From contig CAIMVG010000006.1 of the NCBI GenBank assembly GCA_903844845.1, positions 1 through 64,000 on the forward strand: DNA of 64,000 bases, written 5' to 3'. The position numbers and the translations under genes are program-made. Source of the DNA: an uncultured Dehalococcoidia bacterium (GTDB lineage: Bacteria > Chloroflexota > Dehalococcoidia > Dehalococcoidales > UBA1222). Under the pieces are notes generated by a model. That model did not search any database. It saw only the letters and a program-made list of their open reading frames with translations, and was not told the DNA's origin. Positions within the stretch are counted from its first letter, which is position 1. Each line of letters starts with the position of its first letter. Positions 1 to 64,000 of the stretch are shown here, one piece after another.

Positions 1-157
1 AAGCGAATATACCCGCTTCGGTAATAACTTTCTAGGTAGATCTGCTTCAATCGGACTCCCTGTCTTCACCCCCCAGAGAGTCCAATATGTTTCTGAACTT
101 TTTCATACGTTTCGCCTCGCATTTTTGAATCTCCTCGCCTCTTAAAAACTTCGAAAA

Positions 158-166
158 TGCTATAAT
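158..166 (+). promoter_or_regulatory. Extended -10 promoter of uvrD
   Basis: TGC followed by TATAAT (161-166) forms an extended -10 box. The uvrD ATG at 176 lies only 9 bases beyond it and no Shine-Dalgarno site intervenes, so the transcript is probably leaderless. No convincing -35 box is visible at the usual distance. Confidence 0.6.
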
Positions 167-175
167 TCAGTTTCC

Positions 176-2365
176 ATGAATGATATTCTTGATAAACTCA
201 ATCCGGCGCAAAAAGAAGCAGTTGAAACCATTTCCGGCCCCGTATTGATCCTTGCGGGACCAGGCAGCGGCAAAACTCGTGTCATCACCCATCGTATCGC
301 TTATTTGATCAAGGTCTGTAAGGTCAATCCCCGTCACATCCTGGCTGTAACGTTTACCAACAAAGCATCACGAGAGATGCAAGAACGTTTGTCTCAGCTT
401 GCGAGTTCAGTCGCCGGAAGCATCACGATGGGCACCTTCCACGCGATTTGTGCTCGCATTTTACGCGCCGATGGAACGGCGATTGGTGTCGAAGCCGGTT
501 TTGTTATCTATGACCAGGATGACCAGATCAGCCTTGTGAAAAGAGCGATGCAGGAGTTGAATCTTGATCCCAAGCAACATTCTCCTTCAGCCGTACTTAA
601 CCAGATTTCCACTGCTAAGTGCCAGACCTTCGGCCCTAAAGACTACATAAAGAGGGGCCGCAGTTATTTTGAGGAAGTAGTCGGGCGGGTATATGAGCGT
701 TACCAGGAGAGACTGAAGTCCTCCAATGCCCTGGATTTTGACGACCTGCTGATGCGTACCGTTGAACTCTTCCGTGCTCATAAAGCTATTCTCGAGCGTT
801 ATCAAACGCGTTACGTTCACGTCATGGTGGACGAGTTTCAGGACACCAATTTGGTGCAGTATGAACTTGTGAAAATGATTTCCGCAAAATATCGGAACCT
901 TTGTGTCGTGGGCGACCCGGACCAATCAATTTATTCCTGGAGGTCGGCCGACCTCCGCAATATCCTCAATTTCGAGAAAGATTACCCCGAGGCAAAAACT
1001 ATTTTATTGGGCCAGAACTACAGGTCTTCGAAGACTATTTTGGATGCCGCCTCTGCAGTGATTTCAACTAACAAACAACGCAAGCCTAAAGAATTATGGA
1101 CCGAGAACGACCAGGGGGCCCCGGTGACCCTTGCGGAAACATATAACGAACAGGAAGAAGCCCAATTCGTCGTGAACGAAATTGAAAAACTTGTTTCGCG
1201 ACAGGAAGCCAAACTCCGTGACGTCGCAGTAATGTATCGTACAAACGCCCAGTCCCGGGCTCTTGAAGAAGCTTTTATCAGGTACGGAACGCCTTACAAA
1301 CTGGTGGCAGGTACTCGTTTTTATGAACGCAAAGAAGTGAAGGATGTCATCGCCTACATGCGCCTCATACAGAACCCGGCTGATGATATCAGCCTGATGC
1401 GTGTTATCAATGTGCCGCAAAGGGGCATCGGCGAACGTACTGTGGCTGACCTCTCGATATGGGCAAAACCGCTTGGGTTGTCACTCTACGATGCCCTCCG
1501 TGAAATCTCAGGGCAAATTGCCGGCGATTCTCAGAAGGTATTGTTCAGCCCCAGGACGACGAAACTGCTTGTTGATTTCTTTAAAATGGTTGAGGAATTG
1601 AAGTCTCGAAGCCAGTCCTCGAAACTGGTGGATTTTTTCGATAGGGTGGTGGACAGCACCGGTTTCAGGGAATATATCCTGGCTTCCCCTGACGGCGAAG
1701 ATCGTTGGGATAACGTGATGGAACTCAGGGGAGTGGTAAAAGATTACAATGAACTCCCTCCGGGCGAAGCCCTTTCTTCACTTCTCGAAGGGGTTACACT
1801 CGTTTCCGATGTTGACAGCCTTAAGGAGTCGACGGATACGGTTACACTGATAACCCTGCATCAGGCCAAAGGATTGGAATTCCCCATCGTTTTCATCGTG
1901 GGGATGGAAGAAGGCATTCTGCCGCATATACGTTCTTTCGACGACCCGGCTCAGATGGAAGAAGAAAGACGCTTGTGTTATGTGGGAATCACACGCGCCA
2001 AGAGCCGGGTATACCTCGTGCGTGCGTTCCGCCGCAATATGATGGGCGGGTCGAATGTTAACGCCCCATCGCGCTTCCTGAAGGATATCCCCGCGGCGCT
2101 GACGACGGGTTCCCGTCCATGGAAGACGGAAGAAAAAAGGATTTTCCAGAAAGAATATGAATGGGCTGCCAGCCCTGTAACCTCCGAAGATGAATCACTG
2201 CCTGAACTCCAAGCCGGTGACGCGGTGCGCCATGCCCAATTCGGGGAAGGAGTCATTATCGGTGCCCATCCGGTACGTAATGACGTTGAGGCAATCGTGG
2301 CTTTTAAAGGAATCGGCGTTAAAAAACTGCTTTTAAGTTTTGCGCATCTTGAAAAGGTAGAGTAG
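176..2365 (+). CDS. uvrD: UvrD/PcrA-type ATP-dependent DNA helicase
   Basis: Superfamily 1A 3'-5' DNA helicase of 729 aa that unwinds DNA in nucleotide excision and mismatch repair. The Walker A loop GPGSGKT is near residue 30, followed by FTNKAS, the Walker B box DEFQDTN near residue 220, QNYRSS, LHQAKGLEF and YVGITRA near the C-terminus. The last ~50 residues (GDAVRHAQFGEG) match the C-terminal module typical of PcrA/UvrD, so the protein is full length. It begins directly after a TATAAT box. mutL starts three bases after its stop, so the two repair genes are probably one transcript. Distinction between PcrA and UvrD is not possible by eye. Confidence 0.95.
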   Translation: MNDILDKLNPAQKEAVETISGPVLILAGPGSGKTRVITHRIAYLIKVCKVNPRHILAVTFTNKASREMQERLSQLASSVAGSITMGTFHAICARILRADGTAIGVEAGFVIYDQDDQISLVKRAMQELNLDPKQHSPSAVLNQISTAKCQTFGPKDYIKRGRSYFEEVVGRVYERYQERLKSSNALDFDDLLMRTVELFRAHKAILERYQTRYVHVMVDEFQDTNLVQYELVKMISAKYRNLCVVGDPDQSIYSWRSADLRNILNFEKDYPEAKTILLGQNYRSSKTILDAASAVISTNKQRKPKELWTENDQGAPVTLAETYNEQEEAQFVVNEIEKLVSRQEAKLRDVAVMYRTNAQSRALEEAFIRYGTPYKLVAGTRFYERKEVKDVIAYMRLIQNPADDISLMRVINVPQRGIGERTVADLSIWAKPLGLSLYDALREISGQIAGDSQKVLFSPRTTKLLVDFFKMVEELKSRSQSSKLVDFFDRVVDSTGFREYILASPDGEDRWDNVMELRGVVKDYNELPPGEALSSLLEGVTLVSDVDSLKESTDTVTLITLHQAKGLEFPIVFIVGMEEGILPHIRSFDDPAQMEEERRLCYVGITRAKSRVYLVRAFRRNMMGGSNVNAPSRFLKDIPAALTTGSRPWKTEEKRIFQKEYEWAASPVTSEDESLPELQAGDAVRHAQFGEGVIIGAHPVRNDVEAIVAFKGIGVKKLLLSFAHLEKVE

Positions 2366-2368
2366 ATA

Positions 2369-4093
2369 TTGCCGATTCAGATTCTTGATTCACGGGTAAT
2401 CTCCAGGATAGCTGCCGGCGAGGTCATAGACCGGCCGGCTTCTGTAGTCAAGGAACTGGTTGAAAATTCCCTTGATGCCGGTTCAACTCAGATCTCAGTT
2501 GAAATTGAAGGCGGTGGGCTCGATCTTATCAGGGTGAGCGATAATGGCAGAGGAATAGCGTCAGCAGAACTTCCGCTTGCTTTTGAACGTCATGCCACCA
2601 GTAAAATCACACGGTTTGAAGACATGTTCGCCCTCACCACACTTGGTTTCAGAGGCGAAGCGCTTCCCAGCATTGCGGCGGTAGCCGAAGTTGAAATAAT
2701 CTCTTGTCCCAAAAACAGTCATTCAGGCGGGTTCCTGAAAATCGAAGATGGTAACCAATTGAATTCCAGGTCATCGGGACGGTCTCAAGGAACGACAGTT
2801 ACAGTACGGGGCCTCTTTCAATCAGTCCCCGCGAGGCTTAAATTTGTCAAATCCAGGGCAACAGAGTCCGGGCATATCGCTGCGGTCGTCAGCCAATATG
2901 CCATGGCATACCCCGAAGTAAAGTTAAGTCTGACCGTGGATGGAAAGAACTCGCTCAACACCCCTGGCAATGGCACCCTCTCTGATACCATCACGCAGGT
3001 TTATGGTTTGGACGTCGGACGCAACATGCTCGAACTCCAGACTCCGGAAATAGAAGATGGATGTACCGTCATGGTTTCCGGGATGATATCCGACCCTTCT
3101 GTAACACGTTCGACCTCGAATTATTTAAGTTTTTTTGTCAATCGCCGCTGGATCACGAACCGGCGTTTATCGTGGGCTGTCGAGGAGGCGTACAGGGGAT
3201 TGCTGATGGCAGGGAAACATCCCATCTGCGTGATCAACATAGGCATATCGCCTGCGGAAATAGACGTCAATATCCATCCGACCAAGAGCGAAGTTAAGTT
3301 CAGGGACGAGGCCGCGGTATTCTCTGCAGTCCAGAAGGCTGTGCGCTGCACCCTTATCCAGTCGGCTCCGATTTCAAGAGTCTCGGAGATTGCCGAAGCC
3401 CCTTATGGGCCCAGGCAGGTAACCTCATTTCTATCTTCCAAAGCTGCTGAAAAAACCGAACATCTTCACAGTCCGAATCGCGAACTTCCCACGGGAGTTT
3501 CCGAAGCCCTGGCAACACCTAAACAAACGCTGCCAACCTTGAGGTTACTGGGCCAGATCAGAAATAGTTACATCGTGGCGGAGGGGCCAGACGGGCTGTA
3601 TATCATCGATCAGCACGCCGCTCATGAGCGCATCCTGTTCGAAAAACTGAACATGGAAAAAACGCTCAACAAATTAGAAGTGCAGGCTCTTCTTACACCC
3701 GAACCTTTCGACGTCACGCCGTCGCAGGCGAGCGTATTGAATCTTCGCCTGGATGAACTAGCTTATCTGGGGTTCCTCATTGAGGGATTTGGAGGTAATA
3801 CTTTCGTTGCCAGAACCATACCGGCCGTGCTCTCGGGAAAAGATTGGAAGTCGATGCTGCGAGAACTGCTGGAAACAGAAACGCGGAACCGCTCTGATTT
3901 TATGGATCGGATGACGGCCCTGGCTGCCTGCCATAGCGCGGTGAGGTTCGGGCAAACTCTCGGGGAAGATGAGATGATAAGCCTTATCAGGCAACTCGAA
4001 CAGTCTGATCTACCAAACGCATGCCCTCACGGTAGGCCCACCCTCATCTGCTTGACATATGATCAGCTTCTGAAAGAATTCAAGCGGGGCTAG
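2369..4093 (+). CDS. mutL: DNA mismatch repair protein MutL (endonuclease type)
   Basis: MutL couples mismatch recognition to strand incision. The N-terminal GHKL ATPase shows ELVENSLDAG, DNGRGI and TLGFRGEAL within the first ~100 residues. The C-terminal domain carries DQHAAHERILFE, which fits the metal-dependent nuclease signature DQHA-x2-E-x4-E, and later a CPHGRP motif that helps bind metal. MutL proteins with this signature nick DNA themselves and occur where MutH is absent. The start is TTG, three bases after uvrD, preceded by an AAAAGGT-like ribosome site. At 574 aa it is near the usual size. MutS is not in the window. Confidence 0.94.
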   Translation: MPIQILDSRVISRIAAGEVIDRPASVVKELVENSLDAGSTQISVEIEGGGLDLIRVSDNGRGIASAELPLAFERHATSKITRFEDMFALTTLGFRGEALPSIAAVAEVEIISCPKNSHSGGFLKIEDGNQLNSRSSGRSQGTTVTVRGLFQSVPARLKFVKSRATESGHIAAVVSQYAMAYPEVKLSLTVDGKNSLNTPGNGTLSDTITQVYGLDVGRNMLELQTPEIEDGCTVMVSGMISDPSVTRSTSNYLSFFVNRRWITNRRLSWAVEEAYRGLLMAGKHPICVINIGISPAEIDVNIHPTKSEVKFRDEAAVFSAVQKAVRCTLIQSAPISRVSEIAEAPYGPRQVTSFLSSKAAEKTEHLHSPNRELPTGVSEALATPKQTLPTLRLLGQIRNSYIVAEGPDGLYIIDQHAAHERILFEKLNMEKTLNKLEVQALLTPEPFDVTPSQASVLNLRLDELAYLGFLIEGFGGNTFVARTIPAVLSGKDWKSMLRELLETETRNRSDFMDRMTALAACHSAVRFGQTLGEDEMISLIRQLEQSDLPNACPHGRPTLICLTYDQLLKEFKRG

Positions 4094-4127
4094 AAATCTG
4101 TTTTTAACGCCATGTGCGCGAGGCCGT

Positions 4128-4721
4128 CTAGGCCTTCAGCTTCATGCTGCTTCCCGGTTTGACGAGAGGCAATCCACGTTTGCATAGAGGGCATTCTTCA
4201 AGCCTGTATGCCGGGGTGACCGAGCGCAAACAGCTGAAGAGGGGAGCTCCGAAGTTGAGATCTTTTTCGGAGCGGTCGACCAGTATCCCGATACCCGTGA
4301 CGCAGCCATTCCTTGCCGCAACCGCTTCGATGACTTCGTTGACCGATTTACCTGTGGTGAGCACATCATCGACTACCAGCACCCGTTCGCCGTCGTTGAG
4401 TACAAATCCCCGTCGGAACGAGCGTTTGCCGTTATCTTCTTTCTCGGCGAATATGCACCGTACCCCCATCTGTTTCGCCACTTCAAAAGCCAGAATGATC
4501 CCCCCGGTGGTCGGTCCAGCCACGACATCGATGTGTTCATTGCGGAACCGGTCGGCAATCATCGCGCAGAGTTTCTGGGTATATTCCGGGTGTTCAAGGA
4601 TTCGGAATTTTTCCCAGTACACGGGGGAATGCAGCCCGGATGTCAATATGAAATGCCCATCCAGGACTGCCCCGGTTGTGCGGAACATGGCTTCGGCTTC
4701 GCTGATCTGCGGATTAGTCAT
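4128..4721 (-). CDS. pyrE: Orotate phosphoribosyltransferase
   Basis: Transfers phosphoribose from PRPP to orotate in pyrimidine synthesis. The PRPP loop VLVVDDVLTTGKS is near residue 120, and TSGLHSPVYWEKFRIL near the N-terminus is the orotate-binding region. The C-terminus contains EECPLCKRGLPLVKPGS, a Cys pair seen in some anaerobe PyrE proteins. I chose ATG 4721 because a GAGGAG ribosome site lies just upstream; longer in-frame starts exist inside lepB. It follows lepB with an 17-base gap and is probably co-transcribed with it. Its 3' end converges on mutL with only 34 bases between the stops. Confidence 0.93.
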   Translation of the reverse strand: MTNPQISEAEAMFRTTGAVLDGHFILTSGLHSPVYWEKFRILEHPEYTQKLCAMIADRFRNEHIDVVAGPTTGGIILAFEVAKQMGVRCIFAEKEDNGKRSFRRGFVLNDGERVLVVDDVLTTGKSVNEVIEAVAARNGCVTGIGILVDRSEKDLNFGAPLFSCLRSVTPAYRLEECPLCKRGLPLVKPGSSMKLKA

Positions 4722-4738
4722 GGTGTTCTCCTCAGCTT

Positions 4739-5284
4739 TCATTGTGCAAATTTGTAATTTGGCGCCGCTCCGAACTTGCTGAACGGCCAGGTCACCCACC
4801 ATCCTTTTCCAACGATATCTTTCAGTGGAACGGTATAACCAAGGTGGGAATCGCCTGAATTATTACGGTTATCTCCCATCACGAAATAGTTGTCTGCCGG
4901 TATAACGGCGCTTGTGTAATTGTATCCGGGTGGTTCGGCGATATAGGGCTCAGTAAGCGGGACCTTGGTACCGTCGGCTTTGACGACGGTGATCGTGCCG
5001 TCTTTTATCTCTACTATTTCGCCCGGCAAGCCGATAACGCGCTTAATGTAGTCGAGCGGAGATCCCAGCGATGCAGGCGGAACGAACACTATGATATCTC
5101 CCCGCTGGGGGATGTGCCCTAACTTATACGCAAGTTTACTGATGAATAATCTCTCACCGATAGCAAGCGTCGGTTGCATGCTCCCGCTGATGACCTGGGT
5201 ATTTTGCACGGTGTAATGGATTCCGAGGAACAAGACCAGGGCCATCATGAGAGTAACTGCGATTTCTCTTATTACAGATTTCAT
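4739..5284 (-). CDS. lepB: Type I signal peptidase
   Basis: Membrane-bound leader peptidase that removes signal peptides from exported proteins. One N-terminal membrane helix (about residues 7-25) is followed by SGSMQPTL with the catalytic serine and KRVIGLPGE with the catalytic lysine; GDNRNNSGDSHLG is the conserved box E. Length (181 aa) is normal for the short Gram-positive/Chloroflexi form. A GTG at 5290 is also in frame, but AGGA stands 7 bases before ATG 5284, so the ATG is preferred. pyrE follows directly, an unusual partner. Confidence 0.93.
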   Translation of the reverse strand: MKSVIREIAVTLMMALVLFLGIHYTVQNTQVISGSMQPTLAIGERLFISKLAYKLGHIPQRGDIIVFVPPASLGSPLDYIKRVIGLPGEIVEIKDGTITVVKADGTKVPLTEPYIAEPPGYNYTSAVIPADNYFVMGDNRNNSGDSHLGYTVPLKDIVGKGWWVTWPFSKFGAAPNYKFAQ

Positions 5285-5628
5285 CTTCACATCCTAGTTT
5301 AAAACATAATTTGGAGCATAGCTCATGTCCGAAATGGGCCCTATTGCCTTGTTTCCTTGGGTCGAACCTTGGGCGCATACAGAGACGAAAATAGCAAAGA
5401 AGACGTCACGGGAGGAAACTGCTCAAAGGTCATACTCCCAGCCAACTGATAAAGTATACTACTGTATTCAGTTTATGGCTAATACTGGGGCCGGAATATA
5501 CCGAGGGGGTTGGCAAATCTCCTCGTTATACCCGGAATGGTCTGAAAGGTAAAACTAACTAATATGCAATATCTGCGTTATAATGTGTTGACGGCATATG
5601 CCATGGATTAAGTGTGGAGGATATACAC
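5285..5628. promoter_or_regulatory. Divergent intergenic region, lepB / SIMPL lipoprotein
   Basis: No gene is supported here. A TATAAT box at 5579-5584 lies about 45 bases before the lipoprotein start and is its likely -10. The rest should hold the lepB promoter on the minus strand, but no clear -35/-10 pair can be picked out. Short open frames in this stretch show no recognisable motif. Confidence 0.45.
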
Positions 5629-6387
5629 ATGAAAAAGGGTTTGTTAATAGTTATTACGGTGATATCGGTTGTTATTTTGGCGCTTGGCGCATGGGGTTGC
5701 GGTACCTCCTCAACCGGTGGAGGAGTGGAATCCGGGTCATCCGTGATTAATCAGCAAAGTACGGGAATATGGGTAACCGGTGTCGGGACGGTGACGGTAA
5801 TCCCCGATTTAGCGATTGTCAGCATGGGGGTCCAGGCCCAGGCTTCCACGGTCGTCGACGCTCAACAGCAGGCGGCCGGTTCGATAACCAGTATTATGGC
5901 GGCCCTAAAAACCAAGGGAGTTGCCGATAAAGATATCGCGACTCAGGGTTATAGCATAACCCCGGTTTACAGCTACAACCCGACGACAGGCAAACAGACT
6001 CTCGAGGGATATACGGCTGCCAATACCCTTACATTGAAAATCCGCAATGTTGGTAATGCAGGTGTGGTGATAGACGCTGCGTCCGCTGCCGGCGGCAATA
6101 ACTCCATTGTTAACAGCGTGACGTTGAAGGTGGATCAACCCGAACAATACAACGACGCGGCTCGCAAAGCCGCAGTGACCGATGCCGCGAACCGGGCCAA
6201 ACAACTCGCGAACCTTACCGGGGTAAAACTTGGGAGAGCCACTTATATCAACGAGACACTTTCTAATACCCCACAGACTATTTCCTTCGATTCTGGAGTG
6301 AAAGCTGCGTCTTCGGTAACAACGCCTATCAGTCCGGGTGAAACCGAAATCATTTTGACCATACAGGTGATATACAGTATCTCCTGA
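5629..6387 (+). CDS. SIMPL-domain (DUF541) lipoprotein
   Basis: Predicted exported lipoprotein of 252 aa. The signal peptide is a short KK stretch, a hydrophobic run, then AWGC at a lipobox, so Cys about residue 24 should be lipidated. The mature part matches the SIMPL/DUF541 family (ITGVGTV-like start, GYTAANTLTLKIRNVGNAG, and DAANRAKQLANLTGVKLG near the C-terminus), whose members include BP26/OMP28 and oxidative-stress related periplasmic proteins of uncertain function. ATG 5629 is chosen over an upstream GTG because GGAGG lies 9 bases before it. A strong terminator follows immediately, so it is monocistronic. Confidence 0.88.
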   Translation: MKKGLLIVITVISVVILALGAWGCGTSSTGGGVESGSSVINQQSTGIWVTGVGTVTVIPDLAIVSMGVQAQASTVVDAQQQAAGSITSIMAALKTKGVADKDIATQGYSITPVYSYNPTTGKQTLEGYTAANTLTLKIRNVGNAGVVIDAASAAGGNNSIVNSVTLKVDQPEQYNDAARKAAVTDAANRAKQLANLTGVKLGRATYINETLSNTPQTISFDSGVKAASSVTTPISPGETEIILTIQVIYSIS

Positions 6388-6399
6388 TAGGCCGGTTTA

Positions 6400-6438
6400 C
6401 TAAAAAAAGTGAGCCCGGGAACGGGCTCACTTTTTTTA
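6400..6438 (+). terminator. Rho-independent terminator after the SIMPL lipoprotein
   Basis: A long perfect stem (AAAGTGAGCCCG ... CGGGCTCACTTT) with a short GAA loop is followed by a run of T. It is nearly symmetrical and could act on both strands. Confidence 0.92.
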
Positions 6439-6462
6439 TCTCCGAAAACTTGAACTTTTTAT

Positions 6463-6492
6463 TTGCACTTTCAAAAAAGAGAGTGATAGAAT
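6463..6492 (+). promoter_or_regulatory. Promoter of the riboflavin operon
   Basis: TTGCAC (6463-6468) and TAGAAT (6487-6492) are separated by 18 bases, with TG just before the -10. The ribD ATG at 6502 lies 9 bases past the -10, so transcription should start almost at the initiator codon. No FMN riboswitch element is present. Confidence 0.7.
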
Positions 6493-6501
6493 GTGCGCGT
6501 T

Positions 6502-7596
6502 ATGGACTTCATGGAACAGGCGATTGCGCTGGCAAAATTAGCACAGGGGAACGTCACACCAAACCCTGCTGTGGGAGCAGTGCTGGTTAAAAACGGGGTC
6601 GTAGTTGGGCAAGGGTTTACTCAACCTCCCGGCGGCCAGCATGCTGAGATAGTGGCTATTGAACAAGCTGGAGCCGACGCTTCCGGTTCTACCCTTTATG
6701 TTACATTGGAGCCGTGCTGCCACTTTGGGCGCACTCCGCCGTGCACCCGCGCAATTATCTCCGCTGGTATAAAAGATGTGCATGCATCCATGATCGACCC
6801 AAATCCGGCTGTCGCTGGTAAGGGCATCACAGAACTTGAGGATTCGGGGATTAAAGTGACTTTTGGGGAGCATCAAGAACAGTCCCTCCAGATAAACGAA
6901 GCGTATGCCAAATATATCGTTACCGGGATGCCTTTTGTTACAGCCAAATTTGCCATGAGCCTTGATGGTAAAATAGCAACCCGAACCGGTGATTCGAAGT
7001 GGATCAGCAACGCTGAATCCAGACAGTTTGCACATAGTTTGCGGCACACGAGCGATGCAATCATGGCTGGTGTTAATACGGTACTTGCGGATGATCCCCA
7101 CCTGACAACCCGCAGCGGTGGCGGGCGTGGGGGAACAACAAAGAAACAGCCTATCAGGATAATTATCGATGGAAAGGGACGCACACCCCAAGGCGCGCGC
7201 ATTTTTCACGAAACGGGGAAAACTATATTAGTCTTGGGCCGCCCGCCGGCAGCAGGTGAGAAAGACGCTTTTTCCAAACTGGGAGCTGAAATTATCGAGA
7301 TGCCCTCTGTAAACGGGATTATCGAAATGAAGCCTGTTTTAAAAATGCTGGCCGAAAGAGAAATCACCAGCGTTCTGGTCGAGGGCGGCGGTATTCTCGT
7401 CGGCTCTCTATTCGACCAAGAGCTTGTAGATCGTGTTTTTGCTTTCATTAGCCCCATTATTATCGGCGGCGAAGCAAGTATGGCAGTTGCCGGCCGCGGT
7501 GCGGACAAGCTCTCGGATGCGCACAGGCTCGAAAGGGTAACCACCACGAGATTCGGCGAGGACATCCTGATCAGCGGCTATGTCGCGAGCCGATAA
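6502..7596 (+). CDS. ribD: Bifunctional riboflavin deaminase/reductase RibD
   Basis: Carries out two successive steps of riboflavin synthesis: deamination of the pyrimidine, then NADPH reduction of the ribosyl group. The N-terminal zinc deaminase has HAE and the PCCHFGRTPPC-type site (residues about 48-85); the reductase domain starts near residue 145 (AKFAMSLDGKIATRTGDSKWIS) and ends with VEGGG and a typical barrel. I prefer ATG 6502 over GTG 6493, because the -10 box lies so close that the GTG would fall upstream of the transcript start. First gene of a four-gene operon in pathway-complete arrangement. Confidence 0.94.
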   Translation: MDFMEQAIALAKLAQGNVTPNPAVGAVLVKNGVVVGQGFTQPPGGQHAEIVAIEQAGADASGSTLYVTLEPCCHFGRTPPCTRAIISAGIKDVHASMIDPNPAVAGKGITELEDSGIKVTFGEHQEQSLQINEAYAKYIVTGMPFVTAKFAMSLDGKIATRTGDSKWISNAESRQFAHSLRHTSDAIMAGVNTVLADDPHLTTRSGGGRGGTTKKQPIRIIIDGKGRTPQGARIFHETGKTILVLGRPPAAGEKDAFSKLGAEIIEMPSVNGIIEMKPVLKMLAEREITSVLVEGGGILVGSLFDQELVDRVFAFISPIIIGGEASMAVAGRGADKLSDAHRLERVTTTRFGEDILISGYVASR

Positions 7597-7621
7597 AATC
7601 CATTTTATTCATCTCTAAATT

Positions 7622-8251
7622 ATGTTCACCGGAATTGTTGAAGAAATCGGACAAATAATTTCTGTTGACCACCAGTCCATGACCGTCCGAGCCCATAAGA
7701 TTATGCAAGGGATCGAACTCGGGGCCAGTGTGGCTGTGAACGGCGTCTGTCTGACTGTTACCAGCTTTGACACGACCTCGTTCACTGTTGACATAATGGA
7801 AGAAACCCTCGAGCGTACAAATCTTTTCAAGCTAAAGCATGGTGATGAAGTAAATCTTGAGGGTGCGCTTACTCTTTCAAAAGGCCTGGGCGGACACCTG
7901 GTCCAGGGCCATATCGACGATGTAGGCACGGTAAAAACAATCGAGGCCAGAGACTCTTCCCTGCTTATCACGGTTGAGGCTCCCGAATACGTGATGCACT
8001 ACATCGTTAAAAAGGGGTTTATTGCAGTTAACGGGATAAGCTTGACGGTCGTGGAGCGTTCAAATTCGAGTTTCTCGATATCGATAGTAGGATTTACAAG
8101 GGAAAACACAATTCTCGGAATGATTAAGGTTGGGGAAATCGTAAATTTAGAATCGGATATTGTCGGTAAATATGTTGAACAGTTTGTGCACGGTAAAAAA
8201 GAAGGACTTAGCATGGATTTCCTCAAAGACCATGGCTTCTTGAGCGGTTGA
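7622..8251 (+). CDS. ribE: Riboflavin synthase alpha chain
   Basis: Dismutates two lumazine molecules into riboflavin and the pyrimidine precursor. The 209-aa protein starts MFTGIVEEIG, and the two lumazine-binding half domains repeat: NGVCLTV near residue 40 and NGISLTV near residue 138, the duplicated fold of this family. GHLVQGHIDDVG is the conserved substrate region. It lies 25 bases after ribD and 20 before ribBA. No strong Shine-Dalgarno site is visible, so translation may be coupled or weak. Confidence 0.95.
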   Translation: MFTGIVEEIGQIISVDHQSMTVRAHKIMQGIELGASVAVNGVCLTVTSFDTTSFTVDIMEETLERTNLFKLKHGDEVNLEGALTLSKGLGGHLVQGHIDDVGTVKTIEARDSSLLITVEAPEYVMHYIVKKGFIAVNGISLTVVERSNSSFSISIVGFTRENTILGMIKVGEIVNLESDIVGKYVEQFVHGKKEGLSMDFLKDHGFLSG

Positions 8252-8271
8252 TGTGCTAAAGTGAGAGTGTT

Positions 8272-9507
8272 ATGGCATTTGCGAGCATTGAAGAAGCGAT
8301 AGTCGAGATAAAGGCCGGCAGATTCGTCATCGTAGTAGATGATGAAAGCCGTGAGAATGAGGGAGACCTCATCATGGCAGCCGAAAAAGTCACGCCCGAG
8401 GCCATCAATTACATGGCCGTTCACGCGCGCGGCCTTATTTGCGCTCCCATGACCGGACAGCGCCTTGATGAACTCAAGGTCCCATTGATGGTAACCGAAA
8501 ATACTTCTGCGCATACCACTGCTTTTACAGTTTCGGTGGAAGCTAGGCACGGAGTAACTACGGGTATTTCCGCGCAGGACAGGGCAACGACCATCAAAGC
8601 GCTTATCAACCCAGCCAGTCAGCCCGATGATATCGCCCGCCCGGGGCACATATTTCCATTACGAGCAAAAGACGGCGGTGTACTGGTCAGGGCCGGCCAT
8701 ACCGAAACTACGGTGGATCTTGCGCGTCTGGCTGGGTTATATCCAGCGGGTGTTTGCTGCGAAATCATGAATGAAGATGGCAGCATGGCCAGGCTGCCAC
8801 AACTGGAGCAACTGGCTAAAAAGCTGAATCTGAAGATTGTCAGCGTGGCCGAACTTATTGCGTACAGGCGCCTCCATGAAAAACTCGTCCACCTGGTTAC
8901 CGAAACCAAACTTCCTACGCCCTCAGGTGAATTCAAAGCATTTGCTTACAGGAGTGATATTGAAACAGGTGAGCACCTTGCCCTGGTGATGGGGGATATT
9001 AAGCAAGGAGCCCCCGTTCTTGTACGTGTGCACAGCGAGTGCCTGACAGGCGATGTGTTCGGCAGTCAGCGGTGTGATTGCGGCGAGCAACTTGATCTTG
9101 CGATGAAAATGATCTCAAAAGAAAAGCGGGGCGTTATTCTCTATATGAGACAAGAAGGGCGCGGTATAGGGTTTCACAACAAGCTGTGTGCTTATGCATT
9201 GCAGGATAAAGGGCTCGATACGGTTGAGGCGAACTTGTCTCTGGGGTTCGACGCCGATCTCCGGGATTATGGGATTGGGGCACAGATACTCGCGGATCTG
9301 GGGTTAAAGGAGATACGCCTGTTGACTAACAACCCGAAGAAAGTTGTGGGGCTCGAGGGTTATGGTCTGAAAGTGATCCAGACCGTACCTATCATAGTTG
9401 AGCCTAATCCTCATAATCGCAAATATCTCGAAACTAAACAGAATAAAATGGGCCATATTTTAAAAATAGAAGATACGCCTGGAAAATCCGGCTCTAGATC
9501 TAAATAA
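8272..9507 (+). CDS. ribBA: Bifunctional DHBP synthase / GTP cyclohydrolase II
   Basis: Supplies both riboflavin precursors: dihydroxybutanone phosphate from ribulose phosphate (N-terminal half) and the pyrimidine from GTP (C-terminal half). The RibB half shows [22 protein letters not shown] and [16 protein letters not shown]; the RibA half begins near residue 205 with [21 protein letters not shown] (zinc cysteines) and RQEGRGIGF. Length 411 aa is normal for the fusion. It has AAGGAGG between it and ribH and is the third gene of the operon. Confidence 0.96.
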
Positions 9508-9516
9508 GGAGGAAAC

Positions 9517-9984
9517 ATGGCAAAAATATTCGAAGGGAACCTTAAAGGCGACGGCCTCAAATTCGCTATTGTTATCTCCCGTTTCAATGAATTCATCGGT
9601 GGCAAACTGCTCGAAGGGGCAAAAGACGCGCTGGTCCGTCATGGCGTGGGGGTTGAAGACGTCGATGTCGCATGGACGCCGGGGGCTTTTGAAATACCTC
9701 TGATAGCCCTCAAAATGGCCCAGACGAGGCGATACAACGGGATTATATGTCTCGGTGCTGTGATACGAGGAGGAACGCCACATTTCGAATATGTAGCGTC
9801 AGAATTGAACAAGGGCATTGCCCAGGTCATTTTGATGACAGGGCTGCCGGTTTCTAACGGAGTGATCACTGCCGACACGCTTGAACAGGCAATTGAACGC
9901 GCCGGAACCAAAATGGGAAACAAGGGTTTTGACGCTGCCGTCAGCTCGGTTGAAATGGCCAACCTGATGAAAAACGTCATCTAA
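9517..9984 (+). CDS. ribH: 6,7-dimethyl-8-ribityllumazine synthase
   Basis: Condenses the pyrimidine with dihydroxybutanone phosphate to lumazine, the substrate of RibE. Family motifs are SRFNEFI near residue 20, PGAFEIPL near 55, [14 protein letters not shown] near 85 and the C-terminal [18 protein letters not shown] strong AAGGAGG ribosome site precedes the ATG. At 155 aa it is normal. It is the last gene of the riboflavin operon, and a terminator hairpin lies 55 bases downstream. Confidence 0.96.
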
Positions 9985-10038
9985 TAAATGGTGCGTCCAT
10001 GGTTTGGGTCAGGGACGCTAGTAATCGCAAATTATTTA

Positions 10039-10090
10039 AACCGGGTGCACTGCCCTCTTTCAGTTGGGGTGGAGTGCTCCCGGTTCGTTT
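10039..10090 (+). terminator. Terminator of the riboflavin operon
   Basis: AACCGGG and TGCACT-containing arms pair with GGAGTGCTCCCGGTT, with a loop around TCTTTCAGTT, and are followed by CGTTTTT. The stem is imperfect but long. Confidence 0.75.
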
Positions 10091-10130
10091 TTCAAAGAAT
10101 ATTTCGTGGGACTTTTATTCTTTCGTTACT

Positions 10131-10160
10131 TTGACACCAACGAACACGCTCCCATATAAT
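10131..10160 (+). promoter_or_regulatory. Strong promoter of the small protein / bioY unit
   Basis: A consensus TTGACA (10131-10136) and TATAAT (10155-10160) are 18 bases apart. The first gene starts at 10189 behind a GAAGGGGG ribosome site, so this transcript has a leader of about 20 bases. Confidence 0.85.
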
Positions 10161-10188
10161 GTGGCTATATTTGTTGAAGGGGGCCAAC

Positions 10189-10410
10189 ATGGCGAAAAAT
10201 ATCCGCGGATCGGAAGACACCCCCCCTACCCTTGATAATTTGAGACAGCGTCTCGATATGTTCGATCAACGCATCGATAATATCGATTCCATGGTTTCCG
10301 CCGTCATCGAACGGGTCATGAGCCAAGCCTTGACTGTTCAAACGGTGTGTCCTCATTGCGGGCACAATATCGAAATAGCCCTGATTGGCGTTAAAAAACC
10401 GAGAGGCTAA
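10189..10410 (+). CDS. Small hypothetical protein with one Cys pair
   Basis: Not recognised. The 73-residue product has a charged N-terminal segment, a predicted helix (residues about 14-48, heptad-like DNLRQRLDMFDQRIDNID), then a single CPHCGH element near residue 56 resembling half of a zinc ribbon. It could dimerise through the helix and share a metal, but that is inference. An ATG at 10159 in the same frame overlaps the -10 box and cannot be the start; ATG 10189 has a good ribosome site. bioY follows 24 bases later, so the two are probably co-transcribed from the consensus promoter upstream. Confidence 0.75.
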   Translation: MAKNIRGSEDTPPTLDNLRQRLDMFDQRIDNIDSMVSAVIERVMSQALTVQTVCPHCGHNIEIALIGVKKPRG

Positions 10411-10434
10411 TAATATCTCGTCAAGGATAGGTTT

Positions 10435-11043
10435 ATGCAGATTTCCGTCGCGTTAAATCAGACCAAACTCGAAGCGTTCCGCTGGCGGGAGCAAGCCAGA
10501 CTGCCATCGAAAATAACTATGGCAGCCTTGATGGCCGCCGTCGTAGGACTGTTAGCTCAGGTCAAGGTTCCACTTCCATTTACGCCTGTTCCTATCACAG
10601 GTCAAACTTTTGGTGTACTTCTGGCTGGGGTTTTGCTGGGTAAAAAATGGGGTGGGGTGAGCCTTGGAATTTACGCAGTGTTAGGTATAGTCGGGCTGCC
10701 GTGGTTCAACGGTTCAACAAGCGGATTGACCGCCACCGCCGGTTATCTCGTCGGCTTTGTTCTGGCCTCCCTTTTTCTTGGTTATTTCATCGATAAATTG
10801 CCCGATAAAAACAATTTTAACCGCATGTTCGGGCTTATGTTATTTGCCGCCGTTATAATTGTTTACGTTCCCGGGTTGCTGTGGCTGGGTCTCTGGTTGA
10901 ATCTGGTAAAAGGGACACCCGCCGATGTTCTATCGATTTTAAGCCTCGGGGCGGTGCCTTTTATCGCTGGAGATATCCTTAAGACCGGATTGGCCGCTGT
11001 GGTTGCAGTAAAGATTCTTCCCCGAAAGTCCTCGGCGAAATAA
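10435..11043 (+). CDS. bioY: Biotin transporter substrate-binding component BioY
   Basis: S-component of an energy-coupling-factor transporter that binds biotin in the membrane. It has about six hydrophobic segments in 202 aa and the BioY signature around residues 45-70 (PLPFTPVPITGQTFGVLLAG). A charged cytoplasmic N-terminus of ~25 residues is somewhat long. No ECF ATPase or T-component lies nearby, so it either shares the global energising module or works alone, as some BioY proteins do. AAGGAT precedes the ATG. No biotin operator (BirA box) was recognised. Confidence 0.93.
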   Translation: MQISVALNQTKLEAFRWREQARLPSKITMAALMAAVVGLLAQVKVPLPFTPVPITGQTFGVLLAGVLLGKKWGGVSLGIYAVLGIVGLPWFNGSTSGLTATAGYLVGFVLASLFLGYFIDKLPDKNNFNRMFGLMLFAAVIIVYVPGLLWLGLWLNLVKGTPADVLSILSLGAVPFIAGDILKTGLAAVVAVKILPRKSSAK

Positions 11044-11089
11044 ACCGCGGTTGACGTGGGCAGTCGCGCATTGTAAGATATTAATCCGC

Positions 11090-11166
11090 GGGTGGTTAGC
11101 TCAGTTGGTTAGAGCGCAGCGTTGACATCGCTGAGGTCAGAGGTTCGAGCCCTCTACTACCCACCA
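11090..11166 (+). tRNA. tRNA-Val (GAC)
   Basis: The acceptor arms GGGTGGT and ACTACCC pair (one G-T), D-loop GCTCAGTTGGTTAGAGC and TTCGAGC are canonical, and the anticodon loop TTGACAT gives GAC. The CCA end is encoded. Confidence 0.96.
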
Positions 11167-11368
11167 TTCCGCCTAGCAGCAATGTCTTTTTTCGTAACTA
11201 ACTTTGCTATTGAATGGCATCCTCTATACTTCCTTTCATGGTACATTTTCTCAGCAATTGAAACGTTGGCAATTATGATATTGCTTTTCAGTCATCGATT
11301 CCTTGCATGTTAATGTTGTGCACCTCTGAAAAGGGTTAGCGGAATACCCATGTCCGGTCCGGGTTTCA

Positions 11369-11627
11369 CTATAGTCCAATATCAATATTGGAAAGAGCGT
11401 TCGATACCATATTTCTGATAACAAAATACTCTACAAAGGTTACGATGATGCCGAGAAGCAGCATGACGATGCCGATCCCGAAACGGCGTTTGAGGAGGGC
11501 GAAGAAAGCGATTATCCCCCCAAGCGCTCCCAATATAATAGGCAGCAGCTGGAAGGATCTTGTTATGAGGTTCGCTGACCAAGAAAAATTAAACGTGAAA
11601 TCCGGCGGACGTTTTGTTACTTCGATT
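11369..11627 (-). CDS. Small two-helix membrane protein without a standard start codon
   Basis: Not recognised. The frame reads PPDFTFNFSWSANL, then two strong membrane helices (LLPIILGALGGIIAFFALL and GIVMLLLGIIVTFVEYFV) joined by a basic KRRFG turn, ending SNIDIGL. That alternation is what a real small membrane protein looks like. No ATG, GTG or TTG occurs before the first helix; between an upstream TAA and the coding part the only near-start is ATC at 11627. It lies 39 bases downstream of the antiporter on the same strand, so co-translation is possible. A frameshift in the 5' part (an ATG lies in another frame just upstream) is the alternative. Confidence 0.45.
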
Positions 11628-11666
11628 TATCATTGTTCATCGTATCGAAAGTGGGGTTCCCCTGAA

Positions 11667-12872
11667 TCAAGAGTCGATGGGCAACTCCTCTATCGAATCC
11701 GGGTTCTTTTTGAATAACCAATTCCGCAGTATGACCGGTGGAATTACCGTTGAAAGTAGGCTAACCAGGATAAGCGCTGAATAGGTGCTTTGCGTTATCA
11801 AGGCCTGGTTTAGCCCAATGAGGGCTACTATCATAGCGACTTCACCCCGGGGTACCATTCCAACGCCTATGATTATAGATTCTCTTGTTTTCATCCCAAG
11901 TACTCTGGCAGCTCCTCCGCAGCTGATGATTTTGGCCGCTATTGCCACGAGAGTGAGGACAGCAACAAAAACAAGCAGTTTGGCGGTCACCGCATGGAGG
12001 TCCATGATGACGCCTAAAGATATAAAAAATATGGCAGCAAAAATGATTTGAAGGTGCTCGGCCCCTTCTTTAAAGATGTGCGCACGTTTGAGGTGCACAC
12101 CCGCGAAGGACGCACCGGCGAGGAAAGCCCCCACAATCGCAGAGAGCCCAACGATCTCGGCGGCGATGCTGTATAAAAAAGCCATCATCATCGCGAAAAT
12201 GAATATCGATTGGGGGTATTTTTCAGCAAGTTTGCTTCTATCGAAAATTGAAAGCAGTTTCACAAGGATCGTTTTACCTGTGAAAATTCCAACCGTGACG
12301 AACGTGACTGCTTTCAGCATGGTGAAAACCACCGGCCAGACTTGAACGGAAGATGAAACCAGACTTTCAGAAATGGAAAGGGCCATCAGACCGAGGATAT
12401 CATCGACTACTGCCGCTCCAATAATCGCCCTTGCGGCGTCGGTCTGGAGTTTCCCCATTTCGCGTAAAACATTGGCCGTGACGGCGATGCTGGTGGCTGT
12501 CAGAGCGGTCCCGATGAAGATTGAAGCCTTGAAATCATAACTGAAAGCCCTGGATAGAAAATAGCCGCTTATCCAGGGTACGATCACTCCAAGCAAAGCG
12601 ATAACGAAGTATTTTACTTTCGCGATCTCCTTGACCTCGAATTCAAGCCCGATGGTGAAGAGAAGGACTATGGCACCGAGATTGGCAAGACTCGAAACGA
12701 AATCGGTATAAGTCACCAACCCGAGCAGGCTCGGTCCGACCAGAATACCTGCCAAAATGATCCCGACCACAGCGGACTGGTTGATCCGGTATGCTAAAAG
12801 ATATCCTGCCAGAGCAACAAAAAGCAGGATACTCATCTGAAACGCCGGAGAAGCCGCAAGGTCCTGTGGCAA
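11667..12872 (-). CDS. CPA2-family cation:proton antiporter
   Basis: Integral membrane transporter of 401 aa with about 12 hydrophobic segments. The family signature in the middle, VVDDILGLMAL, carries the Asp pair that binds the ion and protons in NapA/KefB-type exchangers. LAGILVGPSLLG near residue 40 and GAFLAGASFAGV near 255 are also typical. There is no C-terminal TrkA-N or TrkA-C domain, so this is the NapA-like form and not a KefB. Substrate is likely Na+ or K+ but cannot be told from sequence. The small membrane ORF follows downstream. Confidence 0.9.
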   Translation of the reverse strand: MPQDLAASPAFQMSILLFVALAGYLLAYRINQSAVVGIILAGILVGPSLLGLVTYTDFVSSLANLGAIVLLFTIGLEFEVKEIAKVKYFVIALLGVIVPWISGYFLSRAFSYDFKASIFIGTALTATSIAVTANVLREMGKLQTDAARAIIGAAVVDDILGLMALSISESLVSSSVQVWPVVFTMLKAVTFVTVGIFTGKTILVKLLSIFDRSKLAEKYPQSIFIFAMMMAFLYSIAAEIVGLSAIVGAFLAGASFAGVHLKRAHIFKEGAEHLQIIFAAIFFISLGVIMDLHAVTAKLLVFVAVLTLVAIAAKIISCGGAARVLGMKTRESIIIGVGMVPRGEVAMIVALIGLNQALITQSTYSALILVSLLSTVIPPVILRNWLFKKNPDSIEELPIDS

Positions 12873-13301
12873 ATGATTTCCTCCGAAGTGATATTCCCAA
12901 ATATCTTACTTTATCGATGAATAACCGTCCACTGCCCCCAATCAAATATGCCCTGTTCGGATTATTAATTCTCAAGCGATGCCGGCCTTTTGAGGGGCAA
13001 GATTTCTTCAAAGCGACATCAGCCAATATCGTTTCGACACTATAAAAAAGGAATTTGTATGGAATGGTGCAAAAATTTATAGTTGTCGGTTATTTCCCCG
13101 TCTTTTTCCCCCTTGAATATCGACCATTGTGTGCGATATAATGATGTCCATTCGACGGATTCCAAGTTCGCTCGTTTTCGTGTTTCACACATGATTTTCC
13201 AGATATTTTCAAAAACGTGGGAGAATTATTCCATTTTTGGGAGGGAAAAGCCCGGAAGTATTTGTCACTGAAACGCAGACCCGCTAAAATTTCTCTTTCG
13301 C
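12873..13301. promoter_or_regulatory. Divergent intergenic region with two plus-strand promoters
   Basis: No gene is supported. TTGTCA (13262-13267) and TAAAAT (13285-13290), 17 bases apart, sit just before tRNA-Arg. A second pair, TTGAAT (13113-13118) and TATAAT (13137-13142), lies farther upstream with an 18-base spacer. The tRNA and the redox operon behind it could therefore be transcribed from either. Confidence 0.6.
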
Positions 13302-13374
13302 GCCCCTGTAACTCAGCTGGATAGAGTACTGGCCTCCGAAGCCGGGTGCGGGCGTTCGAGTCGCCCCAGGGGCA
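13302..13374 (+). tRNA. tRNA-Arg (CCG)
   Basis: GCCCCTG pairs with CAGGGGC, the anticodon stem CTGGC/GCCGG closes loop CTCCGAA (CCG), and the T-arm has GTTCGAG. CCA is not encoded. The porC ribosome site begins 12 bases after the tRNA, so tRNA and por operon may be one primary transcript. Confidence 0.95.
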
Positions 13375-13397
13375 GTTAAAATTTATGGAGGTGAAAT

Positions 13398-13970
13398 ATT
13401 AACGCTGACATCATCGCCATCAGGCTCCATGGCCGCGGCGGCCAGGGCGCAGTAACATCGGCCGAACTAATAGCCCAGACCGCAATTGCCGAAGGAAAAT
13501 TTGCGCAGGCATTTCCAGCTTTCGGCCCCGAACGCAGGGGTGCCCCGGTCCAGGCTTTCATCCGAATCAGCGACAAGCAGATCCGCATCCGGGCTGATGT
13601 TACGGAACCTGACATAATTGTTGTCCTCGATCCCGGCCTTCTCAAGATTGTCAAAGTCACAGCCGGTTTGAAGAAAAACGGGCTGGTGGTGGTCAACGCC
13701 AAGTCCATAGACGTTGTTCCCAAGGAGATACTGGACAATTACAGGGTGGCTGTCATCGATGCCAATCTTATAGCCAAAGAAGTGCTGGGCGCTCCGATTG
13801 TTAATACCACGATGCTTGGGGCTCTAATAAAAGCATCGGGCATCGTTACAATGGAGTCGATCGTCGGCCCTCTCAAACACCGCTTTGGGAAAATAGCGGA
13901 CAAGAACCTTAGCGCCATGAAACGCTCTTATGACGAAACGCAGGTAAAGGAGATGGTGACGAATGCCTAA
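13398..13970 (+). CDS. porC: Pyruvate:ferredoxin oxidoreductase, gamma subunit (ATT start)
   Basis: Gamma chain of the four-subunit enzyme that interconverts pyruvate + CoA and acetyl-CoA + CO2 with ferredoxin. The N-terminus reads ADIIAIRLHGRGGQGAVTSAELIA, the family hallmark, followed by AFPAFGPERRGAPVQAF and, at the end, GALIKASGIV. Between a TGA at 13392 and this motif there is no ATG, GTG or TTG; the only fitting initiator is ATT 13398, six bases behind GGAGG (13387-13391). With that start the length (190 aa) is normal. It overlaps porD by 8 bases. Confidence 0.92.
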   Translation: MNADIIAIRLHGRGGQGAVTSAELIAQTAIAEGKFAQAFPAFGPERRGAPVQAFIRISDKQIRIRADVTEPDIIVVLDPGLLKIVKVTAGLKKNGLVVVNAKSIDVVPKEILDNYRVAVIDANLIAKEVLGAPIVNTTMLGALIKASGIVTMESIVGPLKHRFGKIADKNLSAMKRSYDETQVKEMVTNA

Positions 13971-14253
13971 ACCAGACAATGAGCTTACCTGGAAAGACCT
14001 TGAGATTGGTTGTATAGCCACCACCCCCGGAAGTGCCGCTGCCTATCGCACCGGTGACTGGCGCTCACAGAAACCAGAGTACGATTTCACCCGTTGCATC
14101 AAGTGCGGCATGTGCCAGATTTATTGTCCCGAAGGGTGCGTCAAAATGAATGCGCAAGGCTATTTCGAGGCAGACCTGTACCACTGCAAGGGTTGCGGCA
14201 TTTGCGCCCGGGAATGCCCTGTGTGGGTCATCTCTATGAAGGAGGAGGCCTAA
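13963..14253 (+). CDS. porD: Pyruvate:ferredoxin oxidoreductase, delta subunit
   Basis: Ferredoxin-like subunit of 96 aa that passes electrons out of the enzyme. Two [4Fe-4S] motifs are visible: CIKCGMCQIYCPEGC near residue 45 and CKGCGICARECP near 78. The ~40-residue N-terminal part (WKDLEIGCIATTPGSA) is the usual extension of PorD. It overlaps porC by 8 bases and abuts porA without a gap, so translation is coupled across the operon. Confidence 0.94.
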   Translation: MPKPDNELTWKDLEIGCIATTPGSAAAYRTGDWRSQKPEYDFTRCIKCGMCQIYCPEGCVKMNAQGYFEADLYHCKGCGICARECPVWVISMKEEA

Positions 14254-15429
14254 ATGACCAAACGGGTAGGTATGGAGGTTTCCATAGCTGTTGCCGAGAT
14301 GGTTAAAATGGCCGATGTCGATGTGGTGGCCGTTTATCCTATCACCCCTCAGACCCACATCGTGGAACACCTGGCTGAGCTCGTTGCCGACGGCGAACTT
14401 GATGCCGAATATATCCCCGTGGAATCCGAACATTCTGCAATGAGTGCTTGTCTGGGCTCATCAGCCGCCGGGGCACGAACATTCACCGCTACTGCCAGTC
14501 AAGGGCTGGAGCTGATGCATGAGGTCCTCTATGTGGCTTCAGGTATGCGGCTTCCCATCGTTATGACTGTCGCCAACCGGGCCCTTTCTGCACCTCTTTC
14601 AATTTGGGGGGATCACTCGGATGTTATGGCTGTACGCGATACAGGGTGGATACAGATCTTTAACGAAAACGGCCAGGATGTAATCGACAATACCATCTGT
14701 GCCTTTCGAATCGCAGAACACCGGGATGTGTTATTACCTGTAATGGTGCATATGGACGGATTCCATCTTTCTCATGTTATCGAGCCCATGTTTTTCCCTG
14801 AAGAAGCCCAGGTCAAGGCGTTCATTCCGCCTAATAATTATCCCCTGCCTCTGCACCCATCCAAGCCTGTGGCAATGGGGGATTTCGCGCCTCCGTTTAT
14901 TTATACAGAAGCCAGGTGGGCGCAGGAAGAAAATCTAAGAAAATCAAAAGAAACCATTCTTGCCGTCTGGGATGCTTTCGCAAAAGAATTTGGCCGTCAG
15001 TACAAACCGGTTGAAAGCTATCGCACCGAAGGCGCCAAGACTCTCTTGTTTACGATGGGCAGTTTCAGCGAAACGGCCATGACGGCTATCGATAAACTCC
15101 GGGACGAGGGGCTCAACGTGGGTCTGGTACGCCTGCGTCTCTGGAGGCCATTCCCATTTGAAGAGTTACGCGAGGCTGTAAAAGGAGCCGAGACGCTTAT
15201 CGTTCTCGATCGGGCCCTTTCGACAGGGGGGCCCGGCGGCCCCGTTTGTTCGGAAATACGTTCTGCGCTTTATAACGAAAATCCCCGCCCCAAAATCGTC
15301 AGTTTCGTCGGAGGCCTGGGAGGACGCGATATAACAATCGCCGGCTTCGAGGAAATCGTAAAACGCGGTATGGCACTCGCTGTCAAAGGCAGCGGCAAGG
15401 AATTTGAAATATTCGGGGTGAGGGAATAG
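14254..15429 (+). CDS. porA: Pyruvate:ferredoxin oxidoreductase, alpha subunit
   Basis: Alpha chain of 391 aa. YPITPQTHIVEHLAEL near residue 30 and NRALSAPLSIWGDHSD near 110 identify the pyruvate-type enzyme over 2-oxoglutarate or branched-chain homologues; the C-terminal domain contains LSTGGPGGPVCSE. A GGAGG ribosome site lies in the porD 3' end. Its TAG overlaps a GTG that precedes the porB ATG by one codon. Confidence 0.94.
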   Translation: MTKRVGMEVSIAVAEMVKMADVDVVAVYPITPQTHIVEHLAELVADGELDAEYIPVESEHSAMSACLGSSAAGARTFTATASQGLELMHEVLYVASGMRLPIVMTVANRALSAPLSIWGDHSDVMAVRDTGWIQIFNENGQDVIDNTICAFRIAEHRDVLLPVMVHMDGFHLSHVIEPMFFPEEAQVKAFIPPNNYPLPLHPSKPVAMGDFAPPFIYTEARWAQEENLRKSKETILAVWDAFAKEFGRQYKPVESYRTEGAKTLLFTMGSFSETAMTAIDKLRDEGLNVGLVRLRLWRPFPFEELREAVKGAETLIVLDRALSTGGPGGPVCSEIRSALYNENPRPKIVSFVGGLGGRDITIAGFEEIVKRGMALAVKGSGKEFEIFGVRE

Positions 15430-15431
15430 TG

Positions 15432-16367
15432 ATGGAAAACCTAAACGTTTACGCCCCCAGGCTCATACCCAAAGAAGAGGCTTTTGCCCCGGGCCACCGC
15501 GCCTGTATCGGATGCGGCGAAGTTTTGGCGGTCAGGCTGGCCACCAAGGCCATGGGTAAAAATGTAGTCGTCGTGAATGCAACAGGCTGCATGGAGATCA
15601 TCGCTTCCCAGATACCCAATACATCGTGGAACGTGCCCTGGATTCATACGCTGTTTGAAAATACGGCCGCTGTGGCGTCGGGAGTAGAATCAGGTCTTAA
15701 AGCCATGATGCGTAAGGGGCGAATTCCTCAGGAAGAGATCAATGTCGCGGCTATTGCCGGAGACGGCGCGACGCTGGATATCGGCTTGCAAGCCCTCTCG
15801 GGAGCGATGGAACGCGGCCATAAATTCCTTTATATCTGCTTCGACAATGAAGCTTATATGAATACCGGTGTGCAGCGCTCCTCATCGACCCCGTTCGGCG
15901 CGACCACCACCACTTCGCCTTCGGGCAAGCAAAGCCAAGGCCAGTTCTCTTGGAAAAAAGATATGCCGGCGATCGCGGTAGCCCATAATATCCCTTACGT
16001 CGCTACTGCTTGCCCCAGTTACCCCTTCGATATGATGGATAAAGTTAAAAAAGCCATGAACGTTCAGGGCCCTTCTTATATACAGATATTTTCTGTATGC
16101 CCAACAGGGTGGCGCTGTGCCGGAGACCTGACTGTCCGTCTCGGACGCCTGGCTGTTGAAACGGGCGTCTTTCCGCTTTACGAAGTCGAGAACGGTAAAT
16201 ATAAGATGAGCATGGATGTGCCCAAACTTAAACCTCTTACCGATTACACGAAGCTGCAGGGGCGCTTCCGTCACCTTACACCTGAGACACTCAGTCAGAT
16301 CGAGGCTAAAGTCGTCGAGAAATACAACGAAATCAAAGCTAAGGCAAATGGTGAGGTGTGCGCATGA
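15432..16367 (+). CDS. porB: Pyruvate:ferredoxin oxidoreductase, beta subunit
   Basis: TPP-binding beta chain of 311 aa with the proximal cluster. ACIGCGEVLAVR near residue 25 gives two cluster cysteines, GDGATLDIGLQ near 116 with EAYMNTG about 25 residues later is the thiamine diphosphate/Mg motif, and further cysteines follow (ATACPSYP, SVCPTGWRC). GTG 15429 is an alternative start one codon earlier. The stop overlaps the next gene's ATG (ATGA). Confidence 0.94.
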   Translation: MENLNVYAPRLIPKEEAFAPGHRACIGCGEVLAVRLATKAMGKNVVVVNATGCMEIIASQIPNTSWNVPWIHTLFENTAAVASGVESGLKAMMRKGRIPQEEINVAAIAGDGATLDIGLQALSGAMERGHKFLYICFDNEAYMNTGVQRSSSTPFGATTTTSPSGKQSQGQFSWKKDMPAIAVAHNIPYVATACPSYPFDMMDKVKKAMNVQGPSYIQIFSVCPTGWRCAGDLTVRLGRLAVETGVFPLYEVENGKYKMSMDVPKLKPLTDYTKLQGRFRHLTPETLSQIEAKVVEKYNEIKAKANGEVCA

Positions 16368-18289
16368 ACGAGGTAATGTTCAGCAGCTGGGGCGGCACCA
16401 TCGTTGATAACCGTTCAGGTCGTTCAACCCCGGCCACAGAAATAAAGGTGCCATCTGCAGTTGCCGGTAAAGATGTCGCGGCTTTCATATCCTGGGACGG
16501 GCTCGTAATCTCGGATAATAATGTCGATGTGGTGGCGCTGGCAAACGCCTATATGGCCGAGGCAGCTCACCTCGCCTGCGGTGAATGCAGCATGGGTTAC
16601 AAGGGAACCCATGTTATCTCTGAAATTTTGACCCGCATAACGAACGGTCAGGGAAAACCGGAAGATATTGATTTCCTTGTTGAACTTTCCGACAGCATCC
16701 AAAAGAACGTTAAATGCGATTTCTGCGCGAACACTGTCATTCCTTTACGCGATGCACTGAAAAATTTCCGTACGGCTTTCGATACGGCTGCGGCATCCAA
16801 AGAAGCAGCCCTTAAATTGGATTACATAAAGAAGGTAACGGCTCCGTGCCAGGAAGCATGCCCCATCCATCAGGACATACCCGGGTACCTGGAACTTATC
16901 CGCAACCGTCGCAATACTGAAGCTCTCGAAGTGATCCGCCGGACGAACTGCCTACCCCGTGTTACCGGGCGTACTTGCGTCGCATTTTGCGAGAAAAATT
17001 GCGTGCGGAAGGACATAGATACCCCGCTTTCCATACGTGCTTTAAAGAGGGTCCCCGCGGACTTGGGTATCATCAAGCCTCTTAATTCCGATAAGATCTC
17101 CAAAAAGGACAAGGTCGCGATCATCGGCGCAGGTCCGGCCGGCCTCTCAGCTGCCCAGTATCTCTCCATCAAAGGTTACCAGGTATACCTGTTTGACGAG
17201 CAGGAAACCGCCGGGGGAATGACCTTCTCGGGCATACCCGCTTATCGGTTGCCACGCAACGTGCTTTCGGGTGAAGTGGATGTCATTGCTTCACAGGGCA
17301 CTCAAGTCCGGCTCAATACTCGTATCAGGCATGTTGAAGAGCTGCGTGGCAAATATAAAGCGGTACTCGTTGCGTCGGGAGCACATCAGTCCCGTGACAA
17401 CGGTATCGATAACTGGAACAAAGATTACGACGGACTTATGGAAGGGGTTGAATTCCTCCATGCGGTAAGTTCGGGAAAACCCGTTGCCCCCAAGCAAAAA
17501 ATCCTGGTTGTCGGAGGCGGCAACACCGCTATCGACTGCGCGCGTACCGCGCTCCGTATCGGATGCAAGGAAGTGACTGTAGTATATCGTCGCAGCCGTC
17601 ATGAGATGCCGGCCCGCGACGAGGAAGTCAAAGCTGCTGTCGAAGAGGGTGTTAAGTTCCTGTTCCTCGCAGTACCTGTAAAGATACAATCCCAAAACGG
17701 CAAAGTTGTAGGGGCAGAATGCATCCGCATGGAACTCGGTGAACAGGACGCCAGCGGAAGGCGTAAACCAGTACCGGTTAAGGGGTCCGAATTTGTCTTT
17801 GCCGCCGATATGGTGCTTCCCGCTATCGGAGAGACCCCTGATCTGACTTTTCTGCCGCAGGGAAAGCAAGCTAAAGTAGAAGTCACATCCTGGAACAGCA
17901 TAAAGGCCGATGAAAACGGGATAACCAATATCCCCTGGCTTTTTGCCGCCGGTGATTGTGCCAGCGGCCCTGCGACCGTTGTGGAAGCGATGGCTTCCGG
18001 ACACAAGGCAGCTGAAAGCATGGACCTTTACCTGAACAAAAATAAGATAGCTCGTCCCGAATCAGAAGCTGTCGACAGCGCATTCCATGATGTCGGTCTA
18101 AGCAGGAGTCGCCGTGGACCCAAGCCAGCCGTTGAAGCGAGGGCGTACCCGCACGAAATGAATGCGGAAGATCGCGTGAAAAATTTTGAAGAAGTCGAAG
18201 AATGTTTTAACGTTCAGGTCGCTTCTCGTGAAGCCGATCGCTGTCTGCGTTGCTACCGGGTAATGCTTATCGTTACGAGGCAGGGTTAA
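16364..18289 (+). CDS. NuoF-tail / GltD-like NAD(P)H oxidoreductase fusion
   Basis: A 641-aa flavoprotein with two parts. Residues ~1-155 resemble the C-terminal iron-sulfur part of NuoF (ACGECSMGYKGT, ending in KCDFC...PLRDALKNF), but the third Cys of the usual CxxCxxC is Gly. From ~165 on it is like the glutamate synthase small subunit/NfnB: N-terminal clusters (CQEACPIHQ, CLPRVTGRTCVAFCEKNCVRK), FAD loop GAGPAGLSAAQ, NADPH loop VVGGGNTAIDCAR and RRSRHEMPAR. In this operon it probably links NADPH to the ferredoxin reduced by PorABCD. Glutamate synthase itself is not nearby, so that role is unlikely. Confidence 0.85.
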   Translation: MNEVMFSSWGGTIVDNRSGRSTPATEIKVPSAVAGKDVAAFISWDGLVISDNNVDVVALANAYMAEAAHLACGECSMGYKGTHVISEILTRITNGQGKPEDIDFLVELSDSIQKNVKCDFCANTVIPLRDALKNFRTAFDTAAASKEAALKLDYIKKVTAPCQEACPIHQDIPGYLELIRNRRNTEALEVIRRTNCLPRVTGRTCVAFCEKNCVRKDIDTPLSIRALKRVPADLGIIKPLNSDKISKKDKVAIIGAGPAGLSAAQYLSIKGYQVYLFDEQETAGGMTFSGIPAYRLPRNVLSGEVDVIASQGTQVRLNTRIRHVEELRGKYKAVLVASGAHQSRDNGIDNWNKDYDGLMEGVEFLHAVSSGKPVAPKQKILVVGGGNTAIDCARTALRIGCKEVTVVYRRSRHEMPARDEEVKAAVEEGVKFLFLAVPVKIQSQNGKVVGAECIRMELGEQDASGRRKPVPVKGSEFVFAADMVLPAIGETPDLTFLPQGKQAKVEVTSWNSIKADENGITNIPWLFAAGDCASGPATVVEAMASGHKAAESMDLYLNKNKIARPESEAVDSAFHDVGLSRSRRGPKPAVEARAYPHEMNAEDRVKNFEEVEECFNVQVASREADRCLRCYRVMLIVTRQG

Positions 18290-18290
18290 A

Positions 18291-19013
18291 ATGGTTAAAC
18301 TGACGGTTGACAACAAGCCCGTTGAGATTGAAGAAGGCGCGACCATCCTGGCAGCTGCAGCCAAGGCGGGGGTTACTATTCCTACCCTTTGTTATAACGA
18401 GGAACTCTCCCCGGCCGGCGCCTGCCGCGTTTGTGTTGTCGAGATAGCCTGTACTCCAAAATCTATCACGGTTACTTCGTGTAATTATCCTGTTGCCGAA
18501 GGTATGGTTGTTTTGACGAAATCGGAGAACGCTATCAAAGCGCGAAAGTTGGCTGTTGAGATGCTCATGGCGCAGCATCCGCATTCTGATAAAATTGCGA
18601 AACTGGCACAAACTTTGAGCATGGGAGAACCCCGATTTTCTGTCAATTCAGAGGAGTGCATCCTGTGCCGTCTGTGTGTTCGAACGTGCCAGGAAGTTGT
18701 CGGTGCTGGTGCCATCACTTTCGTCGCCCAGGGGCTTGAACGAGAGAATAGAGAAGCGGCGGTCGTTTGGAACCAGGATAAATGCATCGCCTGCGGGTCT
18801 TGCGCATATATCTGCCCAACTCAGGCGGTTACCTTGAACGACAACCAGGGCACGCGGACTATCTGTACTCCGAGCACTAAGATGGAATTCAAGTTGAAAG
18901 CCTGCACCAAGTGCGGGAACCACTATGCACCGGAAAAACAACTTGAATATATGGCGAGAACTTCCCATCTGCCCATAGAGAAATTCGATTTGTGCCCGGA
19001 TTGCCGCGATTAG
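18291..19013 (+). CDS. NuoG/HydA-like multi-cluster ferredoxin subunit
   Basis: Iron-sulfur protein of 240 aa. It begins with a plant-type [2Fe-2S] domain (LCYNEELSPAGACRVC then a later SC), continues with a NuoG-type linker, then two [4Fe-4S] motifs (CILCRLCVRTCQ near residue 123, CIACGSCAYICP near 165) and ends with two CxxC pairs (CTKCG, CPDCRD) that may hold another metal. The His/Cys cluster ligands between the 2Fe and 4Fe parts of full NuoG are missing. It follows the flavoprotein by one base and is the likely electron wire between that protein and Por. Confidence 0.85.
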   Translation: MVKLTVDNKPVEIEEGATILAAAAKAGVTIPTLCYNEELSPAGACRVCVVEIACTPKSITVTSCNYPVAEGMVVLTKSENAIKARKLAVEMLMAQHPHSDKIAKLAQTLSMGEPRFSVNSEECILCRLCVRTCQEVVGAGAITFVAQGLERENREAAVVWNQDKCIACGSCAYICPTQAVTLNDNQGTRTICTPSTKMEFKLKACTKCGNHYAPEKQLEYMARTSHLPIEKFDLCPDCRD

Positions 19014-19018
19014 CCTGA

Positions 19019-19047
19019 TTGACCACCCCCCGGCCCTTTGTTATACT
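19019..19047 (+). promoter_or_regulatory. Promoter of tRNA-Pro
   Basis: TTGACC (19019-19024), 17-base spacer, TATACT (19042-19047); the tRNA begins 9 bases later. Confidence 0.75.
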
Positions 19048-19055
19048 GGGCTGTC

Positions 19056-19128
19056 CGGGGTGTAGCGCAGTTGGCAGCGCGTCTGGTTTGGGACCAGAAG
19101 GTCGGAGGTTCGAATCCTCTCACCCCGA
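19056..19128 (+). tRNA. tRNA-Pro (TGG)
   Basis: CGGGGTG pairs with CACCCCG, the loop TTTGGGA gives TGG, and TTCGAAT is the T-loop. CCA is not encoded. The C1-G72 pair is usual for bacterial tRNA-Pro. Confidence 0.95.
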
Positions 19129-19146
19129 TTTTAATTAAGCAACACA

Positions 19147-19170
19147 AAGCCCGGCGTCATCGCCGGGCTT
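19147..19170 (+). terminator. Terminator after tRNA-Pro
   Basis: AAGCCCGGCG, loop TCAT, CGCCGGGCTT, followed by a T-rich stretch. A perfect 10-base stem. Confidence 0.88.
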
Positions 19171-19478
19171 CTTATTTCTTGCGTCGCCATAAGGCTTGTT
19201 ACAGGCCATGATTTCGTTAGTAATCCCGATGGGTATTCCTTTATCGTTACTGCCGTCTTTTCCCATTGTGGGGTCAAAGACCGGCATGGTATTGCCACAC
19301 TCTGGACTTCAAAAGACGAGGTAAAGCGCTCAATGTGGCGGGGCAGAATAGTTTTGAACGGATACCAGGAAAAACACAATTTCCTGAAAATCCCACAAAT
19401 AATTAACGACTTCAATATATTATCCGGCGGGTACTTTTGACAAGAGGAGCCCGTCAGCCGTAAAATAGCTTCTACTGC
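19171..19478. other. Intergenic region without a recognised gene; tRNA-Gly promoter
   Basis: No coding sequence is supported. TTGACA (19437-19442) and TAAAAT (19461-19466), 18 bases apart, form a near-consensus promoter 12 bases before tRNA-Gly. Confidence 0.65.
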
Positions 19479-19553
19479 GCGGGAGTAACTCAGTGGTAGA
19501 GTGCCTGCCTTCCAAGCAGGTTGTCGCGGGTTCGAATCCCGTCTCCCGCTCCA
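19479..19553 (+). tRNA. tRNA-Gly (TCC)
   Basis: GCGGGAG pairs with CTCCCGC, anticodon stem CCTGC/GCAGG closes CTTCCAA (TCC), CCA encoded. It shares a transcript with tRNA-Met 12 bases downstream. Confidence 0.96.
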
Positions 19554-19565
19554 AAATGTTTTCGA

Positions 19566-19640
19566 GGGCTCGTAGCTCAGGGGCAGAGCGGTCGGCTCAT
19601 AACCGATTGGTCCCAGGTTCGAAACCTGGCGAGCCCACCA
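19566..19640 (+). tRNA. tRNA with CAT anticodon (elongator Met or Ile2)
   Basis: GGGCTCG pairs fully with CGAGCCC and the loop CTCATAA gives CAT; CCA encoded. The paired first base and the lack of three G-C pairs in the anticodon stem argue against initiator tRNA. Lysidine-modified tRNA-Ile cannot be excluded by eye. Confidence 0.93.
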
Positions 19641-19718
19641 TCCTCGATACAACCGAAGTTCTTTGTTTTCCGGGCGCCCCGTTCTATTACTTAAATATCG
19701 GATTGGAGACCAAACAAG

Positions 19719-20735
19719 ATGATCGTCGAAATGAAGAAACGGGCCCCCCAAGAAGAACTAACCGGCGTTGTTGACAGGGCGAAATCCCTCGGCTTTGAGG
19801 TACAGTTGAATGTCGGCACCGACAAGACGGTTGTCGCGATCCTCGGAAGCGCCACCGGAAAAACCCCAATCGATATCTTTGCCGTGCTTCCCGGTGTGGA
19901 ATCTGTCACCCGGATCATGAAGCCTTACAAACTTGCATCCAGGGAATTTAAGTCCGAAAACACAAAGATTTTCGTAGGCGGCGTCGAGATAGGCGGAGAA
20001 CGCATCGTAGCGATCGCCGGGCCATGCGCCGTCGAAAGCGAAGAACAACTGATGCAAGCCGCCCTAGGAGTCAAAAAAGCAGGGGCTGCTATTTTACGCG
20101 GCGGTGCTTTTAAACCACGTACTTCGCCGTTCAGTTTTCAGGGCCTTAAAAAAGCCGGACTCGAACTGCTGAGGTCCACATCCCGGAAGTGCGGCATGCC
20201 GGTTGTAACCGAGATTGTAGATACCGCGGACGTAGAATTGTTCTCCGAATACGTCGATATAATCCAGATAGGTTCTCGGAACATGCAGAACTATTCCCTG
20301 CTGACGGCTGTCGGCAAAACCAATCGCCCCGTCGTTCTGAAACGCGGATTTTCTTGCACCGTGACCGAGTGGCTGACTGCAGCTGATTATATCCTCGCCG
20401 AAGGCAATCCGAATGTCATCCTTTGCGAGAGGGGCATCCGGACTTTCGAAGACAGCACCCGGTTCTCACTTGATATTTCATCTGTCCCGGTGATCAAAAA
20501 ATTCAGCCATCTTCCCATCATAGTTGACCCAAGCCACGCCGCCGGGCATTATTCTCTTGTTCCTTCGCTCGCGAAAGGCGCTGTGGCGGCCGGGGCTGAC
20601 GGTCTGATGATAGAAGTCCACCCCAATCCCAGGGAAGCGCTTGTAGACGGGCTGCAGTCCCTGACGTTATCCGATTTTTCCCGGTTGATGCTCGAGCTTG
20701 GCCCGATTGCCAGTGCAGTTGGCCGGAAGGTGTGA
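19719..20735 (+). CDS. aroF: 3-deoxy-7-phosphoheptulonate (DAHP) synthase
   Basis: First step of the shikimate pathway, joining phosphoenolpyruvate and erythrose 4-phosphate. The 338-aa protein has the ferredoxin-like N-terminal regulatory domain of the Thermotoga/Bacillus AroF type (residues 1-70), then the barrel with GPCAVES, GGAFKPRTSPFSFQG, GSRNMQNYSLL, VVLKRG and DPSHAAGH. The added N-terminal domain usually mediates feedback inhibition by aromatic amino acids. It lies 78 bases after tRNA-Met and may be read from the tRNA-Gly promoter. No T-box precedes it. Confidence 0.93.
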   Translation: MIVEMKKRAPQEELTGVVDRAKSLGFEVQLNVGTDKTVVAILGSATGKTPIDIFAVLPGVESVTRIMKPYKLASREFKSENTKIFVGGVEIGGERIVAIAGPCAVESEEQLMQAALGVKKAGAAILRGGAFKPRTSPFSFQGLKKAGLELLRSTSRKCGMPVVTEIVDTADVELFSEYVDIIQIGSRNMQNYSLLTAVGKTNRPVVLKRGFSCTVTEWLTAADYILAEGNPNVILCERGIRTFEDSTRFSLDISSVPVIKKFSHLPIIVDPSHAAGHYSLVPSLAKGAVAAGADGLMIEVHPNPREALVDGLQSLTLSDFSRLMLELGPIASAVGRKV

Positions 20736-20755
20736 AGCGGGGTTTGACATAAAGC

Positions 20756-20775
20756 AACCCGGAAAACGGGTTTAC
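20756..20775 (+). terminator. Weak hairpin after aroF
   Basis: AACCCG and CGGGTT arms close a GAAAA loop about 20 bases after the aroF stop. No clear T-run follows, so termination here is uncertain. Confidence 0.4.
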
Positions 20776-21435
20776 GGTAATCATGAGGAGACGGTGTGGA
20801 TTGCTTCAAAGAAGGGAATCGGGAATCTGTAGAAGTCGCAAGGATTCGTCTGCTGACGATTCTTTAAAAGTGACTCACCCAAGTGAGTCATTCTAGGAGA
20901 GTAGCGCCGAATTGTTATCAATCTTAGACAAAAAAATAGCATTTTGTACTTCATGGCCCTCGTCAGTTGTCGTTCTTTTATTCTTAATCTGTGTGTTATG
21001 TTAAGCTTCCTTAGCCCCAATATAGCAATACGACATAATATATATTGTGCGAACCAAGAAAAAGGCCTCGTAAAAATGAAGATTAACATAACGGGGGAAG
21101 CAAAATAGATCAAAGTCGATTGTCCTCACGAAAACATTGAGATTGATTTAGATATTGCTATTTAGATATTGCTATTTAGATATTGCTAAGTGAAGATTCT
21201 CATTGCTGAGTGAAAGAAAGTTATTAAATCGAATTACTTCCGTATTGACCGGGCGGATGGCATGGTATTTGTAGAAGGAAGGAGTTTACGAATTACGTCA
21301 AATTCTTGGCGATACAAAAAGGTACCATCACCTGAATTTGGATTATTTCTTTCCGAACCAGATCAACTGCCCCAAAATGGCCAGAGGAAAGAACATTTAC
21401 CCCCGCTCAAGATGCCTCGAACCGCTGGATTTGGA
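20776..21435. other. Gene-poor, AT-rich interval between convergent aroF and hflX
   Basis: No convincing gene. It contains a perfect 8-base palindromic hairpin TGACTCAC-CCAA-GTGAGTCA (20871-20890), a three-copy tandem repeat (21147-21188), and a short frame from an ATG near 21076 (KINITGEAK, stop, IKVDCPHENIEIDLDIA) that looks like protein interrupted by a TAG. This may be decayed coding DNA; I could not identify a parent family. Confidence 0.5.
21147..21188 (+). repeat. 14-base tandem repeat, three perfect copies
   Basis: TTTAGATATTGCTA occurs at 21147, 21161 and 21175 without a mismatch. The unit is not a multiple of three, so it would shift any reading frame running through it. Confidence 0.97.
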
Positions 21436-22620
21436 CTACAGAGGCTCGTTTTGAGAGGACTGCAAAAGACTGGGCGCCGTCTGCTCATCTATCACCCGGT
21501 TGAGTACTTCCAGCATTTTCTTTAAGCCCCACTTTTTTCCGGCGGAAATAAGGACAGTGTTGGGATTGTCCCCAGCAAGATGATTAAGAAAACCCAGGGC
21601 CCTGACTTCATCCCATTGCTCGTTCTTGTCCAAGAGCAGGTCGATTTTGTTCAACGCTGTTACACGCGGTTTATTTTCCAACCCGAGGTCTTTCAATATA
21701 TTATCAACGACCTGACTTTGCTCTGCGGCATTATGTGAAGTTAAATCAACGATGTGAAGAAGCGCCGTCGCTTCGGAAATTTCCTCAAGAGTGGCCCTGA
21801 ATGCGTCGACGACGTCGGTCGGGAGTTTCCGGATGAAGCCAACCGTGTCGGTCAGTAACACCGTTTTCAGGTCCGGCAGAGTAAGTCGTTTAGTGGTCGG
21901 ATCCAGGGTGGCGAAAAGTTTGTTCTCCGCCAGCACGTTCGCCTGGCTAAGCGCGTTCAACAGTGTGCTTTTCCCGGTATTGGTGTAACCCACGATCGCG
22001 ACGATGGGGATACCGCTGCGCCGGCGGTTCTCTCTGTAAAGCATCCGGTGTTTGCGCACCTCCTCCAGTTCTTTTTTTAGTTTGCTGATTTTGTTGCGAA
22101 TCAGGCGCTTGTCAGTTTCCAGTTGGGATTCTCCCGGCCCGCGGGTTCCGATGCCGCCCCCCAGCCGTTCGAGGTGGCTCCATTGTCCGGCAAGCCGCGG
22201 CAAAAGGTACTGGTGTTGCGCCATTTCAACCTGCAATTTGCCTTCATGAGTACGGGCATGGCGGGCGAAGATGTCCAGTATCAAAGCCACGCGGTCGATG
22301 ATTTTTATCTTGAGAAGTTCTTCAAGCGTATTCTGCTGCCGCGGGGTCAGTTCATCATCGAAGATGATCAGGTCCCAATCGGAGTTCTGCCTTTTTAAAA
22401 TCAGTTCGTCCAGTTTGCCTTTGCCGAGGTAAGTCGATCCATGAGGCTGGTTGAGTTTCTGAATCATCCTCCCGGCAACCTGGGAGCCCGCCGTCCGGGT
22501 CAGCTGGGCTAGTTCCTCCAGCGATTCTTCCCCGGTCCAGCCGTCTCTTTTGCCGGTGTCGACACCTACCAGGAAAGCTTTTTCCTGGGTTTTCTTGGTT
22601 GAATAGGTCGTTTTAGAAAT
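21436..22620 (-). CDS. hflX: GTPase HflX (ATT start)
   Basis: Ribosome-associated GTPase that splits stalled ribosomes. The HflX N-terminal domain is recognisable from the extension STKKTQEKAFLVGVD through GSTYLGKGKLDEL; the coiled linker RNKISKLKKELEEVRKHR precedes the G domain with G1 GYTNTGKSTLLN, G3 DTVGF and G4 NKID. Starting at the first ATG (22467) would remove about 50 residues of that domain. No ATG, GTG or TTG lies upstream in frame, but ATT at 22618-22620 follows GAGGT by 6 bases in the gap after dapL. The resulting 394 aa fit the family better. Last gene of miaA-dapF-dapL-hflX. Confidence 0.9.
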   Translation of the reverse strand: MSKTTYSTKKTQEKAFLVGVDTGKRDGWTGEESLEELAQLTRTAGSQVAGRMIQKLNQPHGSTYLGKGKLDELILKRQNSDWDLIIFDDELTPRQQNTLEELLKIKIIDRVALILDIFARHARTHEGKLQVEMAQHQYLLPRLAGQWSHLERLGGGIGTRGPGESQLETDKRLIRNKISKLKKELEEVRKHRMLYRENRRRSGIPIVAIVGYTNTGKSTLLNALSQANVLAENKLFATLDPTTKRLTLPDLKTVLLTDTVGFIRKLPTDVVDAFRATLEEISEATALLHIVDLTSHNAAEQSQVVDNILKDLGLENKPRVTALNKIDLLLDKNEQWDEVRALGFLNHLAGDNPNTVLISAGKKWGLKKMLEVLNRVIDEQTAPSLLQSSQNEPL

Positions 22621-22637
22621 CGCGGTACCTCGATTTG

Positions 22638-23825
22638 TTAATGTTTTGATTTGAACCGGTTATGGCTATCCTGCCATGCCGAAAGCTTTGACAAAGCCTT
22701 TACCAGTGCGGCGTCCGGAAGTGTCAGCGAAAGCCGGACAAATCCCTCTCCGCTGGGGCCATACCCTGTCCCGGGTATAACCAGAACACCCACCTGTTCC
22801 AGAAGGCTTGCAGAGAATTCCATGGAGGTGAAGCCCGGGGGGATTTTCGCCCAGACATAAAGGCTGGCTTTTGGGGCGGCAGCGATACAGCCGATATCGT
22901 TCAAAACGTCGACGACCAGGTCGCGGCGCCGCTGATAGATGTTGTTGTGCTGGGCGATAACTTCCTGCGGTCCGTTCAGGGCTTCGATCGCCATGTACTG
23001 GATGGCCTGCGGTATGCCGGAGTCCAGGTTGGATTTGACCCTCTTCAGGGCGTCTATCATGCCGGCGTTGCCTACAGCCATACCGATACGCCAACCAGTC
23101 ATATTGTAACTTTTAGACAGCGAATGAAATTCGATGCCGACCTCGCGGGCGCCTTCGGCTTGGAGGTAGCTGACGGGTTTATATCCGTCGTAGGCCACTT
23201 CTGTGTAGGGGCCATCATGGCAGATGGCTAGGTTGTTTTGTCTGGCGAATTCGACAGCGCGGTTGAAGAATTCGAGTTCAGCAACTGCCCCGGTCGGGTT
23301 GTTAGGGTAATTGAGCCAGAGAACTTTTGCCCTGCTTAAAATCTCCTGTGGGATGGAGCCCAGGTCCGGAATGAAGCGGTTAGCCTCGGTAAGGGGCAGG
23401 TAATAAGGCTCCCCTCCCGCGAGTTTGCTGCTGATGGCGTAGACAGGGTAGGCCGGGTCGGGCACCAGTGCAACATCTCCCTGGTCGAGAAAGCAAAACG
23501 CTGCATGACCGATGCCTTCTTTGGAACCTATAAGGGGAAGGACCTCGCTGTTGGGGTCGAGGGTCACTTCGAACCGCCGCTTGTACCAGGCAGCCATGGC
23601 CTGGCGCAGTGCCGGCAGTCCGTCGGTTTCGGGGTATCTGTGATTGGCCGGGTCGCGGGCCGCTTCGCAGAGCTTTTCGATGATATTGGGGGGGGTGGGG
23701 ATGTCGGGGTCGCCGATGCCGAAACTGATAACTTCTTCTCCGCGGGCCCTTTTTTCGGCGATCTTTTTGTTTATCTCCACAAATAGATACGGCGCAAGCT
23801 GGTCCATGCGCTGTGAAAGTTTCAT
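22638..23825 (-). CDS. dapL: LL-diaminopimelate aminotransferase
   Basis: PLP enzyme that makes LL-diaminopimelate from tetrahydrodipicolinate in one step, bypassing succinyl or acetyl intermediates. Fold-type I motifs are visible: GIGDPDIPTP near residue 37, YPNNPTGA near 170 and SLSKSYNMTGWRIG near 233 with the PLP lysine. Length is 395 aa. The neighbouring dapF supports the lysine/peptidoglycan role and the DapL assignment over another class I aminotransferase. It lies 36 bases after dapF and 17 before hflX. Confidence 0.88.
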   Translation of the reverse strand: MKLSQRMDQLAPYLFVEINKKIAEKRARGEEVISFGIGDPDIPTPPNIIEKLCEAARDPANHRYPETDGLPALRQAMAAWYKRRFEVTLDPNSEVLPLIGSKEGIGHAAFCFLDQGDVALVPDPAYPVYAISSKLAGGEPYYLPLTEANRFIPDLGSIPQEILSRAKVLWLNYPNNPTGAVAELEFFNRAVEFARQNNLAICHDGPYTEVAYDGYKPVSYLQAEGAREVGIEFHSLSKSYNMTGWRIGMAVGNAGMIDALKRVKSNLDSGIPQAIQYMAIEALNGPQEVIAQHNNIYQRRRDLVVDVLNDIGCIAAAPKASLYVWAKIPPGFTSMEFSASLLEQVGVLVIPGTGYGPSGEGFVRLSLTLPDAALVKALSKLSAWQDSHNRFKSKH

Positions 23826-23861
23826 GATTTACTCCTCATAATTTTATTATTAAAAAATCTG

Positions 23862-24710
23862 CTATTCAGGCCATTCTCCCGTGAACACCATTTCAGCCGG
23901 GCCCGTGAGGAAAGCCTCTTCTTTCTTGTTCCACTTCACTTCAGCCATCCCGCCCGAAAGTAAAATCTCGACTTTGGGGTCGCAGAGCCCGTGCAGCTGT
24001 GCCGCTATCGCCACGGCGCACGCGCCGCTTCCGCAAGCAAGTGTTTCACCTGCTCCGCGTTCCCAAACACGCATCTCGATCCTGTTGCGGCTGAGGACGC
24101 GGGCGACTTCGAAATTCACCCCGTGAGGGAACAGCTTGTATTTTTCTACTGATGGTCCGATGTTCTTTAAAGCAAAATCGGCGACCGGTTCATCGATAAA
24201 GCAGACGGCATGCGGGTTGCCCATAGAGATAAAGTTGAGGAGGAGTTTTTTCCCTGCCATCTCCAGCGGATAATCTCCAGTCATTATGTCAAATAGTTTA
24301 CCTTTGCCGGCTTCGACGGCAACAGGGATGTTTTTGGGATTGAATTCAGGTTTGCCCATCCCGACCTGGATCAAGGAACGTGTCCCGTCCTGGATAAGGC
24401 GGGCATCGCGGACCCCGGCCATCGTTTCGATCGCGTAATTGTCGCCGTGCACCAATCCTTTAACGACGAGGTATCTGGTGAAACAGCGGAGGCCATTCCC
24501 GCAAGCTTCGGCCTCAGAGCCGTCGGGGTTAAAAACACGCATCCTGAAATCGGCGATTTCTGAATTCAACAGTATCAGCAGCCCGTCGGCACCGACGCCG
24601 AAGTGCGGCTGGCATATGCTCTTAGCCATCCGGGACCAGTCGCGGTCTTTCCCGATGGCATCGACCATAACGAAATCATTTCCCAGACCTTGAAGTTTTG
24701 TAAATTGCAT
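23862..24710 (-). CDS. dapF: Diaminopimelate epimerase
   Basis: Converts LL- to meso-diaminopimelate for lysine and cell wall synthesis. It uses a two-cysteine mechanism, and both sites are present: EACGNGLRCF near residue 74 and LACGSGACAVA near 223. FTKLQGLGNDFVMVD at the N-terminus is typical. Length 282 aa is normal. It starts 9 bases after miaA, so the pairing of tRNA modification and lysine genes is operonic. Confidence 0.95.
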   Translation of the reverse strand: MQFTKLQGLGNDFVMVDAIGKDRDWSRMAKSICQPHFGVGADGLLILLNSEIADFRMRVFNPDGSEAEACGNGLRCFTRYLVVKGLVHGDNYAIETMAGVRDARLIQDGTRSLIQVGMGKPEFNPKNIPVAVEAGKGKLFDIMTGDYPLEMAGKKLLLNFISMGNPHAVCFIDEPVADFALKNIGPSVEKYKLFPHGVNFEVARVLSRNRIEMRVWERGAGETLACGSGACAVAIAAQLHGLCDPKVEILLSGGMAEVKWNKKEEAFLTGPAEMVFTGEWPE

Positions 24711-24719
24711 ATATGGACC

Positions 24720-25631
24720 TTACGCTTTCAAAAATCCGGCGACTATTGTTTTAATTGAGGCATACGGTTCCGTGTCTACATCGAACCAATGTATTCTATC
24801 ATCTTTCGGGCTGAACCAGTTATATTGCATACGCACCAAACGGTGGCTTTCATTCTTCACCTGCTGGACGGCCTCTTCCAGGCCGATATTGCCCAGCACG
24901 AAATTCGATATCTGCCGATAACCGATGCCCGACATCGACGGCGCCCCGGCCCCGTAGCCGCGGTTCATGAGCCCCTTGACCTCATCCACCAGCCCCCGTT
25001 CCAGCATGGAGTCGACCCTTTCGTCGATGCGGGTGTAAAGCGTCTCCCGTTTGGCCGTGAGCCCGATGACCAGTTCTTCGAAAGGAGGTTTGATCTTTGC
25101 CGGCCGGGAAGCGAGGGCTGGGTCCCTGTTTACCTCCAGAGCCCTTATCACACGCCGGACATTCCGGCGGTCTATGCGGCCCGCGGAATCCGGGTCCAGA
25201 TTTTTCAATTCTTCGAAGAGATGTTCACCTTCGCCGCGCGCGGCCCTTTCTTCGAGGTGCTTTCTATAAGTTAAATCAGGCACGACCCTTGGTATCTGCC
25301 AGCCTTCGAGCAATGCCCACACGTAAAGCCCGCTTCCTCCTGCGAGGATGGGGATCCTTCCCCTGGCGCTGATCTCATCTATCGTTTTATAGCCGAGTTC
25401 GAGGTACCGGGCCAGGTCAAACGCTTCGTCCGGGTCGATGATGTCGATGAGGTGATGGGGCACCAGGGCTTGTTCCTGGAGCGACGGCTTGGCAGTCCCG
25501 ATGTCCATGTACCGGTATACCTGCCGGCTGTCGGCGGTTACTATCTCGCCGTTCAGGTCCTGTGCCAAACGCAGGGCAAGCGCGCTCTTGCCCACCCCCG
25601 TCGGCCCGACTATCGCCACCACGGATTGCAT
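24720..25631 (-). CDS. miaA: tRNA dimethylallyltransferase
   Basis: Adds a dimethylallyl group to A37 of tRNAs reading UNN codons. Walker A is GPTGVGKS near residue 9, DSRQVYRYMDIGTAKP follows near 35, and GGSGLYVWALLEG near 100. Length 303 aa is normal. The -10 box TATAAT on the minus strand (25638-25643) ends only 6 bases before ATG 25631 and no Shine-Dalgarno site is seen, so the transcript is likely leaderless. Confidence 0.95.
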   Translation of the reverse strand: MQSVVAIVGPTGVGKSALALRLAQDLNGEIVTADSRQVYRYMDIGTAKPSLQEQALVPHHLIDIIDPDEAFDLARYLELGYKTIDEISARGRIPILAGGSGLYVWALLEGWQIPRVVPDLTYRKHLEERAARGEGEHLFEELKNLDPDSAGRIDRRNVRRVIRALEVNRDPALASRPAKIKPPFEELVIGLTAKRETLYTRIDERVDSMLERGLVDEVKGLMNRGYGAGAPSMSGIGYRQISNFVLGNIGLEEAVQQVKNESHRLVRMQYNWFSPKDDRIHWFDVDTEPYASIKTIVAGFLKA

Positions 25632-25637
25632 ATCAAC

Positions 25638-25643
25638 ATTATA
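25638..25643 (-). promoter_or_regulatory. -10 box of the miaA operon
   Basis: TATAAT on the minus strand, six bases before the initiator ATG. No clear -35 box. Confidence 0.55.
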
Positions 25644-25985
25644 TAGGAAAAGGCGGCTATTATTTTAGGCCCGGGCGGCCGGGGGGACTGGTTATGTCAA
25701 AACAAATAGACGAAATTTATAAGTAGATTTACGATTGGGAAACCAGAAAAAGGTCAAATTTTATGTCATCTGAAAGTATATTTGTTCAATCATCGTCTCA
25801 GGCTGTAAATAACCAAACCCAGGGTTAAAACGCTCATGCATTCCGGCCGGAAACGTTCAAAATATGGCCGAAGGTATCCTGTTCCGCCTGAGGGTTGAAG
25901 GATACACTTGTTCCATTTTAAGGATGCTATTACTCCAAAGAGCGAGATATCGCTTGATGGTTAAATCAAGGAAAGTGAGAACGAC
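25644..25985. promoter_or_regulatory. Archaellin upstream region with inverted repeats
   Basis: No gene is supported. A 12-base palindrome TTCCGGCCGGAA lies at 25841-25852, and GTATCCT (25874-25880) pairs with AGGATAC (25899-25905) across an 18-base loop. Either could be an operator or an RNA element of the archaellin gene. AAGGAAAGTGAGA at about 25969-25981 supplies a ribosome site. Confidence 0.4.
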
Positions 25986-26600
25986 ATGTACGATAGATTC
26001 TGTTACGCAATCAAGAACCTGCGCAGAGGCCAAAAAGGCATCACCGGCCTGGAAACCGCCATCATCTTGATAGCGTTCGTAACCGTGGCCTCGGTGCTTG
26101 CCTACAGTGTTCTCTCGGCGGGGATATATTCGGCGGACAAAGGCAAGGCGGCGGTATATAACGGACTCGAGAGCGTCAGGAACACCATGGTCGTCAAAGG
26201 CACGGTGCTCGGCCTTGCCGGAGGCGGCGGGACTGCACTCACGAGTGTTATTTTTAACATGGCGATGGCCACAAACGGGGATTCTATCGATCTGACTAAA
26301 CTCGCTATCAATTATTGGGATTCAGACATCGTTGAACCTCTGGCGTTGGACGCGGCCAATTCCGGCGATCCCTCCAAATCGACGGTCACCCCCGGAGACT
26401 GGTCGTATTATTTAAGCGACGGGAGCGCCGGTTCGGCCCTGAAGGACAACCTGGCGGTATACATCGTGGTAGCTGTGCCCGCCGGCGCGGCCGCATTCTC
26501 GTACGCCACCATCACTATACAGGTGATTCCGCCCGGGGCTTCGGCGGTCACCATTCAGCGCACGCTTCCGCCGATCTCGGCCGCGATGGCGCTGGCTTAA
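25986..26600 (+). CDS. Archaeal-type flagellin (archaellin) or class III pilin-like protein
   Basis: A 204-aa surface-filament subunit. The N-terminus carries a class III signal peptide: a basic stretch (LRRGQKG) cut before ITGLETAIILIAFVTVASV, the long hydrophobic helix that forms the filament core in archaellins. The remaining part is a beta-rich, small-residue domain ending in TITIQVIPPGASAVTIQRTLP, like the archaellin C-terminal strand region. Usual length is 190-230 aa. No ArlI/ArlJ motor, FlaK-like peptidase or other arl gene lies in the window. A terminator follows at 26664, so it is transcribed alone. A related bacterial type IV pilin is possible but the motif favours archaellin. Confidence 0.8.
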   Translation: MYDRFCYAIKNLRRGQKGITGLETAIILIAFVTVASVLAYSVLSAGIYSADKGKAAVYNGLESVRNTMVVKGTVLGLAGGGGTALTSVIFNMAMATNGDSIDLTKLAINYWDSDIVEPLALDAANSGDPSKSTVTPGDWSYYLSDGSAGSALKDNLAVYIVVAVPAGAAAFSYATITIQVIPPGASAVTIQRTLPPISAAMALA

Positions 26601-26663
26601 CAGCGGGCCATCGGGAGGTCCCTGCTGGAGCGGGTTACAAGTTTGCCTGCGATAATGGTTTAG

Positions 26664-26693
26664 AAAGCCGCGAATAAAATCGCGGCTTTCGCC
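26664..26693 (+). terminator. Terminator after the archaellin gene
   Basis: AAAGCCGCGA, loop ATAAAA, TCGCGGCTTT then CGCC. A perfect 10-base stem with a T-run inside its 3' arm. Confidence 0.85.
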
Positions 26694-26739
26694 GTGAATC
26701 CAGGGTATCCGCGCTGATAACCGCTGAACGGGGCCAGGT

Positions 26740-26769
26740 TTGATAAATTGCCGGGCACTGACCTATAAT
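26740..26769 (+). promoter_or_regulatory. Promoter of tRNA-Ser(CGA)
   Basis: TTGATA (26740-26745), 18-base spacer, TATAAT (26764-26769). Confidence 0.65.
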
Positions 26770-26793
26770 TACGTCTGCGGTGTATTCCTGCGT

Positions 26794-26880
26794 GGAGAGG
26801 TGTCCGAGTGGTTCATGGTGCCGCTCTCGAAAAGCGGTTCCCGAGCAATCGGGACGTGGGTTCGAATCCCACCCTCTCCG
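26794..26880 (+). tRNA. tRNA-Ser (CGA)
   Basis: GGAGAGG pairs with CCTCTCC; the anticodon loop CTCGAAA gives CGA and the long variable arm (TTCCCGAGCAATCGGGA) marks a class II tRNA. The 3' end reads GCCG, so CCA is not encoded. Confidence 0.95.
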
Positions 26881-26961
26881 CCGCGTTCCTTGGTAAGGGC
26901 CTTTCCCGAACTGAGATTAGAATCTTGTCTCTTGATGGTATATAATTAAGCGTTCTGCCGC

Positions 26962-27051
<90 letters not shown>

Positions 27052-27066
27052 CTTTTAAGCACTTGT

Positions 27067-27095
27067 TTGACAAAATCCAGTGAATCAATTATAGT
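27067..27095 (+). promoter_or_regulatory. Promoter of the trpB2 T-box leader
   Basis: TTGACA (27067-27072), 17-base spacer, TATAGT (27090-27095). Confidence 0.8.
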
Positions 27096-27101
27096 TTTTT
27101 C

Positions 27102-27390
27102 CAATTGAATATCTGAAAGGCTGAGAACAAGAATAGTAAGCTTTCCAGCGGAGCCCAGAGAGCCGGGTTAGGTGTGAGCCGGTGCTAGCGCAGAAACTGA
27201 ATGGTCTTGGGAGCCGCCGGCCGAAAGCGAAAGCAAGTAGGTTTGGACGTAATGGGGACGTTATTTAACCCTGGGGTATCTTGCCGCAAGCAACGTACCC
27301 GAATGAGATGTTCCGAATCTTTACGGGACAAAGAAGGGTGGCACCGCATTAGGAAGCCTCCTGCCCCTTCAAGGGTAGGAGGCTTTTTTG
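27102..27390 (+). ncRNA. T-box riboswitch, probably tryptophan
   Basis: The conserved T-box core AAGGGTGGCACCGC (about 27334-27347) lies just before a strong terminator (AGCCTCCT...AGGAGGCT then TTTTTT, about 27354-27387). A Stem I region precedes it, and a TGG (Trp) codon at 27202-27204, about 100 bases after the predicted start, is the likely specifier. Uncharged tRNA-Trp would favour the antiterminator and switch on trpB2. Confidence 0.85.
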
Positions 27391-27497
27391 TTGTAAGGAG
27401 GCCGAAATGCATTCCCGGTATTGGCCCGCAGGGCCTATTATGATTGAAGCGACAGCCTGAACCACGATTTCGAAATAATAATAAAAGGAGAAAATAC

Positions 27498-28853
27498 ATG
27501 GATACCATAAAATACAATCTTCCCGAAAAAGAGATGCCCACCAGGTGGTATAACATACAGGCGGACCTTCCCGAACCCCTGGCCCCCTACCTCCATCCGG
27601 CCACCAAGAAACCGCTTGGCCCTGCCGACCTGGCGCCCCTTTTCGCCATGGAGCTCATCAAGCAGGAGGTCAGCCAGGAGCGCTACATCGATATCCCTGA
27701 GGAAGTGCAGAAGATCTACCGGCAGTTCCGTCCCTCGCCCCTCTACCGCGCCCGCCGCCTGGAAGCGGCGCTCGACACGCCGGCCCACATCTACTACAAG
27801 TTCGAGGACGTCAGCCCCGCCGGTTCCCACAAGCCTAACAGCGCTATCCCGCAAGCCTATTACAACAAGAAAGAGGGCATCAAGCGCCTCACTACCGAGA
27901 CCGGCGCCGGGCAATGGGGAAGCTCGCTGGCACTGGCCTGCAGCCTGTTCGACATCGAGCTCAAGGTGTATATGGTCAAGGTCAGCTACCAGCAGAAACC
28001 CTACCGCCGCATGATGATGGAAACGTGGGGCGCGAAGTGTGTCGCCAGCCCCAGCATGGACACCAATTCCGGGCGCGCCGCCCTGGCCGCCGACCCCAAC
28101 AACATGGGTTCCCTGGGCCTGGCTATCAGCGAGGCCGTCGAGGATGCGGCGCCGCGCGAGGATTCGCATTACGCCCTGGGCAGCGTTCTCAACCACGTGC
28201 TGATGCACCAGACCGTTATCGGCCAGGAGTGCCTCAAGCAGATGGAGATGGCCGGCGAATACCCCGACATGGTCATCGCTTGCGTCGGCGGCGGCTCCAA
28301 CTTCGGCGGCATCGCCCTGCCCTTTCTCCATGAGAATCTCACCAAAGGAAAGAAGACCCGCATCATCGCCGTCGAACCGTCTTCATGCCCCTCGCTGACC
28401 AAGGGCCTCTATGCCTACGACTACGGCGACGTTGCCGGGATGGCCCCCATCGCCAAGATGTTTACCCTGGGCTCCAACTTCATGCCGCCCCCCGTCCACG
28501 CCGGCGGCCTGCGCTACCACGGCATGTCTCCCATCGTGAGCCACCTTAAGAAATTGGGGCTTATCGAGGCCCGCGCCGTGCTGCAGCTGCCCACTTTCGA
28601 GGCAGGCATCACGTTCGCCCGCAGCGAGGGCTTCATCAGCGCGCCCGAAACGAACCACGCCATCCGCGCCGCTATCGACGAAGCCATCAAGTGCCGCGAA
28701 ACCGGCGAGAAGAAAGTCATCCTCTTCAACCACAGCGGCCACGGCCACTTCGACATGTCGGCCTACGACGCTTACCTTTCCGGCAAGCTCACCGATTACG
28801 AATATCCCGCCGAGAAGGTCAAGGAAGCGCTGTCCTGCCTGCCCCAGACCTAA
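27498..28853 (+). CDS. trpB: TrpB2-type tryptophan synthase beta chain
   Basis: PLP enzyme that forms tryptophan from indole and serine. The 451-aa length and N-terminal extension ([17 protein letters not shown]) mark the TrpB2 class, which often works without TrpA. The PLP lysine is in AGSHKPNSA near residue 110, [10 protein letters not shown] near 155 and the phosphate loop [10 protein letters not shown] near 260. ATG 27498 is chosen for its AAGGAG site; a farther upstream in-frame ATG lies in the leader. No other trp gene adjoins it, and the Trp T-box supports a role in tryptophan supply, perhaps scavenging of indole. Confidence 0.93.
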
Positions 28854-28874
28854 ATTTCCGGTACTCGACCGAAC

Positions 28875-28914
28875 AAAAAGAGGGGCGGCCCCAGGCGGGC
28901 CGCCCCTCTTTTAT
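28875..28914. terminator. Bidirectional terminator between trpB2 and ileS
   Basis: AAAAGAGGGGCGGCCC and GGGCCGCCCCTCTTTT form a near-perfect stem of about 16 base pairs with A- and T-runs on either side, so it can stop both convergent genes. Confidence 0.92.
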
Positions 28915-28929
28915 CTTACCGGTTTCTTT

Positions 28930-31900
28930 TTAGGGTTTCTTCAGCATGCCCAGCGTGAGCTCGTGCCCTTCCAGCTTGAATTGTTCCTTGAATGCCCCTT
29001 CGGGCGGCGCCTGGGCGTATATCTCCCTGGAAAGGGTTTCGTGCTTGATATAGTCTGCGAAGCCTGCGAAGACTTCTTTCACGTAATCGTCGGAGACGAA
29101 ATAGGTTTCTATGTAGTCCGCGATCTCGAAACCGGAGGTCTTGCGCATCGTCTGCAGACGGTGCACTATCTCGCGTGTCAATCCTTCCCTGGCAAGTTCC
29201 GGGCTGACGTGCGTATCCACGGCGACGCCGAGTTCCCCGTCCTCGCAGAAAACGCTGACCGTAGGACCGGCGACCGTGCCGGGTGTTAAGAACACCAGCG
29301 ACTTCACGTTGAGTTCTTCCAGCACCTGGTCTTCGGAGCGCCTGAGGCCTGTTTTCTCAGCCTCCGAGCGCACACGGACCACGGCGGCGTCGAGCGGCTG
29401 CCTTACCTTGATGCCAGTCTGCGCCCTGGCGGCCCGGCCCAGGCTGGAGACTTTCATGGCCAGCCTGATATCGGCTGAAAGCTTCTCGTCTATAAGCGAT
29501 TCGTCGGCCTTGGGGAAATCGCAGAAGTGCACGCTCTCCGGCGCGTCCGGATAAGCCGTCAAGACGAGGTTCCGGTAAAGCTCCTCGGCCAGAAAAGGCA
29601 TGAAAGGCGCGAGCAGTTTGCTTAGGTTCACCAGGCACTGGTAAAGCGTCTGGTAAGCCGCCAGCTTGTCTGTGTCGCTTTCGCTCTTCCAGAAACGCCT
29701 GCGGGAGCGCCTGACGTACCAGTTCGAGAGGAAGTCTACGAACCGCTCGATGGCCCGCCCGGCGTCGGTGATGTTGTAGCCGTCCAGGTCTGCGGTGACC
29801 TCTTTCACCAGCTGGTTGAGTTCCGCGAGTATCCAGCGGTCCAGTTCGGAAGGCTGCTGGCGGGCCCGGTCTGCGGCAGGGTTGTAATTGTCGATGTTGG
29901 CATATGTGATGAAGAACGAATAGACGTTCCAGAGTATGAGCATGAACTGGCGGGTCACCTCGGATACCAGCTGCTCGGAAAAACGCCGCGCGTTGCCGGG
30001 AGGGGCGGCGGTGAACAGGTACCAGCGCAGGGCGTCCGCGCCGTATTTCTGAAGCACCGGCAGCGGCTCCACTATATTGCCGCGCGATTTGCTCATCTTC
30101 TCGCCCTGGCCGTCGAGTATATGGCCCAGGCAGATAACGTTGCGGTAGGCCGGCCGATCGAAAAGCAGGGTCGATATAGCGTGCAGGCTATAGAACCATC
30201 CGCGCGTCTGGTCGACAGCTTCGCAGATGTAATCGGCAGGGAACCGCCCGTCCTCGAAGATGCCGCGGCTTTCCGGGTCGAAAGGATAGTGCCACTGCGC
30301 TATCGGCATGGCTCCCGAATCGAACCAGCAGTCTATGACTTCCGAGGCCCGTTTCATGGGGCCGCCGCATTTAGAGCAGTTGAAAATGGCCTCGTCGACA
30401 TAGGGGCGGTGCAGGTCGAGAGGGTCGTTCAGGCCGGTGAACCCGGGTTTGGCCCGAAGTTCTTCCAGGCCGCCGATGCATTCCTGTTCCCCGCACGTTT
30501 CGCACTGCCAGACAGGGAGGGGCGTGCCCCAGTAGCGTTCGCGGGAGAACGCCCAGTCGACGTTGTTGGCCAGCCAGTCGCCGAACCGGCCTTCTTTGAT
30601 GTGTTCCGGATACCAGTTGATCTGCTCGTTGCCGGCTACCAGCCGGTCTTTGTGCATCGAGGTTTTGATGTACCACGACTTCTTGGCGTAATAGAGCAGC
30701 GGCGTGCCGCAGCGCCAGCAGAACGGGTAGGTATGGTGAACGGTTTCGGCCTTGAACAGGTTCCCCTTCGTTTTCAGGTCGGTGATGATTTCCTTGTCCG
30801 CGCTTTTAACGAACTTGCCGGCAAAGCTGTAAGTCCCGGTCATCTTGCCGCCCAGGTCCACGGGTTGCACGAAATCGAGGCCTTCGGTCCTTCCGGCGTC
30901 GAAATCCGCTTCTCCGAAAGCCGGTGCCACATGCACGATGCCGGTGCCGTCCTCCATGGTGACGAATGAACCGGCGATGACCCGGTAAGTGAGGCTCAGG
31001 TCGGGCGGCTCTATTTTCAGCACCGGGCTGGACTGGGTCCCCCCTGTCTGGAAGCGCCTTCTTTCAACACCGAATTCATGGGGGTTGTAAAGAGGGTTGT
31101 ATCCGAGGCCGGCGAGGTCTGTGCCTTTTACGGTCGAGATCACCCTGGCCTCCCCGAGTCCGGTTTTCTCCAACCTGGCGCAGGCCAGTATCAGGTTTTC
31201 GTCAGCGAGCTCTACTACGGCGTAATCCGCGTCGGCGCTTACAGCCAGCGCGGTATTGCCGGGGAGGGTCCAGGGAGTGGTGGTCCAGGCCAGCAGGAAG
31301 GTCGGACGGCCTCCGCAGTTCCCGAGTTTCTCCTCGGATTCTCCTGTTACTCTAAACTTTATGTAAACAGAGGGGTCAGGGGTGTCGTCCTTGTAGCCTT
31401 GGGCCACTTCATGCGACGAGAGCGAAGTCCCGCAGCGGGGGCAGTGCGGGGTGACGCGGTATCCCTGGTATATCAAGCCCTTGTCCCACAGCTGTTTGAG
31501 TATCCACCAGCCGCTCTCGATATAGGTGTTGTTCATGGTGATGTAGGGGTGCTCGAGGTCCACCCAGAAGCCGATGCGCTCCGTCAGGGCGTCCCATTCC
31601 TTTAGGTATTTGAAAACGCTCTCGCGGCACTTGGCGTTGAACCTGGCTATCCCGTAGCGTTCGATGTCGGTTTTATTGGTGAAGCCGAGCTGTTTTTCAA
31701 CTTCCAGCTCCACCGGCAGGCCGTGGGTGTCCCAGCCGGCGATGCGGGGGGCGAAATAGCCCTGCATGGATTTATAGCGCGGCATGACGTCCTTGAAAAC
31801 CCTGGAGATAACGTGGTGGATGCCCGGGCGGCCGTTGGCCGTAGGGGGGCCTTCATAAAATGAGAAGCGCGGAGAGCCGCGGCGCTTTTCCACGCTGCGT

Positions 31901-31986
31901 TTGAAAACGTTCTTTTCCCTCCAGAATGCGAGGGTCGCCTCTTCCATCTGGGCGAAATTAGCCTTGCTGCCTACAGGTTTAAACAT
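28930..31986 (-). CDS. ileS: Isoleucyl-tRNA synthetase
   Basis: Class I aminoacyl-tRNA synthetase of 1018 aa. The HIGH-type box appears as GRPGIHHVI near residue 47 and the KMSKS loop as GEKMSKSRGN near 590, with the large editing insertion between them. The IHH form and length suggest the eukaryote-like type 2 enzyme, which is often mupirocin-tolerant; that is inference. ATG 31986 (start FKPVGSKANFAQ) is preferred; longer in-frame starts lie inside the T-box terminator. The gene has its own promoter and T-box leader. Confidence 0.95.
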   Translation of the reverse strand: MFKPVGSKANFAQMEEATLAFWREKNVFKRSVEKRRGSPRFSFYEGPPTANGRPGIHHVISRVFKDVMPRYKSMQGYFAPRIAGWDTHGLPVELEVEKQLGFTNKTDIERYGIARFNAKCRESVFKYLKEWDALTERIGFWVDLEHPYITMNNTYIESGWWILKQLWDKGLIYQGYRVTPHCPRCGTSLSSHEVAQGYKDDTPDPSVYIKFRVTGESEEKLGNCGGRPTFLLAWTTTPWTLPGNTALAVSADADYAVVELADENLILACARLEKTGLGEARVISTVKGTDLAGLGYNPLYNPHEFGVERRRFQTGGTQSSPVLKIEPPDLSLTYRVIAGSFVTMEDGTGIVHVAPAFGEADFDAGRTEGLDFVQPVDLGGKMTGTYSFAGKFVKSADKEIITDLKTKGNLFKAETVHHTYPFCWRCGTPLLYYAKKSWYIKTSMHKDRLVAGNEQINWYPEHIKEGRFGDWLANNVDWAFSRERYWGTPLPVWQCETCGEQECIGGLEELRAKPGFTGLNDPLDLHRPYVDEAIFNCSKCGGPMKRASEVIDCWFDSGAMPIAQWHYPFDPESRGIFEDGRFPADYICEAVDQTRGWFYSLHAISTLLFDRPAYRNVICLGHILDGQGEKMSKSRGNIVEPLPVLQKYGADALRWYLFTAAPPGNARRFSEQLVSEVTRQFMLILWNVYSFFITYANIDNYNPAADRARQQPSELDRWILAELNQLVKEVTADLDGYNITDAGRAIERFVDFLSNWYVRRSRRRFWKSESDTDKLAAYQTLYQCLVNLSKLLAPFMPFLAEELYRNLVLTAYPDAPESVHFCDFPKADESLIDEKLSADIRLAMKVSSLGRAARAQTGIKVRQPLDAAVVRVRSEAEKTGLRRSEDQVLEELNVKSLVFLTPGTVAGPTVSVFCEDGELGVAVDTHVSPELAREGLTREIVHRLQTMRKTSGFEIADYIETYFVSDDYVKEVFAGFADYIKHETLSREIYAQAPPEGAFKEQFKLEGHELTLGMLKKP

Positions 31987-31994
31987 GCGCTGAC

Positions 31995-32275
31995 CCCTTA
32001 TAAAAAATAATCCCGTCCTTCGAGGACGGGAGATTCCCGCTGCCACCCCGCTTCCCGTTTTGAGGCGGGAGCCTGCCGGGCACCAACATGCCCTGCCGAA
32101 GTAACGGTCGGCGTCCGGCGCGGCTTACTCTCCTTGTATCAGGATTTGGGCCGGCAACTCGGGAGTGATTTTCAGAAAGGCGGCAGGGTCTGCTTTCACC
32201 GTATCAGACTCGCTTGCCCGCCGCTGTTTTCTTACTCTTCTCCGTCAGGGTCTTTACCGGGTATTAAATTGGCTT
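31995..32275 (-). ncRNA. T-box riboswitch of ileS
   Basis: On the minus strand a T-box core (GGGGTGGCAGC, about 32038-32048) is followed by a terminator hairpin CCCGTCC-TCGA-GGACGGG and a T-run (about 32001-32030). An ATC (Ile) triplet at 32167-32169, about 100 bases after the predicted start, is the likely specifier. Confidence 0.82.
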
Positions 32276-32276
32276 T

Positions 32277-32285
32277 ATTATAGCA
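32277..32285 (-). promoter_or_regulatory. Extended -10 promoter of ileS
   Basis: TGC followed by TATAAT on the minus strand, placed right behind the khpB stop codon. No good -35 box; the same TGCTATAAT form is used at uvrD and vsr. Confidence 0.6.
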
Positions 32286-32292
32286 CGCCCTG

Positions 32293-32958
32293 CTATTTGG
32301 GCTGGATGATCACCTTGCGGTCTTCGCCGAATCCCACGCTTTCCGTTATCACGCCCGGGTGCTCGGCCAGCGTCAGGTGGATGATGCGCCGCTCGTAGGC
32401 GGGCATGGGCTCGAGGGTGCAGGGATTGCCGTTGCGTTCCACCTGGTCGGCCACATTCCTGGCCAGCGTGCGGAGGCTCTCGTAACGGCGTTTCTTGTAG
32501 CCGTTCACGTCGAGCACCAGCGGGGCAGAATAGCCCGTCTGGCGCGTCACTATCAGCCTGGTGATGTATTGCAGGCAGGCGAGCGTCTGGCCGCGCCGGC
32601 CGATAAGTATCCCGAGGTCGTCTCCGGAGATATCGTAAACGATGGGCGCCTCGGATTTTTCGTCGTCATAGGAGGCGGACGTGTCGTTCTCGCGGAAAAC
32701 GGAGGCGTCCAGGTCCATGAGATTCAGCATCGTTTCGAGGGTGTCCACGGCGCATGTCTCGATCTGCTCCCCGGCAGGGATGTGGTTGGCGTTCTCGGTG
32801 ACCCGCACGCGGGCCGGCTCGGAACCGATACCCAGCAGGCCGGATTTGCCCTCGGAGATTATCTCTATCTCAGCCTGTTCAAGGCTTAAACCCAGTTGTT
32901 CCAAAGCCCGCTCGGTGGCTTCTTCCACCGTTCTGGCGCTTACCTCGATCTCTTTCAT
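32293..32958 (-). CDS. khpB: RNA-binding protein KhpB/Jag
   Basis: RNA-binding protein of 221 aa conserved next to yidC. The Jag N-terminal domain covers residues 1-50 (EVSARTVEEATERALEQLGL, GKSGLLGIG); a KH domain with GRRGQTLACLQYI is near residue 140, and the R3H motif (PMPAYERRIIHLTLAEH) lies near the C-terminus. In Gram-positive bacteria it forms a complex with KhpA and affects cell elongation and sRNA. It ends the rpsF...khpB gene string. Confidence 0.93.
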   Translation of the reverse strand: MKEIEVSARTVEEATERALEQLGLSLEQAEIEIISEGKSGLLGIGSEPARVRVTENANHIPAGEQIETCAVDTLETMLNLMDLDASVFRENDTSASYDDEKSEAPIVYDISGDDLGILIGRRGQTLACLQYITRLIVTRQTGYSAPLVLDVNGYKKRRYESLRTLARNVADQVERNGNPCTLEPMPAYERRIIHLTLAEHPGVITESVGFGEDRKVIIQPK

Positions 32959-33013
32959 TTCAATCCCTTTCTGCTCAACGTGTCCGCCCGCAGGCGGGGA
33001 TGAGGCAGGGGTT

Positions 33014-33793
33014 CTATTTTTTAAGTTTGGTCGGCTGGTTCTTGGCGGTTGGGATGAGCGCCATCACCTGGGCGGGAAGGGTTTGCAGGCCGCCCCATCC
33101 GCTGAAGAAATACTGCATGGCGATACGGACCACCGCGTTGATGACCCAGTAGAGTGCGAGGCCGCTCGGAACGCTGATGGAGAATATACCGAACATGATA
33201 GGCATCATCACCTGGGTAAGCTGTGCCTGCTGGGCCATCTTGGGGTCGGTAGAGGTCTGGGTGGTCATCTTCTGCTGCAGCCACATGCTGGCGCCGACCA
33301 GGATGGCGAGCAGATAGTCTGAAGAACCCAGGTTCAGCCACAGGAAATGCACGTTGAGGGGCATGGCGGCGAAAACAACCGGCCAGGCGTAAAGGTTCTT
33401 GGCCAGGTTGAGGAAACTCTCGGGCGTTACGGCCATGACGCCGCGGATGCCCTGGTAGAGCGCGATCCAGATAGGTGTCTGCAGAAGGGTAGGCAGCAGG
33501 CAGCCGGCCGGGCTGACGCCCGATTCACGGTAGAGGCGCATCTGCTCGGAGGCCAGCATCTTGGCATCCTTGGCGTGTTTTTTCTGCAGTTCGGCCAGTT
33601 TCGGCTGCATGTCCTGCATGGCCTTGGTGGCCTTCATCTGTTTCAGCGTCAGGGGGTACATCACCGCGTTGATGATAAGCGTCAGCACGATGATGGAAAG
33701 CCCGAAGCTGTTTCCAAGGTAATGGGAAAGTGCTATCAGCACATTGGTCATGGGCTGAAGGATTATAAGGTTCCAGATCTGGCCTATGTTCAA
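33014..33793 (-). CDS. yidC: Membrane protein insertase YidC
   Basis: Inserts and folds membrane proteins, alone or with Sec. It is the short 259-aa form without the large periplasmic domain, with about five membrane helices. The cytoplasmic coiled hairpin (MKATKAMQDMQPKLAEL) near residue 55 and GCLLPTLLQTPIWIALYQGI near 100 are family features, and a basic tail (PTKLKK) can bind ribosomes. It starts without the usual lipoprotein signal of many Gram-positive YidC proteins. It lies 13 bases downstream of the PQQ protein gene. Confidence 0.94.
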   Translation of the reverse strand: MNIGQIWNLIILQPMTNVLIALSHYLGNSFGLSIIVLTLIINAVMYPLTLKQMKATKAMQDMQPKLAELQKKHAKDAKMLASEQMRLYRESGVSPAGCLLPTLLQTPIWIALYQGIRGVMAVTPESFLNLAKNLYAWPVVFAAMPLNVHFLWLNLGSSDYLLAILVGASMWLQQKMTTQTSTDPKMAQQAQLTQVMMPIMFGIFSISVPSGLALYWVINAVVRIAMQYFFSGWGGLQTLPAQVMALIPTAKNQPTKLKK

Positions 33794-33806
33794 TTTATAA
33801 ACCTTT

Positions 33807-35051
33807 CTACTTGGTCACAGTAATGGTAGTAGGCACGACGCTTGTTACCACGACCGTCGTAGCGACGATTGAAGTCGGTGTACCTGTGATGGCGCCCAGC
33901 GAAAGGGACTTGGCCGCGCCGGTGGCCGCATCCATCGCGTACATCTTGTCTTCGAGCAGGGTATGGATGAATACCGTATCGCCCTGCGCGGAAAGCTGGG
34001 AATTGACGGTTGCGCTGCCCTGTTTGTCGCTCAGCCTGAAGTCGAGCAGCAGGGTCTTGGTCCCTGCCGCTGCGTCCAGCGAGTAGACCTTGGCTTCCTG
34101 GGTGGCGACGATGACTTTGCCGGCGACCACGACCGGGGACGAGGAAACGGCGTCGCCCACGTCGAACAAACCCGCTGAAGTGCCGTCCTTGATATTTACC
34201 GCGTAGACCTTGCCGTCCATGCAGGGGGCGTACAGGACGCCGTTAGAGATGACGGGGGTGGCGAAGAACCATTCACGGGGGAAGCTGCCGTTTGTGCCGG
34301 ACGCTGGGAACTGCCATTTAAGGCTCCCGGTCGCTTCGTCGACGGCATAGATGCGGCGGTCGAATGAAGTTATGTAGACCACCCCGTCGGCGACGACGGG
34401 TGTCGAGACGACGGCGCCCTTGGCGTCGAAGGCCCATTTTTCTTTGCCGGTGGCCGCATCGACGGCATAAACCTTTTTATCGAAAGAACCCGCGAAAACC
34501 GTCCCGTTATCTACGGCGGGTGTGCACCATATCTTGCCGCCGGTGGCGAATCTCCAGGCGACTGCCAGCGTTTTGCCGTCCAGCGCGTACAGGTTGCCGT
34601 TCGAAGAGCCTACGAATACCTTGCCTCCGCCGGCGGTAACGCCGCCCACGATGGGTTTGGAGTCGTCGGTGTCGAGGGTGGCATTGCTGTTTTCAGCCTG
34701 TTTGGAGATGCTGTAGCTGTATATCTTGCCGTTATAGCCGGCCACGTAGATGTAATCCCCGGCGACCGCCGGTGTCCCGTAAACAGCCACCAGGGTGGAA
34801 CCAGCGGAGCAGCTGAGGAACCCGCCGGACGCCGCTGTGCCCTCGACGGCCGAGGCCCACTGCTGGGTCCCGGAGGTCGTCATGGCCACGAGCTGGCCCT
34901 GGCTTGAAACGGTGTAAACGCTGTCCCCCGATACAGTTCCGCCCGCCCAGCCGGCCGCCACGGCGGTGGAGGAGCATCCGGAAAGCGTTACAAAAATTGC
35001 CAGCAGGGCGAGCCCGGTGCCGGCGAATGACGCGAACAATTTTTTCTTCAA
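33807..35051 (-). CDS. PQQ-repeat beta-propeller lipoprotein (BamB/PQQ-like)
   Basis: Exported lipoprotein of 414 aa: KKKLFASFAGTGLALLAIFV then a lipobox ending at LSGC (about residue 26). The mature part contains seven or so PQQ-like blades, each with patterns such as VYAVDAATGKEKWAF, IYAVDEATGSLKWQF and LYALDGKTLAVAWRF. Such propellers act as protein scaffolds, as BamB does in outer-membrane assembly, or as enzymes with a bound cofactor; no dehydrogenase residues were identified. It is embedded between yidD and yidC, where no such gene normally lies. That position hints at envelope protein biogenesis, but the role is inference. Confidence 0.85.
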   Translation of the reverse strand: MKKKLFASFAGTGLALLAIFVTLSGCSSTAVAAGWAGGTVSGDSVYTVSSQGQLVAMTTSGTQQWASAVEGTAASGGFLSCSAGSTLVAVYGTPAVAGDYIYVAGYNGKIYSYSISKQAENSNATLDTDDSKPIVGGVTAGGGKVFVGSSNGNLYALDGKTLAVAWRFATGGKIWCTPAVDNGTVFAGSFDKKVYAVDAATGKEKWAFDAKGAVVSTPVVADGVVYITSFDRRIYAVDEATGSLKWQFPASGTNGSFPREWFFATPVISNGVLYAPCMDGKVYAVNIKDGTSAGLFDVGDAVSSSPVVVAGKVIVATQEAKVYSLDAAAGTKTLLLDFRLSDKQGSATVNSQLSAQGDTVFIHTLLEDKMYAMDAATGAAKSLSLGAITGTPTSIVATTVVVTSVVPTTITVTK

Positions 35052-35072
35052 GGCAAAATCCTTATCTGACTC

Positions 35073-35300
35073 TCATCGAACAGGCTTTTCAGGTACCGGA
35101 TCGTATCCGCCCTCGTGCCAGGGATGGCAGCGGGCGATGCGCCGGGTACCCATCCAGACTCCCTGTATGAGCCCGAATCTGGAGATGGCTTCAAAAGTAT
35201 ACTGCGAACACGTTGGAGAGTACCGGCAGGTGGAGGGCAGGACCTGTGAAATGGTCACCTGGTATAACCTAATGGCCCCGAGTGCAATCTTTTTTATCAT
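35073..35300 (-). CDS. yidD: Membrane protein insertion efficiency factor YidD
   Basis: Small (75 aa) conserved protein that assists YidC-dependent insertion. Family signature: [24 protein letters not shown] near residue 15 followed by [12 protein letters not shown] near 55. The cysteines are all in place. It starts inside the 3' end of rnpA (32-base overlap), the common arrangement, which implies translational coupling. Confidence 0.95.
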
Positions 35301-35634
35301 CTGTCGCTGCCAGCAAGCCGGCCTGTGCCAGCAAATTTAAAACCGTTTGCCTGAGTTCCGTGAACTCCGCCGATGCCGTTTTGGGCCTGGCGCTGATAAC
35401 GATGTCGGCCCCGGGTTTGAGGGAAAGCCCGCGGATTATCTCCCTCAGGCGGCGCTTGACCCTGTTGCGTATCACCGCTCCCCCGACCCGCTTGCTTACT
35501 ATAAAGCCGCACCTGGCAAGCGGTAGACCGGTTTGGCAGCTTTTGAGTCCTAACAGCCCGCCGCCAATCCATCTGCCCTGCCCGTGTACGCGGGCGAAAT
35601 CCTGCGGTTTGGTAAGGTGCTGCTCCCCTTTCAT
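35269..35634 (-). CDS. rnpA: Ribonuclease P protein component
   Basis: Protein subunit of RNase P, which trims tRNA 5' ends. The RNR motif [15 protein letters not shown] is near residue 52, preceded by CGFIVSKRV. Length 121 aa is normal. It lies after rpmH in the standard rpmH-rnpA-yidD order. A hairpin lies in the 67-base gap between rpmH and rnpA. Confidence 0.94.
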
Positions 35635-35685
35635 ACGTTCATCCGGTTGAAAACTAACCCGAAAAGAACAGGAAGCAAATCGGAT

Positions 35686-35703
35686 AAGCCCGTTTCCGGG
35701 CTT
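35686..35703 (-). promoter_or_regulatory. Hairpin overlapping the rpmH stop codon
   Basis: AAGCCCG-GAAA-CGGGCTT (minus strand) begins within the rpmH TAA. No U-tract follows, so it is more likely an RNA stability or processing element than a terminator. Confidence 0.5.
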
Positions 35704-35842
35704 AAACTACGGTCAATCGGATGCGGCCTTTAAGGCGCCGTGACTTCAAAACGCCGCGCCCTCCGCGGGTCGCCATGCGCTTGAGAAAACCATGCTCGCG
35801 TTTTCGCGGTATCTTCTTCGGTTGATAAGTCCTCTTTGGCAC
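35702..35842 (-). CDS. rpmH: 50S ribosomal protein L34
   Basis: A 46-residue basic protein, reading [19 protein letters not shown] with [10 protein letters not shown] at the end: typical L34, with the RKREHGF variant of the central motif. It starts with GTG at 35842 behind GAGGAG on the minus strand. It sits in the expected place before rnpA, and is too short to be noticed without looking for it. In many bacteria this gene lies at the origin next to dnaA; dnaA is not in this window. Confidence 0.93.
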
Positions 35843-35885
35843 TTTTACTCCTCGATAAAGGCCTTATGGCCTTAGATTCAAATTT

Positions 35886-36296
35886 TTAAGCCGAAGCTTC
35901 GGTTTCAACCGAAGGCGGCACGGCTGCGGGCGCTGCTGCTGCCTCAACGGGTTTGTTCTCGACGGGGGGAACGGGGTTGAGGTTCAGCGGGGGCACCATC
36001 CCCTGCAGGTGGATGTGTTCGGGAACGAAAGGCAGGAGGGCCATGTGCCGGGCCTGCTTGATGGCCAGGGCCAGCACGTGCTGGTGGCGGTTGCAGGTGC
36101 CTGTGCGGCGGCGGGGTTCGATCTTGCCGCGGTCCGAGATAAACCTGCCGAGCAGGCCGGTGTCCTTATAATCGATGATCTTGGCCCTGCTGGCGCAGAA
36201 AGGGCATACTTTCTTTTTGGGAGCGAACTTACTTCCCGTCCATTTTCCGGGGGGGCGCCTTCCCATCGGTCTTGCAGCTGTTTTCATTTCAACCAC
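35886..36296 (-). CDS. rpsR: 30S ribosomal protein S18 with C-terminal tail
   Basis: The core (residues about 25-95) reads [53 protein letters not shown], the S18 fold with the zinc-type cysteines. A tail of about 35 residues follows, rich in Pro, Ala, Val and Glu ([17 protein letters not shown]). Normal S18 has 75-90 residues, this one 136. The start may be GTG 36296 or ATG 36287. It follows ssb by 44 bases. Confidence 0.92.
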
Positions 36297-36340
36297 GGTA
36301 TTATGTATCTCCTAATTCAAAAATCTTTATTGGCGGCCTG

Positions 36341-36742
36341 CTAGAAAGGCAGGTCTCCGGAATCTCCGGATTCGGGCTCTTCACCCTTGGGTTCAGCCGC
36401 GCTGCCCTCTCCACCCTTGTCGAGGAAAAGGACCTGGCTGGCGATAACTTCCGTGCGCGAGTGCTTCTGGCCGTCGGTGCCGTCCCATGTGCGGGTCTGA
36501 AGCCTGCCCTCGACATAAACCAGTTTACCCTTGGTGAGGTACTGGTTGCACAGTTCCGCGAGCTTGCTCCATGCTACGACGGAAAACCATTCGGTTTCCT
36601 TCTTTTTTTCACCTTCGGGCGTATTGTACGTCCTGTTGGTGGCCACGGAAAAAGAGGTCACGGGACTGCCCGAAGGGGTGAACCGCATCTCAGGGTCCTT
36701 CCCCACGTTGCCGATGAGCATGACTTTGTTAAGGCTTGCCAT
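36341..36742 (-). CDS. ssb: Single-stranded DNA-binding protein
   Basis: OB-fold protein of 133 aa that coats single-stranded DNA in replication and repair. It starts ASLNKVMLIGNVGKDPEMRF and has TSFSVATNR, then WFSVVAWSKLAELC, with a short acidic linker and the conserved DLPF tip that recruits partner proteins. It is located between rpsF and rpsR, the classic order. Confidence 0.96.
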   Translation of the reverse strand: MASLNKVMLIGNVGKDPEMRFTPSGSPVTSFSVATNRTYNTPEGEKKKETEWFSVVAWSKLAELCNQYLTKGKLVYVEGRLQTRTWDGTDGQKHSRTEVIASQVLFLDKGGEGSAAEPKGEEPESGDSGDLPF

Positions 36743-36757
36743 TGGGCGGGGCCCCCT

Positions 36758-37102
36758 CTATTCCAGGTTCTTGAGCAGGTAGCGGATTATCTCTTCGGAG
36801 ATATTGAGCCTTGTCTCCAGTTCCGGGCTTTTTTCCGGTTTCAGTTTGAACAGAAACAGGAAATAATGCCCTTCGTTGAAGTGCTTGATCTGGTAAGCGA
36901 GTCTGCGCTTGCCCAGAGGCTTAACTTCAGCGATGGTGCCGCCGAGTCCGGTTACGAACGCGCTGATATTGGAGGTGGAGGTGCCCAGTTGCTCCTCGGT
37001 CCACTCCGGTTTGATTACCAGCATCAGTTCATAATTCCGCTGACCATCGGCGCTGCTGGAGGCACCGGCAGGCTTGGCTACTTTAGTTTTTTTGATGACC
37101 AC
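36758..37102 (-). CDS. rpsF: 30S ribosomal protein S6
   Basis: S6 core from about residue 20 (RNYELMLVIKPEW) through YPLGKRRLAYQIKHFNEGHYFLFLF-like sequence to the end, 114 aa in all. A basic N-terminal extension of ~20 residues (KKTKVAKPAGASSSADG) is longer than usual. Start is GTG at 37102 behind GGGAGAG. First gene of the rpsF-ssb-rpsR string, with TATAAT on the minus strand at 37135-37140. Confidence 0.93.
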   Translation of the reverse strand: MVIKKTKVAKPAGASSSADGQRNYELMLVIKPEWTEEQLGTSTSNISAFVTGLGGTIAEVKPLGKRRLAYQIKHFNEGHYFLFLFKLKPEKSPELETRLNISEEIIRYLLKNLE

Positions 37103-37134
37103 GAACTCTCCCTAAAGCAAACGAAATTTTGATT

Positions 37135-37140
37135 ATTATA
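37135..37140 (-). promoter_or_regulatory. -10 box of the rpsF operon
   Basis: TATAAT on the minus strand, about 33 bases before the GTG start; TTTGCT 17 bases upstream is a weak -35. Confidence 0.55.
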
Positions 37141-37167
37141 CCATAACGAGGGTAAAGAGCAAACTTG

Positions 37168-37197
37168 TTGACACACACGCCCCGGCTTTGATAGACT
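37168..37197 (+). promoter_or_regulatory. Promoter of tRNA-Asp
   Basis: TTGACA (37168-37173), 18-base spacer, TAGACT (37192-37197); the tRNA starts 15 bases later. Confidence 0.72.
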
Positions 37198-37212
37198 TAA
37201 ATGCTTTTGAGT

Positions 37213-37289
37213 GGCCCCGTGGTGTAGCGGTCTAACATGCCACCCTGTCACGGTGGAGATCACGGGTTCGAATCCCGTCGGGGTCGCCA
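37213..37289 (+). tRNA. tRNA-Asp (GTC)
   Basis: GGCCCCG pairs with CGGGGTC (one G-T), anticodon stem CCACC/GGTGG closes CTGTCAC (GTC), CCA encoded. Confidence 0.96.
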
Positions 37290-37400
37290 GTAAATCCCAG
37301 CCTTTTGAACACTCGAAAGTCCTTTTTTACTCCCCTGTATTTCGTCGATAGTCTTTCCTGTTATTATACCGCGCCAACGCGCGTTTTTCGAGATGGATTT

Positions 37401-38717
37401 ATGAGCAAAAAACGGGTGATAGTCATCGGCGGCGGTGCCGCCGGAATGATGGCCGCGGGACGCGCGGCCGAGAGCGGGGCGGATGTGCTCCTGCTGGAAA
37501 AAACCGGGTCGCGGGGCGCCAAGCTCCTGCTTGCCGGCGAAGGCCGCTGCAACCTCACCAACACGCGTGAACTTGCCGATTTCATCGAGGCCTACGGGCC
37601 GAACGGCCGTTTTTTATACCGCGCTTTCGACCTCTTTTTCCGCGAAGAACTCCTCGAATTTCTCGGCCGCTTCGGCGTGGGAACCGTCAACGAGATAGAC
37701 GGGCGCATATTCCCCGCCTCGAATTCCTCTGCCGACGTTCTGAAGGCCTTCGAGGCCTACATGCTGGAAAATCGCGTGCGCCTGGAGACGGGCAAAGAGG
37801 TTGACGCCATCATCGTTTCGGAAGGCCGCGTAACGGGTGTCAGCGCCGGCGGCGCAGAATATCCTGCCGAATCGGTGGTCATCGCCACGGGCGGCGCTTC
37901 CTACCCTGCCACCGGTTCAACAGGCGCCGGGTATCGCCTGGCCGGGGCCGCCGGCCACCGCATCGTCCGTATAAGGCCCGCTTTGGTCCCTCTCGCCGTT
38001 TGCGACGTGGAAGCCGTTAAGAACATGCAGGGGGTCAGCCTGAGCGGTGTGCGCCTGACTGCCTTCGCCTGCAACGCCCTCGAGATCCCCTGCGGGGGCG
38101 TCTTGCGCGACGCCGGGCGCGGCATACCGGGCAAGAGCCCGAAACCCCCCGTGGTAGAAAGCCGTATAGGCGACGTTATCTTCACCCATTTCGGGTTGAG
38201 CGGCCCGGGCGTGCTCAAGATCAGCCTGGCGGTGGCAGACGCGCTCGAAAACGGGCCTGTCAGCATCGCCATCGACCTGCGGCCGCGCCTCACCTGGGAA
38301 GAGATGAGGGTCGAGATCCAGAAGCGTTTCGACCGCTTCAGTAAAAGGAATTACCGCAATATCCTGCTGGAACTCCTGCCTCCCAAGCTGGTGGACCCTT
38401 TCCAGCGCATGACCGGGGTGCCAGCCGAAAAGGTGGGCTCGCAGATAAACGCCGAAGAACGCGAGCGGCTGGTGAAGCTGATAAAATGCCTTTCATTTGT
38501 GGTAAAAGGCCCGTTTTCGCTGGCTTCGGCCATGGTCACGGCCGGCGGGGTGGCCCTCCCCGAGATAGATCCGGCCACTATGCAGTCAAAGCTGGTGAAA
38601 GGCCTCTATTTCGCCGGTGAAGTGATGGACATCGACGGGGAAACAGGGGGGTTCAACCTTCAGGCAGCCTTTTCGACGGGGCGCCTGGCAGGCGAAAGCG
38701 CGGCGGCGGAAGATTAG
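37401..38717 (+). CDS. HI0933/YhiN-family FAD-dependent oxidoreductase
   Basis: A 438-aa flavoprotein of the BaiN/HI0933-like family. The FAD loop VIVIGGGAAGMMAAGRAAE is at the N-terminus, GEGRCNLTN near residue 50 and VVIATGGASYPATGSTG near 160 are family hallmarks; HFGLSGPGVLKIS lies near 260 and GEVMDIDGETGGFNLQAAFSTG at the end. Family members include a bile-acid 7-dehydroxylation reductase; for most, including this one, the substrate is unknown. ATG 37401 with GAGATGGA upstream is chosen; an upstream frame extension overlaps tRNA-Asp flank and is unlikely. Confidence 0.9.
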   Translation: MSKKRVIVIGGGAAGMMAAGRAAESGADVLLLEKTGSRGAKLLLAGEGRCNLTNTRELADFIEAYGPNGRFLYRAFDLFFREELLEFLGRFGVGTVNEIDGRIFPASNSSADVLKAFEAYMLENRVRLETGKEVDAIIVSEGRVTGVSAGGAEYPAESVVIATGGASYPATGSTGAGYRLAGAAGHRIVRIRPALVPLAVCDVEAVKNMQGVSLSGVRLTAFACNALEIPCGGVLRDAGRGIPGKSPKPPVVESRIGDVIFTHFGLSGPGVLKISLAVADALENGPVSIAIDLRPRLTWEEMRVEIQKRFDRFSKRNYRNILLELLPPKLVDPFQRMTGVPAEKVGSQINAEERERLVKLIKCLSFVVKGPFSLASAMVTAGGVALPEIDPATMQSKLVKGLYFAGEVMDIDGETGGFNLQAAFSTGRLAGESAAAED

Positions 38718-38734
38718 TTATTATGGACAACAAC

Positions 38735-38863
38735 GACGATGTCATTTATTGTTTTTTCGGGCCAACCGCCCTCCAAAATATTGGAGCTGGATCCCGGATG
38801 TCCCTCCGGGATGACAGTGTCTCTAAAAGCTGACCGCTGACCGCTGATAGCTGATAGCTTTAT
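38735..38863. repeat. First dispersed repeat cluster
   Basis: Contains an R3-type block (GATGTCATTTATTGTTTTTTC..., about 38737-38790), a short R1 hairpin (ATCCCGG...CCGGGAT, about 38791-38812) and an R5 block (CTGACCGCTGATAGCTG, about 38830-38861). These families are not found to the left of this point. Confidence 0.8.
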
Positions 38864-39439
38864 TCACAGCACCTTTATGTCAAACTGCTCCAGCACCCGG
38901 CAAACCGCGAAAAGCGGCAGACCCACCACGTTGAAGAAATCCCCCTCGGTGCGTTCCACGACCGCTGCTCCCATCCCCTGTATGGCATAAGCCCCGGCTT
39001 TGTCCAGCGGCTCGCCGGTCTTCACATAGGCGCCGATCTCGGCGGCGGTCAGGTTCTTCAGGTATACGAGCGTTTCAACCGATTCGGTGACGCATTTCAA
39101 ACTTTCGGTGTCCATCACGGTGAAACCCGTGATGACGCTGTGCCAGCGGCCGCAGAGCATGGCAAGTATCTCCCGCGCTTCTTTGGCATCACCGGGTTTC
39201 CCTATGATGCGGTCTTCGAACACCCCCAAAGTATCCGCGGCCAGGACTACGGCGTCGGGATGGCGGGGGGCGGCCGCTTTGGCTTTTTCGATGGACAGGC
39301 GACGCGCCAGATCGTGGGGCGCCAGGCCGGGGCCGGCTTCCTCAGGATAGCCGCTGGGATCGACCGTGAAATCAAGGCCGAGCTGGCGCAACAACTGTTC
39401 GCGCCTGGGGGATCCCGAAGCCAGTACGAGTTTTCTCAT
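38864..39439 (-). CDS. maf: Maf-like nucleoside triphosphate pyrophosphatase
   Basis: House-cleaning enzyme that hydrolyses non-canonical nucleotides and has been linked to division control. SGSPRREQLLRQLG at the N-terminus, LAADTLGVF near residue 68 and DKAGAYAIQGMGA near 145 are the family motifs; length 191 aa is normal. Its start overlaps the stop of the upstream hydrolase (ATGA), so the two are translationally coupled. Confidence 0.93.
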   Translation of the reverse strand: MRKLVLASGSPRREQLLRQLGLDFTVDPSGYPEEAGPGLAPHDLARRLSIEKAKAAAPRHPDAVVLAADTLGVFEDRIIGKPGDAKEAREILAMLCGRWHSVITGFTVMDTESLKCVTESVETLVYLKNLTAAEIGAYVKTGEPLDKAGAYAIQGMGAAVVERTEGDFFNVVGLPLFAVCRVLEQFDIKVL

Positions 39440-40356
39440 TTATCCATCCCGAATACCGACGTTAAAAAACTTTTTACCCTTCTGCTTATAGTCTGGTACC
39501 GCATCCAGACGGTTATGTGCTTTCCCGGCAGCCAGAGTATAGTCCCCCTCCCGGTGGCATTCCAGAGGTCGTTAGCACTTTCCGGCGGGATAATTTCGTC
39601 GCTTTTGGCGTTTATCATAAGCAAGGGCCGGCCCTTTAGTGCTTCGGCGTATGTCAGCGGATCGCTCAGGAAAGATTGATGCGCCGGTTTGGCACGGTCG
39701 AAACCAACTCTGGCGACTTCTTCGAGAAAGACGCTATATTCGGCAAGCAGCTTGTCGTGGTCCAGAGCAGGTCCCGGGTATCTTGAGCGCATCGCCGCGC
39801 TTATCCGGTTGATGTTTATCGAGTTGCCGCCGCATTCGATGAGGACTCCTGCGGAAATCCGCTTGTCCCTGCCCATGGCGATGGCCGCGGCGAATGAGCC
39901 GAAACTGATACCGAGGGCTCCGAAACGCATTGGGTCCGCCTCTGTGCGCTTTTGCGCCCAGTCTAATATCTGCCGGGTCTCGATGACGGACACGCGGTAG
40001 GTGTCGAACCATTCTTCGGGAGACAGCACATTCGGGCTCTTTGCGAGTTTCGGCGTGCGTGACGGATAGACGACGAGCCGCGGCACGAAACAGGCGATGC
40101 CGGTGTCGGCGAGTGTTTTTGCCATGAATGTCGGGGGTATGACGCTGGTGCGGCCCATCCCGTGCAGAAGGACCACGAACGGGACGGGGCGGCAGGCTTT
40201 AGGCCGGTAGTACTCGGCGGTCACGATGTCGCTGCCGATAAGCCTCGGCACAGCGGCGGATGTGAAAGACACTTTGAAAACGTCGTGAAGCGGGTTGGAA
40301 CGCACCGGGTCGAGTTGGAAATTGCCGGTGCCTTGCCTGTAATCGAAGGGGTTCAT
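39436..40356 (-). CDS. Alpha/beta hydrolase
   Basis: Predicted cytosolic serine hydrolase of 306 aa. VVLLHGMGRTS near residue 62 supplies the oxyanion region, GISFGSFAAA near 150 carries the nucleophile serine in G-x-S-x-G, and NAKSDEIIPPESA near 255 with GKHI near 290 contributes the likely Asp and His. Substrate unknown. Upstream partner of maf. No signal peptide is visible. Confidence 0.8.
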   Translation of the reverse strand: MNPFDYRQGTGNFQLDPVRSNPLHDVFKVSFTSAAVPRLIGSDIVTAEYYRPKACRPVPFVVLLHGMGRTSVIPPTFMAKTLADTGIACFVPRLVVYPSRTPKLAKSPNVLSPEEWFDTYRVSVIETRQILDWAQKRTEADPMRFGALGISFGSFAAAIAMGRDKRISAGVLIECGGNSININRISAAMRSRYPGPALDHDKLLAEYSVFLEEVARVGFDRAKPAHQSFLSDPLTYAEALKGRPLLMINAKSDEIIPPESANDLWNATGRGTILWLPGKHITVWMRYQTISRRVKSFLTSVFGMDK

Positions 40357-40582
40357 TCAGCGGGTAATTTTAGCGGAGGCGCCCGTTTTGCGCAACCGGG
40401 TTTCGTTTATGAGGGATCATAGTCATTGCGGGGAGCAAGGGTGGTGTCATCCCGGGCCGTGACCCGGGATCCATTTCAATCCTGCATGTTGGGCTGAAAG
40501 CCCGACATGCTATATATGTCAATTGAGAGCGTCTTCTATCCCGGCGTTTTATAAAGCTGATCGCTGACCGCTGACAGCTCGT
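40357..40582. repeat. Dispersed repeat cluster
   Basis: Holds an R1 hairpin (GTCATCCCGGGCC...GGGATCCA, 40446-40473), a second hairpin around GTTGGGC-TGAAA-GCCCGAC (about 40490-40508) and an R5 block at 40556-40580. No gene. Confidence 0.85.
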
Positions 40583-41320
40583 TTACCCGAACCGCTCCGA
40601 TTTCCACGGGTCGGCGTTATTGTTGTATCCGCGCGTCTCCCAGAAACCCGGTTTGTCCACGGCGCTGAATTCGATGCCGGTAACCCATTTGGCGCTCTTC
40701 CAGAAGTATTTCTGTGGCACTACCAGTCGCATGGGACCGCCATGCTCCGCCGGGAGCGGCGTGCCGTCGTGCTGATACGTGAATATCACGTCGGGCTGGA
40801 GAAAATCGGCCAGCGACAGGTTACTGGTGAATCCGTTGTCGGCGTGGATGATAACAAACTTGGCGTCGGGCTTGAGAGTGACGAGCCCGGTCACCGTTTT
40901 CGACCCGAACCCGTCCCAAAGGTTGTTGAGCCGCGTCCAGGTTGTGACGCAGTGGATGTCCGAGAACACCTTTTCAGACGGGAGGGCCATGAATTCGGAA
41001 TAACTGAGCGTCAGTGGGGCCGAGACCTCCCCGGTGATGGAGAAGGTCCAGCCCGTCGTGTCGATGGCTGCTGCGTTTCCTTGCCCTTCCAGCGGCCACG
41101 TGCCGGTTTCGGTCTGCCCGGGCGGGATGCGGTTGGCCCGCAGGACGTCGGGGCTGTATATAACTCCAGGCAGCTGTGAGATGGTGGTGGGTGGTGAAGA
41201 GGTCTTGCCCGGGACCCCGAAACAGCCGGAAAGGAGGGCCGGGGAGGCCGCCGCCGTAACGGCGATCAGCGCCCCTGCTCCCTTTAAGAAATCCCTGCGT
41301 GATACCTTTTTATCTAGCAT
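40583..41320 (-). CDS. Tat-exported sulfite oxidase-like molybdoenzyme
   Basis: Molybdopterin protein of the sulfite oxidase/MsrP family, 245 aa. The N-terminus has a twin-arginine signal (SRRDFLKGAGALIA) ending in a lipobox LLSGC, so it is likely a lipoprotein outside the membrane. In the mature domain DIHCVTTWTRLNN near residue 125 carries the cysteine that binds molybdenum, and GGPMRLVVPQKYFWKSAKWV near 200 is typical. Longer in-frame starts translate a dispersed repeat, so ATG 41320 is chosen. There is no heme subunit nearby. Substrate unknown. Confidence 0.85.
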   Translation of the reverse strand: MLDKKVSRRDFLKGAGALIAVTAAASPALLSGCFGVPGKTSSPPTTISQLPGVIYSPDVLRANRIPPGQTETGTWPLEGQGNAAAIDTTGWTFSITGEVSAPLTLSYSEFMALPSEKVFSDIHCVTTWTRLNNLWDGFGSKTVTGLVTLKPDAKFVIIHADNGFTSNLSLADFLQPDVIFTYQHDGTPLPAEHGGPMRLVVPQKYFWKSAKWVTGIEFSAVDKPGFWETRGYNNNADPWKSERFG

Positions 41321-41569
41321 ACTTTTTCTATAACCGGTGTCCATTTTCCCCGGTAGACCGGGGTTATTTCTTGTTTGTCGGCCCGACAAAATGATGGAAG
41401 TGGATTGTCGGGTCAAACCCGACAATGACATGCAAGAAGATGTTGTGTCATCCCGGGCCGTGACCCGGCATCCATTACCATCCTGCCTGTCGGGCTTTTA
41501 GCCCGACAGGCTACAGATGTTATTTGAGGCGTTCTCTAAAAGCCGATAGCTGACAGCTGACCGCTTCGC
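41321..41569. repeat. Dispersed repeat cluster
   Basis: Actually lies partly either side of the Tat protein start: TGGATTGTCGGG...CCCGACAATGAC (41401-41430), an R1 hairpin (41449-41475), GCCTGTCGGGC...GCCCGACAGGC (41485-41511) and an R5 block (41533-41569). No gene. Confidence 0.85.
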
Positions 41570-41830
41570 TTATTTCTTCTTGTATGCTTCGGCGCAGGCC
41601 TTGGCATGGAAAGCGAGTTTCTGTCCTTTGATGGTTTCGGTGTAGGGCTCATACGCGATCACGCCCTCGCAGAAAGCGCAGCGCGGGAATTTCATCGACT
41701 TCAAAGCATCGGCGCAGGCCTTGGCGTGGAACTGCATCTCTTTCCCGCCGATCGTCTCGGTGTAGGGTTTGTACATGATGGCGCCGCCGCAGAAAGCGCA
41801 CTTTTCCTCTACCATTTTCTTTTCAGCCAT
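41570..41830 (-). CDS. Small protein with two tandem Cys/His metal-binding repeats
   Basis: Not assigned to a named family. The 86-residue product is a direct duplication: CAFCGGAIMYKPYTETI...FHAKAC then CAFCEGVIAYEPYTETI...FHAKAC, each with CxxC and HxxxC about 20 residues apart. The pattern resembles TRASH/YHS-like zinc or metallochaperone folds. A GGAGG-like site (AGGAGGAAAAATC) precedes the ATG. A promoter-like element shared with the gene at 43343 lies about 90 bases upstream. Likely roles are metal sensing or storage; no evidence decides between them. Confidence 0.78.
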   Translation of the reverse strand: MAEKKMVEEKCAFCGGAIMYKPYTETIGGKEMQFHAKACADALKSMKFPRCAFCEGVIAYEPYTETIKGQKLAFHAKACAEAYKKK

Positions 41831-41916
41831 GATTTTTCCTCCTGACCAAATTTTGCCGGTAAATCCGGCTGACTGCCGGACGCTGACAACTTCCTTTAGG
41901 ATATTCCTATGTTCGT

Positions 41917-41958
41917 CAAATAATCATAACATTGGGGGGCTAATAGTTAAATAGTTAT
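41917..41958 (-). promoter_or_regulatory. Conserved promoter-like element, copy 1
   Basis: On the minus strand TTAACT and TATGAT are separated by 16 bases that contain a C-run (GCCCCCC). The same layout occurs at 43688-43733 before another small Cys-rich gene and, less exactly, at 51497-51540. Confidence 0.5.
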
Positions 41959-42274
41959 GACGTAAAACATGTTTATTAATGACCAAACGAGTGTTATTCT
42001 GGATCCCCGAGGCATAGCTCGGGGATGACATTGATGTTTGTCGGGTGCTTTCCGACAAAGTTAAGGAAATGGGTTGTCGGATCGAGTCCGATCCGCCTAT
42101 GCGGAACGGGGTTGGGTGGTGTCATCCCGGAGCGCACATCCGGGATCCAGAGTATGGCACCTGGCTCTGGATTGTCGGAGCAAGTCCGATCCGCCCAGGC
42201 GGAACGCGTGAGGGGGAGTATTAGAGTTTGACGGTGTGTTATCATTTTATTAAAAGGTTTTCAGGAGGATATTT
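41959..42274. repeat. Dispersed repeats before the nitroreductase gene
   Basis: Includes CCCCGAGGCATAGCTCGGGG (about 42006-42025), TTGTCGGATC...GATCCG (about 42074-42096), an R1 hairpin (42121-42148) and GATTGTCGGAGC...GATCCGCC (about 42170-42195). The gene's AGGAGG ribosome site is at about 42260. Confidence 0.8.
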
Positions 42275-42940
42275 ATGGACATCATCGATGCCATTTACGG
42301 CAGGTTCAGCGCGCGCGCCTACAAACCCAGGGCTATCCCGAAAGAGACGCTGATGAAGATCTTCGAGGCGGCCGTCCGCACTCCTTCGTGGGCCGACAGC
42401 CAGCCCTGGGAAGTTTACCTGGCCGCCGGGGCGACACTGGATAAACTGCGTAACGCCAATCTCGAACTCTTTAAATCGGGCGCCCCCCGCGCGTTTGAGG
42501 TCCCTGGGCCGGCGAAATGGCCTGACGACGCACAGGGTCGCATCGAGCGCAATATGGGCGAACGTTTAAGGGAACTCGGGCTCGACCGCGAAGACAAGGC
42601 CGGGCGCCAGAAGCTCGTCGAGGGCAATTTCAGGTTCTTCAACGCTCCCGCCGTCGCTTTCCTGTGCATGGACAAGACCCTGTCTTCATGGTCGTCTTTC
42701 GACATGGGGGCTTTCTCGTACGGCCTGATGCTGGCGGCGATGGAGTTCGGAGTGGATTCCGTGCCGGCTGTGATGATGGTTTCTTACCCGGACCTGGTCC
42801 GCGAAACGCTCAAAATCCCGGCCAACCTCACCATCCTGTTCGCGGTCGCCCTGGGCTACCAGGATGACGCCGACCCTCTCAACAAGTTCCGCAGCGTCCG
42901 CCGCCCGGCGGATGAGGTCGTGCATCTCTTCGGGGTTTAG
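42275..42940 (+). CDS. Nitroreductase-family flavoprotein
   Basis: FMN-dependent NAD(P)H oxidoreductase of 221 aa. IYGRFSARAYKPRAIPKETL near the N-terminus and TPSWADSQPWEVYL near residue 40 are the FMN-binding motifs, and VALGYQDDADPLNKFRSVRRP near the C-terminus is typical. Such enzymes reduce nitroaromatics, quinones or enones; the natural substrate is unknown. It has a strong AGGAGG site and its own terminator, so it is monocistronic and flanked by repeats on both sides. Confidence 0.9.
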   Translation: MDIIDAIYGRFSARAYKPRAIPKETLMKIFEAAVRTPSWADSQPWEVYLAAGATLDKLRNANLELFKSGAPRAFEVPGPAKWPDDAQGRIERNMGERLRELGLDREDKAGRQKLVEGNFRFFNAPAVAFLCMDKTLSSWSSFDMGAFSYGLMLAAMEFGVDSVPAVMMVSYPDLVRETLKIPANLTILFAVALGYQDDADPLNKFRSVRRPADEVVHLFGV

Positions 42941-42952
42941 GATTTGATGATG

Positions 42953-42986
42953 TAAAAAAAGACCCGCGAAAGCGGGTCTTTTTTTA
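42953..42986 (+). terminator. Terminator after the nitroreductase gene
   Basis: AAAAAAAGACCCGC-GAAA-GCGGGTCTTTTTTT: perfect stem with runs of A and T on both sides. Confidence 0.94.
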
Positions 42987-43342
42987 CGTGTCATCCTAAG
43001 CCGGAACCCGGGGTCCATTTTCCCTGGGAGCCTAAGAGTCATTTGTTGTTTGTCGGGTGCCTCCCGATAAAGTTAAGGATGTGGATTGTCTGATCACTCG
43101 AGCCTCGAGTGCAAGAACACCCGAGCCTCGGGTGCGAGAACCTCGGGGAACATCCCAAGGCCTCGGGGAACAACCCGAGGCAAGCCCGACAATGACAGGG
43201 AGTGGAGGATGGGTCATCCCGACCGGCGAGTCGGGATCCAGAATATGTACCCAGACTCTGGATTGTCGGGTCAAGCCCGACAATGACAAGTGGCGGGTAG
43301 GTACCCGCCACTTGTTGAACGCTGAACGCTGACAGCTTTGTG
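42987..43342. repeat. Dispersed repeat cluster with a long R2 nested-hairpin unit
   Basis: The R2 unit at 43081-43197 is an expanded form of the GATTGTCGG...CCGACAATGAC hairpin, filled with CTCGAGCCTCGAG, CCGAGCCTCGG and CCTCGGGGAAC modules. R1 at about 43203-43238, another GATTGTCGGG...CCCGACAATGAC at 43259-43288 and R5 at 43318-43336 follow. No gene. Confidence 0.85.
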
Positions 43343-43642
43343 CTACTTTTTCTTCGCGGCCGTTTTCGCGGCGGCTTTCTTAGGCGCGGGTTTGACGGGG
43401 GCCTTGGCCGCGGCCTTCTTCTTGGGTTTCATGGGCTCGTCGCAGCATATAAGCACGCGCTCTTCTGCGTAGCCTGTCACTTCATCGATGACCACCGAAA
43501 GACCGCAAACGTAGCATTCGAGCTTATCGCCCTTTGCGATTTTGGATGCCGCGGCTTTCTTGGCGGGGGCCGCTTTTTTAACGGGTGCTGCCTTGCCTTT
43601 GGCGGCGGCTTTCTTCACGGGTGCTGCAGGTTTTGTCACCAT
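43343..43642 (-). CDS. Histone H1-like protein with a central Cys domain
   Basis: A 99-residue protein in three parts: a Lys/Ala/Pro-rich N-terminal arm (VKKAAAKGKAAPVKKAAPAKK), a central ~35-residue segment CYVCGLSVVIDE...VLICCDEPM with a CxxC and a CC, and a Lys/Ala/Pro-rich C-terminal arm. The arms resemble H1-like nucleoid proteins and suggest DNA or RNA binding; the centre looks like a small metal site. The family is not known to me. A GGAGG site precedes the ATG and a promoter-like element lies 46 bases upstream. Confidence 0.8.
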   Translation of the reverse strand: MVTKPAAPVKKAAAKGKAAPVKKAAPAKKAAASKIAKGDKLECYVCGLSVVIDEVTGYAEERVLICCDEPMKPKKKAAAKAPVKPAPKKAAAKTAAKKK

Positions 43643-43687
43643 TTCTTAACCTCCGATAAAGAATACTGCCTTATGTTAAGGCGTGGT

Positions 43688-43733
43688 CTATAAAATAATC
43701 ATAAAATGCGGGGCATAATAGTTAAAAAGTTAT
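43688..43733 (-). promoter_or_regulatory. Conserved promoter-like element, copy 2
   Basis: Minus strand: TTAACT, 16 bases including GCCCCGC, then TATGAT. Matches the element at 41917-41958 closely. Confidence 0.5.
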
Positions 43734-43954
43734 CAAGTATTCAGGAAAACAGCGTTCGGCTGTCAGCTTTCAGCTTTCAGCAATCAGCTAGGAGGCGAGG
43801 ATCGGATGGTGTCATCCCGGGCCGAGACCCGGGATCCAGGATATGGTACCCAGACTCTGGATTGTCGGAGCCAGTCCGATCCGCCTGGGCGGAACAACCA
43901 CACCTTATTCTGGATCCCCGAGTCACAGCTCGGGGATGACATTGTTAAATGCCA
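43734..43954. repeat. Dispersed repeats (R5, R1 and related hairpins)
   Basis: R5 block at 43751-43790, R1 hairpin at 43811-43839, GATTGTCGGAGC...GATCCGCC near 43860 and CCCCGAGTCACAGCTCGGGG near 43916. No gene. Confidence 0.85.
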
Positions 43955-44215
43955 TTATTTACGATACACATCCCTGCGGTTGCCGACCCTCACTATCCAC
44001 ACTGTCAGATTGAAGTCTTGAATGGAATAAACGATACGGTACATCCCCTGGCGCACGCGATATCTTTCTTGTCCCGGCAGCTTTTCGCATCCCGGAGGGC
44101 GAGGGTTGATCGCCAGTGGATCTATCTGCCGCAAGATCCTGATGACATCTTTTTTGGGGAAGGCCCGTAAATCTTTTTCTACCGAAGCCTTGAAGAAAAC
44201 TTTATATGCGGCCAT
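43955..44215 (-). CDS. RelE/ParE-type toxin
   Basis: A toxin of 86 aa of the RelE superfamily, which cleaves mRNA on the ribosome or inhibits gyrase. YKVFFKASVEKDLRAFPKKD at the start, GCEKLPGQERYRVRQGMYRIVYSI near residue 40 and VWIVRVGNRRDVY at the end fit the family; the RYRVRQGMYRIVY block favours an mRNA interferase. It overlaps its antitoxin gene by 14 bases. Confidence 0.9.
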   Translation of the reverse strand: MAAYKVFFKASVEKDLRAFPKKDVIRILRQIDPLAINPRPPGCEKLPGQERYRVRQGMYRIVYSIQDFNLTVWIVRVGNRRDVYRK

Positions 44216-44435
44216 CGAGCTTTAACTTTTTGACCATTTCTTCGTAACCGATCAAAGGCTCTGCGGTCCTCTCATCGAAAGCAGCCAGGTCTTCGGCATC
44301 TTCGCTTAGGGACACTTTAACGGCGTCGTTTATCATCTCAGATATGGATTTGGAAGTCTCGACTGATTTCATCCGCAGGGCTTTGTGCAAGTCCTGGTCC
44401 ATATATATCGTGGTCCTTTTTGTTTGATTGGCCAT
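44202..44435 (-). CDS. Ribbon-helix-helix antitoxin
   Basis: A 77-aa antitoxin. The N-terminal TKRTTIYMDQDLHKALRMKSVETSKSISEMIN is a CopG-like ribbon-helix-helix DNA-binding domain; the acidic C-terminal tail (SEDAEDLAAFDERTAEP) should wrap the toxin. Starts upstream of and overlaps the RelE-like gene. Likely autorepresses the pair. Confidence 0.9.
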   Translation of the reverse strand: MANQTKRTTIYMDQDLHKALRMKSVETSKSISEMINDAVKVSLSEDAEDLAAFDERTAEPLIGYEEMVKKLKLDGRI

Positions 44436-44939
44436 CGTTACCCCCCTTGATTAACCGCCATCAAAACATTATAGCGTTACAACGTCATAACGTCTATACA
44501 GAGGCCCGGTGTCACCAGTTATTGCTTGTTTGTCGGGCCGATAAAGTTAAGGAAATGGATTGTCGGATCACTCGAGCCTCGAGTGCAAGAACACCCGAGC
44601 CTCGGGTGCGAGAACCTCGGGGAACATCCCAAGGCCTCGGGGAACAACCCGGGCAAGTCCGACAATGACACGAGAGGGGTGGAGGTGTCGGAATTCCCGT
44701 ACCAAACCCCTACTCACCCCTGTCATCCCGGGCCGTGACCCGGGATCCATTTACCCGAAGGCGAGGGGTATTTATTGGTTGTTTGTCGCCCCGACAAAGT
44801 TAAGGAAATGGATTGTCGGATCACTCGAGCCTCGAGTGCAAGAACCTCGGGGAACAACCCGAGGCGAGTCCGACAATGACAGGAGAACGACAGCTGACCG
44901 CTGAAAGCTGACAGCCGGTTTATGCTACAATTTTATTCG
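44436..44939. repeat. Dispersed repeat cluster with two R2 units
   Basis: R2 units lie at 44557-44670 (long) and 44816-44882 (short, missing the middle modules). An R1 hairpin is at 44721-44749 and an R5 block at 44889-44917. The flippase promoter is at the right edge: TATGC then TACAAT (44926-44931). Confidence 0.88.
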
Positions 44940-46376
44940 ATGTCCAATGTCCGGCGGGTAGCCAAAAACTTCGTCGCGCTCACTATCTCCCAGCTTGTGG
45001 CGATGGGCCTTGCGCTGGTGCTGGTCATCCTTATCACGCGCTACCTGGGCAGCGACAGCTACGGAAAGCTGGGAGTGGGGATGGCGGTAGGTGCCATCCT
45101 GACCATATTCGCACCGCTCGGCCTCGACCAGCTCATGATACGCGAGGTGGCCCGTGACAAGGCCACCGCCGCCAAATACCTCGGCAATGTCCTGGTCCTT
45201 GAAAGCCTGCTTTCCGTCCCGTGTTTCGGGCTTATCGCCCTCGCGGCCCGCATCATGCGCCTGCCGCCCGAATCCGCCTCCATCCTCTACATCGCCGGGG
45301 GATATTACATCCTCGTCAGCCTCGGCGGCGATATCAAAAACATCTTCCAGGCCTACGAGAAGATGGAGTACATCGCCATTCTCGGGACTATCCGCAGCGT
45401 CGTGACGGTCGCTATCGGCACCGCCGTCCTACTGCTGGGGTACGGGATAGTGGCCGTTACGTGGGCATATTTCGCGGCGGCCGCCCTCGACCTGTTCCTG
45501 ACCCTGATGGTGAGCATGAAACGCTTCGTGCGCCCCAGGCTCGAGATCGACTTCGTCTTCTGGAAGCAGAAGCTGACACTGGCCCTGCCTTTCGCCATAC
45601 TGGCTTTCATCACCGCCACCTATGCGCAGGTAGATGTCGTCATACTGCGGGCATTCCAGAGCGACGACGCGGTCGGCTGGTACAGGGCCGCGACTGCCCT
45701 GGCCTACAACTTCGGGTTCATCCCGTCGATGCTCGCTTCGACCATATTCCCGATGATGTCCCGCTTCCACGTTTCCTCGAAGGAGTCCCTGAAGTTCACG
45801 GTCCAGAGAGCTTCCAAATACCTGATGGTGCTGGGGTTCCCCCTGGCGACGGGGATCGCCATGTTGGCCGGGCCGATAATTACCCTTTTCTATGGAGCGG
45901 TTTTCAGCCCTGCCGTGCCGGCACTGCGCATCCTGGCTGTCTACATCCCGTTCAGTTTTCTGAACTCGGTGCTGGGGATAATGCTGTTCTCGATGGACAA
46001 ACAGCGCCTGCGCCTTTATATCTACCTGGCGAGCACAGGGGCCCGCATCCTGCTGAACCTGTTCTTCATCTGGAAGCTGAGCCTTACGGGGGCGGCTATC
46101 GCCATCGCGGGCAGCGAGGCATTGCTCTTCGGTCTGAATTACTATTTCGGTCTGAAGCACGCGCCTGGGCTGAAGCTGTTCAACCTGGCGCTCAAGCCGC
46201 TCGCCGCGAGTGCGGGCATGGCAGCCATCATATTCGTCATTAAAGGGCAGGAGATAGTGGTCGTCATCATCGCTGCGGTGATAGCCTATTTTGCCCTCTT
46301 TTTGGCCCTCGGGGGCTTTGACCACGACGACCGGTCCATGATCAAGGACATCTGGCGGGGCGTAAGCGGAAAGTAG
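44940..46376 (+). CDS. Polysaccharide/lipid flippase (MATE-like, oligosaccharide flippase family)
   Basis: Integral membrane protein of 478 aa with about 12-14 hydrophobic segments, of the Wzx/RfbX-type flippases that move lipid-linked glycans across the membrane. The N-terminus (VRRVAKNFVALTISQLV) and ARYLGSDSYGKLGVGMA-like block near residue 35 are typical. ATG 44940 sits 8 bases after a TACAAT -10 box with TG extension, so I prefer it over an ATG at 44922 and predict a leaderless transcript. No glycosyltransferase gene is adjacent. Confidence 0.88.
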   Translation: MSNVRRVAKNFVALTISQLVAMGLALVLVILITRYLGSDSYGKLGVGMAVGAILTIFAPLGLDQLMIREVARDKATAAKYLGNVLVLESLLSVPCFGLIALAARIMRLPPESASILYIAGGYYILVSLGGDIKNIFQAYEKMEYIAILGTIRSVVTVAIGTAVLLLGYGIVAVTWAYFAAAALDLFLTLMVSMKRFVRPRLEIDFVFWKQKLTLALPFAILAFITATYAQVDVVILRAFQSDDAVGWYRAATALAYNFGFIPSMLASTIFPMMSRFHVSSKESLKFTVQRASKYLMVLGFPLATGIAMLAGPIITLFYGAVFSPAVPALRILAVYIPFSFLNSVLGIMLFSMDKQRLRLYIYLASTGARILLNLFFIWKLSLTGAAIAIAGSEALLFGLNYYFGLKHAPGLKLFNLALKPLAASAGMAAIIFVIKGQEIVVVIIAAVIAYFALFLALGGFDHDDRSMIKDIWRGVSGK

Positions 46377-46529
46377 CAAATCCCCAGTTTGTCCCCCAGT
46401 TGTCATTGCCGAGCGTCGAGCCTCGGCAATCCAGAGTACACTTAAGTCGCATCTTATCAGCCTCATTCCCTCCATTTTCATTCCCCTTTTTGCGACCATT
46501 GCCGACTATTCCCTACCAACGAAACTTTG
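46377..46529. repeat. Short repeat-bearing intergenic region
   Basis: TCATTGCCGAGCG...CTCGGCAATCC at 46401-46432 is a hairpin of the same dispersed type. No gene. Confidence 0.7.
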
Positions 46530-47063
46530 TCACCGCAGGTGCCTGAGCTCCGTGTTTACATCATCCATGTCGAATTCATTCGGGTCAAAGTAGCCGCCGA
46601 TCCATTCCAGCTTTTCCTCATGTTCTTCGTGGTCCGGGTCCGACATGATCACCAGGAAATCGTAGTATCCCGGTATGCTGCCGCAGTCTTCAGGAGGAGC
46701 GGCGCGGGCGCCCGCGATACAACGGGCCCTGGTCGCTTCGCTCTCGATCTGTTTTTTTAAGGTGATTATGTGTACCCAGCTATCGCCCATGTCGTACTCG
46801 TACCTGAAGGATTTTCTCCCCCCGCCGAATATCTCCTCCAGTGTGATCTTGGACTCGTCAAGAACCCTGGCGTCAAATTCCGGACTCAGCTCGCTGTATT
46901 CCTTGCCTGCTATTCTGAACATATGCAGGTGAGCATCTGACCAGCCGAAGGCTATCTGTATTATTTCATGCAGGCGTTTGAGAGTGGAATGGGACGGTAC
47001 CTGGATGCGGCGCCAGATATGCGGCTCTATCCCGTCAAGTTCTACCCTGAGTTCGTACAACAT
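46530..47063 (-). CDS. Plasmid pRiA4b ORF-3-like protein
   Basis: A 177-aa protein of the family named after pRiA4b ORF-3: YELRVELDGIEPHIWRRIQVPSHSTL, then HEIIQIAFGWSDAHLHMF near residue 35 and FRYEYDMGDSWVHII near 90. Function unknown; members occur on plasmids, with transposons and in defence-like neighbourhoods. ATG 47063 has GGAGG upstream; ATG 47096 is an alternative and longer frames translate dispersed repeats. C-terminal part ends FDPNEFDMDDVNTELR. Confidence 0.87.
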   Translation of the reverse strand: MLYELRVELDGIEPHIWRRIQVPSHSTLKRLHEIIQIAFGWSDAHLHMFRIAGKEYSELSPEFDARVLDESKITLEEIFGGGRKSFRYEYDMGDSWVHIITLKKQIESEATRARCIAGARAAPPEDCGSIPGYYDFLVIMSDPDHEEHEEKLEWIGGYFDPNEFDMDDVNTELRHLR

Positions 47064-47546
47064 CTGCCGGCCTCCCAGCCTCAAATTACCTGCCATTCTA
47101 CAACGGCGAGCCGCCGGTGTCATTGCCGAGCGCCGAGCCTCGGCAATCCAGGATGAATCTGCGACGCGGGGATCAATAAATCCCCCCTTTCCCAACGAGA
47201 GTGGATCCTGGATCCCTCGAGCCTCGAGGACAAGAACCTCGGGGAACAGCCCGAGGCCCGGCTCGCGGGCCGGGATGACCCCACATCCCTCCTCTATCAT
47301 TATCGGACTTTGCTTAGACCATCCACTTCCACCATCATTAGATCTGATAGCTGAAGGCTGACAGCTGATCGCTTGCTTCATTATGTCAATCATTTTGTCT
47401 TTTCCAGGGAAACGAATCGGTCCCGCAGGCACTAAGTCATTCGTCGATTCGTTTTTCGTTGTGATAGAACGAATACCTTTTAAAAGCAGGACTGTGATTT
47501 AACCAGAGTATTCTAAGGCCCCCCCGGCGTCCCCGTACGATTCATG
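47064..47546. repeat. Repeat-bearing intergenic region
   Basis: CATTGCCGAGCGCC...CTCGGCAATCC at about 47119-47150, partial R2 modules (CCTCGAGGACAAGAACCTCGGGG, split over 47218-47262) and an R5 block at 47344-47371. The right part (47400-47546) has no recognised structure. Confidence 0.75.
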
Positions 47547-47948
47547 TTATGAAGATCTGAATCTTCGAATAAGGTCGGAAGCACTTTCCCTTTTGTCCGC
47601 CATCCTCATTCGGCTGAGTTCTTCTTGCCCCTCCCTATAGTTCCGAAGACGTTTCTCCTCCTCGGCTTTTTCCTTCAACTCCATATCGACGATGAGCATC
47701 TTGGTGAGCAAGGAGAGGGCCATCAAAAGAGCAGGGAAGTTCTCGTTGGGGCTGTTGGCTATCGCCAGGATTTTCAGGCGCAGGAGGGCTATTTCCTGAT
47801 CGAGGGCCTGAACGCCGTGGGCCGCCTCAAGAGCGTTTGCCTGCTCCATTGTGAGTTCCCTCGAATAAAATCCATGTGACCGTGCATTCCTATTGCCGGG
47901 TTGGGCACCGCGTTTTTTCTTCTCTAATTCTATGTCTACTGCGCTCAT
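47547..47948 (-). CDS. Hypothetical protein with a phage/mobile-element type N-terminus
   Basis: A 133-residue protein. The N-terminal RGAQPGNRNARSHGFYSRE is the pattern shared by small phage-related and transposon-associated proteins of unknown function; the rest is helical and charged (ELKEKAEEEKRLRNYREGQEELSRMR), likely a coiled coil. It borders the restriction island. I do not assign a function. Confidence 0.7.
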   Translation of the reverse strand: MSAVDIELEKKKRGAQPGNRNARSHGFYSRELTMEQANALEAAHGVQALDQEIALLRLKILAIANSPNENFPALLMALSLLTKMLIVDMELKEKAEEEKRLRNYREGQEELSRMRMADKRESASDLIRRFRSS

Positions 47949-48103
47949 AATCTAATAGTAGCACAAATGTTCTGACAACACGAACATTATTGAGTGAATT
48001 AGAATGGCGACGCAAAATTACCAAGTTTTTACCAAAATTAAAGGGATTTGATTTATTTGTAATATTCACTGAAAAATACATTGAAATTAGAGATTACAAG
48101 TGC

Positions 48104-48132
48104 TTGAATATTGTGTCATTATCACCTATAAT
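48104..48132 (+). promoter_or_regulatory. Promoter of the DNA methyltransferase gene
   Basis: TTGAAT (48104-48109), 17-base spacer, TATAAT (48127-48132); about 85 bases of leader to the ATG. Confidence 0.7.
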
Positions 48133-48217
48133 AGCTCAGATGTTCTATTAGGATTCTGGAAAGTAAAAAAAGTGTTCCACCCCCGGAAATACCAATTTTA
48201 AAAAGTTGATATAAAGC

Positions 48218-49567
48218 ATGACTACAGCGAAATCGCATAAAAAAGCAACTCAAATTGCATTCATAGATTTATTTGCAGGATTGGGCGGAACAAGGATTGG
48301 CCTCGAAAGGGCCATTCAAAAAGCGGGTTTAAAGAGCAAATGCGTTTTCACTTCAGAAATAAAACCTCATGCTATCTCCGCGTACAAGAAAAACTTTAAT
48401 AATGAAGATGTTCATGGAGACATTACTATTATCGACGAATCTGAAATACCTAATTTCGATATTTTAATGGCCGGTTTCCCTTGTCAACCTTTTAGTTCTG
48501 CTGGTTCGCGCAAGGGATTTCTTGATACACGAGGGACTTTATTTTTTGATATTGAGAGAATTCTTGCTGCAAAAAAACCGACGGCATTTCTTTTAGAAAA
48601 TGTCGAAGGGCTTAAAACTCATGACCGAATTGACACAACAAAACCGATTGGTAGAACCCTTGAAACGATTCTTGCTCGGTTACAGAATCTTGGATATAAA
48701 GTTACCTGGAAGATCCTTGACGCGAGCTTATATGGTGTTCCTCAAAAGAGGAAACGTATTTATATCGTAGGTACTAAGGATTCAGTTGTCGATCTTGATA
48801 ATCTCCCGGAAAAACCTTCTAAATTTGGGGATGTATTAGAGAAGGATGTCAATCGAGATAAATACCTTGAAACTAGATTTACTAAACAATTATTGGCTCA
48901 TTACAGTCTGGCTGAATTAAAAGGTAAACAAATCAAGGATAAAAGAGGTGGCGATAATAATATCCACAGCTGGGATATTGAGATCAAGGGGAAGGTAAGC
49001 ATAGAGCAAAAAGAACTATTAGAAGAAATCTTAAAACAAAGGCGTAGGAAATCATGGGTTTCAGGCAAAGGTTTCGGTTGGTCGGATGGTATGCCTCTTA
49101 CGTTAGCTGAAATCAAAACATTTTATCAAAAACCACAAACGATTTTTAAGTATGATCCAAATTACGACGAGCACAAATATAACGATGAACTAAAAATGAT
49201 GCTTGATGATCTAGTGACCAAGGGTTATATGGTAAAAGAGAAACCTAAAAAAGCCCCAGATTCTTATGAACAGGGTTACAATATTGTGGCTGGTAAATTA
49301 AGCTTTGAAATTAGCCACATTTTAGATCCTGAGAAACCCACTCCAACTTTGGTAGCTACTGACGTTACCCGGTTGGCCGTCGTAGATGAAATTGGTTTGA
49401 GGCGATTGGAGGTTAAAGAAGGTTTGAAATTATTTGGGTTTCCTGAAGACTATCAATTAAATGATGTAATAAATTATGGCGAAGCCTTTGATTTACTCGG
49501 GAATTCAGTCAGTGTTGGGGTAATTGAATTGGTAGCTTCAAGATTAATTAAAGCGATGAACCAGTAG
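48218..49567 (+). CDS. DNA (cytosine-5) methyltransferase, type II
   Basis: C5-cytosine methylase of 449 aa. DLFAGLGGTRIG near residue 18 binds S-adenosylmethionine, GFPCQPFSSAG near 90 holds the catalytic cysteine, ENVEGL near 128 and the C-terminal GNSVSVGVIELVA complete the family motifs. The target-recognition part lies between ~200 and 370. Together with the downstream nuclease of NgoBV type it probably methylates GGNNCC; that is inference. AT-rich codon use sets it apart from neighbours, a sign of transfer. Its last 20 bases overlap the convergent endonuclease gene. Confidence 0.94.
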   Translation: MTTAKSHKKATQIAFIDLFAGLGGTRIGLERAIQKAGLKSKCVFTSEIKPHAISAYKKNFNNEDVHGDITIIDESEIPNFDILMAGFPCQPFSSAGSRKGFLDTRGTLFFDIERILAAKKPTAFLLENVEGLKTHDRIDTTKPIGRTLETILARLQNLGYKVTWKILDASLYGVPQKRKRIYIVGTKDSVVDLDNLPEKPSKFGDVLEKDVNRDKYLETRFTKQLLAHYSLAELKGKQIKDKRGGDNNIHSWDIEIKGKVSIEQKELLEEILKQRRRKSWVSGKGFGWSDGMPLTLAEIKTFYQKPQTIFKYDPNYDEHKYNDELKMMLDDLVTKGYMVKEKPKKAPDSYEQGYNIVAGKLSFEISHILDPEKPTPTLVATDVTRLAVVDEIGLRRLEVKEGLKLFGFPEDYQLNDVINYGEAFDLLGNSVSVGVIELVASRLIKAMNQ

Positions 49568-50222
49568 TTGAGTGATATGACCGTTTTACGGTTTCCTCCC
49601 ACTCATTTGCAGTTGCAGGATCACCATTATATTTCGCCAGGGTATCCTTGATTCCTGTCACGAAACAATGTCTGTCTTGAAACGGCTGAAAACCCCTTGA
49701 GTTGGTTTTAAAGTTATATGGCCGTATATTTACGATTTTTCCCTGCTTGACTTGCGTTCTTATTGGATATTTAGCGCTCGGACATGAAATTTCCCAGATT
49801 TTTTTTAGCCAAATCCCTTTTATTTGCACTTTACCATGGCTTAATAGATAACCCATTATTAGATAATCGGCATCCAAGCGATGAGCCTTTTCCTTAAGAT
49901 CCCTAGTATATGCATCAAAATTCGCAATATCAAAATTGGGCGGTTCTGTGAAATCAAAAGATTTTACTTCAAGCCAATCCCGGTTATCACTGTCTCCTAA
50001 ATAATAATCTGGAGGCATTTGGGGGTTTGTATTGTTTCGGTGATAGATTCCATTTTGATCCATCCATGTACCTAGCCACTCTTGGAGTAGACTCCCGATC
50101 GAGTCTTTACCAGATATGTCCACGTTGATATTTAAGAGGGAAAAGCTTATTTTCCCTTCAGCATCAATAATCCCATCTTGTTTTAGCCTATCAAACAATG
50201 CAAAAGCCTTTTCACCGTACAT
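49548..50222 (-). CDS. Type II restriction endonuclease, NgoBV/NlaIV-like
   Basis: Predicted partner endonuclease of 224 aa. The core YHRNNTNPQMPPDYYLGDSDNRDWLEVKSFDFTEPPNFDIAN near residue 80-120 contains the PD-...-ExK type catalytic pattern (PPDYYL ... LEVKS). The resemblance to NgoBV/NlaIV is from memory of this block and suggests GGNNCC. It is convergent with the methylase and overlaps it by 20 bases, so methylase and nuclease transcripts oppose each other at their ends. Confidence 0.8.
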   Translation of the reverse strand: MYGEKAFALFDRLKQDGIIDAEGKISFSLLNINVDISGKDSIGSLLQEWLGTWMDQNGIYHRNNTNPQMPPDYYLGDSDNRDWLEVKSFDFTEPPNFDIANFDAYTRDLKEKAHRLDADYLIMGYLLSHGKVQIKGIWLKKIWEISCPSAKYPIRTQVKQGKIVNIRPYNFKTNSRGFQPFQDRHCFVTGIKDTLAKYNGDPATANEWEETVKRSYHSTTGSSL

Positions 50223-50255
50223 TGATGGCTCCTCGATATTAAATTAGGTAAGTAT

Positions 50256-50264
50256 TGCTATAAT
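50256..50264 (+). promoter_or_regulatory. Extended -10 promoter of vsr
   Basis: TGC then TATAAT (50259-50264), the same form as at uvrD and ileS. Confidence 0.6.
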
Positions 50265-50313
50265 AATGCTAAATAAATAACTATCAAAATAATTCATTAT
50301 TGCCGATTATCAC

Positions 50314-50772
50314 ATGGCTATGATGGAAATGCAAGACAAGATACACACTTTGAAATTCAAAGAAAGCCTTGGTTTCAGAACTACTGAGCAAAGATCTAAG
50401 CTCATGAGAAAAATCCGAAGCCGGGCGACAAAGCCAGAGATAGTATTGAGAAAGGCGTTGTGGCATGCTGGTATACGGTATCGCGTCAATTTTGGAAAAG
50501 TGCCTGGTATCCCCGATATAGTGATTACCAAATCTAGGGTTGCTATTTTCGTAGATGGTGAATTTTGGCATGGAAGAGAGTGGAATTCAAAGAAAACGAA
50601 GATTAAATCAAATCGTGACTATTGGATTCCAAAAATTGAAAGAAATATTCAACGTGATTACGAAATTAACGTTATTCTTGAGTCTTCCGGTTGGAAAGTA
50701 ATGAGATTTTGGGCTAATGAAGTAGAAAACGATTTGCCACGTTGCCTATCGGATATTAAATTGAAACTATAA
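50314..50772 (+). CDS. vsr: Very-short-patch repair endonuclease (Vsr)
   Basis: Nicks next to T:G mismatches that arise when 5-methylcytosine deaminates, so it fits beside a C5 methylase. RSKLMRKIRSRATKPEIVLRKALWHAGIRYRVNFGKVPGIPDIV near residues 30-75, VAIFVDGEFWHGREW near 85 with the FWHG catalytic box, and NIQRDYEINVILESSGWKVMRFW near 115 match the family. The cysteines that follow the FWHG box in many Vsr proteins are absent here. Length 152 aa is normal. Confidence 0.88.
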   Translation: MAMMEMQDKIHTLKFKESLGFRTTEQRSKLMRKIRSRATKPEIVLRKALWHAGIRYRVNFGKVPGIPDIVITKSRVAIFVDGEFWHGREWNSKKTKIKSNRDYWIPKIERNIQRDYEINVILESSGWKVMRFWANEVENDLPRCLSDIKLKL

Positions 50773-51163
50773 ATTACTAATAATTAGAAAACCCATAAAC
50801 GAAAAGCATCGCTCCAAGTCGTGTAGGTATTGCAGACTCCCGAAAAGATTGTTAAACCGGTATAGCCAACAAATGAAGTTGCCGGGTATTGCATCCGAAG
50901 TCATGCTGAGACCAGAATGAAACCGATGATTCCGTATTTCCGCATTTGCGATGCGGTTTGGAAAAAGAATGCTGAGAGTGACACACACGAGGAACGGAAC
51001 ACCGTCATATCTGCGGGAAACCTAATAAGTCCAACTAGTTAAACCGGCTTGTTATGATTGCTTTAAAGCAAATAAAGACAAACTTGAATTTCCTCTTGCG
51101 TCTAAATAGCCGCTATCAATCGGACAAACAACAAAAGCCCGAGGGGTTGAAATCGATCCCGGC
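50773..51163. other. Stretch without a supported gene
   Basis: AT-rich near vsr, no gene recognised. Short frames on both strands show no motif. Confidence 0.5.
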
Positions 51164-51448
51164 TTATGAGTCCGGACAAATAAAAATCGGCGCGTGGGAG
51201 AAAAATCCCGCGCGCCGTTTTTCGATAATGACGGTTCCACACCGCCGGCAGGAGGTTAACCCCCCGCAGTTTTTCTTCGCAATGCTTGGCATATTTCCGG
51301 TAGGCTCTACCGCCATCTTTGGCCGGGACGCCTGCTGCGGCTGCCGCATCTTGCGGCAACATCGATTCACAGGCAGCGCCGGGATACCGGGTATGTCCGC
51401 TAGAATAATCCGCCAGGGCGGACTATTCGGCGAAGAGTTCCATGACAT
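51164..51448 (-). pseudogene. Possible decayed relative of the gene at 43343
   Basis: The frame from ATG 51448 ends CRRCGTVIIEKRRAGFFSH...IFICPDS, which lines up with CYVCGLSVVIDEVTGYAEERVLICCDEPM of the H1-like protein. A Lys/Ala-rich stretch (QDAAAAAGVPAKDGGRAYRKYAKHC) occurs in another frame just before it, as if the arm had been frameshifted. A related promoter-like element lies 50 bases upstream. However, the 3' part coincides with a strong hairpin (51187-51225), so the likeness could be chance. Confidence 0.35.
51187..51225. terminator. Strong hairpin with flanking T and A runs
   Basis: ATCGGCGCGTGGGA and TCCCGCGCGCCGTTTTT pair almost fully across a GAAAAA loop; it could terminate in either direction. 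Confidence 0.75.
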
Positions 51449-51496
51449 CGATTAAACTAATCTCACCCTATACAAAATCGTAAACCCCGGGGCATA

Positions 51497-51540
51497 AAAT
51501 AGTCATAAAATCGGGGGCGAAAAAGTTGAAAAATTGTAAA
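51497..51540 (-). promoter_or_regulatory. Conserved promoter-like element, diverged copy 3
   Basis: Minus strand: TCAACT, a spacer with GCCCCCG, then TATGAC. Less exact than the copies at 41917 and 43688. Confidence 0.35.
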
Positions 51541-52096
51541 ATCGTATCGTGGTGAAGCGGTCAGCTGTCAGCTATCAGCGGTCAGCTGGGGGATACGGGG
51601 TGTGGGGGTGGCAAGGGTGTCGCTGGTTTATTCTGGACCCCGGCTCGCGGGCCGGGGTGACACCGCTATCGGCGGGCAGCTTTGAGAAGGACCGGGCACG
51701 ACGGGGGTGGGGAAGAACGCGATGAAGTTTATAGCTTTTTCGGGTACACGACCCTCCAAAGTATTGGAGCTGGATTCCGGTCCGCCCAGGCGGACGCCGG
51801 GATGACAGGGGGTGTGGGGGAGCAGACGATGACATTTATAGCCTTTTCGGGCAAAGCCCGAAAAGATTATGGAAATGGATTCCCGGGTCTCGACGTCCGG
51901 GAATGACAGAGAGGAGTTGGGGAGGGGAACCGAATGCGCCCCTCATTTTTCATCTTCTCCCCCGGTGGTATGGGGGAGAAGAAAGCCGACGAATAGATTC
52001 CGACTGGCGGCAGATGATGACGCTCAAGGCTTCGAGTGCTACAATTGATTTTGAAGCGTTTTGACCAATCGCGAATATACCCGGGAGAAAAAATCG
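51541..52096. repeat. Dense repeat cluster
   Basis: R5 at 51554-51590; hairpins around CCCGGCTCGCGGGCCGGGG (about 51640-51658); two R3 blocks at about 51720-51778 and 51826-51885; R4 block at 51930-51993 (CTTCTCCCCC...GGGGGAGAAG). No gene until hicB. Confidence 0.88.
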
Positions 52097-52352
52097 GTGA
52101 TCACAGAATATGTTTTAGAGGCTCTAAGCAGGGCAAAATTTCAAATCATCAAAGACGAGGAGTCTTATTACGGTGAGGTTCCCGAGTTAAAAGGTGTTTG
52201 GGCAACCGGTAAAACGCTGGAAGAATGCAGAAAATATTTTGGTGGAAGTGATAGACGGGTGGCTTGTTGTGAGATTACGGCGCGGGTTGCCTATACCGCC
52301 TCTCGGTAAATACCGCGTAAAGGAATTGAAAAGGTTAGAAGTAAGCGGTTAA
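52097..52352 (+). pseudogene. hicB: HicB antitoxin gene, frameshifted
   Basis: The first part (from GTG 52097) reads ITEYVLEALSRAKFQIIKDEESYYGEVPELKGVWATGKTLEECR, the HicB pseudo-RNase H fold. The second half, LVEVIDGWLVVRLRRGLPIPPLGKYRVKELKRLEVSG, continues in a different frame. The switch falls at the AAAA run 52231-52234: removing one A restores a normal HicB of about 84 residues. Either the gene is inactivated, or the run is a sequence error or a slippage site. A GGGAG site precedes the GTG. It overlaps hicA. Confidence 0.85.
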
Positions 52353-52566
52353 ACTGGCCCCTTTATCCTGGGCTTCGCTAGTAAGGAAATTACATTCGTT
52401 TGGTTTTGACGGCCCATTCCAGGGCGGCAAGCACCCGTTTATGATAAAAGATGACCTCGTTCTGACTCTCCCCAATCAACACCGGGAAATTATCTCCCCG
52501 GATTTGCTCTCCCGCATCATTAAACAAGCCGGGATCACGCGCGAAGATGGGTGGGTAAATAGCTAA
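52348..52566 (+). CDS. hicA: HicA-family toxin without a standard start codon
   Basis: The frame reads KLAPLSWASLVRKLHSFGFDGPFQGGKHPFMIKDDLVLTLPNQH...ISPDLLSRIIKQAGI, the double-stranded RNA-binding fold of HicA mRNA interferases with the catalytic GGKH. From an in-frame TAA at 52342 to the first motif there is no ATG, GTG or TTG; GTT 52348 and CTG 52354 are the only candidates. The order hicB-hicA and the overlap with hicB suggest coupled translation in the ancestor. With hicB broken, an active toxin would be harmful, so loss of the start may have been selected. Confidence 0.8.
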   Translation, partial: VKLAPLSWASLVRKLHSFGFDGPFQGGKHPFMIKDDLVLTLPNQHREIISPDLLSRIIKQAGITREDGWVNS

Positions 52567-52700
52567 ACCTCGATTTTTACCAGTTCTTCTTCGTCTTTAA
52601 CCTCTATTGGCGTGTTGAGCATATCTTCGGCTCCGATTTTAAGTGCTTCAAGAAGCGCTTTTCTGCACAAGAGCCGGAATTCAGGGAACGAGATTGCCGT
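52563..52700 (-). pseudogene. C-terminal remnant of an unidentified gene
   Basis: About 40 codons (FPEFRLLCRKALLEALKIGAEDM...PIEVKDEEELVKIEV, then TAG) look like the end of a real protein. Upstream the frame enters a GATTGCCGTCC...GGACGGCAATC hairpin (about 52690-52722) and loses its coding look. The parent family was not recognised. Its stop overlaps the hicA stop from the opposite strand. Confidence 0.4.
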
Positions 52701-52749
52701 CCGCCTGGGCGGACGGCAATCTCTGCAATGATAAACGAGGGCGAAGCCG

Positions 52750-53181
52750 CTAGAATTTGGCCTTTTCGGGTTTAGCGTTGATAGCCGGGTTCCAGAATTT
52801 GAGTTGTTCTATAAACCCGTCCCTGTCCTCGGGTGAGATGTAAGTGGTCCCCGTGATGTAATTTTTGCCGTGGCGCAATTCTATCATCTCATTGGAAAGG
52901 GCCATCGACGACATCATGCTTTTGAACTTGCGTGCCGATACTATCTTCGCATACGGGATCTTTTCAAAGAACGGCCCCATCTGCACCAGCAGGTAGTCGT
53001 GTTTGAATTCGTAGAATGTACCGAACCATATCCACAGGATAAACGCGATGCCCGCCAGGCTGCCGGCGACAACCGGAAGGCGGTATTGGGACGGGACTAT
53101 CACCATGGAGATCGCGAGGATGAGGATCACGCCCCAGACGAGCGCGGCAAATCCTGTACTTTTAGCGGAAGAGTAACGCAT
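52750..53181 (-). CDS. Membrane protein with bacterial PH-like domain
   Basis: A 143-aa protein with two N-terminal membrane helices (LVWGVILILAISMVIV and LPVVAGSLAGIAFILWIWF) followed by a soluble domain FYEFKHDYLLVQMGPFFEKIPYAKIVSARKFKSMMSSMALS...YISPEDRDGFIEQLKFWNP. That layout matches small bacterial PH-domain membrane proteins (YdbS/SunI-like), whose roles include bacteriocin immunity and unknown ones. Function here unknown. It is isolated between repeats. Confidence 0.75.
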   Translation of the reverse strand: MRYSSAKSTGFAALVWGVILILAISMVIVPSQYRLPVVAGSLAGIAFILWIWFGTFYEFKHDYLLVQMGPFFEKIPYAKIVSARKFKSMMSSMALSNEMIELRHGKNYITGTTYISPEDRDGFIEQLKFWNPAINAKPEKAKF

Positions 53182-53691
53182 AGTTTATCCTTTGAGAGAA
53201 AAGTTGGTTCAGGTTGATTGTACAACATCGGGGGCGGGGGAGGCTATTGGAGGGGGTGGGTGGGGACGATGACATTTATAGCCTTTTCGTGCTTTGCCCG
53301 AAAAGAGAAATAGGAGTGGATTCCTTGAGGACATGCTCAAGGGCGAGAACCTCGGTGAACCGCCCGAGGCCCGGATACTGCGGTTCCGGGATGACAGGTG
53401 GGAGTTGGGGGTGAGGCCCGAATCGGCTCTGGATTCCGGTCCGCCCAGGCGGACGCCGGAATGACAATGATAATTTACGGATGCGAATGACAATCGTCTG
53501 TCGATCGGTGAAGGGTTAAAAACGCCATACCGTGCTGCGGTGTTGTTCTGGATTCGCAATTACGAAGAAGATACCGAATGCGCCCCTCAGTTTTCTTCTT
53601 CTCCCCCGGCGGCATGGGGGAGAAGAACGCCGACGAATGGATTCTTGCGATCCGGATGCCCCCATATGGCATAACTCAAAATAAATGGCAC
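53182..53691. repeat. Dispersed repeat cluster
   Basis: R3 at about 53267-53325, R2 modules (GGACATGCTCAAGGGCGAGA, CCTCGGTGAACCGCCCGAGG) at 53328-53372, R1-like at 53376-53398 and 53430-53463, R4 at 53574-53644. No gene. Confidence 0.85.
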
Positions 53692-53704
53692 ATATTGATA
53701 TATA

Positions 53705-53713
53705 TGGTATAAT
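53705..53713 (+). promoter_or_regulatory. Extended -10 promoter of vapBC with operator-like repeats
   Basis: TGG followed by TATAAT (53708-53713). CATATGG-type palindromes occur before and after it (CCATATGG at 53672-53679, CATATGG at 53727), suitable as antitoxin operators. Confidence 0.55.
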
Positions 53714-53729
53714 TTAGCCGAGGTGGCAT

Positions 53730-53978
53730 ATGGGAGATGTTAAGACAACGATAGGAGAAGGCGGCAGGATAGTCATCCCGGCTGTGTTCCGCCAGGCACT
53801 TGACCTTAATCCCGGGGATGAAGTGGTGTTACAGCTGGAAGACCGCGGGATACGGATCCTGAGCGTGAACCAGGCTGTCAAGTATGCTCAGGAAAGCGTC
53901 AAACGATACAATAAAAATGGACGGAGCTTATCACAGGAACTGATCAGGGAACGCAGGGATGAGATAACCCGTGGCTAA
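53730..53978 (+). CDS. vapB: AbrB/MazE-type antitoxin VapB
   Basis: Antitoxin of 82 aa. The N-terminal swapped-hairpin domain KTTIGEGGRIVIPAVFRQALDLNPGDEVVLQLEDRGIRI (residues 4-45) binds DNA; the basic helical tail (YAQESVKRYNKNGRSLSQELIRERR) should bind the toxin. GAGG precedes the ATG. It overlaps vapC by 8 bases, the standard operon form. Confidence 0.92.
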   Translation: MGDVKTTIGEGGRIVIPAVFRQALDLNPGDEVVLQLEDRGIRILSVNQAVKYAQESVKRYNKNGRSLSQELIRERRDEITRG

Positions 53979-54354
53979 AATCGTGGTGGACGCCTCGGCC
54001 CTGCTCGCATTGCTTAATTCGGAGCAAGGTGCGGAAGAAGTAGTCAAAGCGCTGACCGGGGCGGTGATCTGCTCGGTCAATCTATGCGAAGTTATCGGCA
54101 AACTGGCGGAAACGGGGATGAAACAGGAAGAGATAGGCAGAATACTTTTCCCGCTGGGGTTGACCGTCGAGACATTTGACGAAGATCAGGCTTACATTGC
54201 CGGAATATTACGCACTTCAACCAAAAGCGCCGGACTTTCTCTCGGTGACAGGGCATGTTTGGGACTGGCAAAAAAGCTCGGTGTGCCGGTACTGACCGCT
54301 GACAGAACCTGGCTGGACCTTTCGACCGGTGTTACAGTCAGGGCTATCCGCTGA
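53971..54354 (+). CDS. vapC: PIN-domain toxin VapC
   Basis: Ribonuclease toxin of 127 aa. The PIN acidic residues are visible: VVDASALLALLN (Asp ~6), NLCEVIGKL (Glu ~40), LSLGDRACLGLAKKLG (Asp ~93) and TADRTW (Asp ~112). Start overlaps vapB. The typical target is tRNA or rRNA. Confidence 0.93.
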   Translation: MAKIVVDASALLALLNSEQGAEEVVKALTGAVICSVNLCEVIGKLAETGMKQEEIGRILFPLGLTVETFDEDQAYIAGILRTSTKSAGLSLGDRACLGLAKKLGVPVLTADRTWLDLSTGVTVRAIR

Positions 54355-55097
54355 AACAGCCGGCGATAAACGCGGGGGGAACTGCATCGACTCTGGATCC
54401 CTCGAAGGGACAGATCCGTTATTCTCGATCACTTGAGCCTCGAGGACAAGAACCTCGGTGAACCGCCCGAGGCCCGGCTGTCGCGCCGGGATGACCCTGC
54501 CTCCCCCACGTCATTGTCGGGCTTGACCCGACAATCCATTGGTAGTTAGCCACCCCAAAATAATGGACTCCTCGAGGACACGCTCGAGGACAAGAACACC
54601 CGATCCTCGAGTGCGAGAACCTCGGGATATTCCCCGAGAACCTCGGGGAACATCCCGACTCGATTCGATACATTGGGCATGATTGACAAGCACTCCGATC
54701 GTAGGGGCACGGCGCGCCGTGCCCCTACCCTGACAATCAAAAAGAGCCCCTGCCCGGATTTTGATAAATCGCTGGTCAGAGGACGAAAAAAATCCTCGAA
54801 GACGAGAACACCCGAGCCTCGGGTCGAGGCCCGGGATGACAGGTGGGAGTGGGGGGGGAGAACGATGACATTTATAGCCTCCTCGGGCTTTGCCCGAAAA
54901 GAGAAATAGGAGTGGATTCCTTGAGGACATGCTCAAGGGCGAGAACCTCGGGAACACCCTCAAGGCCCGGGTCGCGGCCCGGGATGACACCGCTTTCAGC
55001 GGTTCACCGAGGACGTTCCGAATGCGCCCCTCATTTTTCATCTTCTCCCCCGGTGGCATGGGGGAGAAGAAAGCCGATTAAAGCTGACAGCCGTCAG
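54355..55097. repeat. Largest repeat-filled interval
   Basis: Contains CCTCGAGGACAAGAACCTCGG-type R2 modules near 54432-54472 and 54570-54660, GTCATTGTCGGGC...CCCGACAATCC near 54510-54538, a GTAGGGGCACGGCGCGCC...GTGCCCCTAC palindrome at 54701-54729, an R3 block at 54862-54925, R2 modules at 54926-54965, R1 at 54967-54990, R4 at 55018-55079 and an R5 block at 55081-55102. No gene other than the remnant that follows. Confidence 0.88.
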
Positions 55098-55223
55098 CTA
55101 CTCCAACTCCACCACCTTGTTTTCGATGCCCGCCCCTTTCAATATCTTTTCGGCCCTGATGGCGATAGGGACGTCTTCGAAGGTAAAGATGCCGTCTTCC
55201 TTGAACTCGGGCTTATCGGTCGT
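55098..55223 (-). pseudogene. DUF3343 remnant after iscU2
   Basis: Reads TTDKPEFKEDGIFTFEDVPIAIRAEKILKGAGIENKVVELE, matching the first half of the DUF3343 domain fused to IscU1 (VVITFDDVPLAINAEKALKAAGFGSRLV). The second half, with the conserved GCALGLEI part, is missing, and the TAG is followed directly by an R5 repeat. No ATG, GTG or TTG precedes it; ACG 55223 stands 8 bases after GGAG. It looks like a gene truncated at a repeat. Confidence 0.65.
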
Positions 55224-55225
55224 GG

Positions 55226-55693
55226 TTAGGGCTCCACGACGTCTACAGCGGTATCCCAGGACTGGTCATCGGTTTCTTCGTCGTGATGGGCCTGTTCGCC
55301 GTGGACCAGCGGCGGAAGGTTGTTCTTCTTGCGGTAATCGTCGATAGCCAGGTGCAGGGCGTCGGCGCCCAGGTTTGAGCAATGGAACTTGACCTTGGGC
55401 AGGCCGCCCAGCTCGTCGGCGACGCCCTGGGGCGTGATGAGCATGGCTTCTTCCATGGTTTTGCCCATGCCCATCTCGCTGGTCATGCTGGAGACGGCGA
55501 TGGCCGCCCCGCAGCCGAAGGTCTTGAACTTGATATCTTTCAGCCGGTCGCCTTCCACCTTGATGTAGAAGGTCATCATGTCCCCGCAAATGGGGTTACC
55601 GACCTCGCCGACGCCGTCGGCGTTCTCTATCTCGCCGACGTTGCGCGGGTTCTTGAAATGGTCCATCACTTTATCGGAATATGCGGGCATCAA
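55226..55693 (-). CDS. iscU: Iron-sulfur scaffold IscU (iscU2), canonical ligands
   Basis: Scaffold on which [2Fe-2S] clusters are built, 155 aa. The ligands are all present: NPICGD with Cys and Asp near residue 36, FGCGAA near 62 and FHCSNLG near 105. A C-terminal tail rich in Asp, Glu and His (HGEQAHHDEETDDQSWD) is unusual and may bind metal. It overlaps iscS2 by 4 bases. Being coupled to the desulfurase that lacks its PLP lysine makes the source of sulfur unclear; iscS1 might serve it. Confidence 0.92.
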   Translation of the reverse strand: MMPAYSDKVMDHFKNPRNVGEIENADGVGEVGNPICGDMMTFYIKVEGDRLKDIKFKTFGCGAAIAVSSMTSEMGMGKTMEEAMLITPQGVADELGGLPKVKFHCSNLGADALHLAIDDYRKKNNLPPLVHGEQAHHDEETDDQSWDTAVDVVEP

Positions 55694-56868
55694 ACTACTC
55701 CTTTTAAGAATTTGGCATAAGTCGGGGACATCTTCCTGAGTTTATCTACGATGCGCGGCAGTCCCTCGAATACATAATCGACGTCGTCCTCGGTGTTTTT
55801 TATGCCGAGGGAAAATACGACGGAGCCCTGGGCCAGCGCCGTCTCCATGCCGGTGGCCAGCAGGACGTGGGAGGTTTTGAGGGCCTTCGAGGTGCATGCA
55901 GAGACGCTTGAGGCGGCTATGCCGCTGTCGTCGAGCCAGAGCAGCATCCCCTCGCCCTCGATGAACCCGATGCAGAAGCTGGCGTGCCCCGGGAGGCGTT
56001 CGGAGGGATGCCCCGTCTGTACCGTGTGGGGTACGATGGACGGGATCACCTGTATCATCTTGTCGCGCAGGTTTTGCAGATAAACCATGCGGTGCGGCAT
56101 GTCGGCCAGCGCCAGTTCGGCGGCCTTGCCCATGCCGATGACGGCGGGGAAGTTCTCCAGCCCAGCGCGGCGGTTGTCTTCCTGGAAGCCCCCGTCCAAA
56201 AGGGGAGTGAGCCTGGTTCCCTGCCTGAGCCAGAGGGCCGCCGCCCCGGGAGGCCCGTAAAACTGGTTCGCGGAGAGGCTGAGGGCGTCCGCGCCCAGCG
56301 TTTTGACATTCACCGGGATATTGCCGGCCGAAGCCACGGCGTCGGTGTGGAAAAGAACGCCGCGTTCCTTCGTTACCTTAGAGATCTCGGCGATGGGTTC
56401 GATAGTGCCGATCTCGTTGTTGGCCTGCATGACCGATACCAGCACGGTGTCCGGCCTGATGCGTTTCTGCACGTCTTCGGGCGCCACGCGGCCGAGGCGG
56501 TCCACCGGCACAAGCTCCGTCTCGAAGCCGAAGCGTTTTAGTGCCTTCGCGGAACTCAGGACCGAGGTGTGCTCCACGGCGGAACAGAGGATGTGCTTGC
56601 CCTTCTTCTCGTTGGCGAGCGCCAGCCCCTTGACCGCCAGGTTGTTGGATTCGGTGCCGCAAGAAGTGAATATGATTTCGGACGGGTCGGCGCCGATGAG
56701 CGCGGCCACCTTTTCACGGGCGGCTTCCACGTCGTCCCGGGCGGCCTGGCCCCATTTATGAAGCGAGGAAGGGTTGCCGACGCGCTCTTCCAGGTAAGGG
56801 AGCATGGCCTGCTTCACTTCCGGCAGGACAGGGTTGGCCGAGATATGGTCCATGTAGATATCGGGCAT
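55690..56868 (-). CDS. IscS/NifS-like protein lacking the PLP lysine (iscS2)
   Basis: Fold-type I aminotransferase-like protein of 392 aa with clear cysteine desulfurase likeness: IYMDHISANPVLPEV, TSCGTESNNLAVKG near residue 70, HTDAVASAGNIPVNV near 178. But at the PLP site LSLSANQFYGPPGA replaces the usual SxHKxYGPKG, so the Schiff-base lysine is Gln and the preceding His is Asn. The substrate arginine of SIRFSLG is Val (SVVFSLG). The catalytic-loop cysteine (SACTSKAL) remains. It probably cannot release sulfur from cysteine and may be a structural partner of IscU2. Confidence 0.85.
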   Translation of the reverse strand: MPDIYMDHISANPVLPEVKQAMLPYLEERVGNPSSLHKWGQAARDDVEAAREKVAALIGADPSEIIFTSCGTESNNLAVKGLALANEKKGKHILCSAVEHTSVLSSAKALKRFGFETELVPVDRLGRVAPEDVQKRIRPDTVLVSVMQANNEIGTIEPIAEISKVTKERGVLFHTDAVASAGNIPVNVKTLGADALSLSANQFYGPPGAAALWLRQGTRLTPLLDGGFQEDNRRAGLENFPAVIGMGKAAELALADMPHRMVYLQNLRDKMIQVIPSIVPHTVQTGHPSERLPGHASFCIGFIEGEGMLLWLDDSGIAASSVSACTSKALKTSHVLLATGMETALAQGSVVFSLGIKNTEDDVDYVFEGLPRIVDKLRKMSPTYAKFLKGVV

Positions 56869-56882
56869 CGTTTTAATCTCCG

Positions 56883-57518
56883 TTATTTATGACGTTCGGC
56901 GTAGTCTTTGAGGGCGGCCTGTATAAGTTCTGCCCCCAGATCAGCGCAATGGGATTTTGTCTCGGGCAGGCCCCCGAGGGCTTGATCGACGTCTTCGGCG
57001 GTGATGCCGGCGATCTCTTCGAGTTTCTTGCCCTTGACCATCTCGGTCACCACTGAACCCGAGGCGATAGTCGCCCCGCAGCCGAAGGATTTCGATTTTG
57101 CTTCGGTGACCATGCCGTCTTTGACCTTCAGGTAGAGGTCCGCGGCGATGCTGAATGACGGATTTCCGAAATGGCCGACTGCGTCGGCGTTCTCTATGAT
57201 CCCCACATTGCGCGGGTTGCGGAAGTGGTCGAGGACCGTCTTGTTGTAGAAGCCCGAATTGCTCGCGCGCTCGAGCGGCACTTTACGCGAGATGGCGATG
57301 TTCTTCTCCTTCAGCAGGCGCTCGATCCCCTCGCTGTCGCTTGACAGTATCTCCAGCCCCAATGCGCAGCCGAGGCGGAACTCGGGCGGCGGCGCAACCA
57401 GCCGGGACCCGAACCCGGCCGCCTTAAGCGCTTTCTCGGCGTTTATCGCGAGGGGCACATCGTCGAAAGTGATGACTACATCTCCCTTAAAGCCCTTCGG
57501 ATTAGACTTATCTTCCAT
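56883..57518 (-). CDS. DUF3343-IscU fusion lacking the first ligand pair (iscU1)
   Basis: A 211-aa fusion. Residues ~10-80 form a DUF3343 domain (GDVVITFDDVPLAINAEKALKAAG, PEFRLGCALGLEIL); from ~95 an IscU domain (KTVLDHFRNPRNVGIIENADAVGHFGNP). Here the ligand loop reads GNPSFSIAADL where IscU2 has GNPICGDMMTF, so the first Cys and the Asp are lost; FGCGAT and SHCADLG keep the other two cysteines. DUF3343 proteins often accompany sulfur or selenium delivery genes. It may be a sulfur or cluster carrier that cannot hold a full cluster alone. Confidence 0.87.
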   Translation of the reverse strand: MEDKSNPKGFKGDVVITFDDVPLAINAEKALKAAGFGSRLVAPPPEFRLGCALGLEILSSDSEGIERLLKEKNIAISRKVPLERASNSGFYNKTVLDHFRNPRNVGIIENADAVGHFGNPSFSIAADLYLKVKDGMVTEAKSKSFGCGATIASGSVVTEMVKGKKLEEIAGITAEDVDQALGGLPETKSHCADLGAELIQAALKDYAERHK

Positions 57519-57525
57519 ATTTCTC

Positions 57526-58692
57526 CTACTTAGCGGCCTTCATCAGCGGGGACATCGCCCGCAGGCGCGCCACCGCTTCGGGCATGACGGTCAGCACGCG
57601 GTCGACCTCGTCTTCGGTGGTCCACTTGCCCAGCGTGAAGCGCAGGGAGCAGTGGGCCCTGGCGGGGTCCACGCGCATGGCGCGCAGTACGTGCGATGGT
57701 TCGGCGCTGGTGGAACTGCAGGCGGAGCCTGTGGAGACACAGATGTCCTCCAGGTCTAGGTTGAGCAGCATCGATTCGCCTTCGACGTAGTCGATGCTGA
57801 CGTTGACGTTGTTGGGAAGGCGTTTGGCCGGGTGCCCGTTGACCTGCATGAGGTCGATGCGGTCGAACAGCCCTTTTATCAGTTTGTCGCGCAGGATAGT
57901 TATGCGTTTCTTTTCGCTGTCGAGTTCGGGCATGGCCAGCTCGACGGCTTTGGCCAGACCCACTATGCCGGCGACATTCTCGGTGCCGGCGCGGCGGCCT
58001 TTTTCCTGCGCACCGCCGTGGATGAAGGGTTCGACGCGGGTGCCGCGGCGCACGTAAAGCACGCCGACCCCCTTGGGGCCGTAAAGCTTGTGGGCTGCCA
58101 GGGAGAGCAGGTCTACGCCCAGGTCGTCCACGTTGACGGGGATATGCCCGACCGTCTGCACGGCGTCGGTGTGGAGATACACCCCGGCCTGCTTGGCGAT
58201 GCGGCCGATCTCTTCGATGGGCTGGATGCTGCCGACCTCGTTATTGGCGTGCATGACCGAGATCAGGATGGTTTTAGGCGTGATGGCTTTCTTTATGTCA
58301 TCCGGGGAGACGACCCCGAAGTTGTCTACCGGGACGTAGGTTGTCTCGACGCCCTCTTTGGCGAGCGCGGCGCAGGTTTCGAGGATGGCGTGGTGTTCGA
58401 CGGTAGTGGTTATTATATGGTTGCCCTTCTGCCTGTTGGCGCGGGCCACGCCTGAGAGCGTGGTATTGTCGGCTTCCGTGCCGCCGCCGGTGAAGATGAT
58501 CTCGTCGGCCCGCGCCCCGATGGCGCCGGCGACGGTCTCACGGGCCTTGTCCAGCGCCTGTTTGTTCTCCTGTCCGTACGAATACAGGCTGGAGGGGTTG
58601 CCGAAGGATTCCGTGAAATAGGGCAGCATGGCTTTCACCACCGCGGGGTCGGCGGGGGTGGTGGCGGCGTAGTCCATGTAGATTCTTTTCAT
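57526..58692 (-). CDS. iscS: Cysteine desulfurase IscS/NifS (iscS1)
   Basis: PLP enzyme that takes sulfur from cysteine for iron-sulfur clusters, 388 aa. It is complete: MDYAATTPADPAV at the start, GGGTEADNTTLSG near 70, HTDAVQTVGHIPVNV near 178, LSLAAHKLYGPKGVG near 205 with the PLP lysine, VSTGSACSSTSAEPSHVL near 325 with the active cysteine, and SLRFTLG with the arginine. It follows cysK by 30 bases and precedes the DUF3343-iscU1 fusion by 7. Confidence 0.95.
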   Translation of the reverse strand: MKRIYMDYAATTPADPAVVKAMLPYFTESFGNPSSLYSYGQENKQALDKARETVAGAIGARADEIIFTGGGTEADNTTLSGVARANRQKGNHIITTTVEHHAILETCAALAKEGVETTYVPVDNFGVVSPDDIKKAITPKTILISVMHANNEVGSIQPIEEIGRIAKQAGVYLHTDAVQTVGHIPVNVDDLGVDLLSLAAHKLYGPKGVGVLYVRRGTRVEPFIHGGAQEKGRRAGTENVAGIVGLAKAVELAMPELDSEKKRITILRDKLIKGLFDRIDLMQVNGHPAKRLPNNVNVSIDYVEGESMLLNLDLEDICVSTGSACSSTSAEPSHVLRAMRVDPARAHCSLRFTLGKWTTEDEVDRVLTVMPEAVARLRAMSPLMKAAK

Positions 58693-58722
58693 GAGGGCCT
58701 CCTGGTTATTAAAAAAGATCTT

Positions 58723-59718
58723 TTAAGATTGCTGGTTTGGTTCCTGAAAAAGCCAGGTGGAGAGATATCTCTCGCCTGTGTCGGGCAAGACAGCGACGAT
58801 GAGTTTCCCCTTATTCTCCGGCCGCCTGGCCAGTTCGAGCGCGCCCCAGACTGCGGCGCCCGATGAGATGCCGGCCAGGATGCCTTCCTGGCTTGCCAGT
58901 TTCCTGGCGGTGTCTCCGGCGTCTTCGTTAGCGACCCGGATTATCTCGTCGATGAGGTCTAACCTCAGCACGGACGGGACAAACCCCGCCCCGATGCCCT
59001 GGATCTTATGTTGGCCCGCTTTGCCGCCGGAAAGCACCGGAGAGCCTGCGGGTTCCACCGCGACGATCTTCAAACCGGGCTTCCTCGGCTTGAGGGCCTC
59101 CGCGATGCCGGTGATGGTGCCGCCCGTTCCCACGCCCGCCACGACGAAATCTACCTTGCCCTCGGTGTCGCGCCAGATCTCCTCGGCCGTAGTCAGGCGG
59201 TGTATCTCTGGGTTGGCGGGGTTTTTGAACTGCTGCGGCAGGTAATAATTGCTGTTCTCGGAGGCGAGTTCTTCGGCTTTTCTGATGGCCCCCGGCATGC
59301 CCTCTGAACCCGGCGTGAGCACCAGTTGGGCGCCGAGCACCGCCAGCAGCTGGCGTCTTTCCATGGACATCGTTTCAGGCATGGTGAGGATGAGTTTATA
59401 ACCGCGGGCGGCGCAGACGAAAGCCAGGGCGATGCCGGTGTTGCCTGAGGTCGGTTCGACGAGCGTCGAGCCTGGGTGTATCAGTCCCTGTTCTTCCGCT
59501 CCGAGGACCATAGCCACCCCGATGCGGTCCTTGACGCTCGAAAGCGGGTTGAAAGATTCCAGTTTAACCACAATGTCGGCCACCGCCCCGGCCGTTATAT
59601 GGTTGAGGCGCACCAGCGGCGTATTGCCGATTATCTCGGTAGAGTCTTTGGCGATGCCCCGTGTCAGGCGGGGGATATCTATGCCCTTGAAGTGCAGGTA
59701 ATCGATTTCGGCGTTCAT
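58723..59718 (-). CDS. cysK: Cysteine synthase A
   Basis: Makes cysteine from O-acetylserine and sulfide, providing the substrate of IscS. The PLP lysine is in [10 protein letters not shown] near residue 60, with [13 protein letters not shown] near 88 and [16 protein letters not shown] near 195; the C-terminal [15 protein letters not shown] completes the site. ATG 59718 is used; a longer in-frame start overlaps rrf2. The N-terminal ~20 residues ([20 protein letters not shown]) are an extension relative to typical CysK. Length 331 aa. Confidence 0.92.
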
Positions 59719-59735
59719 ATTATCCCGGTTCCTTT

Positions 59736-60182
59736 TTAAACCTCGTAATTTTCGCATTTGGACTGCCGGTCTTTGATCTCCTGGCGTTTCACCAGGTCTT
59801 CGAAGGTCGTCGATTCAAGTACCCCATACATGGCCTGCTTCATCTCGTCCCAGATGTCACGGGCGGCGCATGTGCGCGAGCGGCCGCAAGCTCCCGGGTT
59901 GGAGACACACTCCACCGGGAAGTTGTCCCCTTCCAGTATCCTCAGTGTTTCACTGAGCTTGATGTCTGCCGGCGGGCGCGCCAGCCAGACCCCGCCTTTG
60001 AACCCGCGCGTAGTTTTGACTATCCCGGCTTTGACCAGCGGGCTGATAAGATGCTCGAGGTATTGAAGGGAGATGTCCTGCTTTTCCGAGATGTCTTTAA
60101 GCAGGAGAGGTCCTTCGCCGTAGCGGCGGGCCATCTCCATCAGTGCCCTTGTTCCGTATCTCCCTTTCGTCGAAATCTTCAC
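59736..60182 (-). CDS. iscR: Rrf2-family regulator, IscR-like
   Basis: Transcription factor of 148 aa. It starts [37 protein letters not shown], the winged-helix recognition region, and has three cysteines in [14 protein letters not shown] near residue 90, spaced like the [2Fe-2S] ligands of IscR (C-x6-C-x5-C here). It heads the cysK-isc operon and likely represses it when clusters are plentiful. GTG 60182 with GGGGTGA upstream is preferred over TTG 60197. An intact CymR-like role in cysteine sensing is the alternative. Confidence 0.87.
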
Positions 60183-60691
60183 AGCTTCACCCCGCAACGG
60201 CAGATCGATCCGTATATGTTGATAATATCACTCAACAAATAAAGATGTCAAAGAGAGAAGCTGTCGGCAGTCGGCTGCCATCCCCGCCCCCTCCCCCACA
60301 ATAAAATGGATCCCGGCTCGCGGGCCGGGATGACAGGCGGGAGTAGGGACGAGAACGACCTATATACATTCTCCCCACACTTGTCATTGTCGGGCTTGAC
60401 CCGACAATCCATTGGTGATTCGCCCTGCCCCCTCCCCCATAAAATGGATCCCGGGTCACGGGCCGGGATGACACTACACCGCGTTGTTCCGCCTAGGCGG
60501 ATCGGACTTGCCTCGGGATGTTCCCCGAGGCCTTGGGATGTTCCCCAAGGTTCTCGCACCCGAGGCTCGGGTGTTCTTGCACCCGAGGCTCGAGTGATCC
60601 GACAATCCATTGGTGATTCGCCCTTCCCGCCCCACCATAAAATGGATCCCGGGTCACGGCCCGGGATGACAGGTGGGAGTAGGCGTTCCGC
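60183..60691. repeat. Dispersed repeat cluster with an inverted R2 unit
   Basis: The isc promoter should lie in 60190-60240 (TTGAGT near 60236 on the minus strand). Beyond that are R1 hairpins (60311-60334, 60440-60473, 60643-60671), GATTGTCGGG-type hairpins (60383-60413) and a long inverted R2 unit (60482-60615). Confidence 0.85.
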
Positions 60692-61309
60692 TTATTTCGG
60701 ATCTGCCAAAAACAATATCAGCTTGATGGCCCTTACCAGTGTGCCGACGCACAACCCCAGGATAATCAGCCCGAATATGACGGGCAGCTGCCACCTGAGC
60801 ATATCGGCGATGCCCGTGACCGGGATGGGGCTGAAATCGAACGGGAACAAGGTTATCATGGTCCCGAGCACCCAGATACCCATCACGTCGATCATTATCC
60901 TCAGAGTCTGCCGGACAGGGTAGGAATCCAAGACAATCATCACGACGTGGGCGACGATGGATATCGACAGCGCCGCGGTTGCCACCACCGCCCATTTTGA
61001 GAAATCCGAGGTTACCAGCGGGTACCTGGTCACGATCTCCGTCCCCGGTTCGACGTGGTAGTAGGCGATAAAGCCGCTGAAGAAATTAAAAAAGATGATC
61101 AGAACGAAGTCCCAGGCGATGGCGAACGAATAGCCGGTTATCCTGGCCCCCCTGTGCAGGCTGTCGCGCAACCCGGGATTCCGTGAATCATGGTGACGAG
61201 AGTTTTTCTGTGCGCCCTGCTGCTGCGCCGTTATGACAGGAGTACCGCATTCTTTGCAGAATTTGTCATTTTCCCCGAGCTTCAAGCCGCATTCAACGCA
61301 ATGTGCCAT
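60692..61309 (-). CDS. Zinc-ribbon membrane protein, function unknown
   Basis: A 205-aa protein. The N-terminus is a zinc ribbon (CVECGLKLGENDKFCKECGTP), then a charged linker, then about four membrane segments (FAIAWDFVLIIFFNFFSGFIAYY, WAVVATAALSISIVAHVVMIVL, IMIDVMGIWVLGTMITLF, VIFGLIILGLCVGTLVRAI). Such ribbon-membrane proteins are common and uncharacterised. No operon partner. Confidence 0.8.
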   Translation of the reverse strand: MAHCVECGLKLGENDKFCKECGTPVITAQQQGAQKNSRHHDSRNPGLRDSLHRGARITGYSFAIAWDFVLIIFFNFFSGFIAYYHVEPGTEIVTRYPLVTSDFSKWAVVATAALSISIVAHVVMIVLDSYPVRQTLRIMIDVMGIWVLGTMITLFPFDFSPIPVTGIADMLRWQLPVIFGLIILGLCVGTLVRAIKLILFLADPK

Positions 61310-61646
61310 ACCGCCTCCATTATTCCGGCGGCATTATAACACGATTGCCATGAGGCGTTAAGATGCGTGCAAGCGTTATGTCAATTTCCTGCCCGGCACA
61401 CCTCGCCCCCCAATAATAATGGATCCCGACTCGCCGGTCGGGATGACCCATCCCCCGTCATTGCCGGGCTTGACCCGGTAATCCATCGTTAAGGACACCC
61501 TCAAAAATAATGGACCCCGGGTCTCGGCCCGGGGTGACAGGAGGGAGTGGGGGTTGGAACGACAAACCGATGCATGGGCATGCCCCACGTTGTCATTGCC
61601 GGGCGTCGAGCCCCGGCAATCCAGATTAATACTCTTGTCGGTATGT
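61310..61646. repeat. Last dispersed repeats and tRNA-Arg promoter
   Basis: R1 hairpins at 61420-61447 and 61512-61540, a GCCGGGC...CCCGGTAATCC hairpin at 61463-61485 and TCATTGCCGGGCG...CCCCGGCAATCC at 61594-61622. TGTTATAAT (61645-61652) is the tRNA-Arg -10 box. Confidence 0.8.
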
Positions 61647-61670
61647 TATAATTCTCCAGTATTTGTCCTT

Positions 61671-61746
61671 GCGCCTGTAGCTCAGTGGATAGAGCATTGG
61701 TCTTCGAAACCAAGTGTCGTGGGTTCGACCCCCACCAGGCGCACCA
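61671..61746 (+). tRNA. tRNA-Arg (TCG)
   Basis: GCGCCTG pairs with CAGGCGC, anticodon stem TTGGT/ACCAA closes CTTCGAA (TCG), CCA encoded. Confidence 0.96.
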
Positions 61747-61773
61747 TCTGTTGGATCTAAAACCATCTGGCTA

Positions 61774-63555
61774 TTACCGGATCATTTTTCTTTGTGCATC
61801 ATAGACGCCGGTAAGATCGTGGACCGCCAGGAAACCAACCATTCGCTGCGGTTTGCCGTGTTCCACCACCGGCAAATGACTGATTTTATTCCTGGACATG
61901 CGGTTGAGGGCGTCATAAAGAGTCTCGTCGGCGTAGCCGACCACCAGTTCGGTCGTCATCTTATCCCCTACGTGCAGCTTGGGCCAGTCTTGTTCGGAAA
62001 GCCGGGCAACGTCCAGATTGGATATGATACCGACCAGTTTTCCGTGACTCACGACGGGAGCGGCGTCGATATTTTCTGCGGCCATCAGGGCCACGAAATC
62101 GCTGATGAACATATCAGGGGTGACGGTGGCCGGATTTTTAACCATTGCCTCGCGTAGCACTATCTTGTCCATGAGGGGAGTGGAGTACTCTGTGCGGTGG
62201 GCCGGTGAATCGGCCCGCGAGGCTACCTGGGCCTCGTAGATGAAGTTATCGCCGGTGAGAAAATAGGCGATCACGACCGCTACCATGCTCGGTACCAGCA
62301 GATTGTAGTTGCCTGTCATCTCACTTACCATGATGATGATTGCCAGGGGGGCCTTGGCGATACCCCCGAAAAGCGTCATCATGCCCAAAACGACATAGGG
62401 GGCGGGGTTGGAGGGCACGAACGCCGTGAGACCGTGCAGCGCCCACCAGGTGATGCCGCCCAGCATGCCGCCGATGACCAGCCCAGGCGCAAACTCGCCG
62501 CCGCTGCCCCCGGAACCTATAGAAAAACAGGTGGCGGCCAACTTCCCGAAAAGAACGGCTACCATGATGCCGATGGGCAGCGCCGCGGTGTTGCCGTTTA
62601 TGGCGAATTGGAGCCAACCGTACCCGATGCCTAACACCTGAGGCAGGAACAGGCCTATGATTCCAACGGCCAACCCGCCGACGGCCGGTTTTACATATCC
62701 GGGGATTTTCCAGCGGGCAAAGAGGATGCGTACACCGTGAAAAGAGCGTCCATAGGCTATCCCGGCGACGCCGCAGAGAATGCCCAGCACTGCATAGCCC
62801 AGCAACTCGGCAGGACGGGTGAAGGTAAAAGTGCCGGTAAAGCTGAAGATGGGCGACCAGCCGTTCCATGAAGCAAAGATGCTGTACCCGACTATCGAAG
62901 CGATGAAGGCCGGCCAGAGGACTTCAAACTCGAAATCGCGGCGGTAGAGGATTTCGGCACCCAGGATGGCTCCGCCAAGCGGTGCTTTGAAGATAGCGCC
63001 CATCCCCGCCCCGACCCCGACAGCCAACGCTATCCGCCTGTCCCGGGTATCGAGCCTTAACAGGTCTGCCAGCGTTGATCCGAAACCACCGCCGATCAAA
63101 GCCGCCGGGCCCTCTCTCCCGGCGCTGCCGCCGGAACCTATAGTTATGGCAGAGGCCAGCATCTTGAAAAAAGGCACGCGTCGGCGGATAAGGCCGTCCT
63201 TGTTGTGGAAACTGTCGATGGCGGCGTCCGTGCCCGGGCCCATGGCCTCCGGGGTCAGCTTATACAAGACCAGCCCGCTTAATAAGCCCCCGAGGGTGCA
63301 GACAACCGGGATCATCCAGCGTCGTGTGATGGCGGAAACGACCGTCTGCCCTTCGCCGCCGGGGACGGGCGGCGTGTATCCGGCCAATTTGCCGAGCATC
63401 AGCGAGGTGGCGCCGTTGACCGCCCAGTAAAAGACGATGGCGCCCAACCCCGATGCCGCACCGATGAGCAAAGCGAGGACCAGCCATTTTTTGATGTAGC
63501 CGGTATCGATTATGCCGATCGTTTTAGAGAGCAGCGGTTTGATGCGTATAGACAT
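61774..63555 (-). CDS. ClC-family chloride channel/transporter with CBS pair
   Basis: Integral membrane protein of about 593 aa. GSGGSAGREGPAALIGGGFGS near residue 150 holds the gating glutamate of the GREGP motif, and GSGGSGGEFAPGLVIGGMLGG near 345 is the second selectivity region. The C-terminal ~140 residues form two CBS domains (VTPDMFISDFVALMAAENIDAAPVV, GDKMTTELVVGYADETLYDALNRMSRNKISHLPVVEHGKPQ), which bind nucleotides and gate the channel. ATG 63555 is a conservative start; in-frame GTG 63615 and ATG 63582 are alternatives. Whether it is a channel or an exchanger is not decidable here. Confidence 0.92.
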   Translation of the reverse strand: MSIRIKPLLSKTIGIIDTGYIKKWLVLALLIGAASGLGAIVFYWAVNGATSLMLGKLAGYTPPVPGGEGQTVVSAITRRWMIPVVCTLGGLLSGLVLYKLTPEAMGPGTDAAIDSFHNKDGLIRRRVPFFKMLASAITIGSGGSAGREGPAALIGGGFGSTLADLLRLDTRDRRIALAVGVGAGMGAIFKAPLGGAILGAEILYRRDFEFEVLWPAFIASIVGYSIFASWNGWSPIFSFTGTFTFTRPAELLGYAVLGILCGVAGIAYGRSFHGVRILFARWKIPGYVKPAVGGLAVGIIGLFLPQVLGIGYGWLQFAINGNTAALPIGIMVAVLFGKLAATCFSIGSGGSGGEFAPGLVIGGMLGGITWWALHGLTAFVPSNPAPYVVLGMMTLFGGIAKAPLAIIIMVSEMTGNYNLLVPSMVAVVIAYFLTGDNFIYEAQVASRADSPAHRTEYSTPLMDKIVLREAMVKNPATVTPDMFISDFVALMAAENIDAAPVVSHGKLVGIISNLDVARLSEQDWPKLHVGDKMTTELVVGYADETLYDALNRMSRNKISHLPVVEHGKPQRMVGFLAVHDLTGVYDAQRKMIR

Positions 63556-63712
63556 TTCAATCGAAAAGATAGTGTAATGCATTTTGTCCAACAAAGCACT
63601 TTTAATATCGTACACTTCTATTTTGCCGTTCCTGGCCTGCGGCCGACAGGCGCTATTGTGCGTGATTAACTACTCTGGTATAGTTACGAAAAATGACCGA
63701 TCACGGCTGATG

Positions 63713-63773
63713 GCGCCTATACTGACGGTCTTCGAAACCAGGTCTCGCGGATTCGCTCCCATCAGGCGCACCA
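63713..63773 (+). tRNA. D-arm-less tRNA-Arg copy (pseudo-tRNA)
   Basis: GCGCCT...AGGCGC ends pair, the anticodon loop CTTCGAA and its GGT/ACC stem core, a T-loop ATTCGCT and CCA are all present, but the D-arm is replaced by TACTGAC. It copies the tRNA-Arg at 61671 closely in the 3' half. A TGGTATAGT box lies upstream at 63676-63684. Likely non-functional. Confidence 0.7.
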
Positions 63774-63796
63774 TCCATCGATAAGAGGTTAAAACA

Positions 63797-64000
63797 ATGG
63801 CAGCCTGGCAAGACTTCATCAAAAGAGATGAGCCGCCCCCTGAATGGCCGTACCCGATCAAGTACGGCCATGAAACGAGGCTTGAAACCGATGTGCTGGT
63901 GCTTGGCGGGGGCATCGCAGGGTGCCATGCCGCGATCTCCGCAAGGCGCAGCGGCGCGAGGGTCGCCGTCCTCGAAAAAGGCGCCGCCAAGTGGAGCGGT
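63797..64000 (+). CDS. FAD-dependent oxidoreductase, 5' part only
   Basis: The first 68 codons before the window ends. It reads WQDFIKRDEPPPEWPYPIKYGHETRLETDVLVLGGGIAGCHAAISARRSGARVAVLEKG, a Rossmann dinucleotide-binding loop with GGGIAG and the ribose-binding acidic residue after it. The layout fits the fumarate reductase/adenylylsulfate reductase AprA/flavocytochrome c superfamily. AAGAGG is a ribosome site 8 bases before ATG 63797. Function open. Confidence 0.75.
   Translation, partial: MAAWQDFIKRDEPPPEWPYPIKYGHETRLETDVLVLGGGIAGCHAAISARRSGARVAVLEKGAAKWSG

Follow-up and report, generated by a model that had tools for sequence, protein, structure and literature searches.

The window analyzed here, a 64,000-nucleotide stretch of the genome of an uncultured Dehalococcoidales bacterium, carries at positions 25986-26600 (+) a 204-amino-acid open reading frame (protein start MYDRFCYAIKNLRRGQKGITGLETAIILIAFV) that the initial annotation took for an archaellin-like gene, and the question it raises is which filament such a gene might serve in a bacterial chromosome. 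Archaella have been published from Chloroflexota with both structure and swimming (PMC12488501), as the initial annotation stated, and the protein itself bears out the proposed identity. It matches the curated Arch_flagellin family (PF01917) with an E-value of 8.5e-15 and 55.9 bits, above the family cut-off of 29.5; this is the sole Pfam family found for the open reading frame at E<=1, and a match to TIGR02537 falls just at the cut-off of that model. The class III signal (RRGQKG) described earlier is present as well: residues 13-32 read RRGQKG followed by ITGLETAIILIAFV, placing a [K/R]G pair ahead of a hydrophobic helix (QKG/ITGLETA), with G18 invariant in 38 relatives. The mature Litorilinea aerophila archaellin (PDB chain 9i5h_C) starts ITALETAIILIAFV, and alignment puts that start at residue 19 of the window protein; cleavage is accordingly predicted before Ile19, releasing the signal peptide MYDRFCYAIKNLRRGQKG encoded at 25986-26039 (+). 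The sequence is further suggestive of a possible ribosome-binding site (AAGGAAAGTGAG; 25968-25979, +), and a search for a promoter upstream of the gene found none.

The initial annotation had noted a small-residue beta-rich domain and proposed a structural comparison with archaellins and type IV pilins. An AlphaFold2 model built on 38 homologues (mean pLDDT 88.6) indeed consists of a single long N-terminal helix (residues 21-65) and an all-beta C-terminal domain. The filament-core helix, conserved in the 38 relatives, corresponds to residues 19-65 (26040-26180, +) and the beta-sandwich domain to residues 68-203 (26187-26594, +). Among solved chains, 9i5h_C of the L. aerophila bacterial archaellum comes closest in sequence (5.6e-21), and the same structure leads the Foldseek search of the PDB (9.5e-13); the top 17 matches are archaellins, and those following at E<=0.001 are ArlF/ArlG. 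Because class III signal peptides are common to pilins and archaellins, the protein could be a type IV pilin of a bacterial pilus. This is very improbable, since no bacterial type IV pilin appears among the Foldseek PDB matches at E<=0.001 and no pilin family in Pfam at E<=1, and the helix-plus-beta-sandwich fold lies nearer archaellins than pilins.

Archaellins being mainly archaeal, the gene might alternatively reflect archaeal DNA misbinned into a bacterial genome. We give this practically no credence: the nearest archaellins come from Dehalococcoidales, and the adjoining stretch of the window (21424-25616) aligns with a genome of the same genus, G001, at 74% DNA identity. The aligned stretch ends 370 bases before the archaellin gene. 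It spans dapF to miaA and stops at the miaA start, where tpiA comes next in G001, which places the archaellin gene at a rearrangement breakpoint. No archaellin was found in G001, and with a breakpoint at that very place neither an insertion scar nor an empty site can be read there.

The local surroundings were as the initial annotation described. The gene stands alone between the divergent miaA (IPP transferase; 24720-25631, -; PF01715, 5.3e-74) and two tRNA genes, tRNA-Ser(CGA) at 26794-26882 (+) and tRNA-Ser(GGA) at 26962-27051 (+), all three outside the archaellum system and of no evident meaning for it. A tRNA neighbourhood as a rule was rejected, as stand-alone archaellins elsewhere adjoin other genes and are not at the same locus. 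Upstream lie two inverted repeats with 6-bp arms (25841-25852 and 25953-25970); as 69 of 300 shuffles matched or exceeded this count, they are no more than expected by chance. Their role as regulatory sites was likewise rejected, the folding of the leader being mildly unusual at most (z -2.2). The tRNA/miaA setting and the weak repeats thus look incidental. Two further observations concern this neighbourhood. A T-box leader (RF00230; 27114-27371, +; 88.5 bits, E 5.3e-20, just below the gathering score of 93) lies between tRNA-Ser(GGA) and a trpB-like gene. In another family of the order, four stand-alone archaellins (L082, L083, L088 and L089) lie a few kilobases from a tRNA-Ser(GCT).

While isolated in the window, the gene has a paralogue in the genome (29 contigs totalling 1.91 Mb, 97.9% complete): another contig, C5, carries an operon archaellin (arlB) at 9948-10511, which makes the window gene a second copy. 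The two archaellins share 47% identity, with near-identical first 60 residues. The operon copy is followed in order by a C/E-like open reading frame, ArlG-like, ArlF-like, ArlH, ArlI, a second ArlI, ArlJ and a proline-rich protein. ArlH exceeds the cut-off of NF004723 and both ArlI proteins that of NF058587 (617 and 621 bits; cut-off 550); ArlJ is the best match at 396 bits, under its equivalog cut-off; and the C/E-like frame, which has no database match, owes its label to its position and its conservation at the same place in relatives. The arl operon on C5 (arlB, C/E-like, G, F, H, two arlI and arlJ) is complete. The initial annotation would have given up the archaellin assignment for a genome devoid of arl motor genes and a protein better matched by type IV pilins; its proposed search for arlI, arlJ and arlH instead located all three on C5, arlI twice, and no type IV pilin was matched by fold at E<=0.001. 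A chemotaxis operon on the opposite strand faces the arl operon. We note in passing that the proline-rich protein (L005:3091-3945, +), encoded directly after arlJ, has one likely membrane helix and no database match, and that a short stretch similar to it is also found 3' of arlJ in G088 and G089.

Homology, fold, an operon with motor and stator genes and the adjoining chemotaxis operon together suggest that the product of the window gene is most probably an archaellin serving as second filament subunit in an archaellum inherited from archaea via Chloroflexota ancestors. Along this line, we infer that the window archaellin would be expressed, processed and co-polymerised, and that the resulting filament would rotate. 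Its relatives are consistent with this reading. The window archaellin has matches in 32 of the 156 genomes of the order, its own included (one of these matches, in G054, covers just 34 residues), and further archaellins without a nearby arl gene, within the kilobases examined and with some of the contigs short, occur for instance at L077, L081, L082, L086, L088 and L089. A phylogenetic tree places the window gene among Dehalococcoidales archaellins, grouped with the operon copies of its own genome and of G083 (99/76). A recent duplication from the operon copy was rejected, because that copy pairs, with moderate support, with the G083 archaellin to the exclusion of the window gene.

Within this preferred reading, the gene could encode a minor or condition-specific subunit, hook-like or part of an alternative filament, that has been separately controlled since leaving the operon. 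We hold this sub-case to be a real possibility, though rather short of an even chance. Such a role is suggested by its separate transcription unit, its long branch in the tree (0.75) and the recurrence of stand-alone archaellin copies in the order; in archaea, minor archaellins and filaments made of two archaellins have been described (PMC8821640, PMC7349177). No sequence feature, however, separates a minor from a major subunit, and the acidic residues replaced in the beta-sandwich domain are lost in both archaellins of the genome alike. Among 38 sequences, the acid at alignment position 156 is missing only in these two proteins, and column counts indicate that the acid at position 153 is also missing in both. 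The archaellin of L. aerophila binds metal through D121, D127, E131 and E134 (PMC12488501), and we read the changes at 153 and 156 as the loss of an L. aerophila-type metal site (E131/E134-type ligands), the correspondence being drawn by alignment, not by structure.

The search for a preflagellin peptidase, which the initial annotation had also proposed, came out negative: neither PF01478 nor PF06847 found a peptidase at E<=0.001 in the 97.9% complete genome. The only PF01478 match at E<=10, a weak and unrelated one on contig C2, was rejected as a peptidase candidate because it lies among NADH dehydrogenase-type open reading frames. PF01478 matches 90 of the 156 genomes of the order, including that of the sister species G001, where pilD and a pilin gene are flanked by a pilM-like gene on one side and a 743-aa open reading frame on the other (locus L122). 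At the syntenic place in the window genome (C18:38586-43804; L072), a pilM-like gene and a homologue of the 743-aa frame enclose a T2SSE-family (PilT-like) gene instead, and neither pilD nor the pilin gene was detected; since the stretch is inside the contig, the absence of pilD there is not an assembly gap. The archaellum may then be a relic, no longer assembled after the loss of its prepilin peptidase, as the negative searches with two families and the disappearance of pilD from its G001 place would suggest. We nevertheless consider this unlikely. The arl operon is intact, ATPase motifs persist in both ArlI proteins and no frame breaks were seen in the open reading frames read; a type IV pilus cluster (PilB, PilC, PilM and a prepilin-like frame), which is also peptidase-dependent, is retained; and the assembly falls short of full completeness (98%), so that a peptidase may be encoded elsewhere, in the missing 2% of the genome.

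A second filament subunit remains our preferred reading, and comparison with known systems indicates how much of it is new. The L. aerophila archaellum (PDB 9i5h, PMC12488501), the best match by both sequence and fold, has in common with the window protein the signal peptide, N-terminal helix and beta-sandwich domain, and its arl2-type arlG-arlF order recurs on C5. The window genome differs from L. aerophila in having one archaellin away from the operon, in lacking the acidic metal ligands and in carrying two copies of the motor ATPase gene, and no peptidase was found in it. Extra archaellin genes away from the operon are also known from SAR202 isolate genomes, in which six flaB copies stand in tandem and six more are scattered (PMC10444878). 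One of these isolates, JH545 ('Ca. Lucifugimonas marina'), belongs to the same class, Dehalococcoidia; it has twelve archaellin copies compared to two in the window genome, and a FlaK candidate where none was found here. Given that Chloroflexota archaella and scattered extra copies have both been published, the window gene is of a known kind: by itself, it adds one more bacterial archaellin and one more dispersed copy. Within its group the gene is ordinary, and its motor system has two features that are apparently undescribed.

The first of these features is a pair of paralogous motor ATPase genes in tandem, encoding ArlI1 and ArlI2 (C5:13075-16566; L004/L005). Two tandem arlI genes were found in at least eight genomes of the order (the window genome, G048, G083, G087, G088, G089, G091 and G093), and a single arlI in G098 and three named Dehalococcoidia contigs. 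First and second copies form two groups in the ArlI tree (89/87 and 96/93), and it is thus likely that all derive from one old duplication. Both ArlI proteins retain the Walker A and Walker B-region residues, and several of the first copies have a GESASGKTS variant. We found no description of tandem arlI genes in the literature searched. The two proteins may form a mixed ring, or may divide assembly and rotation between them.

The second feature concerns the chemotaxis operon on C5, whose last gene (C5:19098-19757; L005:4098-4757, -) encodes a candidate CheY-docking adaptor. Its N-terminus, MSDSMLSQEEVDNLF, contains a FliM-type LSQxEIDxLL-like motif and its C-terminus a zinc ribbon; all eight adaptor sequences aligned have the motif residues L6, Q8 and D12 as well as the four cysteines in common. 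An L-x-Q-x-x-[ILV]-D pattern near the N-terminus was found in 16 of 20 named contigs, counts that are not independent since eight of these contigs apparently duplicate genomes of the order already counted; the motif was not recovered in the other four. In the neighbourhoods covered, the adaptor gene usually lies 3' of cheR and of a gene for an HD-GYP protein; several genomes have it next to the arl operon. Of the 11 genomes in which the adaptor is strongly matched, ten also have archaellum genes (Fisher p = 3.5e-7; 2.9e-5 without the window genome and with G088 counted as negative; both values overstate independence because the genomes are related). The adaptor is missing from about two-thirds of the archaellum genomes, indicating that the archaellum itself does not depend on it, and we think that it goes with the che operon.

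In flagella, the EIDALL motif of FliM/FliY is the docking site of CheY-P, and CheF is restricted to archaea (PMC9126983). CheF is absent from Chloroflexota, and another component may exist (PMC12488501). The LSQxEIDxLL-type start of the last che-operon gene resembles the FliM/FliY docking peptide. Unlike in FliM/FliY, the motif is fused to a linker, a coiled-coil-like stretch and the C-terminal zinc ribbon, and no FliM (PF02154) was found in the window genome. Judging from its sequence, the adaptor is a candidate substitute for the missing CheF and is predicted to dock CheY. Taken with the tandem ATPases, it points to an archaellum that would be a cross-domain hybrid, a reading on which our confidence is evenly divided: an archaeal motor with a duplicated ATPase (ArlI1/ArlI2), steered by a bacterial zinc-ribbon adaptor with a FliM-type motif that would replace CheF. 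How chemotaxis reaches a bacterial archaellum without CheF was stated as an open question in 2025 (PMC12488501), and a conserved che-operon protein bearing a flagellar CheY-binding motif offers a concrete, testable answer to it. If this answer is right, a motility motor derived from archaea would be wired to its sensor through a part borrowed from the flagellum.
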